In this document: piece after piece, positions 1-37,481 of the stretch
Position numbering within the stretch: the stretch's first letter is position 1
Layout of the letters: each line of letters begins with the position of its first letter
Assembly (NCBI GenBank): GCA_011390205.1
Contig: JAABSX010000041.1
Location: 1 to 37,481, forward strand
Origin: Microscillaceae bacterium
Lineage (GTDB): Bacteria > Bacteroidota > Bacteroidia > Cytophagales > Microscillaceae
Direction of reading: 5' to 3'
DNA: 37,481 nt
The notes under the pieces: model-generated
Database searches by the model: none
The model's input: the letters and a program-made list of their open reading frames with translations, nothing else
What the model was told of the DNA's origin: nothing
Program-made: the position numbers and the translations under genes

Positions 1-39
1 GATTCATGGTATAATTATTAATGGTTAGAAGCCCCCTAA

Positions 40-52
40 CCCCCGAAGGGGG
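40..52. repeat. short GC-rich hairpin (C5-GAA-G5)
   Basis: Five C, a GAA loop and five G form a perfect short stem inside AT-rich intergenic DNA, preceded by a second C-run at 32-36. I recall similar C-run/GAA/G-run motifs being scattered between genes in Bacteroidota genomes, but I cannot confirm other copies from this window. It could be a repeat or a weak terminator. Confidence 0.4.
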
Positions 53-128
53 AATTAAATTATTGGGTGCAAAATGGTTATATGGTTTGTTTTATAATTC
101 ATTCTTATTTATGTAACCTATTCTAAAA

Positions 129-145
129 ACCGACTAATGGTCGGT
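129..145. promoter_or_regulatory. candidate TetR operator, distal copy
   Basis: ACCGAC and GTCGGT form a 6-bp inverted repeat with a 5-nt spacer. The same arms occur at 1597-1613 beside the tetR gene, and both copies share a 15-nt block (121-135 and 1589-1603). Two matching palindromes, one in front of the regulator gene, are typical of a TetR operator pair. The target of this copy is probably a leftward gene outside the window. That last point is inference. Confidence 0.6.
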
Positions 146-237
146 ATAAGGGTAAAAAAAAAGATTTTATTTTGTTACTATTTTGAGGCAATATATAAGG
201 TATTTGCCACAGCATCTGAACCAAGTGATTGGCTACG

Positions 238-693
238 TCACTCACTGTTTAATCTTAAAATTTCTTGGATAATATTCTCAGAAACTCTAAAATCAGTTTG
301 TAATAATTTATCAATTAAAGGTTTTACCTTTTCAATTATTGACATCTCCTTTGCTTTATGAATAACCCCTAGTGTTCCTGTCATTTTAAATTTTAACTTA
401 ACTGCTAACTTACGAGCTTTTAAATCATCAAGTAAGAGCAATACATTATCATATTCTGAAGCTAATGCAATAGCACTTGCTTCTCCATAATCAACTTGTG
501 TTTCAAGAAAAGCTTGATATTTCTTATCAGAAACAGCCTTTACTTTAATCCAATCAGGTAAATCTTCCCCAAATTCTTGTGCGATTTCAGGTGTTGTTAT
601 TAATTCACCATATACCTTTTCCAAAAGATTAAGTTCATCAATCTTATGAAACAATATCAGTGTGCTTGTATCTGAAATTACTACTCTAGGCAT
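238..693 (-). CDS. PIN-like toxin, DUF3368 family
   Basis: This 151-residue protein fits the DUF3368 family, VapC-like PIN-domain proteins that usually act as RNase toxins. The acidic residues expected of a PIN active site are visible: Asp8 in the N-terminal VISDTS motif, Glu36/Glu40, Glu71 in the DYGEAS motif and Asp89/Asp90. The gene overlaps the upstream small UPF0175 gene by 8 nt, so the two are almost certainly co-transcribed as antitoxin then toxin. The pair is AT-rich compared with its neighbours and sits between a tetR gene and a distant copy of that regulator's palindrome, which suggests insertion by transfer. RNase activity is known for the wider family and not shown here. Confidence 0.85.
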   Translation of the reverse strand: MPRVVISDTSTLILFHKIDELNLLEKVYGELITTPEIAQEFGEDLPDWIKVKAVSDKKYQAFLETQVDYGEASAIALASEYDNVLLLLDDLKARKLAVKLKFKMTGTLGVIHKAKEMSIIEKVKPLIDKLLQTDFRVSENIIQEILRLNSE

Positions 694-913
694 TTTCTAT
701 ATCATTATGTAAATCATCAATTAATCTACTAAATACAGATACGCCATACTTTCCTAGTAGCTCAATGAACGCCCTCTTAGACAGACCAGCTATTTGTGCG
801 GCTTGACCTGCTGAAAGTTTAGCATCTTCATACAGCTTGGTGGCGACTATCATCGAGAAATCATAGTCTGTCAAGTCTATATCATCTGGAATATTTAATT
901 GAACTTTTCTCAT
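686..913 (-). CDS. UPF0175 family antitoxin
   Basis: This 75-residue protein matches the UPF0175 family, small proteins commonly encoded just upstream of DUF3368/PIN toxins. The central part (residues 33-60), with the segment LSAGQAAQIAGLSKRAF, looks like a helix-turn-helix, fitting a DNA-binding antitoxin that represses its own promoter. The N-terminal segment VQLNIPDDI is also typical of the family. Its end overlaps the start of the PIN gene by 8 nt. It starts 28 nt downstream of the end of the minus-strand tetR gene, so it may also receive read-through from that gene. The antitoxin role is inferred from family and gene order. Confidence 0.85.
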   Translation of the reverse strand: MRKVQLNIPDDIDLTDYDFSMIVATKLYEDAKLSAGQAAQIAGLSKRAFIELLGKYGVSVFSRLIDDLHNDIENA

Positions 914-940
914 AATTATTAATTTTGTTTTAAAAATAAT

Positions 941-1567
941 TCACAATTCATTTCTTATCCCCTGATTCACCACAGCAAAGAAACAATCTTTGAATTGCTG
1001 TGCTTTGAGGTCAAAGTGTTTTTCAAACATTTCACCTTTCATATCTATCATTTGCAAGATACCTGTGGACATTGCCCAAAGTGCTTTTGCTAATACCAAG
1101 GGGTGCAGATTGCTTTTAATGCTGCCATCTTTGATGCCTTGCTGAATTGCCCCGACCATTATCTCATTGATTTTCAGCATGCCTTCCATTGATTTTTCTA
1201 TGTCTATTTTGGTATCTACTGCCTCAAAAAGAGAGATAAATTGATAATAATTTGGATAATCTATCGCAAACTGAAAATAGGCGTAGCCAATTGCCTCTAT
1301 TTTATCTACTCCTTTTTCTTTGCTTTCTGAGGCTTTTTTGAACTCTTGAACCATAATTTTTGTAGCACGGTGCCTGATTTCAAGTAAGATTTCATCTTTA
1401 CTCTTATAGTAAACATAGAGCGTTGCTTTGCCGAGTTCTGCTTCTTTGGCGATGTCGTCCATCGTAGCATTATGGATTCCTTTTGAAAACAATACATTCT
1501 CAGCAGCATCTATGATTTCTTCTTGCCTTTGTCTTTTTTCTCTTACTCTTCTTTCTTTAATGCCCAT
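941..1567 (-). CDS. TetR/AcrR family transcriptional regulator
   Basis: The N-terminal 55 residues form a standard TetR helix-turn-helix: a basic lead, then IIDAAENVLFSKGI, MDDIAKEAEL and GKATLYVYYKSKDEIL. The rest is the variable ligand-binding and dimerisation part. The length of 208 residues is usual. A perfect 8-bp-arm palindrome sits 30 nt upstream of the start and overlaps the predicted transcription start, so the gene is probably autorepressed. A second copy of the palindrome at 129-145, beyond the toxin-antitoxin pair, suggests a target to the left, such as an efflux operon, which is a common TetR partner. The ligand is unknown. Confidence 0.9.
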   Translation of the reverse strand: MGIKERRVREKRQRQEEIIDAAENVLFSKGIHNATMDDIAKEAELGKATLYVYYKSKDEILLEIRHRATKIMVQEFKKASESKEKGVDKIEAIGYAYFQFAIDYPNYYQFISLFEAVDTKIDIEKSMEGMLKINEIMVGAIQQGIKDGSIKSNLHPLVLAKALWAMSTGILQMIDMKGEMFEKHFDLKAQQFKDCFFAVVNQGIRNEL

Positions 1568-1596
1568 TTCTTAGGTTTCTGTACCGTGTTCTAAAA

Positions 1597-1613
1597 ACCG
1601 ACTGTTAGTCGGT
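1597..1613. promoter_or_regulatory. candidate TetR operator, autoregulatory copy
   Basis: The palindrome has 8-bp arms when extended to 1596-1614 (AACCGACT, a 3-nt spacer, AGTCGGTT). It lies between the putative -7 box of the tetR promoter (1618-1625, minus strand) and the tetR start codon at 1567. A bound dimer would cover the predicted transcription start. The matching copy at 129-145 supports a real operator. Confidence 0.65.
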
Positions 1614-1617
1614 TATG

Positions 1618-1625
1618 CAAACATA
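1618..1625 (-). promoter_or_regulatory. putative -7 box of tetR promoter
   Basis: Read on the minus strand this is TATGTTTG, a match to the Bacteroidota -7 consensus TAnnTTTG. No clear TTG is present at -33. The predicted transcription start falls inside the adjoining palindrome, which supports repression by TetR. Confidence 0.45.
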
Positions 1626-1700
1626 ACACTTATTTTTGGGAATAGTTCAGTGTTAGGAAATATTTTTTTATAAAGTTGTGGGTTATCTTTTAAAACAGAC

Positions 1701-2480
1701 TCAGGGGCAGCATTTTTTTAGCTTGGTGTCTAAGTCTGCAAAAATATCTTGCCCACCTGTCAGCTCTGTGAGCGTCTTTGCAGCTTTCATTTCTGTCAAT
1801 TTAAGGTCTTTCAATTCGCTATGATGGTATGCCGATGCCTTAAAACCAGTTTCTAAAGTCTGCCACTGCTCCCAAGAAAACTCCAAACCTCCCACGGGTA
1901 CTATAGATACCCAAAGCTTCCAGGCATAAGGCAGTCCTTCTTTATCTACTAGCCAAAGGTAGGAGTCTCCAGGAGTGCTTCCTCCGCTTTGATAAGTAAT
2001 GAGTAGGGCTGCTTCTCCATTGCTGAGCTTCACCAGTTTGCGTTGTGTGCCAGGGTCAAAAAGTTTGGCTACAGGGTTGAGCCAAAAAGAATCATTGACC
2101 CATATTTCCCAAGCTTTTTGAATGAGTTCTTGCTCATTGAGTTGGCTTCCTTCGGCTTTTTGCTTCACGATGCCTGTTTGTGGGTTAAGATTGACCAACA
2201 CTACATTTCCCTCCCAAGTTACTTGAGCATAATGCCTGACCTTGTCCCAGACAAGCTGTCTTCTGCCCCCAAAAGTCCAGCTTACTGCCCCTGTTTCGTT
2301 CCAAGCCTCTACATTGACGGCTTTCATCATCTTTTTAGCAAGGGCATCTGCCTCTGGGCCTTCTTTGCCTTGAGGGACTGACTCGTTGCTCCACCAAAAA
2401 AGACCGCCTCCTATGAGCAGCAATATACCCACAGAGATGAGTAAAATCTTGACCCACTTATTTTTGATAAATTTCATCAT
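1701..2480 (-). CDS. membrane-anchored protein of unknown function
   Basis: I do not recognise this 259-residue protein. It has a basic N-terminus (MMKFIKNKWVK) followed by one hydrophobic segment at about residues 12-31. It is probably anchored in the inner membrane, with the remainder outside the cytoplasm. That remainder is rich in Trp and Tyr and appears mostly beta, with segments such as AVSWTFGGRRQLVWD and HYAQVTWEGNVVLVNL. It faintly resembles proteins that handle lipids or measure outer-membrane load, but I cannot name a family. It ends in Lys-Lys-Cys-Cys-Pro. The gene stands alone, divergent from the lipocalin-like gene at 2623. A -7-like box (TACTTTTG) lies 35 nt upstream of the start. 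Confidence 0.75.
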   Translation of the reverse strand: MMKFIKNKWVKILLISVGILLLIGGGLFWWSNESVPQGKEGPEADALAKKMMKAVNVEAWNETGAVSWTFGGRRQLVWDKVRHYAQVTWEGNVVLVNLNPQTGIVKQKAEGSQLNEQELIQKAWEIWVNDSFWLNPVAKLFDPGTQRKLVKLSNGEAALLITYQSGGSTPGDSYLWLVDKEGLPYAWKLWVSIVPVGGLEFSWEQWQTLETGFKASAYHHSELKDLKLTEMKAAKTLTELTGGQDIFADLDTKLKKCCP

Positions 2481-2514
2481 GTTGTTTTGTGTTTGTGCCT
2501 GAGTATAACTTTCT

Positions 2515-2522
2515 CAAAAGTA
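2515..2522 (-). promoter_or_regulatory. putative -7 box for the gene at 1701-2480
   Basis: On the minus strand this reads TACTTTTG, matching TAnnTTTG. It would give a leader of about 28 nt. No TTG lies at the expected -33 distance, so support is partial. Confidence 0.35.
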
Positions 2523-2622
2523 CAATTTTTTAGAGAAATATAAGCTTCTCAAAGATTCAAAAAACGGATTGTATCTTTCAAAGCTTATCACACGTTAAAA
2601 CATCAAACTAAAAAATATCACG

Positions 2623-3621
2623 ATGAAAAACACACTATACCTCTTTTTATGGATGTCTCTTATGCCTTTTTACACACTTTATGCACAAGAGATAGACATA
2701 GAGAAACGAAACAAAGACTTGGCTGGCTATTGGATGATAGAAGACAAAGGCGTACTCGTCATAGAAAGCAATGGAGAAATTAGACTGGAGGTCAATGGAG
2801 AAGTAATCAACACGGGCAACTGGAAACTGAGCGAAGACGGGAGTATTTTTTACATCTTAGAGGAGGATGATATTCGAGAAACCATGGAAATTATCCGTGT
2901 CAATGAGCAGGAGTTCAGTTTTCATCCTGATTTAGAAAGTGCTGAGGTCGTTACATTGACAAAGGTAGATAAAGCATCTGTAACCATGCCCGAAGAAACT
3001 ACAGTGACAGAAAGAGGTTCACTCAGCAGTGAAGACATCACCAAACGCAAGAAACTTTTGATAGGTAGCTGGATATTAGAGGGGAGTAGTATGCTTGTAA
3101 TCAAAGAAGATGGTACCATTCAAGAAAAAAAAGAAGGGGAGGTGCATAACTCAGGCACTTGGAAACTCAGTGAAGTGGGCAATACTTTTTTAATCTTCGA
3201 GGAGGGGAATTTAGAAGAAGAAATTACAATCGTGGATGTTACAAGTACTCAGTTTATCATGGAAACCCCAGACAAAACGCAACTTACACTTTTCAAAGAA
3301 AAAGCCCTCTCACAAGATGAAATCAAAGCACGTCAAAAACAAATTATAGGCACTTGGGAGGCAAATACAATAGATGTGAGGGCAGTAGAAAATCCTGACA
3401 TCTCGCTCATCATTGAAATCAAAAAAGGAGGGGTTTTTAATTCTTCTAATGGAGATGATTTTGATAAATCAGGCAACTGGACACTCAGCAAAGATGGCAA
3501 TTACCTCAATATCTCAGGAAATGGAGAAGATAAACAGACCTCTCGCATTATCTCCCTCAGCCAAGAGGAGCTGCTGCTATTGACAGGCTCTAAAACTGTA
3601 AGCTTTACAAGAATCAAATAA
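2623..3621 (+). CDS. secreted protein with three lipocalin-like repeats
   Basis: A signal peptide (about residues 1-21, ending at the TLYAQ segment) directs export. The mature protein consists of three repeats of about 95-100 residues, beginning near residues 32, 145 and 240. Each starts with G-[YST]-W (GYW, GSW, GTW). Each then has a strand of the type VLVIESNGEI, followed by a GNWKLSEDG-like turn (GNW, GTW, GNW). This matches the lipocalin-like domains common in Bacteroidota secreted proteins. Linkers between repeats contain E/K-rich segments with a conserved ARQKQIIGTW-like lead. The ligand is unknown. The gene is monocistronic and converges with glnS. Confidence 0.75.
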   Translation: MKNTLYLFLWMSLMPFYTLYAQEIDIEKRNKDLAGYWMIEDKGVLVIESNGEIRLEVNGEVINTGNWKLSEDGSIFYILEEDDIRETMEIIRVNEQEFSFHPDLESAEVVTLTKVDKASVTMPEETTVTERGSLSSEDITKRKKLLIGSWILEGSSMLVIKEDGTIQEKKEGEVHNSGTWKLSEVGNTFLIFEEGNLEEEITIVDVTSTQFIMETPDKTQLTLFKEKALSQDEIKARQKQIIGTWEANTIDVRAVENPDISLIIEIKKGGVFNSSNGDDFDKSGNWTLSKDGNYLNISGNGEDKQTSRIISLSQEELLLLTGSKTVSFTRIK

Positions 3622-3625
3622 ATAG

Positions 3626-3667
3626 AAAAACTCCAGAGGAATGACTTTGACAGCCTGCCTCTGGAGT
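3626..3667 (-). terminator. terminator downstream of glnS
   Basis: ACTCCAGAGG and CCTCTGGAGT (3630-3639 and 3658-3667) form a perfect 10-bp stem. On the minus strand the stem is followed by TTTTTCTATTT, so it fits a Rho-independent terminator for glnS. The stem lies between two converging genes and may also slow transcription from the plus strand. Confidence 0.75.
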
Positions 3668-3695
3668 AATGCTTGGCACATCGTATTCATCAATC

Positions 3696-5387
3696 TCAGT
3701 GCTTTCCTTGCTCTTTTGCCCAAGTATCTTTGAGCGTAACCGTACGGTTAAATACCAAATGGGATGGTTTAGAGTCATAAATATCCACACAAAAATATCC
3801 TAGACGTTGAAACTGAAATTTATCACCTGCTTTGGCATCTTTGAGGCTGGGCTCTAGCTTGGCATCGGTGATGATTTTGAGAGAATCAGGATTGATAAAT
3901 TCCTTAAAATCTTTTTCTTTATCACCCAAGGGGTCTTCTACATTGAAAAGGCGGTCATACAGTCTTACTTCGGCATCGATGGCCTGTGCTGCTGATACCC
4001 AGTGAATCGTACCTTTTACTTTGATTCCGCTGGTGTCTTCTCCGCTTTTAGAGTCAGGGAAGTACTTGCAGTGTAGCTCAGTGATATTGCCTTGCTCATC
4101 CTTGAGGTAGTTTTCACACTCGATGATGTAGGCAGATTTAAGGCGGACTAGCCTTTGAGGACCTAATCTATAAAATTTCTTAGGCGGTGGCGGATTCTCC
4201 AAGAAATCGTCTCTCTCTATGTAAATTTCTCTTGAGAAAGGCATCATACGCTGTCCTGCTTCTGCATCTTCAGGGTTATTCTCAGTGCTGAGTTCTTCTA
4301 TTTGTCCTTCAGGATAATTGGTAATAATCACCTTGATAGGGTCAAGCACTGCCATCACCCTTGGGGCTATTCTGTTGAGGTGCTCACGTACACTATTTTC
4401 TAAGAGAGAAACATCAGTAATACTTTTACGCTTGGTAATTCCTGTTTTTTGCACAAAATCCACGATAGATTCAGGCGTGTAACCTCTTCTACGCAAGCCC
4501 GAAAGTGTAGGCATACGAGGGTCTTCCCAGCCATTGACGTGTTTTTCTTCTACCAGTTGGAGGAGTTTGCTTTTGCTCGTAACGGTGTAGTTGATCTCCA
4601 AGCGTGAAAACTCGGTTTGCTCAGAAGGATGAATCTCTAAAGCCTTGATGAACCAATTATACAGTGGGCGGTGCACCTCAAACTCAAGGGTACAGAGGGA
4701 GTGCGTTATTTTTTCTAAAGAATCAGACTGTCCGTGTGCAAAATCATAGGTAGGGTATATTTTCCAAGTATCACCTGTGCGGTGATGATGGGCTTTCTTG
4801 ATACGATACATGCCAGGGTCACGGAGGTGCATATTGGGCGAAGCCATGTCTATTTTTGCCCTTAGTACATACGTACCTTCTTCAAATTCACCCTTTTTCA
4901 TTCGCTCAAATAAGTCTAGGCTTTCTTCTACGGGTCTATTGCGGAAGGGGCTTCCCTTGCCTGGCTCTGTAGGCGTGCCTTTGAGGGCATTGAATGCTTC
5001 AGTGCTGAGTTCATCTACATAAGCCTTGTCAGCTTTAATGAGCTGTACCGCAAAATCATACAAGGTATCAAAATAATCAGAGGCATAATATTCACGCTCT
5101 CCCCAGTCAAAGCCCAGCCAACGGATGTCTTCTTTGATAGAGTCCACATAGCGTACATCTTCTTTGGCGGGATTGGTATCATCAAACCTTAGATTGCAAA
5201 GTCCTCCATACTTTTGAGCCAAGCCAAAATTAAGACAGATAGACTTGGCATGCCCAATGTGTAGAAATCCATTGGGTTCGGGGGGGAATCTTGTATGAAC
5301 TTTTGCACCGTGTTTTTCGTCTTTGAGGTCTTGCTCTATGATATTTTCTATAAAATTTAAAGAGGTTTTATTTTCTGGGTTGCTCAT
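3696..5387 (-). CDS. glnS: glutaminyl-tRNA synthetase
   Basis: This enzyme charges tRNA-Gln with glutamine in the cytoplasm using ATP. The class I signatures are present: the HIGH motif at residues 43-46 within [10 protein letters not shown], and a KMSKS-type loop TSKSK at 270-274. The early block [10 protein letters not shown] is typical of the GlnRS/GluRS family. The C-terminal half carries the beta-barrel anticodon-binding domains (for example [21 protein letters not shown]). At 563 residues it is close to the usual 550-560. The amidation motif set of GluRS is absent and the C-terminal barrels are of the GlnRS type, so direct glutaminylation is likely. The gene is monocistronic, with a terminator at 3626-3667. 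Confidence 0.97.
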
Positions 5388-5422
5388 GTTTGTTTTTAAA
5401 TTTTTTTGAGAATCTTAGCCTA

Positions 5423-5448
5423 CAAAGATACACATTATTTTTAGTCAA
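5423..5448 (-). promoter_or_regulatory. putative glnS promoter
   Basis: The minus strand carries TATCTTTG (5430 to 5423), a good -7 match, 36 nt upstream of the glnS start. A TTG lies 15 nt further upstream (5448 to 5446), which is shorter than the usual spacing of about 19-21. Confidence 0.45.
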
Positions 5449-5489
5449 GATTTTTTAGGGGGTAAAAAAACATTCATTTCTTCTATCAA

Positions 5490-5640
5490 TAACTCACCGC
5501 CGATAATAGGAATCGCCTCGCTGTTTTAAGCGTCCTCACATACCCACAGCAAACTGTTCTTAGCATCCGCAACTGTTCTTAGATGCTATGACTAGTTTGC
5601 TGTTGTGGATTACGCTTAACGCCATGGCCTACGACCGGTG
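5490..5640. repeat. long imperfect inverted repeat with internal direct repeat
   Basis: Short matching blocks appear in order on both arms: TTAAGCGT (5526-5533) with ACGCTTAA (5612-5619), GCAAACT (5549-5555) with AGTTTGC (5594-5600), and GCATC with GATGC near the loop. AACTGTTCTTAG occurs twice (5552-5563 and 5571-5582) as a direct repeat. The arms contain bulges, so an old or structure-constrained element is more likely than a recent duplication. Confidence 0.6.
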
Positions 5641-5658
5641 GGAAAAAGTCCTTTGTGC

Positions 5659-5727
5659 TGTCATTCCGTAGGAATCCGCTGTACTGCGTAGCTCTTTGTC
5701 ACGCCTTCAGATTCCTACGGAATGACA
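5659..5727. repeat. 18-bp perfect inverted repeat, 33-nt loop
   Basis: TGTCATTCCGTAGGAATC (5659-5676) is repeated exactly in inverse as 5710-5727. The loop is 33 nt. It has no U-tract and lies well away from any gene end, so a terminator is unlikely. The layout suits a miniature mobile or palindromic repeat unit, but other genomic copies cannot be seen from here. Confidence 0.7.
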
Positions 5728-5761
5728 TACTAGCTCAAAACTCTGTTCTCTGGTCGGTGGC

Positions 5762-5815
5762 GAAATGGCTGTAAACCAACTCCTAATCTTTTACGAACTT
5801 CTCAACAGCCATTTC
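5762..5815. repeat. 11-bp inverted repeat
   Basis: GAAATGGCTGT (5762-5772) pairs with ACAGCCATTTC (5805-5815). It is the third hairpin in the cluster downstream of the 18-bp inverted repeat, with a 32-nt loop similar in size to the 33-nt loop before it. Confidence 0.55.
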
Positions 5816-5994
5816 TAAAACACCAACCCAAATCTTTTCTTATGATGGTCTTAAAGCCTTTACCAGTGTATAAATGGATTAAGTTTAAAGCAGTATGACT
5901 TTGAGAAAAAAATCTCAGGAAAATTTGAAAAATAAAATATTTTCCATAAATTGCACCCACTTAATTATGAATTAAACAATTTTTAGAAAAAAAG

Positions 5995-7503
5995 ATGAAA
6001 TCACCCTATTTTAAGGAAGAACATCATTTATTTAGAGAAACAGTGCATGACTTCTTTGCAAAGGAAGTCATGCCACATGTTTCTGAGTGGGAAGACAACA
6101 GACGTGTACCCAAGGACATTTGGAAAAAAATGGGTGACATGGGCTATCTTGGTCTATGCCACAAAGAAGAATATGGAGGCATGGATGCTGATATTTGGTA
6201 CTCGGTCATTTTTCTAGAAGAATTGGCAAAGACCAATGGAGGATTTAGCTCCAATGTGAGCGTACATATCTATATGGCTACCAATCACATCGCCAAAGCA
6301 GGAAGCGAACAACTCAAGCAAAAATATTTAGTGCCTTCTATTGCAGGTGAAATGGTGGCTGCCCTTGCCGTTTCGGAACCAGGGGCAGGCTCTGATGTGT
6401 CTGCCATTCGCACAAATGCACGCCGAGAAGGAGACAATTTTATTGTAAATGGTCAAAAGCTCTGGATTACCAACGGGACTTACTGTGATTTTTATACTAC
6501 TGCCGTCAAGACCGAAAACGGCATTACATTGATGGTCATAGATGGCAATGCAGAAGGCGTAACCCGCAACAAACTGAATAAAATGGGCTTACACAGCTCG
6601 GATACTGCCGAAGTTTATTTTGACAATGTAAAAGTGCCTGTTTCTAATGTCATCGGTGAAGAAGGAAGAGGTTTTCACTACATTATGGATAGTTTTCAGC
6701 TAGAAAGATTGGTAATCGGGATGAGCTCTATAGGAGCAAACGAACAAACACTCGAGCAGACCTTGCAATACATGGCAGAGCGTGAAACCTTTGGCAGGGC
6801 TATCAATAAATACCAAGTCTTGCGCCATACCATTGCACAACTTGCCTCGGAAGTAGAACAAAATAAGCAATTTGTGTATCATACTTGTTGGCTACACGAG
6901 CAAGGCGAATACGTAGTCAAAGAATGCTCCATGATTAAGCTACTCAGTGCCGAACTCAATAAAAAAGTAGTGGACGAATGCCTACAAATGTTCGGTGGCT
7001 ATGGCTACGTAGAAGATTTTCCGATTTGCCGAGCTTACAGAGATGTACGGGTAGGCACGATTGCAGGAGGTACTTCACAAATTATGCGTGAGATTATCTC
7101 CAAAATCGTGGTAGATGGCATTGAACACAAACGAGCCTACAACCCTTCGGATGCCCAAAACATACAAGGAAATAATACAAGTATTGTAGCTAAAGAAATT
7201 ATTAAATCACTTGCTGATAGATTCCGTCCCGAAAAAGCAGCCGATTATGCTACAACTATACATTATGACATCTCTGGTGAAAACGGAGGACAATATACCA
7301 TCAAAATCGCCAATGGAGCTTGCCAAGTGGAAGAAGGCTTGCAAGGTGAGGCCAAGTGCATCATCAATGTAGCGGATAAACTCTACGAAGCCCTCGAGAC
7401 AGGCAAGGCCGATGCTCAAGCTGCTTTTATGAATGGAGAAATCAAAGTCAGTGATGTGGGCGAGATGATGAATTTTACCAAAGTATTTAAAAGACTTTCT
7501 TAA
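5995..7503 (+). CDS. acyl-CoA dehydrogenase with C-terminal SCP2-like domain
   Basis: Residues 1-380 are an FAD-dependent acyl-CoA dehydrogenase: N-terminal helical domain, middle barrel with AVSEPGAGSDVSAI (125-138) and WITNG (157-161), and a C-terminal helical domain with AERETFGRAI and FGGYGYVED. Residue 358 is Gly in IAGGTSQI, where medium-chain enzymes carry the catalytic Glu. Glu237 in FQLERL sits where long-chain and isovaleryl enzymes place their base, so this is probably a long- or branched-chain enzyme. Residues of about 396-502 add an SCP2-like lipid-binding domain (AAFMNGEIKVSDVGEMM). It starts a plus-strand block with an acyl-CoA ligase. A terminator follows at 7526-7567. Confidence 0.9.
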   Translation: MKSPYFKEEHHLFRETVHDFFAKEVMPHVSEWEDNRRVPKDIWKKMGDMGYLGLCHKEEYGGMDADIWYSVIFLEELAKTNGGFSSNVSVHIYMATNHIAKAGSEQLKQKYLVPSIAGEMVAALAVSEPGAGSDVSAIRTNARREGDNFIVNGQKLWITNGTYCDFYTTAVKTENGITLMVIDGNAEGVTRNKLNKMGLHSSDTAEVYFDNVKVPVSNVIGEEGRGFHYIMDSFQLERLVIGMSSIGANEQTLEQTLQYMAERETFGRAINKYQVLRHTIAQLASEVEQNKQFVYHTCWLHEQGEYVVKECSMIKLLSAELNKKVVDECLQMFGGYGYVEDFPICRAYRDVRVGTIAGGTSQIMREIISKIVVDGIEHKRAYNPSDAQNIQGNNTSIVAKEIIKSLADRFRPEKAADYATTIHYDISGENGGQYTIKIANGACQVEEGLQGEAKCIINVADKLYEALETGKADAQAAFMNGEIKVSDVGEMMNFTKVFKRLS

Positions 7504-7525
7504 CATTGACCGCAGATTTACAAAA

Positions 7526-7567
7526 CCCACTTTGTGAGCAGACACTCGAAAGTGGGTATTTTTTTGT
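7526..7567 (+). terminator. terminator after acyl-CoA dehydrogenase
   Basis: CCCACTTT (7526-7533) and AAAGTGGG (7549-7556) form an 8-bp stem followed by a run of T from 7558. The stem begins 23 nt after the stop codon, so the dehydrogenase and ligase are probably separate transcripts. Confidence 0.8.
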
Positions 7568-7617
7568 CAATACCGATAAAGAATCGTAAAACTTTAACCA
7601 ATTCTAACTTTCAGAGT

Positions 7618-7625
7618 TATCTTTG
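7618..7625 (+). promoter_or_regulatory. putative -7 box for the acyl-CoA ligase
   Basis: TATCTTTG matches the Bacteroidota TAnnTTTG consensus. It overlaps the first possible ATG of the open frame (7623), so if it is real, translation must start at the later ATG at 7668. No clear -33 TTG is seen. Confidence 0.4.
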
Positions 7626-7667
7626 AAATATTTTATTTCACCTAAAAATAACAATACACAAAGAATT

Positions 7668-9338
7668 ATGACTGATACCTCAAAACAAGCCACCATTTTA
7701 GACAAGTTTTATCACTGGGAAGCCACCCAAGCCCAAAAAGTATTCTTGAGACAGCCTCAAGGAGATAGCTGGATAGACTATAGCTGGGCAGAAGCTGGCA
7801 ATCAGGCAAGAAGAATCGCTGCTGCCCTTCACGCAATGAATCTCCCCCCAAAAAGCAACATAGGCATTGTCTCTAAAAACTGTGCCCACTGGATTATCAA
7901 TGATATGGCAATCATGATGGCAGGGCATGTCTCTGTCCCTTTTTACCCCACCCTCACCCACGATAAGCTCAACCAAGTGCTCGTACACAGTGAATGCAAG
8001 GTTTTGTTTGTAGGAAAGCTAGACGAGTGGGAAGACATGAGCAAAGGCGTACCGAGCAGTGTGCATTGCATCTCATATCCACAATACCCCAACCAAGCCC
8101 TGCTAAGTGGAATGACAAAATGGGAAGATTTACTCAAAAACCATGAGCCTCTAGCCCAAAATCATCAGCCTGATTTGCAAGACCTCATGACCATTATCTA
8201 TACCTCTGGCACTACAGGTATGCCCAAAGGCGTCATGTTTACCTATGAACGCATGGCAGTGGGTATGAACAGTGTAAGCGATATTTTTGCACTTAATGAT
8301 ACTTCTAACAAGCATTTTTCATATTTACCTCTGTGCCATATCGCCGAGCGCAATATCGTAGAAAGTGCGGCTGTCTATGGGGGTGCTTGTATTTATTTCT
8401 CCGAATCTCTAGATACTTTTGCCAAAAACCTAGCCGAAGCACAGCCTACGCACTTCTTGGCAGTGCCTCGTATCTGGACCAAATTCAGGCTGGGTGTATT
8501 GAGCAAAATGCCACAGGCACAGCTAGATGCTGTCTTATCTAACCCACAGATGGCAGAGGCTGTCAAAAAACAAGTACAGACCTCCCTTGGGCTTGTGCAC
8601 GCCAAAGTCATCCTTACGGGTGCCGCACCTATGCCCTCTTCGCTGATAGATTGGTTTGCTAAATTGGGCATCATTATCCAAGAAGTCTATGGAATGACTG
8701 AAAACCTAGGCGCATGCACCTATATGCCCAAAGACAATATCAAAAGCGGTGTAGTAGGGCAGCCCTACCCCGATGTAGAAGTAAAGATAGCCCCCCAAAA
8801 TGGCGAAGTACTGATGAAATCTCCTTGGGTCATGAATGGCTATTACAAACACCCTGAGCAGACTGCCGAGACCCTCAAAGATGGCTGGCTACACACAGGA
8901 GATATGGGCGAGCTAGACAGCGAAAACTTCCTCAAAATCACGGGGCGTGTCAAAGATACTTTCAAAACTTCCAAGGGTGAATTTGTAGTGCCTGCACCTC
9001 TCGAGTATGCCTTCGCTACCAATAACCACGTAGAGCAGGTATGTATTTTGGGCAGAGGTCTAGCACAGCCCGTAGCACTGGTAGTACTTTCAGAAATAGG
9101 GCAAGCCGCAGACAAAGAAAATGTAGAGGCAGGCTTACAAAAAACAATGGAAGAACTCAATGCCCAAGCCATGAAGCACGAGCAAATCAAAAGCATTGTC
9201 ATCACCAAAGAAGCTTGGACTGTAGAAAATGCCATGATGACACCTACACTCAAAGTAAAAAGAAATGTGCTAGAGCAGGTCTATGAAGACAAACTCCATG
9301 TTTGGTATGAAAACAAAGAAACCATCGTCTGGGAATAA
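7668..9338 (+). CDS. long-chain fatty acid-CoA ligase (AMP-forming)
   Basis: This adenylate-forming enzyme activates fatty acids to acyl-CoA with ATP. From the chosen start, residues 178-188 are the P-loop-like YTSGTTGMPKG. YGMTENLG and GWLHTGDMGELD follow, and the C-terminal TPTLKVKR carries the likely catalytic Lys of long-chain ligases. The frame is open from 7623, but I prefer the ATG at 7668. The extra 15 residues (MKYFISPKNNNTQRI) look non-conserved and overlap a -7 box. It stands downstream of the acyl-CoA dehydrogenase and upstream of a thioesterase and a TetR gene, consistent with fatty-acid uptake and breakdown. There is no sign of membrane segments. Confidence 0.92.
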   Translation: MTDTSKQATILDKFYHWEATQAQKVFLRQPQGDSWIDYSWAEAGNQARRIAAALHAMNLPPKSNIGIVSKNCAHWIINDMAIMMAGHVSVPFYPTLTHDKLNQVLVHSECKVLFVGKLDEWEDMSKGVPSSVHCISYPQYPNQALLSGMTKWEDLLKNHEPLAQNHQPDLQDLMTIIYTSGTTGMPKGVMFTYERMAVGMNSVSDIFALNDTSNKHFSYLPLCHIAERNIVESAAVYGGACIYFSESLDTFAKNLAEAQPTHFLAVPRIWTKFRLGVLSKMPQAQLDAVLSNPQMAEAVKKQVQTSLGLVHAKVILTGAAPMPSSLIDWFAKLGIIIQEVYGMTENLGACTYMPKDNIKSGVVGQPYPDVEVKIAPQNGEVLMKSPWVMNGYYKHPEQTAETLKDGWLHTGDMGELDSENFLKITGRVKDTFKTSKGEFVVPAPLEYAFATNNHVEQVCILGRGLAQPVALVVLSEIGQAADKENVEAGLQKTMEELNAQAMKHEQIKSIVITKEAWTVENAMMTPTLKVKRNVLEQVYEDKLHVWYENKETIVWE

Positions 9339-9673
9339 AACCCAAAGAATGACAGATATACGAAGTATTCTCAGATGCTTAATCAAATTCATAGCCTCGG
9401 CTGTGGATTTCAGACATGGTACTTTCTTAGTTAGAAGGTGCTAAGTATCTGGGCATATTTAGTTTACATTATTCTGAACCAAATTTTAGCCATTTAATTG
9501 CCGCCAGATTAATCTGGTGGCAATTGAATGGCAAGTATAGCTGTAAGCTAGGATAGTATAAGCTATTTAAGAACAAGTACTTACGTCTTAAAAACTATCA
9601 AGCTATTTCAAGACAATACAAAAGACTCATTAATCATTCAGTACCAATTACTGTAGAGATTTTAATACAAAAA
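9339..9673. other. 335-nt gene-free region with a strong palindrome
   Basis: No ORF is credible in this stretch. It contains a 44-nt near-perfect palindrome at 9489-9532, listed separately. No convincing -7 box precedes the thioesterase gene at 9674, so the source of its transcript is unclear. Confidence 0.55.
9489..9532 (+). repeat. 44-nt palindrome, G-U paired in plus-strand RNA
   Basis: The two 22-nt halves are reverse complements except at two positions. In a plus-strand transcript both become G-U wobble pairs, so the RNA stem stays continuous. In a minus-strand transcript they would be A-C mismatches. This asymmetry suggests a structure acting in the plus-strand RNA. No U-tract follows, so a classical terminator is not supported. 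It may be a processing or stability element between the ligase and thioesterase genes. Confidence 0.65.
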
Positions 9674-10105
9674 ATGATTCCCTTAGAAAGATTTAAAAAT
9701 ATACAGATTGAAGAATGGAACAAAGATTTGTTCTTTGAATGGGCTGGCATAGAGATTCTGGCAGTCGCAGATGGCTATGCCAAGATGTGCATCAATGTAG
9801 AGCCACACCACAGAGGAGGAGGAGGCACCAAGGCAATCAATGGAGGAATCGTAGCCTACCTTTTTGATGGCTTAATGGGGCTTTGCACTGCCACACAATG
9901 GCACGAAAACACCATCGGGATGGCTACCATCTCTCTGACAGTCAATTATGTAGGAATGTTGCAAGCCGAAAAACAAGTCGTCGGAGAAGCCCGTGTAGTA
10001 AAAAAAGGAAAAGAAGTTGTATTCTTAGAAGGCACTGTAACTGATGACTTTGGCAACATTGCTGCCACTTGCACAGGAATTTACAAGCTCAGACAAAAAA
10101 AATAA
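9674..10105 (+). CDS. PaaI-type hotdog thioesterase
   Basis: This 143-residue protein fits the 4HBT/PaaI hotdog family, which hydrolyses acyl-CoA or related thioesters. The helix-leading segment AINGGIVAYLFDGLMGLCT contains the NGG and the Asp seen at the active site in this family. Strands such as TISLTVNYVG and VVGEARVVKKGKEVVFLEGTV follow in the expected order. An unusual Gly-rich loop HHRGGGGTKA precedes the helix. It sits between the acyl-CoA ligase and a TetR gene, with the regulator starting only 2-8 nt after its stop. The two are therefore probably co-transcribed, and the substrate is probably a fatty acyl-CoA. Confidence 0.85.
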   Translation: MIPLERFKNIQIEEWNKDLFFEWAGIEILAVADGYAKMCINVEPHHRGGGGTKAINGGIVAYLFDGLMGLCTATQWHENTIGMATISLTVNYVGMLQAEKQVVGEARVVKKGKEVVFLEGTVTDDFGNIAATCTGIYKLRQKK

Positions 10106-10107
10106 AA

Positions 10108-10713
10108 ATGCTTATGGATAAAAAAGACATTTACATAGAAAAATCTTTACGACAATTTTTAAAATATGGAATCAAAAGTGTTACCATCGGCGACATAGCC
10201 CAGCACCTCAATATCTCTACCAAAACGATTTATAAGTTATTCGGTGATAAAACAGGCTTGGTGCATGCTTGCTTGGCACTAGACCAAAAGATAATCGCTG
10301 ATACTTACGAAAAAATCCTTAAAAATGAAGCACTCATGATGGCTTTGATAGCCTTTTATAATGAACTCGTCAATCGTATCTCTAGGGTAAACCCCAATTA
10401 TTTTAATGATTTAAAAAACTACTTCCCCGAAGAATGGGAAAAAATAACACAGCATAGCATAGAACAAATCAAGATTTTATTAGAAAAGGGAAAATCTCAC
10501 GGCTTTTTTTACCAAAACCTAGACAAGGAAGTAGTAGCACAGACCCTAAGCCTCCTTGTAGGGGCGATGCTAGATGACCATACTTTTACACAATACATCC
10601 CCAACCGCCGACAGCTTTCTGCCAATATCATCTACCCTTACCTGAGAGGCATCTGCACCCGCAAAGGCTGGGAAGAGGTCAGACAATACCTCTCCAAGGC
10701 CATAATGCTTTGA
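10108..10713 (+). CDS. TetR family transcriptional regulator
   Basis: The frame opens at 10069, but that start lies inside the thioesterase gene. ATG at 10108 or 10114 is more likely and gives about 200 residues beginning M(LM)DKKDIYIEKS. The N-terminal helix-turn-helix is clear: LRQFLKYGIKSVTIGDIAQ, then ISTKTIYKLFGDKTGLVHACL. The remainder is the ligand-binding part. Placement after an acyl-CoA dehydrogenase, ligase and thioesterase suggests an acyl-CoA or fatty-acid-responsive regulator of this block, by analogy with FadR/PsrA-type TetR proteins. I do not see its operator. Confidence 0.85.
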   Translation: MLMDKKDIYIEKSLRQFLKYGIKSVTIGDIAQHLNISTKTIYKLFGDKTGLVHACLALDQKIIADTYEKILKNEALMMALIAFYNELVNRISRVNPNYFNDLKNYFPEEWEKITQHSIEQIKILLEKGKSHGFFYQNLDKEVVAQTLSLLVGAMLDDHTFTQYIPNRRQLSANIIYPYLRGICTRKGWEEVRQYLSKAIML

Positions 10714-10763
10714 GCACAAAGCCTGTCATCAGAAGATAAGAGCATCAAACTCCTACAAAGGGA

Positions 10764-10779
10764 GGCATTTTAAAATGCC
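10764..10779. repeat. 16-bp perfect palindrome
   Basis: GGCATTTTAAAATGCC is a perfect palindrome between the TetR gene and the lipoprotein gene. It has no spacer and no following U-tract. It may be a protein-binding dyad or the core of a weak terminator followed by an A-tract. Confidence 0.4.
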
Positions 10780-10833
10780 AAAAAAAAGAACTAACTTGCA
10801 TCTTAAAATTATACAAACTCACTGTATCTCGAA

Positions 10834-11853
10834 ATGAAACAAAGTATTTATTATTTATTTTTAGGAACACTCCTTTTATTGAATGCCTGTGGCAGCAACA
10901 ACAGCCAGAAATCTACCCAAAATCTACTTAACTATGCCCCAGGCTCTATGGCCCAGGCTGCTAGTTTTGACCCAGATTTTGAAAAAGAATTTGTGGCAAA
11001 CTTTAAAGTAGCAGCCCTACCCTATGGCACAGACACTAGCTACGCCCTGCAAGATACCATCCCTGCCGATATTGCCATTAAATATATCTTAGAAGCCGCC
11101 GAAAAAGCCCAAATCAATGCCTTCAAAGATGTATGGGGAGATACCGAAACCCAAGAAATGACCCGAAAAGGACTCAAAGACAGATACATCAGTGTAGAAA
11201 ATAGTGCCTTCGCTGTCATTAATTTTGGGCAAGGAGCAAGGCTGCAACTTAGCCAAAACTATCACTCCTTCGTGTTTCATTATATCCCTACTTTTATGGA
11301 CGGACGCTACAAATATAGCTTCTTGGCAAATTATACGGCAGAAGGAAAACTTATAGATGTGCTGCCCATAAGTGAGCTGGCTCAGTTTGTAGATATGGAA
11401 AATATCCAAACTGCCCACATCAATAAAGAAGGAGGCATCGAGGTACATACACAGCTCATCAGATACGGACAAATGTATGACCACCCCGAAGATTATGAAG
11501 AAACTGGCACACAGACCTTTGTGATAGACCAAGAAGGGAAGTTTATCCTTCAGCAAGAACAATATTCTAGCTTCTCAGGTAAATTCCTTGCCAAAACAGA
11601 CTCCGAACTGACCGCCCCCCGATTCTTGATTGAGCAGCTATTTGAGGATACACAAGTACGCTACCAAGCCAGTGCAGACTCAAGCCCTCAAGAATGGGAA
11701 ATCATCCGAATCAACAAAGAAAAAAATGAACTTGTTGCCAGAAAACCTGGCAGTAGCCAAGATTATACCCTCAGCTACGACAAAGCCAAAGCTACCTTCG
11801 TCTGCAAAAATAGCAAGGGAGAAAAGACAAATTATACGAGAGTGAGAGATTAA
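10834..11853 (+). CDS. lipoprotein of unknown function
   Basis: A lipoprotein signal peptide ends in LLLLNAC, so Cys19 should be lipidated and the 321-residue mature part anchored to a membrane, probably the outer one. I do not recognise the family. The mature part alternates strand-like, aromatic-rich segments (for example YHSFVFHYIPTFMDGRYKYSFLANYTAEGKLIDVLPI) that are compatible with a beta-rich fold, and it contains no catalytic motif I can identify. It precedes the DUF262-HEPN pair by 18 nt, but its GC-richer codon use (many GCC and ACC codons) differs from theirs. The two are therefore unlikely to share an origin. Confidence 0.8.
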   Translation: MKQSIYYLFLGTLLLLNACGSNNSQKSTQNLLNYAPGSMAQAASFDPDFEKEFVANFKVAALPYGTDTSYALQDTIPADIAIKYILEAAEKAQINAFKDVWGDTETQEMTRKGLKDRYISVENSAFAVINFGQGARLQLSQNYHSFVFHYIPTFMDGRYKYSFLANYTAEGKLIDVLPISELAQFVDMENIQTAHINKEGGIEVHTQLIRYGQMYDHPEDYEETGTQTFVIDQEGKFILQQEQYSSFSGKFLAKTDSELTAPRFLIEQLFEDTQVRYQASADSSPQEWEIIRINKEKNELVARKPGSSQDYTLSYDKAKATFVCKNSKGEKTNYTRVRD

Positions 11854-11871
11854 TGATTAAACCATCATAAA

Positions 11872-13002
11872 ATGGAAACTTTAGCTATACAAGAGGATAA
11901 TTTAGAAAAAGAAATATCCAAAGAAAGAAGTCGTCTATCTAGCGACCGCATGGATATTTCTTTTGGAGAGATTATAAATTTATATAAAAACAAAGAATTA
12001 ATTATCCGCCCAGAATATCAAAGACTTTACAGGTGGAATGATTTTCAAAAAACAGCACTTATTGAGTCCATTTTATTAGGAATACCTATTCCTCCTATTT
12101 TTGTGTCAGAAGATGAAAATGGAATATGGGAATTAGTAGATGGATTGCAAAGAGTAACTACATTCATTAGTTTCTTTGGTGAACTTGATGAGAATGACTT
12201 TAACTTGCAAGCTACCCCTGAAAATAACGATGATGAAGAATATAACCTACTTAACAAGTGGATACTTAAGGCAGGTAGTCTAGTAGAAAACTTAGAAGGT
12301 TTTGATATAGATACTTTACCCAAAAAATATACGATTAATCTGAAAAGAGCCGTCTGTAGGGTAGAAATTCTGAGAGGTGAGAGTAATACATTCATGAAAT
12401 ACGAACTCTTCAAAAGATTAAACGCTGGTGGTACTAAAGCAAATCCACAAGAAATTCGTAATGCTATTTATCGTCAATTTGATACCAGATTGAATAATCT
12501 TTTGGAGGAACTTAGTCAAAATGAGCTATTTAAAAAACTAACCAAGTTAAGTGAAAAGAAACAACGTGAACTATATGATCAAGAGTTAGTACTAAGATTT
12601 ATAGCTTTTGTCAATAATATAGAAAATATCAATGAAAATACTGAAAATTTTTTAGATCTCTTCATGGAGCAAGCCGTCAAAAATAAACATTTTGAGTATG
12701 ACGAATATCAATCACTTTTTAAAGAAGTATTAGGAATTATAGATTCATTGGGAGATGAAAATGTTTTTCGCAACGAAAGTAAAAGTTTTGTACCAGCTCT
12801 ATATGAAGGAATAACAATAGGAGTAGCACAAAATTTAGCAATCTATCGAGAAAGTATTGAATTACTAAGGAAAAAAATCGCAGAACTTAAAAAAGATGAT
12901 GATTTTAAAAAGTTTTCTGGCTCTGCCTCCAATAGCCGAAGTAGAATCAAAAAAAGACTGTCTAGAGCGAGTGCTATTTTTCAAAATCCATCGGTAGATT
13001 AA
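11872..13002 (+). CDS. DUF262 domain protein
   Basis: The N-terminal part is a DUF262 domain: PEYQRLYRW at residues 47-55, IPIPPIFV at 71-78 and the DGLQR motif at 90-94. DUF262 is related to the ParB/sulfiredoxin nucleotide-hydrolysing fold. It occurs as the N-terminal half of GmrSD-type modification-dependent restriction enzymes and in other defence proteins. This protein has 376 residues and no visible GmrD HNH half. Its C-terminal 200 residues are mostly helical and charged. It lies 9 nt upstream of a HEPN gene and shares with it a low GC content compared with both flanks, suggesting a transferred two-gene cassette. Toxic or defensive activity is inferred. Confidence 0.85.
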   Translation: METLAIQEDNLEKEISKERSRLSSDRMDISFGEIINLYKNKELIIRPEYQRLYRWNDFQKTALIESILLGIPIPPIFVSEDENGIWELVDGLQRVTTFISFFGELDENDFNLQATPENNDDEEYNLLNKWILKAGSLVENLEGFDIDTLPKKYTINLKRAVCRVEILRGESNTFMKYELFKRLNAGGTKANPQEIRNAIYRQFDTRLNNLLEELSQNELFKKLTKLSEKKQRELYDQELVLRFIAFVNNIENINENTENFLDLFMEQAVKNKHFEYDEYQSLFKEVLGIIDSLGDENVFRNESKSFVPALYEGITIGVAQNLAIYRESIELLRKKIAELKKDDDFKKFSGSASNSRSRIKKRLSRASAIFQNPSVD

Positions 13003-13011
13003 GATAAAAAC

Positions 13012-13692
13012 ATGCTAGACTTTGAACAAGCCCTGCTTGAGCAAATAGAAGAAAGAGAAAACATACTATTTGAGATAGAAAAAGTCATCTTCACAAAGAG
13101 ATATAAACTTTCTCAAAAACATTTTAATATCTTTTCTGTGCAATCTATCACAATGATTTATGCTGTTTGGGAAGGCTTTATTCAGAAATCTTGTCAATTA
13201 TATATTGAGAAAATCAATTCATTAGAAATTAAATTTGAAAATCTGAGTGATGAGATTCAGGTTTTTCATCTTGAAAATACTTTCAAACAATTCAAACAAT
13301 ATCCAGAAAAAAAGCAAAAGAAAGTTAAATTCTATACTGAACTAGCAAGTTTTCATCAAATACCTATTCATCAAATACATGGTCAGATGCATACACAGAG
13401 TAATGTGAGCTTTGAAAACCTGAATATCATTTTAAGTGCGCTTTCACTAGAGCCTTTTAAAGAAAACTGGAGTGTTTATAATCATCCTAAACCAAATCTT
13501 AAAGAAAGTTTAAAGACTTTTTTGAGATATAGAAATGGAGTAGCACACGGAGGAGATGTAAGTGCAGAAGAAAAGGTAACACAAGAAGTCTATGAGAAGT
13601 ATCGTGATTTGGTAAGAAATCTGATGTATGAAATACATGATAGAATGTTATTGGGAATAAAAAATAAAACCTATTTAAGAAATGACGCTTAA
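13012..13692 (+). CDS. HEPN domain protein (MAE_28990/MAE_18760-like)
   Basis: This all-helical 226-residue protein has the HEPN RNase motif R-x4-H as R174-NGVA-H179, in the context YRNGVAHGG. An early helix carries VQSITMIYAVWEGFIQKSC, typical of the MAE_28990 type of HEPN protein. HEPN proteins commonly act as metal-independent RNases in toxin-antitoxin and anti-phage systems. The gene follows the DUF262 gene by 9 nt and overlaps the next gene by 11 nt, so the pair is embedded in a housekeeping transcript. The DUF262 protein may be the partner or regulator. RNase activity is inferred from the intact motif. Confidence 0.85.
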   Translation: MLDFEQALLEQIEERENILFEIEKVIFTKRYKLSQKHFNIFSVQSITMIYAVWEGFIQKSCQLYIEKINSLEIKFENLSDEIQVFHLENTFKQFKQYPEKKQKKVKFYTELASFHQIPIHQIHGQMHTQSNVSFENLNIILSALSLEPFKENWSVYNHPKPNLKESLKTFLRYRNGVAHGGDVSAEEKVTQEVYEKYRDLVRNLMYEIHDRMLLGIKNKTYLRNDA

Positions 13693-14182
13693 CACCGAAA
13701 AAAGTCCTTATATCCAAGATTATATGGAAGGCAATATTTGTTTTGGCTGTGGAAAAGACAACCCCGAAGGGCTACAAATCAAGAGCTACTGGGAAGAAGA
13801 TAAGTGTATTTGTATCTTTCAATCCGAAGAAAAATACCAAGGCTGGAAAAACCTCATGAATGGTGGAATCTTGGCAACACTTATAGACTGCCACACCATG
13901 GGTGCTGCCACCTCACACGCCTACCGCCAAGAAAATCGCTCTTATGACAGTGAGCCTACTTATCGCTATGCCACGGGGACACTCACTGTAAAGTATCTAA
14001 AGCCTACACCCAATACTGTGCCTATCAAAATCATGGCTCAAATCACAGAAGTAAAAGGACGGAAGACGACCATGCGTTGTGAAGCTTGGGCTGGGGATAT
14101 TTTGACAGCAGAAGCAGAAGTAGTTGCCATTAGAGTGTTTGATAGCAGCCAAGCACACGGACAAAACCCTTTTCACGAATAA
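13682..14182 (+). CDS. PaaI family hotdog thioesterase
   Basis: This 166-residue hotdog-fold protein carries the family lead CFGCGKDNPEGL (Cys20, Cys23), followed by a MNGGILATLIDCHTMGAA helix with the Asp that is usual in PaaI-type active sites. A long strand segment (TGTLTVKYLKPTP) follows. It hydrolyses small acyl thioesters in related proteins, and the substrate here is unknown. Its start overlaps the HEPN gene by 11 nt, and rsmG follows 18 nt downstream, so all are likely to be on one transcript. It differs clearly in sequence from the thioesterase at 9674. Confidence 0.88.
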   Translation: MTLNTEKSPYIQDYMEGNICFGCGKDNPEGLQIKSYWEEDKCICIFQSEEKYQGWKNLMNGGILATLIDCHTMGAATSHAYRQENRSYDSEPTYRYATGTLTVKYLKPTPNTVPIKIMAQITEVKGRKTTMRCEAWAGDILTAEAEVVAIRVFDSSQAHGQNPFHE

Positions 14183-14200
14183 CTTTCTACAAACAATAAT

Positions 14201-14848
14201 ATGGAGACCAAACCCACCGCCGAGCTTATTTTCAAGTATTTTCCCAAGCTCACTGATACACAAAAAGAGCAGTTTGGAAAGCTAGAGGAGCTTTACAAAG
14301 ATTGGAATCAAAAAATAAATGTGGTCTCTCGCAAAGACGTAGATTTGCTCTATGAGCGGCACGTATTGCACTCCCTGAGCATAGCCAAGGTCATCACATT
14401 TAAGCCCGGAGCCAGACTTATGGACGTAGGCACAGGGGGTGGATTTCCTGGCATTCCGCTTGCGATTCTCTTTCCTGAATCCAAATTTTATCTGGTGGAC
14501 TCTATTGCTAAAAAAATAAAAGTAGTGCAAGAAGTCATAGAGGGTCTAGGGCTGAAGAATGTCCGTGCAGAGCAAATCAGAATGGAAGAGGTCAAAGAAC
14601 AATTTGATTTTGTAATGAATAGAGCCGTAGCCCCTCTTAGCACACTCATTCACTGGACTCAAGACAAGTACATCCCTAACTGGAATCATACACTCAAAAA
14701 TGGCATTATCTCACTCAAAGGCGGAGACCTCACCGAAGAAATCAAAGAAGCTGGCATTAAGAATCACAAAATATTTGAGCTGAAAGAAATGTTTGAAGGA
14801 GATTTTTTTGAAACAAAAAAGATTGTCTATGTGCCTATGATTTCATAA
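14201..14848 (+). CDS. rsmG: 16S rRNA (guanine-527-N7)-methyltransferase
   Basis: RsmG/GidB methylates N7 of G527 in 16S rRNA using S-adenosylmethionine. The SAM-binding glycine loop is GTGGGFPG at residues 77-84, preceded by LMDV. NVVSRKD (40-46) and HVLHSLS (54-60) are family signatures, and MNRAVAPL lies at the substrate side. The length of 215 residues is typical. The gene ends a plus-strand run that begins with the DUF262 and HEPN genes. Loss of RsmG confers low-level streptomycin resistance in other bacteria. The gene looks intact. Confidence 0.96.
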   Translation: METKPTAELIFKYFPKLTDTQKEQFGKLEELYKDWNQKINVVSRKDVDLLYERHVLHSLSIAKVITFKPGARLMDVGTGGGFPGIPLAILFPESKFYLVDSIAKKIKVVQEVIEGLGLKNVRAEQIRMEEVKEQFDFVMNRAVAPLSTLIHWTQDKYIPNWNHTLKNGIISLKGGDLTEEIKEAGIKNHKIFELKEMFEGDFFETKKIVYVPMIS

Positions 14849-14936
14849 AACACTGGACTCTCTGCCCCTATTTTGAGCATTTTTAGGTGTTTTTTGCTAA
14901 TATTACTTACTTTTGTTGTTTTTTTTGGCTAAAACC

Positions 14937-14967
14937 TTGCTTGTTATTTTTTTTTATGCTAAATTTG
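14937..14967 (+). promoter_or_regulatory. promoter of the XRE-S24 regulator
   Basis: TTG at 14937-14939 and TAAATTTG at 14960-14967 are separated by 20 nt, an excellent match to the Bacteroidota housekeeping promoter. The expected transcription start near 14974 gives a leader of about 32 nt to the ATG at 15006. It also rules out the upstream in-frame ATG at 14913. Confidence 0.65.
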
Positions 14968-15005
14968 ATGTCAATGTTCAGATTATATACCAAAATTGGC
15001 AAAAA

Positions 15006-15830
15006 ATGGAAAGCCCTATATTTTTTAATAAAAATCTAAAATACCTCCGCCGTCAGAATAACCGCCAGACACAAGACAACCTAGCCAAAGCACTGGGGCT
15101 GACCCGTAGTGTCATATCCTCTTATGAAGACGCTAGAGCAGAGCCAAGCATAGCCACACTGACCAAAGTATCAGAGTATTTTCAGGTATCCATAGAAATG
15201 CTGACCAATATAGATTTGAGCAATGCCGACCAAAAAGACATAGAATATAAACTCCAGCTAGAAAAATATGCCTCTGCACGGCAGTTTGAGATTAAAACTG
15301 TGCCTATAGAAACAAGCACAAAATCAAGGCAAATTAGTCTAGTGCCACAAAAAGCCTCCGCAGGATATAGCCACGGCTATGCAGACACTGAATATCTCAA
15401 AGAACTGCCTGCTTATCAACTGCCTTTCTTAGAAAAACAAAAAGAATACCGTGCTTTTGAGATTCAAGGAGACTCTATGCTGCCCCTACCCGATAAAAGC
15501 ATCGTCATAGGTGAGTATGTAGAAGACATGCAAGACCTCAAAGACGGAGAAAAATGCATCATCATCAGTGAAGAAGATGGCGTAGTGTTTAAGCAAGTAT
15601 TTAACAAAATAGCTGAAAGAGGCACTCTCTTGCTAAAATCTTCTAATGTAGCTTACAGCCCCTATGAAATCAAGGCGAAAAGTGTCTTAGAAATATGGAG
15701 ATTCACCGCTTATATACACCGCGAATTTCCACAAGAATACAGCACCACAGACAGCTTGAAAGAGGCTTTCTCACGTATGGAACACCAAATACAAGACCTT
15801 AAAGTTATCCAAGATTCTCAAAAAAACTAG
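15006..15830 (+). CDS. XRE-type regulator with S24 (LexA/CI-like) peptidase domain
   Basis: Starting at 15006, the protein has 274 residues. Residues 10-64 are a helix-turn-helix of the XRE/CI type (LRRQNNRQTQDNLAKAL, then RSVISSYEDARAEPS). Residues of about 112-240 form an S24 self-cleaving peptidase: an Ala-Gly cleavage site at 119-120 in KASAGY, the catalytic Ser157 in GDSM and the catalytic Lys196 in VVFKQ. A short coiled tail follows. Such proteins usually repress genes until RecA-stimulated self-cleavage. No phage genes lie nearby, so it may be a host regulator or a LexA-like protein. Targets are unknown. A terminator follows at 15858-15911. Confidence 0.9.
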   Translation: MESPIFFNKNLKYLRRQNNRQTQDNLAKALGLTRSVISSYEDARAEPSIATLTKVSEYFQVSIEMLTNIDLSNADQKDIEYKLQLEKYASARQFEIKTVPIETSTKSRQISLVPQKASAGYSHGYADTEYLKELPAYQLPFLEKQKEYRAFEIQGDSMLPLPDKSIVIGEYVEDMQDLKDGEKCIIISEEDGVVFKQVFNKIAERGTLLLKSSNVAYSPYEIKAKSVLEIWRFTAYIHREFPQEYSTTDSLKEAFSRMEHQIQDLKVIQDSQKN

Positions 15831-15857
15831 CTCCTGAGCGAGTCTCGTGCTGCTTAG

Positions 15858-15911
15858 CCCATCCTTGCCCCCGTCTTTCTTTGTATAAACAGGGGCATGG
15901 GTGTTTTTTTG
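15858..15911 (+). terminator. terminator after the XRE-S24 gene
   Basis: TGCCCC (15866-15871) pairs with GGGGCA (15892-15897). Outer CCCA/TGGG pairs form after a small bulge, and a run of seven T follows. It separates the XRE-S24 gene from rimB-rimK. Confidence 0.7.
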
Positions 15912-16009
15912 TGTAGTTAAAATTATCAATTCTCCCTTATTTTTCAGTATTTTATTAGTCAAAGCCAATGGATTTGTCTTTATTTGCCAAAATAAAATGA
16001 GCGCATACT

Positions 16010-16483
16010 ATGACCCAAAAAACAGGCCCTTCTAAAAAACCCAAAGTACAAAATACTAAATTCCTAATTGGAAGCCTAGATTATGCCGACTTCCCTGAAT
16101 TTAATTTATTAGACATCGCTTGCAAAATAGATACAGGAGCACAGACTTCTGCCATACACTGTCATCGTATTAGATTGATAGAAGTAGAAGGCAAAGAAGT
16201 CATTGCTTTTAAGCTGCTTGACCCCTCTCACCGAGATTATGATGACAAAGAATACCGTACCTCCGTCTTTAATGAACGCAAAATACGCAGCTCCTCAGGG
16301 CATGCAGAGTACCGATATGTCATCACCACGGATATTATCTTGTTTGGAAAAGTCTTCAAGACTGAGTTTACGCTTGCTGACCGTGAACAGATGAAGTATC
16401 CCGTGCTCATTGGGCGAAGACTGCTCAAAGATGCTTTCATCGTAGATGTCTCCAAAAAAAATCTCTCTTACAAAGAAAAATAA
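16010..16483 (+). CDS. RimB-like retropepsin-type protease (RimK-associated)
   Basis: This 157-residue protein belongs to the RimK-associated ATP-dependent zinc protease group (formerly DUF785), with a single retropepsin-like Asp-protease fold. The active-site motif is [10 protein letters not shown], with Asp41-Thr42-Gly43. The end carries the family segment [18 protein letters not shown]. In Pseudomonas, RimB and RimK jointly control glutamylation of ribosomal protein S6, RimB removing the added glutamates. It is followed immediately by rimK (47 nt from stop to start), so the two are likely co-transcribed. S6 itself is encoded 3.3 kb to the right. Confidence 0.87.
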
Positions 16484-16529
16484 AAAAATCCTACACAAGG
16501 GTTTAACACCAACAAACAAACAACTTAAT

Positions 16530-17441
16530 ATGAAAATTGCTATTTTATCTCGCAATGAATCTCTATACTCTACCAAAAGACTTGTGGAGGCCATTCAGAC
16601 ACGAGGACACGAAGCCATAGTGATTGACCACGCCAAATGCCATCTTGTGATGGAGCAAGACTCTCCCAATGTATTCTTAGACAGTGATGAAATCACAGAC
16701 ATTGATGCCATCATCCCCAGAATAGGGGCTTCAGTTACTTTTTATGGAAGTGCAATCATACGGCAGTTTGAGGTCAGTAAAGTATTTACTACGCTCAGCT
16801 CTCTAGCACTGGTTCGCTCTCGTGATAAATTAAGGGCTTTACAGATTTTGGCACGCTCAGGCGTAGATATTCCTAAAACTGCCTTTGCCAAGCACCCAAG
16901 AGATATTTCTCACCTTATGAAACAAGTAGGAGGTGCTCCACTTGTCATCAAACTGCTGGAGGGTACGCAAGGGCTAGGTGTGGTATTGGCAGAAACAAAA
17001 ACAGCTGCAAAATCTGTTATGGAGGCTTTCTACGGACTCAATGCCAATATCTTGGTGCAAGAATTTATTAAAGAAGCAAAAGGTGCTGATGTCCGTGCAT
17101 TTGTAGTAGGTGGCCAAGTGGTTGGTGCTATGAAAAGACAGGGGCTAGAAGGTGAGTTTAGGTCCAATCTTCACAGAGGGGGGCAAGGTACTATCATCAA
17201 GCTGACACGAAATGAAAAAAGTACCGCAGTCAAGGCTGCCAAAGCATTGGGACTTGCCGTGGCAGGAGTAGATATGCTACAGTCAGAAAGAGGCCCACTG
17301 GTGATAGAAGTAAACTCCTCTCCAGGCTTGGAAGGCATAGAAAAAGCCACAGGAAAAGACATTGCAGGAGATATTATAAAATATATTGAGGACAATATCA
17401 AAGGAACTGACTCCAAAAACAGAGACAAAGTAGGAGTCTAG
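16530..17441 (+). CDS. rimK: ribosomal protein S6-L-glutamate ligase
   Basis: RimK is an ATP-grasp ligase that adds glutamates to the C-terminus of ribosomal protein S6. The start at 16530 ([14 protein letters not shown]) matches the family. The longer frame from 16446 would overlap the rimB-like gene and adds a non-conserved Lys-rich lead. ATP-grasp features are visible: the [11 protein letters not shown] loop, [20 protein letters not shown], and [22 protein letters not shown] near the end. The length of 303 residues is close to the E. coli protein. It is paired with RimB, and S6 encoded at 20726-21085 ends in Glu-Lys-Glu. Confidence 0.95.
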
Positions 17442-17492
17442 TTTATCATTGACTGCATGTCATTGATTTACAGTACCTTGCCCTTATTTTTC

Positions 17493-17524
17493 CATAGCTT
17501 AGAGTTTGTAAGCCCTAAGCTATG
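17493..17524. terminator. hairpin between converging rimK and nuoL
   Basis: CATAGCTTAG (17493-17502) and CTAAGCTATG (17515-17524) form a perfect 10-bp stem, extended by flanking T-run and A-run pairs. It lies between two converging genes and is most likely a bidirectional terminator, although the U-tracts precede rather than follow the stem on both strands. Confidence 0.55.
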
Positions 17525-17615
17525 AAAAAACGTTTGATAGTATAATCAAAGTTAAATGGCTCATTATCACAGCAAAAAATCTTTATTTTCTTTACCAAGG
17601 AGGAGCTTTTAAGCA

Positions 17616-19757
17616 TCAAAACCAAACCAACCAAAAAATTAATATACAAAACAACAAAATAACTCCTATGAAGTAAGACTGTACTTGCCCGCCTTGTAGG
17701 CTACGAGTTTGCCTGCCGATAAACCCTATCACATAGGCGATGAGATGCACCAGTCCGTCTATGACAGTTCTGTCTAGCCACGCCAAAATATGGGCAAACA
17801 CAACTTGTATTCTTGCGATCACAAGGACAAAACCATCTATCACGATTTGGTCAAAATAGCTCATGTTCCTAGCCGTCTTCAGCCCCAAGCGTACCAAAGA
17901 ATGCAGTGGCAAATTAAAAACGACTTGGTCTAGCTGAGGTGTAGCTTCAGCTGCTTCTAAAGTGGGCTTCACCAAAAACTGCTGATAAAATCTATCTTGG
18001 AAAAATCCATAATATGACCATTGGTAAAATACCCCCACATATTTGTTGAAAGCCTTTCGCATAAACCTCCACCTCAAATCAAGCCAATACGCAAGCCCCA
18101 GACCGAGACTTACACAAAGCACAGATATTACAGCACTCAGGCTGTGTAGGGCTTCTTGCTTTTCTGCCAGATAAGCTTGCACTTCTTCACCCAAGAAAAA
18201 ATTAGTAGGCGTGGGGAGCCCCTGCAAAAGCCAACTGCCCTCAGCAGAAAATGGATTTAAGGAAAAACACAAAAACAAACTACAAAATGCCAAAACTCCC
18301 AACGGAATTTTCATCACCAAAGGAGGGTCTTGAATCTCTGGAAAACAAGCGGGCTCATCTCTATGAAGTATATCTAAGTTAAATTTTCCTATAAATACCA
18401 ACAATAGCATCCGCCCTACATAAATGGCGGTCAGCACTGCAGTCATAAAACCCAAAACAGGTACTACATATAACACGTAACTTCCCTCCTCGCTCATCAC
18501 CGATGCCCATGCCCATGCCCCACTCAAGATGGCATCTTTAGATAAAAAACCCGAGAACAAGGGCAAGCCCGCCAAAGCACAAGCACTCAATAAAAAACAC
18601 AATGCCGTGAAAGGCATCCGCTTGGACAGCCCTCCCATCAAATACATGTTTTGTGCATCAAAATGCCTACCCTGCCGATGCCCCACTTGATGCAAGGTGT
18701 GAATAATCGCTCCTGCACCCAAAAACAATCCTGCTTTGAAAAAAGCATGCACAAACAAATGAAACAAACTTGCAGAGTAAGCCCCTACACCTATGCCCAA
18801 CACCATGTAACCTAGCTGAGAGATGGTAGAATATGCCAATACTTTTTTGATGTCTTTCTGAATCAATGCACTCAATGCCCCCAATATGGCGGTGATAGTA
18901 CCTACAAAAGCAATGATAATCAAAATACTTAGGTTCAGTAAAAAGAAAATCCTTCCCAAGAAAAAAACCCCAGCCGCCACCATAGTAGCTGCATGAATCA
19001 GTGCCGAAACAGGCGTGGGACCTTCCATGGCATCAGGAAGCCAGACTTGTAGCGGAAACTGGGCAGACTTGCCCACCGCACCGCACAACAGGCCAAAGCC
19101 CATCAAAGTAAAATAAAAATGAGAGGTATTGGTCTGAATATTTCCCGAAAATAGAAGCTGCTCTACCTCCGAAATCTGAAAAGTATGAAAGCAAATCCAG
19201 ACTGTGATGATGCCTACCAAAAGCCCTGCATCTCCTATACGATTCACCAAAAAAGCTTTTTGTGCTGCCCTGTTGGCTGCCTCTTTTTTATGCCAAAAAC
19301 CAATCAAAAGATAAGAAGAAAGCCCTACCATCTCCCAAAAAAAATACGTAATAAGCAGATTATCAGACAGTAAGATGCCCAGCATCGCAAAGGTAAATAA
19401 GCCCAGATAGGCAAAATAACGGCCATAATTCACTTCTCCACGCATGTATTCCAGAGAAAATAGCTGCACAAGACTCGCCACTACACTGACCAAACAAAGC
19501 ATGGCAGTGTTGAGATTGTCTAGCCTGATATCTACACTAAAAAAGATTCTCCGATTAAGGCTAAACCAAGGGATTTGGTAAAAAACAGCCGCTTGCCCCC
19601 ACTGATGCAGCAACAGATAAACAGAGAGAAAAGTCATTAGTAATGAGACAGTCAGTGCTACTTTTCCAGCAAATCGGTGCAGTGCTTTTTGTGTGAAGAT
19701 GAGCAACAAAAAACTAGCAAAGGGTAAAAATAAAATAACAAATGCAAGCAAAAACAT
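17616..19757 (-). CDS. nuoL: NADH-quinone oxidoreductase subunit L
   Basis: NuoL is the large antiporter-like membrane subunit of respiratory complex I, one of the proton-translocating subunits. The protein is strongly hydrophobic with many membrane helices. It carries the family core GPTPVSALIHAATMVAAGVF, the central FWEMVGLSSYLLIGFWHK segment and a Lys/His-rich channel line (for example KKVLAYSTISQLGYM). It also has a long amphipathic C-terminal stretch, as in NuoL. At 713 residues it is somewhat longer than the common 610-660. No other nuo gene is in the window, so it is separated from the rest of complex I. A related possibility is a DabB-like bicarbonate-transport partner, but no DabA-like gene is seen here. 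Confidence 0.9.
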   Translation of the reverse strand: MFLLAFVILFLPFASFLLLIFTQKALHRFAGKVALTVSLLMTFLSVYLLLHQWGQAAVFYQIPWFSLNRRIFFSVDIRLDNLNTAMLCLVSVVASLVQLFSLEYMRGEVNYGRYFAYLGLFTFAMLGILLSDNLLITYFFWEMVGLSSYLLIGFWHKKEAANRAAQKAFLVNRIGDAGLLVGIITVWICFHTFQISEVEQLLFSGNIQTNTSHFYFTLMGFGLLCGAVGKSAQFPLQVWLPDAMEGPTPVSALIHAATMVAAGVFFLGRIFFLLNLSILIIIAFVGTITAILGALSALIQKDIKKVLAYSTISQLGYMVLGIGVGAYSASLFHLFVHAFFKAGLFLGAGAIIHTLHQVGHRQGRHFDAQNMYLMGGLSKRMPFTALCFLLSACALAGLPLFSGFLSKDAILSGAWAWASVMSEEGSYVLYVVPVLGFMTAVLTAIYVGRMLLLVFIGKFNLDILHRDEPACFPEIQDPPLVMKIPLGVLAFCSLFLCFSLNPFSAEGSWLLQGLPTPTNFFLGEEVQAYLAEKQEALHSLSAVISVLCVSLGLGLAYWLDLRWRFMRKAFNKYVGVFYQWSYYGFFQDRFYQQFLVKPTLEAAEATPQLDQVVFNLPLHSLVRLGLKTARNMSYFDQIVIDGFVLVIARIQVVFAHILAWLDRTVIDGLVHLIAYVIGFIGRQTRSLQGGQVQSYFIGVILLFCILIFWLVWF

Positions 19758-19926
19758 ATACAGACCCTGCTTTTAAGGTTTTGAAAATTTTATCTCTTGA
19801 TTTTTATGACCTTTTTTATGTTTGGTACTAAATCATCTGAGCAGAAGAACAAAAATAAGTATAAAAAACGACTCGAGTGCCATGTTTGTCTGTGGCTTTC
19901 TACATCAGTTATAGTACTCAAACAAC

Positions 19927-19964
19927 AAAAAAGCATTGCCCTCTTGGAGAGAGCAATGCTTTTT
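19927..19964 (-). terminator. terminator of the rpsF-rpsR-rplI operon
   Basis: GCATTGC and GCAATGC form the core of a long stem with A/T-rich outer pairs. On the minus strand the stem is followed by six T. It lies 29 nt past the rplI stop. The A-run on the other side makes it symmetrical, so it may also act on the plus strand. Confidence 0.8.
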
Positions 19965-19992
19965 GTATCAACAGCAACGGAATGCTCAATGA

Positions 19993-20439
19993 CTAGCCTT
20001 CTATTACCTTAAATTTAAGCGTGGCTTTTACTTCACGGTGCAAATCTACAGTAGCAGTATATTCACCGATGAGCTTAATTTCTTTTTGGTCAAAAGAAAT
20101 CTTGCGTCTGTCTACTTCTACACCCACTGCTTTGAGTGAGTCAGAAAGTTGGATGGTAGTAACAGCACCGAATATTTTTCCGCTTTCACTTGCTTTAGCA
20201 GGTATCTCTAGAGATACAGCTTCTATCTGTACAGCGAGTAGCTCAGCATCTTGCTTAAGTTTGTCTGCCTTGTGGGCAGCCTGCTTTAAGTTTTCTGCCA
20301 ATACTTTTTTATTAGATTCAGTAGCAGCTACAGCATATCCTTGTGGGATGAGGTAATTACGTCCGTAACCAGGCTTTACATTGATTAAATCATTGCGATA
20401 GCCCAGCCCAGTAACGTCTTCTTTTAAGATGATTTCCAT
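19993..20439 (-). CDS. rplI: 50S ribosomal protein L9
   Basis: L9 binds domain V of 23S rRNA at the base of the L1 stalk. The N-terminal domain begins MEIILKEDVTGLGYRNDLINVKPGYGRNYLIP, the diagnostic RNA-binding signature. A long central helix and the C-terminal domain follow. The length of 148 residues is normal. It is the last gene of the rpsF-rpsR-rplI operon, 30 nt after rpsR, and is followed by a strong terminator. Confidence 0.97.
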   Translation of the reverse strand: MEIILKEDVTGLGYRNDLINVKPGYGRNYLIPQGYAVAATESNKKVLAENLKQAAHKADKLKQDAELLAVQIEAVSLEIPAKASESGKIFGAVTTIQLSDSLKAVGVEVDRRKISFDQKEIKLIGEYTATVDLHREVKATLKFKVIEG

Positions 20440-20469
20440 TATATTATTAATCTCGGGGTAATACCATTA

Positions 20470-20721
20470 TTATTTCAAAGAGTCAGTTACATAAGGCAAT
20501 AAAGCCAAATGACGGGCACGCTTGATTGCTTGTGTTACTTTACGTTGATACTTTAAGGAAGTACCTGTAAGGCGGCGGGGCAATATTTTACCCTGCTCAT
20601 TGACAAACTTCACTAGGAAGTTAGGGTCTTTGTAATCAATGTACTTGATGCCATGCTTGCGAAAGCGGCAGTACTTTTTCTTATTTTCGTTGCGGTGTAC
20701 GGGTTCGTTTTGTAAACTCAT
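20470..20721 (-). CDS. rpsR: 30S ribosomal protein S18
   Basis: S18 pairs with S6 in the 30S platform. The core [28 protein letters not shown] is the S18 signature, preceded by [17 protein letters not shown] prefer the ATG at 20721 (83 residues, beginning MSLQNEP). It starts 4 nt after the rpsF stop, whereas the longer frame from 20751 overlaps rpsF and adds a Lys-rich lead absent from the family. It is translated between rpsF and rplI in the usual gene order. Confidence 0.96.
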
Positions 20722-20725
20722 GTTC

Positions 20726-21085
20726 TTATTCTTTTTCGATTTGAGATTCATTTAATTTCTTCTGTCTTCTTTTTTCGCTGTATGCGACGGCAAACTTGTC
20801 AAGAGAAACGACAAGGTGTCTCATCACTTTTTCGTCACGGCGATACTCAGTTTCGAGGGTTTTAATCAACTCAGGAGCTGATTTGAACTCAATAATCGTA
20901 TAAAATCCCGTATTTTTTTTCCTGATAGGATAGGCAAGCTTTTTCAGACCCCAATCTTCTTGGTGTACGATTTCTGCTCCTCCATCAAGGATAATTTGCT
21001 TGAATTTCTGTACTGTGTCCTTCATCTGTTCATCAGACAAAACGGGAGTTAAAATGAACACAGTCTCGTATTGATTTAATACCAT
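20726..21085 (-). CDS. rpsF: 30S ribosomal protein S6
   Basis: S6 is a 30S platform protein that binds 16S rRNA together with S18. The N-terminal [16 protein letters not shown] and the central [23 protein letters not shown] segment are diagnostic. The protein has 119 residues and ends in a charged tail, [17 protein letters not shown]-terminal Glu is what RimK extends with further glutamates, and rimK with its RimB partner lies about 3.3 kb away in this window. The operon promoter is at 21126-21157 and gives a leader of about 34 nt. Confidence 0.96.
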
Positions 21086-21125
21086 AAATAAAAAGGATTA
21101 TCTATTATTTTTTTAAATTAAGGTT

Positions 21126-21157
21126 GCAAAGTTAAAGAATCTCTGTATCTAATACAA
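21126..21157 (-). promoter_or_regulatory. promoter of the rpsF operon
   Basis: On the minus strand TTG (21157 to 21155) is separated by 20 nt from TAACTTTG (21134 to 21127). Both boxes and the spacing match the Bacteroidota consensus. The upstream gene ends with its own terminator at 21168-21204. Confidence 0.7.
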
Positions 21158-21167
21158 GGGATGTCTT

Positions 21168-21204
21168 AAAAAAACGTACCTTAATTTTACGGGCTTTAAG
21201 GTAC
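21168..21204 (-). terminator. terminator after the coiled-coil gene
   Basis: GTACCTTAA (21176-21184) and TTAAGGTAC (21196-21204) make a 9-bp perfect stem. On the minus strand it is followed by a G and seven T. It cleanly separates the coiled-coil gene from the rpsF operon. Confidence 0.8.
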
Positions 21205-21238
21205 ATTTTGGTGTGCTTTTTATTTTTTGGAGAATATC

Positions 21239-22168
21239 TTACCTGACTTCAAAAGTCCCGTATCCTATTCGGTATCCTTCACTATAAAACTCTACGGTGT
21301 GCCTTCCTGCCTCAAACTCGCCTGTGCGCCCAAACTCAAAGTTGATATTTTGTCTAGAGTTGTCAAAAAGAATTTGTTTGCGGACGGAGTATTGGATTTC
21401 ACGCCCATTGGCTTCAAATTTACCTGACTCGCCTGGGTTGATGAGCAGTGTGCCAGCTGGCTCTAAGACCCTCATGTAGACATCTTTGTTGCCTATTTTG
21501 GAGAGTTTATTATCAGCTAGGTTAAAAGAGATAGAGAGTCTATCTATTTTATTGGCTCGGTACTGCCCTCCGCTTTGCACTTTGCCCCTGCTATCGACAA
21601 CATTCACGATGACATTCTCGGCCTTGAGCACAGCAGCTTCTTCTAGTCTGCCTTGCATTTTATTTCTTTCTTTGTCTAGCTCGGTGATGGTGCTGGTAAG
21701 CTCATTTTTTTGATTTTTGAGATTGTTATTTTCATCATACAGAATGTCGGCAGTTTCACGAAGTTTTTCTATTTCTTCGTCTTTTTTTCTGAGGAGAGTC
21801 TCATAGGCAGCTATTTTGTCCTTGAGGTCTCTCATCTGTGTCTGGGTGAGTTGTGTATTGTTTTTGAGGTTGTCTCTTTCTTGTCTGACCTCTTCTAGGT
21901 TGGCTTGCAGAGAATCAATAAGGGCTTGGTTTTCAGTTTCTATTTTTCCTGTTTTTTTGATTTGAGCCTCTAGCCTTTTTTCTATTTCTTCCAAGTCTTT
22001 TTCATACTCTTCTTTTTGATTTTTTGCTCGCTCTTGTTCTTCTTTGACTTGTGATTGTCCGCTTTGCCACACGAGGTAAAGCAGCAAAAAGTTGGCAAGT
22101 ATCAAGCCGATGAATAAGTAGATGAAGATAGATCTTCTTTGAGCCCGTTTTTGACTGTTATTTTCCAT
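21239..22168 (-). CDS. membrane-anchored coiled-coil protein
   Basis: I do not recognise the family. Residues 14-34 form one transmembrane helix preceded by an Arg-rich cytoplasmic end (QKRAQRRS). Residues of about 40-190 are a long, uninterrupted coiled coil rich in Glu, Lys, Gln and Leu. The last 110 residues (from about 200) form a separate domain likely to be beta-sandwich-like, containing RVLEPAGTLLINPGESGKF and ending VEFYSEGYRIGYGTFEVR. The layout of anchor, stalk and head suggests an envelope structural or sensing role outside the inner membrane. It is monocistronic, with its own terminator. Confidence 0.8.
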   Translation of the reverse strand: MENNSQKRAQRRSIFIYLFIGLILANFLLLYLVWQSGQSQVKEEQERAKNQKEEYEKDLEEIEKRLEAQIKKTGKIETENQALIDSLQANLEEVRQERDNLKNNTQLTQTQMRDLKDKIAAYETLLRKKDEEIEKLRETADILYDENNNLKNQKNELTSTITELDKERNKMQGRLEEAAVLKAENVIVNVVDSRGKVQSGGQYRANKIDRLSISFNLADNKLSKIGNKDVYMRVLEPAGTLLINPGESGKFEANGREIQYSVRKQILFDNSRQNINFEFGRTGEFEAGRHTVEFYSEGYRIGYGTFEVR

Positions 22169-22269
22169 TATTTTAAGTAATATTTTGTTAAGTAGCTATG
22201 AGTTTTTAGTTATGAGTTTTTGTAACTTATTGCTTATCAGCATCTTATATCTAAAAACGATATAAACCA

Positions 22270-22312
22270 AATACTTATCAGTACAAAATTAAAGTATTGA
22301 TGGTTTTTACCC
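22270..22312 (-). terminator. weak terminator after the acyltransferase gene
   Basis: ACCATCAATACTT and AAGTATTTGGT (minus strand) form an imperfect stem just past the stop, followed by a T-rich stretch. Mismatches and the weak U-tract lower confidence. Confidence 0.35.
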
Positions 22313-22951
22313 TTACGCTTTTACTGCTTGGGCTGGGTTACCGAATACGGTTTGCCCTGCTTTCACATCAGCGATGACTACCGAGCCAGCCCCGATGCGT
22401 GCTTTTTTTCCTATGCTCACTCCAGATACAATGGTGCACCCTGTGCCTATGAAAGCTTCCTCTGCAATTTTTACGCCTGAATTAATCGTAGCACCTGCTC
22501 CTACCTGCACAAAATCCGCAATTTGGGCTTCATAATCTATGAGTGCTTTTGCATGGATGAGGCAGTGACTCCCGATACTTGCATAAGCACCTATTTGTAC
22601 GCCTGCACTGATAAAATTCCCGTGTCCTATTTGTGCAGAGCTTGCTAAGGTGGCTTGCTGATGTATGGCATTGATGGGCATGACTTTGCGTCTGTTGATG
22701 AGCATTTCTACGAGTGATTTTCTGTAGGCATTGTCATCATGTGCCACAAAAGCATCACATTTATGCCCGATAAGCTTTAGGAAGGCTTGGTCATCTGTGT
22801 TGCCGAGTATGCTCACAAAATCTATTTCTTGTCCGTGTAGCTCAGGGTCATCTTCCAAAAAACCATAGACGACCATGTCGTGGCTTTTGAAGATTTCTTG
22901 TGCTACCTTCCCGAGTCCTTTTGCACCAAAGACAATGATAGGGTTTGTCAT
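22313..22951 (-). CDS. NeuD/PglD-like hexapeptide acyltransferase
   Basis: The N-terminal 90 residues form a Rossmann-like domain that starts with IIVFGAKGLGKVAQEI, as in NeuD and PglD sugar O- or N-acetyltransferases. The rest is a left-handed beta helix with repeated hexapeptides (for example SSAQIGHGNFISAGVQIGAYASIG) and ends with a VFGNPAQAVK cap. The family uses acetyl-CoA to acetylate sugars for surface polysaccharides. The catalytic His of PglD, expected in a DHD-like context, appears replaced by Tyr140 in ALIDYEAQIADF. The gene may therefore use a variant mechanism or be inactive. No other glycan genes flank it. Confidence 0.85.
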   Translation of the reverse strand: MTNPIIVFGAKGLGKVAQEIFKSHDMVVYGFLEDDPELHGQEIDFVSILGNTDDQAFLKLIGHKCDAFVAHDDNAYRKSLVEMLINRRKVMPINAIHQQATLASSAQIGHGNFISAGVQIGAYASIGSHCLIHAKALIDYEAQIADFVQVGAGATINSGVKIAEEAFIGTGCTIVSGVSIGKKARIGAGSVVIADVKAGQTVFGNPAQAVKA

Positions 22952-22973
22952 TTTTTAGTTTTCTTATTGATTT

Positions 22974-23006
22974 TATCTAAGAATCTGATAGTCAGATTCT
23001 TAGATA
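22974..23006. repeat. 15-bp perfect inverted repeat
   Basis: TATCTAAGAATCTGA (22974-22988) and its exact reverse complement (22992-23006) flank a 3-nt centre. It lies between the FKBP gene and the acyltransferase gene, both minus strand. It may be the FKBP terminator without a U-tract or an operator for the downstream gene. Confidence 0.6.
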
Positions 23007-23018
23007 TTATTGGTTTAA

Positions 23019-24089
23019 TTATTTTAGCAGCTCCACCTCAAACATAAGGATGGCATAAGGAGGAATCGGGCCTCCGGGTGTACCTCTATCACCATATCCT
23101 AAGTGAAAAGGGATGATGAGTGTAGCTTTTGAGCCTTTTTTTAGTAGAGAGATTCCTTCGTCCCATCCTTCTATGACTTGTCTTTGCCCAAGTGTAAAAG
23201 AGAAAGGCTCATTGTAATTTCTTTTTTCGTTATAGACCTCATTTTCTTTGGCGATTGCTTCTATGCTGGTATCAAATATTTTCCCGTCTAGGATTCTGCC
23301 TGTATAATGTACTTTGACGGAGTCTCCTTTTTGGGGGATAGCACCTTCACCCTCTTTTGTGATGAGGTAATACAGCCCTGATTCAGTAGATTTTGCGGCG
23401 AGCTTATTTTTTTTGATGTATTCCTGAATGGTTTTATCTTGCTCTTTTTTTATTTTTTCGGCATCCTCTTTTTGTTTTTGTACGGCTTCTTCCTGCTCTT
23501 TTTCCATGTCTGCTCTAGATTTGACAGCGATTACTTTGATGATGTAAGTAATAAATTTATTGGGAGGAAAACTAGGGTCAGGCTTAGAGATTTGCTCTTG
23601 AATCATTCCGATTTGACCTTCATACATTTGTCTGATGCGGTTTTTGGTAGAGTCATCGGGTGCTTGTGAGAGTTGTTTTTCCATCTGTTCGGTGATGGAT
23701 TTAATGTTGGCAATACCCATTTCATTGCGTTGCTTGAGCATAGAGTCAGTGCTGATTTTAAAAATGGCACTGTCACCAGCTGCAAGCATTCTGAGCCCTT
23801 CTAAGATGCCTCCTTTGGTAGAATCTTCGGGGAAAGGGCTATTTTTAAATGCACCTTCGGGGCTTGTGTAAGTGTTTTGCACGATAGAGTCTTTGCTATC
23901 TTTAATCACCATGTGGAAGTCGATAAAATCTCCTCCTTCTATTTTTTTACCTTTATTTTCACCAAATATTTGGTATTGGATACCACTTTCGGTAGTTTGG
24001 AATCCACCTTTGCTTCCACCTTTACAGGCATAGAATGCCGTCATAATGAGGAGCACAAGGCTTAGATTTAAGTAGTTATTTGTTCTCAT
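23019..24089 (-). CDS. FKBP-type peptidyl-prolyl isomerase lipoprotein
   Basis: A lipoprotein signal ends in AFYAC, so Cys22 should be lipidated. The protein then has two FKBP-like regions. The N-terminal region (about 30-180) is divergent, with a GGDFIDFHMVIKD strand but few active-site residues. The C-terminal region (about 250-356) is complete: VKVHYTGRILDGKIFDTS, QVIEGWDEGISLLKKG and GYGDRG...PPYAILMFEVELL. A charged coil links them. Such proteins fold or hold exported proteins in the periplasm. The gene has its own promoter at 24133-24164. A chaperone role for the divergent domain is inferred. Confidence 0.9.
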   Translation of the reverse strand: MRTNNYLNLSLVLLIMTAFYACKGGSKGGFQTTESGIQYQIFGENKGKKIEGGDFIDFHMVIKDSKDSIVQNTYTSPEGAFKNSPFPEDSTKGGILEGLRMLAAGDSAIFKISTDSMLKQRNEMGIANIKSITEQMEKQLSQAPDDSTKNRIRQMYEGQIGMIQEQISKPDPSFPPNKFITYIIKVIAVKSRADMEKEQEEAVQKQKEDAEKIKKEQDKTIQEYIKKNKLAAKSTESGLYYLITKEGEGAIPQKGDSVKVHYTGRILDGKIFDTSIEAIAKENEVYNEKRNYNEPFSFTLGQRQVIEGWDEGISLLKKGSKATLIIPFHLGYGDRGTPGGPIPPYAILMFEVELLK

Positions 24090-24462
24090 TTTTCAGAATA
24101 GAATAATTATAATTATGTTGCTTTTAGGGGTGCAAATCTAGGTATAATCTTATAAATATAACAAAGAACGCTGGCATATTTCATTGGTTATATCTAATAC
24201 TCCTACACCTGAGTGATGCCTAAAATTCACATTTGTATATTTTGTGTAGATAAAGGATGGTCTTGAGCTGCCTGATTAGACATTTTCTTGTAGCCTAGCA
24301 CTTGTAACCTCTGGGCTACGGGAAAATGAGGGCAGACTACTGCAACTCGATAAATGTACAGGAGGCTGCTTATACTTTCAGAACTTAGGGCTTTCCTTTT
24401 GTAGAGAAGTTTTACGGGTGTAGCAGTGCTATAAATTCAAAATTATCTCCTAATTTTGTGCC
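24090..24462. other. 373-nt intergenic region
   Basis: Apart from the FKBP promoter at the left end, this stretch holds no gene I can support. One 8-bp hairpin (24290-24297 with 24312-24319, GTAGCCTA against TGGGCTAC, including one wobble pair) is visible without a U-tract. Nothing resembles a tRNA. Confidence 0.5.
24133..24164 (-). promoter_or_regulatory. promoter of the FKBP lipoprotein gene
   Basis: On the minus strand TTG (24164 to 24162), preceded by another T, stands 21 nt from TAGATTTG (24140 to 24133). Box sequences and spacing fit the Bacteroidota consensus, with a leader of about 37 nt. Confidence 0.65.
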
Positions 24463-25878
24463 ATGGCTTCAAGAAAATTAAGAAATACAATCCTAAAAAA
24501 CATTACCATCACAGGGCTTGCCGCAGAAGGCAAAGCAATGGTAAGGCACGAAAACCGTGTAGTGTTTTTGCCTGGCAACCAAGTAGCACCTGGAGATGTG
24601 ATAGATGCCCGCATCATCAAGCAACGCAAAAATTACTTGGAAGCCATTCCTGTTCATTTCCATCATTATGCTGAGCAAAGAGTTGAGCCTTTTTGTGGGC
24701 ATTTTGGGGTTTGTGGGGGCTGTAAATGGCAGCACCTCCCCTACTTGCTACAGCTTCAGCAAAAACAACAGCAGGTAGAAGATGCCCTTACACGCATTGC
24801 ACAGATAGAACTGCCTGAGATTCAGCCTATTTTCCCTTCTGCCCAGACGCAGTATTACCGCAATAAACTAGAATACACTTTCTCTACTCAGCGCTGGAGA
24901 ACCACAGAGGAGGTACAGAGTGAAGAGACTTTTGGGCAAGAGCCTGCACTTGGCTTTCATATTCCGGGCAGGTTTGATAAAATATTGGATATTCAGCAAT
25001 GCCACCTACAGGCAGCACCTTCCAATGCCATTCGTTTGGCAGTGAAGCAATATGCCTTAGAAAATAACTTGTCTTTTTTTGAGCTACGTGAGCAACACGG
25101 ACTCCTACGAAACTTGGTCATCCGCAGCACAAGCACTGGAGATTTGATGGTGATTTTGATTGCTTTTGAAGATGATAAAGTGGCTATCTCGGGTTTGTTA
25201 GATTTTTTGAAGCAGCAGTTTTCAGAGATTACTTCACTTTACTACATCATCAATCCAAAAAAAAATGATGCTTACCAAGATTTAGAGCCTGTCTTGTATG
25301 CAGGCAAGCCTTACATAGAAGAAGAGATGGAAGGGCTAAAATTTAGAATAGGTCCTAAATCTTTTTATCAGACCAATAGTGCACAGGCTTATGAGCTGTA
25401 TCAAATCACACGTTCACTTGCACAGCTTAAGGGGGATGAACTGGTCTATGACCTTTACACAGGCACGGGTACGATTGCCAACTTTATCGCAAAGCAAGCC
25501 AAAAAAGTGATAGGGCTAGAATATGTGGAGGCTGCCATAGAAGATGCCAAGGTGAACTCAAGCGTCAATAAAATTGAGAATACAGAATTTTATGCTGGAG
25601 ATATGAAAGACTTACTGACTGCCTCATTTTTTGAGGCACATGGCCGCCCTGAGGTCATCATCACTGACCCCCCACGTGCAGGCATGCATGAAGATGTGAT
25701 TTCGGTGATTTTGGAGGCCGACCCACAGAGGATAGTCTATGTAAGCTGTAACCCTGCCACACAAGCAAGGGATTTGGCTCTGCTGGATGTGCAATACAAA
25801 GTGGCTGCCTTGCAGCCCGTAGATATGTTCCCGCATACACATCACGTAGAAAATGTAGCACTTTTATTAAGAAGATAG
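24463..25878 (+). CDS. rlmD: 23S rRNA (uracil-C5)-methyltransferase, RlmD type
   Basis: This is a TrmA/RlmC/RlmD-family SAM-dependent enzyme that methylates a uridine at C5. An N-terminal TRAM-like RNA-binding domain (about residues 10-65) is followed by the iron-sulfur cluster ligands Cys78, Cys84 and Cys87 in FCGHFGVCGGC, with a further Cys in IQQCHLQ. The SAM site is DLYTGTGTIANFIA. DPPRAGMHEDVI and the catalytic Cys in YVSCNPATQARD are intact. At 471 residues it has the RlmD-like layout. Exact site choice (U1939 or another) cannot be told from sequence alone. It stands alone on the plus strand. Confidence 0.9.
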   Translation: MASRKLRNTILKNITITGLAAEGKAMVRHENRVVFLPGNQVAPGDVIDARIIKQRKNYLEAIPVHFHHYAEQRVEPFCGHFGVCGGCKWQHLPYLLQLQQKQQQVEDALTRIAQIELPEIQPIFPSAQTQYYRNKLEYTFSTQRWRTTEEVQSEETFGQEPALGFHIPGRFDKILDIQQCHLQAAPSNAIRLAVKQYALENNLSFFELREQHGLLRNLVIRSTSTGDLMVILIAFEDDKVAISGLLDFLKQQFSEITSLYYIINPKKNDAYQDLEPVLYAGKPYIEEEMEGLKFRIGPKSFYQTNSAQAYELYQITRSLAQLKGDELVYDLYTGTGTIANFIAKQAKKVIGLEYVEAAIEDAKVNSSVNKIENTEFYAGDMKDLLTASFFEAHGRPEVIITDPPRAGMHEDVISVILEADPQRIVYVSCNPATQARDLALLDVQYKVAALQPVDMFPHTHHVENVALLLRR

Positions 25879-25923
25879 CGGGTTTTCTACAAAGGTTTTA
25901 GTTTACTGGGCTAAATCAAACTA

Positions 25924-28125
25924 TCAAGAAACCCTAAACCCAAGCACCAAGATATCATCTCTTTGGGTGGTGTCTTTCATGTGCTTGTCAAGCTCTTCTT
26001 CTAAAATCTTGCCTTGCTCTATGACGGGCAGGAGGTGTGTTTCTGTGAATAAGTTTTGCAGTTTTTTATCTCCAAATCTTTTTCTTTTGACATTGTTTTG
26101 GTCAGGAAGCCCATCAGAGCCAAGGTAAATCATAGATTGTCTGGGGATGGTAAAATAGTCATTCTCAAAACTGACATCTTTTGGCTGTATTCCTCCGATA
26201 GATTTTCTGACTCCTTTAAATCTTTTGAGTACACTGCTTTCAGGCTCTATATAATATAGCCCTTGTTTTGCACCTGCATAAGTAAAACTAATCTCACTTC
26301 CTTTGCTTTCCGTCTCCCAGCACAGAATACCCACATCCATACCATTATTGTTGCTTGTTTCTTCTTGGCGGAGCATAATTCTGACATCTTCATGGAGTCT
26401 CTCCAGGATGAGTGCAGGGTCATAGATATCCCATACCCTGATGATTTTGTCCAAGATGGTATTGCCGATGAGTGTCATAAAAGCCCCAGGCACACCATGT
26501 CCTGTGCAGTCTGCCACTACCAAGAAAGTTTTGCCTGCTACTTCGTTGAGCCAAAAGAAATCACCCGACACAAGGTCTTTGGGCCTATACAACACAAAAT
26601 AATCTTTGAGCAGATTTTGAAGTTTTTCGGCGTAGGGCAAAATAGCATTCTGAATCAAAAGAGCAGATTGTATGCTGTTGGTGATTTGCTGGTCTCTAAG
26701 CTGTAGTTCTTTGGCTTTTTGCTCTATAAAATCCCGCTGCACCAGTATTTCTTCTTGGTTTTGGATAAGTTCCTCGTTTTGTGCGGCTATTTCTTCGGTG
26801 CGTTCTTGCACTTTTTCTTCTAGTGTTTCATTAGATTCTACAAGCTCTTGAATCATATTTCTGTTGTTGGCAAATATCTCAGAGATTACCTCAAACCAAG
26901 GTTTCCAGAAGTAAGGCACTTTTCCCTGATAATGAATCAAGTCCCCTCTCTGTTCATCTTGAATATGCCTGACGAGTTTTCCAGCGGGTACTATAAATTT
27001 TCGCTGTGTGTAGTAAGCAGAGGCAATCAGTACCATAGAAATACTTACCAGCATAAAAACCAGATAAAAGCCAATATCTTTAAGAATAGTGATGTAAGTA
27101 GTCCAGACACTGACTACATAGACCAGCTCCCAGCCTGTTTGAGGGAGTTTTTGATAATAAAAAAAATAGCCATTGAGTTCATTGAGTGTATTGGTAGGCC
27201 ATTTAGATAGATTTTTAACCTCATTGGTGAGTTCTTTGGGGAATGCTTCTTGGGCTGACTTTACACTTTTGGTGCCAGGCAAGATGAGTCGGGGGTGTGC
27301 CAATAATTGTTGGCTTTCATTCATTAAAAAGATAGTCCCTACCTCGAGCTGTGATTCTTGAACAATCGTATTAAGTGAATCCAGTGTAATATCAAGCCCT
27401 ATCAAGCCCTTAAATTCATCTTTGGAGTATATGGGGCTAGTGGCAGTGGTCATGAGTCCTTTGCCAGTATCATCGGCATAGACCTCAGTCCAGTATGTAT
27501 TTCTTTCGGGGTTTTGTGCAGGCAGCACAGGTTTATAGACCCTGAGTGCATTTTGGGAATTACTTTCTTTGTAATGGAAATCCTGAGAGTTTACATAAGG
27601 ATAGAGTGATATAACAACAGGTTTGCCTTTATCAAAGCCTTGATAATAAGCAGCAATCACGTCAGAAGAAGAATTGACTGTATTTTGGAGGATTGGATTA
27701 AGGGTAAAAGCCATGTTTATCTGTGCTTTAATATTCGGGTTGATGCTCTGAACACTTCCCAACCCTGTAATATTGCCAGTTTGTGTAGGTAACACATAGC
27801 TAGGCAAACTATCCGTATGAAAGTAGGTATCATCAGGGGCATCTCTCAGGTAAGCATACAAGGGGTGTAAATGGTTATGAAGCTCAGGATTGTCTAAATA
27901 ATACGTACTTGCTGCATTGAGGGATTGCAGATTGGCACCTGTTACGTTGAGCACAGAGTTTAGCTTTGAGATATTTTCTTGAAACTGTCTTGTTATATTG
28001 TCTTTTTCTTGCTTGATACGGTTTTGTAATTGATTATAAGCCAAAAATAATGTAGCAAGTAGCACAAACACAAAGCTGATTATAATAATTCGGTAGTAAC
28101 CCCTGAATATGTTAATCTGATCCAT
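25924..28125 (-). CDS. Cache-domain SpoIIE-type protein phosphatase
   Basis: A membrane receptor-phosphatase. TM1 lies at residues 12-30, an extracellular double-Cache-like sensor at about 35-335 (FKGLIGLDITLDSL and LPQTGWELVYVV near its end), TM2 at 350-371 and a HAMP-like segment to about 420. A coiled coil follows at 425-490, then a SpoIIE/PP2C phosphatase domain from about 510. The metal-binding acids are present: Asp522 in SGDFFW, Asp539 in VVADCTGHGVPGAF, and an Asp in YLGSDGLPDQN. It probably dephosphorylates a Ser/Thr phosphoprotein in response to an external ligand. A SpoIIAA-like protein is encoded 2.4 kb away. A histidine kinase gene lies directly upstream on the same strand. Confidence 0.92.
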   Translation of the reverse strand: MDQINIFRGYYRIIIISFVFVLLATLFLAYNQLQNRIKQEKDNITRQFQENISKLNSVLNVTGANLQSLNAASTYYLDNPELHNHLHPLYAYLRDAPDDTYFHTDSLPSYVLPTQTGNITGLGSVQSINPNIKAQINMAFTLNPILQNTVNSSSDVIAAYYQGFDKGKPVVISLYPYVNSQDFHYKESNSQNALRVYKPVLPAQNPERNTYWTEVYADDTGKGLMTTATSPIYSKDEFKGLIGLDITLDSLNTIVQESQLEVGTIFLMNESQQLLAHPRLILPGTKSVKSAQEAFPKELTNEVKNLSKWPTNTLNELNGYFFYYQKLPQTGWELVYVVSVWTTYITILKDIGFYLVFMLVSISMVLIASAYYTQRKFIVPAGKLVRHIQDEQRGDLIHYQGKVPYFWKPWFEVISEIFANNRNMIQELVESNETLEEKVQERTEEIAAQNEELIQNQEEILVQRDFIEQKAKELQLRDQQITNSIQSALLIQNAILPYAEKLQNLLKDYFVLYRPKDLVSGDFFWLNEVAGKTFLVVADCTGHGVPGAFMTLIGNTILDKIIRVWDIYDPALILERLHEDVRIMLRQEETSNNNGMDVGILCWETESKGSEISFTYAGAKQGLYYIEPESSVLKRFKGVRKSIGGIQPKDVSFENDYFTIPRQSMIYLGSDGLPDQNNVKRKRFGDKKLQNLFTETHLLPVIEQGKILEEELDKHMKDTTQRDDILVLGFRVS

Positions 28126-28182
28126 TCAATAGAAACGTTTTATTTTTTATGTGCGTTATTTTGTGTTTTGTATATCTGTGTG

Positions 28183-28209
28183 CAAAGGTATGAACAAATA
28201 TTTAACCAA
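28183..28209 (-). promoter_or_regulatory. putative promoter of the SpoIIE phosphatase gene
   Basis: On the minus strand TACCTTTG (28190 to 28183) matches the -7 box. A TTG stands 16 nt upstream of it (28209 to 28207), slightly shorter than usual. Confidence 0.4.
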
Positions 28210-28274
28210 ATATTACCTTCGTATTATGAAGGGTTTATTTTGCTTTGTTGATTTGGCTATATTACTTGCTTATT

Positions 28275-30320
28275 TTATTGCAAAGACATCATTCCACTTG
28301 TTTCTTGTGTGGGTTTTTTCTTGGGTGTAGGGATTGTAAAGATGAAAGTGCTTCCTTCGTTTTTCTTACTTTCTACTCTTATTTTACCACCTTGTTTTTC
28401 TACAAATTCTTTGCAGAGCAGCAGCCCCAGTCCTGTGCCAGTTTCTTGGTCTGTGCCTGGTGTGGTGTAGCTTTCTAGGCTAAATATTTGTTCTAGGCGT
28501 GCCTCCTCTAAGCCTATGCCATTGTCTTTGATACTTACCTCAATATGTGGTGAGTCATCCAACATTATGGCATTAATATAGACACTTCCTTTGAGGTTTG
28601 TAAATTTAATGGCATTCGAGATAAGGTTTCTCAGCACGAGTGAGGTCATATTGGGGTCAGCGAAGCTGTAGAGGTCTTCGGGAAATAAAGCATACACCTT
28701 AATCTGCTTATTTTGGGCTTGTGGAGAGAGTAAATTCAGGTTATCATCTATGACTTGTGAGAGATGAAAGGTCTGCGGAATCATCTCTATGCCCTGCATT
28801 TGGGCTTTAGACCAGTTGAGTAGATTGTCCAAAAACTCTAAGAGTGTATTGACTTTAATTTCGAGTTTTTTACTCATTTCCTGCATTTCTTCCTTACTGA
28901 TATTGTCATCATTAAAGAGTGAAATCAGCCCTTTGAGTGTGTTTAGTGGGCTTCGCATGTCATGTGAAGTGATAGAAAATAGTTTGTCTTTTGTCTGATT
29001 GATGGTAGATAATTCGTTAGCAAGGGCTTGGTAATCCTCTTTTTGGTATTTTATTTCGTTGTAGAGGCTGAGTAGTTCTCTGCTTTTGGCCTCTATTTCA
29101 TTTTTTTGTATTTGAAGGATTTCATTGTTCTTTTGCTTTTGTTGATTTCTTCTCCAGAGTAAGATTACAATCACGGCTGCCAGCAAGAGTGCAATGATGA
29201 CACTAAACAAGATAATTCTTTGCCTGAGTAAAGTTTCTTGTTGCAGGGCTTGATTTTTTTTGTAGATGAGCAGTTGATTTTCTTTTTTCTCTAATTCATT
29301 GAGGGCATTAAGTTTTGCGACTAGCTCGTTGATGTCTTGGTTGGCAAGGCTGTCATTTTCTATCACAAAACGGCTCTGGTATTCAAAGGCTAGTCGGTAA
29401 TCTCCTTGTGCTTGGGCAAGTTCGTAGAGTATCCTGAGAGCATTTCTTTTGGAATCTTTGACGGAGTAAGAGTTGGCTTTTTGGAGTGCTTGGAGTGTGT
29501 ATTTTCTAGCCATTGTGTATTCTTTTTTTTGCTGGTAAATGCTTGCATAATTGATAAGCACACTCAGCTCGCCCCTGACATCTTGTTCTTTTTGGTAAAT
29601 TTCTAAGGCGACTTTAAAGAATGGAAGTGCTTGTGAGGCTTCTCCCTTTTGGAGATAAATCTGCCCTATTCTCTGTAAAGAAGTGGCATAGGCATTGTCT
29701 TTTGCCAGTTTTTCTCTAATTTGAAGGGATTTTTTGACAGAAGAGAGTGCCAAGTCTAGCTTTTGCCCTGCTTGATAGACTTCTCCGAGCCTTAGGTATG
29801 CGTATGCAAGCCCTTTTTGGTCGTCTATTTTTTTAAAAATCTGAATTGCCTTTCGGATATTTTGGATGGCTTCAAGGCTGTATCCCTCCTGCTGATAATA
29901 CATATCCCCTATATTATTGTAGGCATAAGCTGATTGAGATACTATTTGGTATTTTTCAGCGATTTTAAGTGCCTGATAAAAACACTCCATGGCTTGGCGA
30001 TAGACATTTAGGTTTCGATAGACGACTCCTTTAAAGTTATAAGCCTGCGAAAGGTGGGTATAATCACGGGCTATTTCTGCTCTTTGAATGGCATCATTTA
30101 AGTATTTGAGGGCTTCCAGAAAGTGAGAGTTACGGTATTCCCAACCTAGAGCATTTAATAGAGGGACTTTGTCCTCTTCTTTTGCTTTTGAGAGAAGATT
30201 TTTGAGGCTGTCTGTTTTGGGCTTGTCTTGTGCTTGCATCTGCAAAGCCATTATCAGAGAGAAACCCAGCAAAAAAAGTTTGATAAATGTGCTATGATTT
30301 ATTTGCATATCTGCAAGCAT
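28275..30320 (-). CDS. tetratricopeptide-repeat sensor histidine kinase
   Basis: A signal or anchor helix (about residues 13-30) is followed by TPR repeats from about 50 to 350, with typical motifs such as AYNNIGDMYYQQEGYSLEAI and AYLRLGEVYQAGQKLDLAL. A single TM lies at 369-389, then a coiled coil and the HisKA domain with phospho-acceptor His453 in ITSHDMRSPLN. The HATPase follows, with an N box RNLISNAIKF, a G1 box DNGIGL and a G2 box GTGLGLLL. The TPR region is probably periplasmic. No response regulator is nearby, so it is orphan or signals at a distance. ATG at 30308 is a possible shorter start. This architecture is common in Bacteroidota. Confidence 0.92.
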   Translation of the reverse strand: MLADMQINHSTFIKLFLLGFSLIMALQMQAQDKPKTDSLKNLLSKAKEEDKVPLLNALGWEYRNSHFLEALKYLNDAIQRAEIARDYTHLSQAYNFKGVVYRNLNVYRQAMECFYQALKIAEKYQIVSQSAYAYNNIGDMYYQQEGYSLEAIQNIRKAIQIFKKIDDQKGLAYAYLRLGEVYQAGQKLDLALSSVKKSLQIREKLAKDNAYATSLQRIGQIYLQKGEASQALPFFKVALEIYQKEQDVRGELSVLINYASIYQQKKEYTMARKYTLQALQKANSYSVKDSKRNALRILYELAQAQGDYRLAFEYQSRFVIENDSLANQDINELVAKLNALNELEKKENQLLIYKKNQALQQETLLRQRIILFSVIIALLLAAVIVILLWRRNQQKQKNNEILQIQKNEIEAKSRELLSLYNEIKYQKEDYQALANELSTINQTKDKLFSITSHDMRSPLNTLKGLISLFNDDNISKEEMQEMSKKLEIKVNTLLEFLDNLLNWSKAQMQGIEMIPQTFHLSQVIDDNLNLLSPQAQNKQIKVYALFPEDLYSFADPNMTSLVLRNLISNAIKFTNLKGSVYINAIMLDDSPHIEVSIKDNGIGLEEARLEQIFSLESYTTPGTDQETGTGLGLLLCKEFVEKQGGKIRVESKKNEGSTFIFTIPTPKKKPTQETSGMMSLQ

Positions 30321-30349
30321 GTTTCTTTGTATTTCTTAAGAAATCTGAC

Positions 30350-30357
30350 CCAAAATT
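30350..30357 (-). promoter_or_regulatory. putative -7 box of the TPR kinase gene
   Basis: TAATTTTG on the minus strand matches the consensus and would give a leader of about 23 nt. The nearest upstream TTG is 24 nt away, longer than typical. Confidence 0.35.
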
Positions 30358-30513
30358 ACAAGAAGTTTTGAGATATGTTTCCAATTATTTAGAATATTTT
30401 TACATCCAACCTAAAAAGTGATTGCCCATTTCTAAAAATAAAGGGATTTTTTTTCGGATATTTTCAATATTTTCGATTAACTTTAAGCCAATATAAATAA
30501 ATTTTCTGTACTG

Positions 30514-30912
30514 ATGACTTTATACGAAACTCCTTACTTAAAGATTGATTTAGATGATTCATTGCCTGGGCTACTCATCACGTGGACGGGCTACACTGTA
30601 AGCGAGCAGTTTAGAAGTGGCATAGATAAAATTGTGGAGCTTATGGAAGCCCATAAAATCACCAAGACCGTTACTGATGTAACCGAACACCGTGTGATAG
30701 GAATGGATGACCAAGAGTATGCCGTACAAATTTCTACAAAATTTTCACAAGAAAAATGGCCTGTCGCACGTGCCATCATCACCCCCAAGGATGTGTTTGC
30801 ACGCTTTGGCGTGAAGCAGGTCAGCCAAGCCGTCGGACAACAAACGGAGCAAGATAGAAAATTTTTTAACAACCTAGAAGAAGCAAAAGACTGGATAAAA
30901 ACACAGCATTAA
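30514..30912 (+). CDS. SpoIIAA-like (STAS/SEC14-type) protein
   Basis: This 132-residue cytoplasmic protein resembles the SpoIIAA-like group in Bacteroidota. It has strands LKIDLD and GLLITWTGYTV, a helix (SGIDKIVELMEAHKI), TDVTEHRVIGM at the loop, and a helical C-terminus that ends EAKDWIKTQ. I do not see a clear phosphorylatable Ser in the loop that STAS antagonists use, so it may not be a partner-switching protein. Its stop codon overlaps the stop of the minus-strand ViaA-like gene, sharing TTAA at 30909-30912. The SpoIIE phosphatase 2.4 kb to the left is a possible functional partner, but this is only suggested by position. Confidence 0.65.
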   Translation: MTLYETPYLKIDLDDSLPGLLITWTGYTVSEQFRSGIDKIVELMEAHKITKTVTDVTEHRVIGMDDQEYAVQISTKFSQEKWPVARAIITPKDVFARFGVKQVSQAVGQQTEQDRKFFNNLEEAKDWIKTQH

Positions 30913-32549
30913 TTTGAGAGTGTTCTTAAATCTTTGACAAGCTGCCTCACTACGCCCCTGTCTTCAGGGTTATATATCCAATTATTGTCAAAATTTTGGA
31001 TAATCTCAGGGTTGGCTTGCTTAGAAATGGTAAGGCTGTGAAACTTGGTGTCTTTTTCTTGTTGTCTTCGCATTTTTTTTGTAACCTCTTCCCTAATCTC
31101 AAACATCACAAAATCTGAGACCATCAGCACGTCCGCATCCTTGTAGTCATTGGTCTCTAACATACTGAGGGTAGCCATCATGGCAGGGGTTACGTCTGTG
31201 CCTCCGTGAAAAGACATAGACAAGAACTTGACGATTTCGTCCATAGAGTTGGCCAAGTCTAGCAGATTAATGGTCTTGATACCGACTGAGAAAGAAATCA
31301 AAAAACACCTTCTTTGCTCTTTAGAGGCCATCTTAAGAATGGCAAAACAGAGTACTTTGGCGATTTGCTCGGGCAGCCCTTCCATAGAGCCACTTGTGTC
31401 TATACAGATGATAAAAGGCCCTTTTTCTTTGCGTCTTTCTTTTTGCAGGGTGTGATAGTTGATTTTGTTGCTCACCACAAGACTTCTGCCTTGCTCTTGG
31501 AAGGTAAGCAAGCTATGGTCTGCTAATTTTTTATAAAATACAGACTCCGTTTCAGGATAACCCAAGAAACTCACCTCAGAGGGCAGCACCTTGGGCAGGT
31601 GATTGCTCTCATAGATTCCGCCAATTTCAGATTTGAGGTAAGGGTCATCTATCCAAGTTTTTTTGGTGATGACTTCGGCAAAGGTTTCTTCTTCTAGCTC
31701 TGTTTCTGCCTCTCTCAACCTGCCAAGCAGGTCGGCAAGCTCCTGAATAGATTCCTCTTTTTGTAGTAGCTCGGAGTATTTTTGTAAAATATTAAAACTT
31801 GCCTTCTGCCAAAGCCCACGAGACATATCCCAGTATCTGCCTACCTCTGCCTGAAATGGGGTGATAATTTCTAGTAATTTTAAAAACTCTTCTACTTTGG
31901 CATAGAGTAACTCACAAAACTGCTCACGCTGCTTGTCTATGCTGTCTAGCTCATGTCGGAGGCGTTTGGCAGTGAGCAAAGATTGCCACCTGTTGAGTAA
32001 ATCTTCTATCAGAATATCAAGTCTTTGGAGTTCGGTTTTGTATTTTTCTATGCTTTTGGGGTCTCTTTCTAGAGTATAGGCATCTATTCCTTGAGTGAGT
32101 TGCTCAAATTTTTGCTCATAAAATCGGGTGTCAATCTCTTCGGGCAGATAAATATCACGGAGGTAATTGGTCAGTTTATACCAGTGTCTTACCCACATAA
32201 AAGTAGGGCGGGTGTGCCATCTTTCTAGTTCTTTTTGCTCCTCTTCGTAGGGGTTTTCGCTTTTTGCCTTTTGGAGTGCTTGTCGCATCCATTTGAAGGC
32301 ATCTTTCATGATTTCATTTTGGAGTGTTTCGTTTTGGCTCGAGGCATTTAGCATTTGTTCATTCTCAAATATTTTGTCTAAAGCGTCTTTGAGGTATTCA
32401 AACTCGGACGAACTACGGGAGAGAGATTCTATCTTAGAAAGGCTGGGCTTAAATTTCTGTTGGAGGTATTGCACCAGATAGGTGCGGGTAGTTCGGTCAA
32501 AGATATTTCCAAACTCTATGAATTGTTTAAAGTCTTCTTCAAGCTGCAT
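30909..32549 (-). CDS. ViaA-like vWA domain protein
   Basis: Residues 1-370 are a helical region typical of ViaA/YieM proteins (for example MWVRHWYKLTNYLRDIYL). The last 170 residues are a von Willebrand A domain with the metal site DTSGS at 384-388 and the HGGTDVTP loop. In E. coli ViaA partners the MoxR-type AAA+ ATPase RavA, encoded next to it. Here no RavA gene adjoins. The only MoxR-like gene in the window starts at 37105, on the other strand and in another operon. The gene ends in a 4-nt overlap with the SpoIIAA-like gene. Its leader contains a promoter-like pair and a terminator-like hairpin. Confidence 0.88.
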   Translation of the reverse strand: MQLEEDFKQFIEFGNIFDRTTRTYLVQYLQQKFKPSLSKIESLSRSSSEFEYLKDALDKIFENEQMLNASSQNETLQNEIMKDAFKWMRQALQKAKSENPYEEEQKELERWHTRPTFMWVRHWYKLTNYLRDIYLPEEIDTRFYEQKFEQLTQGIDAYTLERDPKSIEKYKTELQRLDILIEDLLNRWQSLLTAKRLRHELDSIDKQREQFCELLYAKVEEFLKLLEIITPFQAEVGRYWDMSRGLWQKASFNILQKYSELLQKEESIQELADLLGRLREAETELEEETFAEVITKKTWIDDPYLKSEIGGIYESNHLPKVLPSEVSFLGYPETESVFYKKLADHSLLTFQEQGRSLVVSNKINYHTLQKERRKEKGPFIICIDTSGSMEGLPEQIAKVLCFAILKMASKEQRRCFLISFSVGIKTINLLDLANSMDEIVKFLSMSFHGGTDVTPAMMATLSMLETNDYKDADVLMVSDFVMFEIREEVTKKMRRQQEKDTKFHSLTISKQANPEIIQNFDNNWIYNPEDRGVVRQLVKDLRTLSN

Positions 32550-32627
32550 TTTAGAGATTTAAGATTTTATGTCAGATAAAAACTTATAACTGATAAGGCA
32601 TTGAATTGTCTTAAAAAAACCATAAAA

Positions 32628-32659
32628 AAAAGATAGAAGCCAAAAAACTTCTATCTTTT
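32628..32659 (-). terminator. terminator-like hairpin in the ViaA-like gene leader
   Basis: AAAAGATAGAAG (32628-32639) and CTTCTATCTTTT (32648-32659) form a perfect 12-bp stem. On the minus strand eight T follow. It lies between the putative promoter and the start codon at 32549, so it would act as an attenuator, or end a short separate RNA. Confidence 0.65.
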
Positions 32660-32682
32660 CAAATCTAAAAACCACTTAAAAA

Positions 32683-32710
32683 CAAATATATTTATGAATA
32701 ATCTATTCAA
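32683..32710 (-). promoter_or_regulatory. putative promoter upstream of the hairpin
   Basis: On the minus strand TTG (32710 to 32708) is followed 17 nt later by TATATTTG (32690 to 32683). The predicted transcription start is near 32676, just before the 12-bp stem. Confidence 0.45.
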
Positions 32711-32852
32711 TTTTTGCAATCGTTTTCTAAAAGTACGATTTTTTTAGCATATTTAGCCCAAAATGCTTTAAAACCTGTGTTAATTCAGTGTTAATCTATG
32801 TTTTAAAGTAGTTTTTTAAACATTCATATGCTGACTTTTAATCAAAAACACG

Positions 32853-33743
32853 ATGCCTAAAAACCTTGATATCCCCGTTTCTCAAAAAAATCTCTACCAA
32901 CACGTGCAATACCTGACAGAGATTCGCCCTTACCGCAATTACCAAAACTTAGAATCGCTTAACCAAGTGGCCTACTATATTGAGCATCAATTCAAAGAAT
33001 ATGGCTACACTCCCGAGGCACAAACCTATCAAGCCAAAGGCAGCCAATATCAAAATATCATCGCTCACTATGGCAATCAAGAAGGAAAGCGAATCGTCAT
33101 AGGGGCACACTATGACGTGGACGGAGACCAGCCTGGAGCAGATGACAATGCCAGTGCCGTGGCAGGGCTTTTAGAAATTGCACGACTTTTACAAGTGCTT
33201 CAGCCTAAGCTTAAGCATAGAATAGACCTTGTAGCATTTAGCCTAGAAGAAGCTCCTTTTTTCTATACCAAGTGGATGGGAAGTGCAGTACACGCACGTT
33301 TTCTCAAAGAGCAAGAGATAGAACTAGAGTTAATGGTTTGCTTAGAAATGATTGGCTTTTTTTCGGATGCACCTCATTCTCAGCAATTTCCGATGCCTGA
33401 GTTGGCAAGTATTTATCCGAATACAGCCAATTTTATTTGCCTCGTAGGGCGGACAGAAGAAAGCAACATCGTAGAAAAATTCAAGGAAAAAATGCTTAAT
33501 CATGCTGACATAGATGTGCAGTCTATCTGTGCACCAGTCAATCTTGTAACAGACATCACACGCTCAGACCATTACAATTATTGGATAAGTGGCTACCCTG
33601 CTTTAATGATTACGGATACTTCTTTTCTGAGAAACCCAAACTATCACCAAGCTACAGACACGATAGAAACCCTTGATTTTGAGAAAATGACTGAGGTGGT
33701 ACGAGGAGCGTATGCCGCAGTTTGTGAGATTTTTGGAGAGTGA
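32853..33743 (+). CDS. M28 family zinc metallopeptidase
   Basis: A co-catalytic zinc peptidase of the M28 (aminopeptidase-like) family. The expected ligands appear in order: His86 and Asp88 in GAHYDVDGD, a bridging Asp in GADDNASA (97-98), the catalytic and ligand Glu132/Glu133 in FSLEEAPF, and Glu165 in CLEMIG. A later His in NYHQATDTI completes the set. No signal peptide is visible, so it is probably cytoplasmic. Its substrate is unknown and may be a peptide or another amide. It converges with the leucine-rich-repeat gene. Confidence 0.88.
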   Translation: MPKNLDIPVSQKNLYQHVQYLTEIRPYRNYQNLESLNQVAYYIEHQFKEYGYTPEAQTYQAKGSQYQNIIAHYGNQEGKRIVIGAHYDVDGDQPGADDNASAVAGLLEIARLLQVLQPKLKHRIDLVAFSLEEAPFFYTKWMGSAVHARFLKEQEIELELMVCLEMIGFFSDAPHSQQFPMPELASIYPNTANFICLVGRTEESNIVEKFKEKMLNHADIDVQSICAPVNLVTDITRSDHYNYWISGYPALMITDTSFLRNPNYHQATDTIETLDFEKMTEVVRGAYAAVCEIFGE

Positions 33744-33865
33744 GGAAGTAAATAAATTCCATCCTCGATTTGTGTTTTCCTTCAAAAACCGAAAGGCTTT
33801 GATTTGTGTAGGTTGTAAAGACACAAACCACGGAGAGGGGGAGATGATAAACTTTTACTCAGCCA

Positions 33866-35191
33866 CTAATTATTCTCTGCATACGATGAATCGTCTTTTT
33901 CTCCACATTTATTGCAGTGATAGTTATAATCCCAATAAACATCTCCACTCATTAAATGAACAGTGAATTTGGCATAGGTAATAAATATATTCTTGGAATT
34001 GCATTTTCCACATTGCTGTCTGAAGCTGATTCTATTTTTGAGTGGGTGTTCTTCTGGGAGCACACCTGAGCCTCGGTATTCGCCTGAAGCAATCTCAACG
34101 CAAGTACCTTCTCTGACTTGTTTTTCTATCAGAAGCCTGTATGTAGTATTTTGAATTTCTTCTTTTCGAACAAAGAAAGGATTGTCTTTGATGTCTATTC
34201 TTGGAGGCGGATAAGGGAGACCTCTGTGTTTTTCTACATCTTTCTCTACATCTTGTGATACGGTTTCTATCAGATTATTTTCTAATTTTACAAAGCATTT
34301 CTTTTGGCGGGCCAATGCAAAGATATTTTCGGGGATTTCTTTGATTTGATTGTCTTTCAATACAAAGAAACTAATTTTTTTGACTTGCTCAAGGATAAAC
34401 CCAGGAAACACTTTAAGGGCATTGTTTGTCAGGTCAATCCTTTCATAGTTTTTTCCAGCAATCTGTTCTTCTGGTAGTTCTGTAATCTTATTACCAACAA
34501 TCCAAAGCTCCTTCAATTTGGGCAGGTTTTCTAACAATCCTGCGGGAAAAGACTTGAGTACATTATGTGATAGATTAATTTCTCTCAGCCTAGATACTTG
34601 CACAAGGCCCGTGAGAGGCGTAATCTCTTCAATCCCTAATGACCTGAGGTCAATCGCTTTTAGTTTCGGTAGTGTAAAAACATTTGAAGATACTTTTCTG
34701 ATTTTGCATCTCTCAAACATCATGAGTTTGAGTTCTTTGAGCTGTGCAATGCTTTCAGGTATTTCATCAAGTGTGCTGTATTTAAACCAGAGTTCTTCTA
34801 ATTTGGGGGTGTATTCATAAAATGAAGAAGGCAATGACCTTAAATTATGCCAAACTATCCTTTTGAGAACTGTGCACTCTTTGAAACCAGCTATCATCTC
34901 CTGAGATGGATGCTCGCAAGAAAGCACTAATTCTTGTAGCGAGGGCAATCCGAGGATACTGTTGGGGATATGTTGTACCTTTTCTATGGTTACTTTCTGA
35001 ACGTTTTGGTATTGTGGAATCAGGCTTTCTAACTGCTGCAGTGCTTCTTCACTTAGATTTGATACATCAAGACTTAATCCGATGATTTTTTCGGGGTTTT
35101 GCTTATTCTCTAAGATGACGCTGGTGTTTATGATTTGTTGAGCTGTTAAATCATACAAGTCATCAAGGTGCATTAGTTTGATTTTTTTCAT
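33866..35191 (-). CDS. leucine-rich-repeat protein with C-terminal zinc ribbon
   Basis: This 441-residue protein is mostly a leucine-rich-repeat solenoid of about ten repeats, starting near residue 60 (for example LKELWIVGNKITELPEEQ and LREINLSHNVLKSFPAGL). The last 60 residues contain two CxxC pairs (CGKC and CNKC, about 23 residues apart) that could form a zinc ribbon. No signal peptide or membrane helix is visible, so it is likely cytoplasmic, unlike most secreted LRR proteins. It may be a scaffold or recognition protein. It is transcribed away from the EAD-iSTAND operon, leaving 432 nt between the two genes. Whether the two are linked is unknown. Confidence 0.85.
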   Translation of the reverse strand: MKKIKLMHLDDLYDLTAQQIINTSVILENKQNPEKIIGLSLDVSNLSEEALQQLESLIPQYQNVQKVTIEKVQHIPNSILGLPSLQELVLSCEHPSQEMIAGFKECTVLKRIVWHNLRSLPSSFYEYTPKLEELWFKYSTLDEIPESIAQLKELKLMMFERCKIRKVSSNVFTLPKLKAIDLRSLGIEEITPLTGLVQVSRLREINLSHNVLKSFPAGLLENLPKLKELWIVGNKITELPEEQIAGKNYERIDLTNNALKVFPGFILEQVKKISFFVLKDNQIKEIPENIFALARQKKCFVKLENNLIETVSQDVEKDVEKHRGLPYPPPRIDIKDNPFFVRKEEIQNTTYRLLIEKQVREGTCVEIASGEYRGSGVLPEEHPLKNRISFRQQCGKCNSKNIFITYAKFTVHLMSGDVYWDYNYHCNKCGEKDDSSYAENN

Positions 35192-35623
35192 ATTCCGTAC
35201 ATTTTAAGTAAAATATAATCTGAATGATTTGTGGTCAAATCATACCCTAACTTACTGAAAATTTGTAGAGAGGGTTTAAAAAAAAGCATGTTTTTGGAGT
35301 ATCGGAGCAATCAAGCTATACTTTTCAATATACCCTCCGCTCTCCCACCCTGACGCAGAGTCCTCTTTTTCCTGCGGATACCGAATTGCCCAATCTATAA
35401 ACCAAAACAAACACTGGCTTTTTTTGGAAAAAACAATATTGGCATCAAGTCTCCCTTTGGAAAACTCAAAGCAGCAGGGGAAAATAGCCCTTTCTCTCTT
35501 TTAAAATCAAAATAAATCAGGCATATTTGGAAAGATGAACGGGAAGCTTGTGCTAGATTGCTCATGCACAGGGTTTTAGAGGTTTTTCCAAGATGAAAAA
35601 GAGCAACTATAAAACTTAAATAT
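35192..35623. other. 432-nt divergent intergenic region
   Basis: This region lies between the leucine-rich-repeat gene and the conflict-system operon. I see no gene. A 6-bp dyad, GATTTG/CAAATC with a TGGT centre, lies at about 35226-35241. No clear TAnnTTTG box is found for either flanking gene, so both may use other promoters. Confidence 0.45.
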
Positions 35624-36055
35624 ATGAACGAAAGCATCCAAAAGGCTTTGAAAGCCTTAGAACAAGCGAATACCGCAGGCTATTTTGAGGAGATGGATAA
35701 GGTGGAAATCCCAACACACCTTAAGCCTACTTATGCCCAATTCAAAGGCGTATTTATGCATGGGCAAGCTCCCTGGGATTTTTCTCAAAAGTTAGAAACT
35801 TTTGCCCAAGTAGTGAATCAAGCCCAAAACCAAGGCTCAAAATCTGATGAGCTGGATAAAAAGGCTTTGAAAGAAGAAGTGTTATTACTTATTCCCAAAG
35901 ACATAGATGAAGCCTTTGAAAAATTAGATGAGTTATTGGGAGAAACAAATGGTACATACAATGATTTATGTCGTGAGTATATCAACCGTCCAAATAATTT
36001 TGATATGGCTACTTTCAGGAGTAAATTAATTAGATTTGTGAGAAGAGGATTGTAA
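35624..36055 (+). CDS. small two-domain adaptor of an EAD-type conflict system
   Basis: This 143-residue protein has two helical parts. Residues 1-65 (for example ALEQANTAGYFEEMDK, then DFSQKLETFAQVVN) resemble short N-terminal modules that recur in Bacteroidota STAND and effector proteins. Residues 83-143, after a charged linker, form a second domain. It is repeated at the start of the next protein, with an exact 80-residue offset and about 31 of 57 identical positions (core TYNDLC[RK]EYINRP). Duplicated small domains shared between neighbours are the hallmark of effector-associated domains (EADs), which couple proteins by homotypic binding. I see no catalytic motif. The next gene starts 4 nt after the stop. 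Confidence 0.7.
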   Translation: MNESIQKALKALEQANTAGYFEEMDKVEIPTHLKPTYAQFKGVFMHGQAPWDFSQKLETFAQVVNQAQNQGSKSDELDKKALKEEVLLLIPKDIDEAFEKLDELLGETNGTYNDLCREYINRPNNFDMATFRSKLIRFVRRGL

Positions 36056-36058
36056 ATT

Positions 36059-37120
36059 ATGGATATAGAGCAGATTAGAATACTTTTAGAAAAAGATATA
36101 GATGGAGTGCTGGATATTTTAGACGAAGTATTCGCTGATTTGAATGGTACTTATAATGATTTATGTAAAGAATATATCAATCGTCCTGAGAACTTCAGCC
36201 TATCCATATTTAGGGGAAAATTGAAGCGATTTATCAACATCTCAAAAACAGACATTCAAGATTATTTCGCAGGTACTGAAGAAGATACAAATGCAAATTC
36301 TAAAACTATCGACCCCGAAAAAACCTACACCCTCTTGTGCCACTTAGATTTTAGGGCGCAAGTGGATTATTTTGAATCAATGGTAGAAAGCAAAAAACCT
36401 GTGATTCCTTTTGTGCTGCGGGCTGCCGAAAACTATGGACAGCGATGGCTCTATAACCGTCTGATTCATCATTACCAAGAAAAAAGGGTCATTCATAAAA
36501 CTTTTTTGATTGATTTCAAGGAACTGAAAATCGATAGTTTGGATAATTTGATAGACTACCTAAGTGAACAAATAGGGGTGCAAAAATACAATCCAAATGA
36601 TTCCTTTGATAAGAAAAAAATCAAACTCAGAAATACCATCTCTGCCCTGATTGATACAGCTTCGCAGTTCATTGTCTTAAAAAATGCGTACAGTTTTATC
36701 CATTCCTCTGATTTTGATAAGTTTTATGAATTGCTGAACCACTTCTACGAGGAGCTAGATGCCATAGAACCTGAGCATAAGTGCATCTTCCTTTTTGTAG
36801 AGCAAGTGCTTGAGCCTTACACAGACATTGAAAAGTACTGTGTATTCTCCTCAGAAACCAAATCCTTTAAGGCTAAAATGGACAAAACACTCAAAATTGT
36901 TGATTTAGATGCCATCAAAGGCATTACCCGTAAATGTATGGAAGAGTGGTTTGGAAAAGTACCTGAAGAAATCATTGAGTATTTTGATTCTTCAGACGAA
37001 GGCTTGGAGCAACTTATCAAAGAATGTGGCAACGGCAACCCCGAAATGATTATCCCTGCAATTTGCGAAAAAATAGGTATTAACTTTCACGAACACAAAA
37101 GCACATGGCTCAAATACTAA
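36059..37120 (+). CDS. EAD plus inactive-STAND-like protein
   Basis: Residues 1-60 repeat the EAD-like domain of the previous protein (TYNDLCKEYINRP at 31-43). After a linker, residues of about 95-353 form an alpha/beta domain. The segment FVLRAAENYGQRWLYNRLI (118-136) sits where a STAND NTPase would have its P-loop, but no GxxxxGK[ST] is present. A hydrophobic strand, CIFLFVEQV, replaces the expected Walker B and lacks the usual Asp pair. This fits the inactive STAND (iSTAND) proteins of MoxR-vWA conflict systems. It probably works as a scaffold or sensor. It overlaps the MoxR start by 16 nt, so translation is coupled. The classification is made from sequence reading only. Confidence 0.7.
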   Translation: MDIEQIRILLEKDIDGVLDILDEVFADLNGTYNDLCKEYINRPENFSLSIFRGKLKRFINISKTDIQDYFAGTEEDTNANSKTIDPEKTYTLLCHLDFRAQVDYFESMVESKKPVIPFVLRAAENYGQRWLYNRLIHHYQEKRVIHKTFLIDFKELKIDSLDNLIDYLSEQIGVQKYNPNDSFDKKKIKLRNTISALIDTASQFIVLKNAYSFIHSSDFDKFYELLNHFYEELDAIEPEHKCIFLFVEQVLEPYTDIEKYCVFSSETKSFKAKMDKTLKIVDLDAIKGITRKCMEEWFGKVPEEIIEYFDSSDEGLEQLIKECGNGNPEMIIPAICEKIGINFHEHKSTWLKY

Positions 37121-37481
37121 CTTATGAGGGCAAAGCCCTTCAAGAAAGAGTTACTTTCACCGATACAAAAGGCAACAAACGCACCTTAGAGGCTTATATC
37201 CCTGCCGAAAGCCTGCAAGATGCCGTAAACCTAGCACTCAATCTGCAAAAGCCGCTCTTGCTCATGGGCGAACCTGGCTGTGGCAAAACACGCCTGGCAG
37301 AGGCTCTTGCCTACGAACTGCACGGTGAAAAAATGCACGAACACTTCTTCCGTTGGGACATCAAATCTAGCACCAAAGCCAAAGACGGTATTTATCAATA
37401 TGATGCTCTGAAGCGACTTTACCATGCCAACCTGAAAACCGAAGATGCCCAAAAAATTGAAGAAATTAGCAATTACATCAC
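37105..37481 (+). CDS. MoxR-type AAA+ ATPase (cut by window end)
   Basis: The first 125 residues are visible. They begin MAQILTYEGKALQERV, lead into a GEPGCGKT Walker A at residues 55-62, and then EHFFRWDIKSSTKAKDGIY, as in MoxR-family AAA+ proteins. The reading frame is open to the window edge and has no internal stop. The start overlaps the previous gene by 16 nt, so the two are co-translated. MoxR ATPases usually pair with vWA-domain proteins, and the expected vWA gene probably lies just outside the window. The ATPase domain looks functional as far as it can be read. Confidence 0.85.
   Translation, partial: MAQILTYEGKALQERVTFTDTKGNKRTLEAYIPAESLQDAVNLALNLQKPLLLMGEPGCGKTRLAEALAYELHGEKMHEHFFRWDIKSSTKAKDGIYQYDALKRLYHANLKTEDAQKIEEISNYI

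Follow-up and report, generated by a model that had tools for sequence, protein, structure and literature searches.

A conserved DUF262-HEPN gene pair among ordinary genes of a Microscillaceae bacterium, a probable PD-T4-2-like anti-phage cassette

In a 37,481-nucleotide stretch of Microscillaceae DNA (contig JAABSX010000041.1; hereafter the window), a gene for a DUF262 protein is directly followed by a gene for a HEPN protein, and we consider it probable, at roughly 70%, that the two form a mobile anti-phage cassette in which a GmrS-like DUF262 NTPase sensor switches a HEPN RNase, leading to abortive infection. The observations on which this reading is based are the gene content, the intact motifs, the linkage and co-divergence of the two genes, their spread, and their likeness to known proteins at the level of the fold.

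Gene content and motifs of the pair

The two genes and their immediate flanks are listed in Table 1. Using Pfam, the DUF262 protein was assigned a GmrSD_N domain (the same as DUF262) at residues 34 to 200 (8.1e-27), and beyond it zero families were found at E ≤ 0.1. At this threshold, the DUF1524 HNH/His-Me nuclease half was absent from both proteins, and Pfam detected no DNase domain in either, in agreement with the sequence-only reading of this DNA, which had noted a DUF262 protein without a visible nuclease half. The HEPN protein matched HEPN_MAE_28990 (3.1e-26) and HEPN_RiboL-PSP (9.1e-18), along with a sub-threshold match to DUF6641. For PF18737 (MAE_28990/MAE_18760-like HEPN), it scored 93.3 bits against a gathering cut-off of 26.8, with the match spanning profile positions 1 to 211 of 211. 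The active-site motif R-x4-H, which the earlier reading had placed at residues 174 and 179, was found intact in the HEPN ORF as R174-N-G-V-A-H179. The DUF262 protein contains QR (residues 50-51), DGLQR (90-94) and FxxxN (180-184); QR, DGxQR and FxxxN are motifs named for DUF262 proteins, the second of them being given as DGQQR in PMC12137116 compared to DGLQR here.

Table 1. Positions of the DUF262-HEPN pair and its immediate flanks in the window
Feature	Position	Strand	Length	Basis
Putative lipoprotein gene (upstream flank, host gene)	10834..11853	+		ORF; without Pfam family
DUF262/GmrSD_N gene	11872..13002	+	376 aa	ORF call, Pfam, PADLOC
MAE_28990/RiboL-PSP family HEPN gene	13012..13692	+	226 aa	ORF call, Pfam
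Overlap of HEPN 3' end and thioesterase start	13682..13692	+	11 nt	Sequence and ORFs
4HBT hotdog-fold thioesterase gene (downstream flank, host gene, outside the cassette)	13682..14182	+		Pfam

Linkage, co-divergence and spread of the two genes

The first scans of the sequence collections, with single proteins as query, returned zero relatives, and the HEPN protein had no match among plasmids. A HEPN-only search located 12 copies of the gene, spread over 11 of 95 other genomes, and in all 12 a DUF262 gene was directly upstream. Within the family the HEPN gene was patchy, being present in 7 of 14 other genomes. When a DUF262 alignment was the query, 311 matches were found in genomes and 151 in viruses, and the best 80 of each set were kept (79 loci in the viral case). 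Among these best matches, DUF262 was followed within 300 nt downstream by a HEPN gene at 76 of 80 genome loci. The viral count was 68 of 79, or 69 when a slightly larger overlap was allowed. These figures apply to the closer DUF262 relatives, and the viral loci include near-identical copies. Four genome loci had no HEPN call: one (L117) is at a contig edge with the start of the HEPN gene visible, and at the other three (L082, L097 and L125) no HEPN trace was found beside DUF262. DUF262-HEPN is thus a conserved two-gene unit. At one of the 12 places found with HEPN alone (L038, 5106-6326), a short DUF262 ORF (181 aa) precedes a HEPN ORF of full length, and this pair may be truncated or decayed.

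The two proteins have also diverged together, with a correlation between DUF262 and HEPN distances of r = 0.83 across 75 loci, the maximum of 2000 permutations being 0.16. In a quick DUF262 tree, the seven phylum groups needed 16 changes (minimum six; mean of shuffles 39.8), and 0 of 200 shuffles were as low as 16, so that the phyla are much more clustered than by chance; with the caveat that bins may contain stray contigs, this suggested movement between phyla, but not rampant movement. The well-supported set of 23 rows that includes the window contains Bacteroidota, Cyanobacteriota, Pseudomonadota, Thermodesulfobacteriota and others. Furthermore, the pair is carried by phages and prophages, including P2-like prophages of E. 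coli. The linkage, the occurrence in several phyla, the phage and prophage carriage, and the PADLOC matches of the DUF262 protein described below bear out the earlier proposal of a compact defense-type cassette, and the defense reading of the pair is well supported.

Conservation of the active sites was followed in two alignments. One contained the window HEPN protein and 74 of the 76 paired genome HEPN proteins (the short L087 and L142 were left out), and the other the window DUF262 protein and all 76 paired genome DUF262 proteins. R174 and H179 occurred together in 74 of 75 HEPN rows. All 75 had E54, and 72 had Y or F at residue 221; the invariant E54 (13171-13173) and the conserved C-terminal aromatic residue 221 (13672-13674) are features of this HEPN family beyond R-x4-H. 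In the DUF262 alignment, R51, D90, G91, Q93, F180 and N184 were found in 77 of 77 rows, R94 in 76 of 77, and Q50 was invariant. From its domain and motifs, the DUF262 protein is predicted to be an NTP-using ParB/Srx-fold sensor with an additional helical domain, and its partner is predicted to be an RNase effector; most HEPN domains are described as RNases (PMC3710099).

Predicted structures and the relation to toxins

Confident AF2 models were obtained, with pLDDT values of 90.8 for the HEPN protein and 87.9 for the DUF262 protein. Using VIA-align, the HEPN model matched the HEPN-MNT toxins 7ae6 (Z 8.1, rmsd 5.4, 143 aligned) and 7bxo (Z 7.6, rmsd 4.3, 130 aligned), Csm6 (8jh1; Z 6.5, rmsd 4.1, 122 aligned) and AbiV (9bj5; Z 6.5, rmsd 4.7, 119 aligned), scores that have to be read knowing that a Z near 8 can reflect an arrangement common for helical bundles and that absence from the fold lists is evidentially neutral. 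Since designed helical proteins (such as 8uao, Z 8.3) scored as high as these matches, the fold likeness is support for the HEPN assignment and no proof of it. The DUF262 model was matched to BrxU (7p9m; Z 8.2, rmsd 12.8, 281 aligned, chain residues 3-422) and SspE (7drs; Z 7.1, rmsd 17.1, 281 aligned), and the high rmsd values suggest that domain placement differs between these proteins and the model. BrxU was also the best Foldseek match of the DUF262 protein (E 1.3e-3), and neither model had a Foldseek match at E ≤ 0.001. When compared with PDB sequences, the HEPN protein had no match at E ≤ 1.

The presence of HEPN-MNT toxins among the top VIA-align rows, together with the close spacing and strict linkage of the genes, could be taken to indicate a toxin-antitoxin system, in which the HEPN RNase would be constitutively toxic and DUF262 would be an antitoxin that acts by direct binding, without phage sensing. 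The linkage data fit this and a sensor-effector pair alike. On the other hand, all NTP-site motifs are kept in the DUF262 protein, and these are needless for plain sequestration. Moreover, PD-T4-2, one of the closest known systems, is not among the systems that PMC9519451 names as TA-like. We therefore regard a plain toxin-antitoxin pair as rather unlikely.

Genomic context and base composition

The genes around the pair that were examined in the window were ordinary by Pfam, consistent with the earlier description of a pair embedded among housekeeping genes. They include an acyl-CoA dehydrogenase, an AMP-binding enzyme, 4HBT thioesterases, a TetR regulator and RsmG/GidB, as well as an S24-type regulator, Zn_protease and RimK. 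In the 16 window ORFs that were scanned, Pfam detected no DNA methyltransferase, integrase or transposase family at the cut-off; with such families missing and the neighbors ordinary, a defense-island context was rejected. No Rfam match was found in the window. At 16010-17441, the Zn_protease (PF05618) gene overlaps the RimK-like ATP-grasp gene, and these two might act together. The upstream protein, which had no Pfam match at E ≤ 0.1, has LLNAC at its N-terminus, which looks like a lipobox.

The spacing in this region is tight. The upstream gene ends 18 nt before the DUF262 start, the DUF262 and HEPN genes are separated by a 9-nt gap, and the HEPN stop codon (13690-13692) lies downstream of the thioesterase start (13682), so that the overlap between HEPN and thioesterase claimed earlier was borne out by the ORF coordinates. 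Translational coupling at this overlap is possible. The use of a host transcript, which had also been proposed, would fit the two gaps, the overlap, and a number of promoter-like sites that is not in excess (9 observed compared to 10.4 expected). Terminator-like sites were observed twice (2.8 expected), both on the minus strand. The Bacteroidota-type consensus TAnnTTTG had four plus-strand matches in 10601-13800, all within genes; one of them, inside the HEPN gene, has TTG upstream.

Two sequence elements in this region were considered and set aside. An imperfect 14-nt direct repeat at 11754 and 13711 brackets the pair, but as a trace of transposition it was judged to be chance, there being six direct-repeat families in 2.8 kb. 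The 5' end of the DUF262 gene (11907-11964) contains an inverted repeat whose 14-bp arms are perfect and enclose a 30-nt loop, and which folds well as RNA (z -2.8). A perfect inverted-repeat arm of at least 12 was seen in 1 of 76 relatives, and an arm of at least 14 in 8 of 594 background stretches; this hairpin was thus rejected as a conserved feature of the family.

The pair had been described as AT-rich compared with its flanks, and this was indeed the case. The GC content was 31.2% for the DUF262 gene and 29.8% for the HEPN gene, compared to a mean of 40.9% (sd 6.3) for 192 other ORFs. This background had a minimum ORF length of 150 aa and was drawn from the window and 20 sampled stretches, covering 282 kb of the 4.5-Mb genome. 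Eight of these 192 ORFs had a lower GC content than the DUF262 gene and five a lower one than the HEPN gene. Similarly, GC3 was 0.215 and 0.238, respectively, compared to 0.40 (sd 0.08), with 5 and 8 of the 192 ORFs below these values. Pairs elsewhere showed the same contrast with their own flanks: among 76 genome loci, 74 had the more AT-rich pair, with a median GC difference of -7.6 points, and among the viral loci all 69 did, with a median of -13.2. Because low GC is found in nearly all relatives' pairs, it cannot date the insertion in the window, and AT-richness was rejected as proof of recent import; low GC is a trait of the gene family and no clock for its arrival here.

Whether relatives keep the pair at this site was a point on which the sequence-only reading had hinged. 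Thioesterase homologues were found in 10 of 14 other family genomes, and none of these 10 had the pair in the 1.5 kb upstream; GidB was directly downstream of the thioesterase, as in the window, in 2 of the 10. Conversely, the stretches examined around the 12 pairs in relatives contained neither the lipoprotein gene of the window nor its thioesterase or GidB genes. Within the scope of these genomes, the outcome is in favor of the earlier reading. Homologues of the lipoprotein were present at 11 other places among the 95 other genomes, none of which is of the same genus, and at eight of these loci (L040-L047, 8.5-14 kb) neither a thioesterase nor a DUF262-HEPN pair was nearby. At L044 (5520-9929), the lipoprotein homologue is separated by 2.4 kb from a different DUF262 gene (31% identical) that has no adjoining HEPN match. 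The window's own genome has a second DUF262-like gene fragment at a contig edge (G000:C116:3-215, L002), 41% identical over residues 25-97.

For the 76 genome pairs, 69 downstream and 71 upstream neighbor genes were callable, and these were varied, with a maximum of three occurrences for any Pfam family. Many were ordinary (aminoacyl-tRNA synthetases, aconitase, release factor, glycine cleavage), some were restriction or mobile genes, and others had no Pfam match. The restriction and mobile genes included Eco57I methylases (3 of 71) and, among the 69 downstream neighbors, single N6 and C5 methylases, a YhcG-type nuclease and a transposase. Neighbors in family relatives included one SocA/Panacea antitoxin-like gene and one Schlafen/AlbA_2 protein. 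For viruses, the neighbor set was hand-picked (57), and its counts serve as a rough guide. At the 65 loci where both neighbors could be called, both were co-directional with the pair in 37 and both gaps were at most 100 nt in 5, showing that the tight two-sided fit in the window is unusual among relatives and no rule.

The tight, co-directional placement next to the thioesterase gene could mean that the pair was domesticated for a host function and is regulated together with lipid or thioesterase metabolism. This was already disfavored and we consider it highly improbable, given that the window's immediate flanks are missing around the 12 pairs in relatives, that neighbors elsewhere are varied, and that the HEPN gene is so unevenly distributed within the family.

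Methyltransferase genes near the pair

A regular expression for methyltransferase motifs, applied to flanks reaching at most 4 kb on either side, gave a match near 23 of the 69 viral pairs and 8 of the 76 genome pairs, compared to 1 of 40 control 6-kb stretches; the viral set includes near-copies, and the controls come from one genome and are somewhat smaller. In the three P2-like prophages of E. coli that were examined (L242-L244), a trio of genes sits between portal and replication genes: those for DUF262 and a HEPN-like nuclease and, convergent to them, one for a DNA cytosine methyltransferase. RefSeq also annotates DUF262 and HEPN side by side in E. coli.

These findings raise a restriction-modification-like alternative, in which the methyltransferase marks self and the pair reacts to unmarked DNA, the methyltransferase having been lost here or being located elsewhere. 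In addition to the viral count, near-copies included, and the adjoining convergent gene in the prophages, an operon with ParB nuclease and DNA methylase genes reported in PMC3710099 is in its favor. However, few of the genome pairs had a methyltransferase nearby, and none was among the scanned window genes. In one prophage (L243), the annotation marks the methyltransferase as frameshifted beside an intact DUF262-HEPN pair, from which it follows that the methyltransferase is probably not an obligatory antidote. We consider this alternative quite unlikely for the window.

Proposed mechanism

The simplest joint reading of these data would be that the DUF262 sensor gates the HEPN RNase. In the proposed cassette, DUF262 would be a GmrS-like sensor, with a ParB/Srx-fold NTPase domain and a helical domain and without the usual HNH nuclease, that likely senses phage nucleic acid or its modification. 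Binding or hydrolysis of NTP by DUF262 would then switch the HEPN partner. The HEPN ribonuclease would be silent in healthy cells and be released or activated upon infection, and the active enzyme would cut RNA and thereby stop phage production. The NTPase and RNase activities, the physical interaction of the proteins, the trigger and the abortive outcome are what we infer for the pair. There is precedent for such a switch, as GmrS-type DUF262 domains have an NTP-binding pocket and, in SspE, recognition of modified DNA leads to NTP hydrolysis and activation of the nuclease half (PMC10952713). The HEPN protein unmatched in PADLOC, the blank Foldseek result at E ≤ 0.001 and the neighbors that form no defense island count against the cassette reading.

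The same type of precedent could also argue for direct immunity, in which one type IV-like complex cuts phage transcripts or modified phage nucleic acid and the cell survives. The DUF262 systems GmrSD, BrxU and SspE act on modified DNA (PMC10952713), and the two-protein DUF262 system GrwAB requires both partners (PMC12137116). The lack of a Pfam DNase domain in both proteins speaks against direct immunity and makes it improbable in our view. PrrC cuts host tRNA. A PrrC-like role, which likewise does not favor survival of the cell by direct immunity, was argued for restriction-linked HEPN domains in a 2013 analysis (PMC3710099).

A more specific version of the cassette reading is possible, although we hold it tentatively: a type IV-like, modification-sensing DUF262 switch may have had its DNA-cutting half swapped for an RNA-cutting HEPN, so that it would respond to foreign or modified DNA by cutting RNA, and would travel as a bare 1.8-kb cassette that settles among ordinary chromosomal genes in many phyla. 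DUF262 NTPases gate a DNA nuclease elsewhere, and the question raised is whether, and via which phage signal, such a protein gates an RNase here. Our analysis adds an isolated chromosomal DUF262-HEPN pair without an adjoining methyltransferase, for which 76 genome and 69 viral companion pairs are available for comparison. It also suggests that cassettes among ordinary genes could escape searches confined to defense islands.

Comparison with known systems

DUF262-HEPN is an already known kind of gene pair, and the window contains a largely ordinary example of it. In PADLOC, the best defense-library match of the DUF262 protein was NsnA (3e-61, residues 19-371), a name under which the literature searched gave no defense paper, followed by PD-T4-2_A (1.9e-48, residues 33-371) and weaker matches to other DUF262 models. 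The HEPN protein was unmatched by PADLOC models, including PD-T4-2_B, in a search at E ≤ 1, in which HMMER discards most matches above about 0.1. PD-T4-2_B was matched by 1 of 55 viral HEPN partners (L221, 6e-4), these being the 69 viral HEPN proteins after 13 were dropped as near-duplicates with matching coordinates and one as short.

PD-T4-2 is a system of E. coli ECOR65 that confers protection on E. coli against T4, and T4 plaquing rose greatly when it was deleted from its native strain (Vassallo et al. 2022, PMC9519451). It is indexed under DUF262 and the PF18735 HEPN (PMC10952713). The window pair resembles it in having DUF262 and HEPN genes and in matching PD-T4-2_A over nearly the full length, whereas its DUF262 protein scores higher on NsnA. 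As the HEPN protein fails PD-T4-2_B, we classify the pair, judging by its sequence matches, as PD-T4-2-like and outside PD-T4-2 proper, a member of the DUF262 plus MAE_28990 HEPN kind. An operon link between MAE_28990 HEPN and a ParB-type partner was noted in silico by Anantharaman et al. (2013, PMC3710099), the only paper with the MAE_28990 name in the literature searched, in which two papers contain both DUF262 and HEPN. Those operons have the same HEPN family next to a 'ParB' nuclease, but DNA methylase genes are also mentioned for them, none of which is beside the window pair.

Type IV systems (GmrSD, BrxU, SspE, GrwAB and TgvAB) share with the window a DUF262 sensor with QR, DGxQR and FxxxN, and BrxU and SspE match it at the level of the fold; the systems have a DUF1524 HNH nuclease where the window has a HEPN gene. 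Finally, HEPN-MNT (HepT-MntA), Csm6 and AbiV share the HEPN fold, and HepT and Csm6 also carry the R-x4-H motif; they differ from the window protein in partner and sequence family, the match being one of fold.
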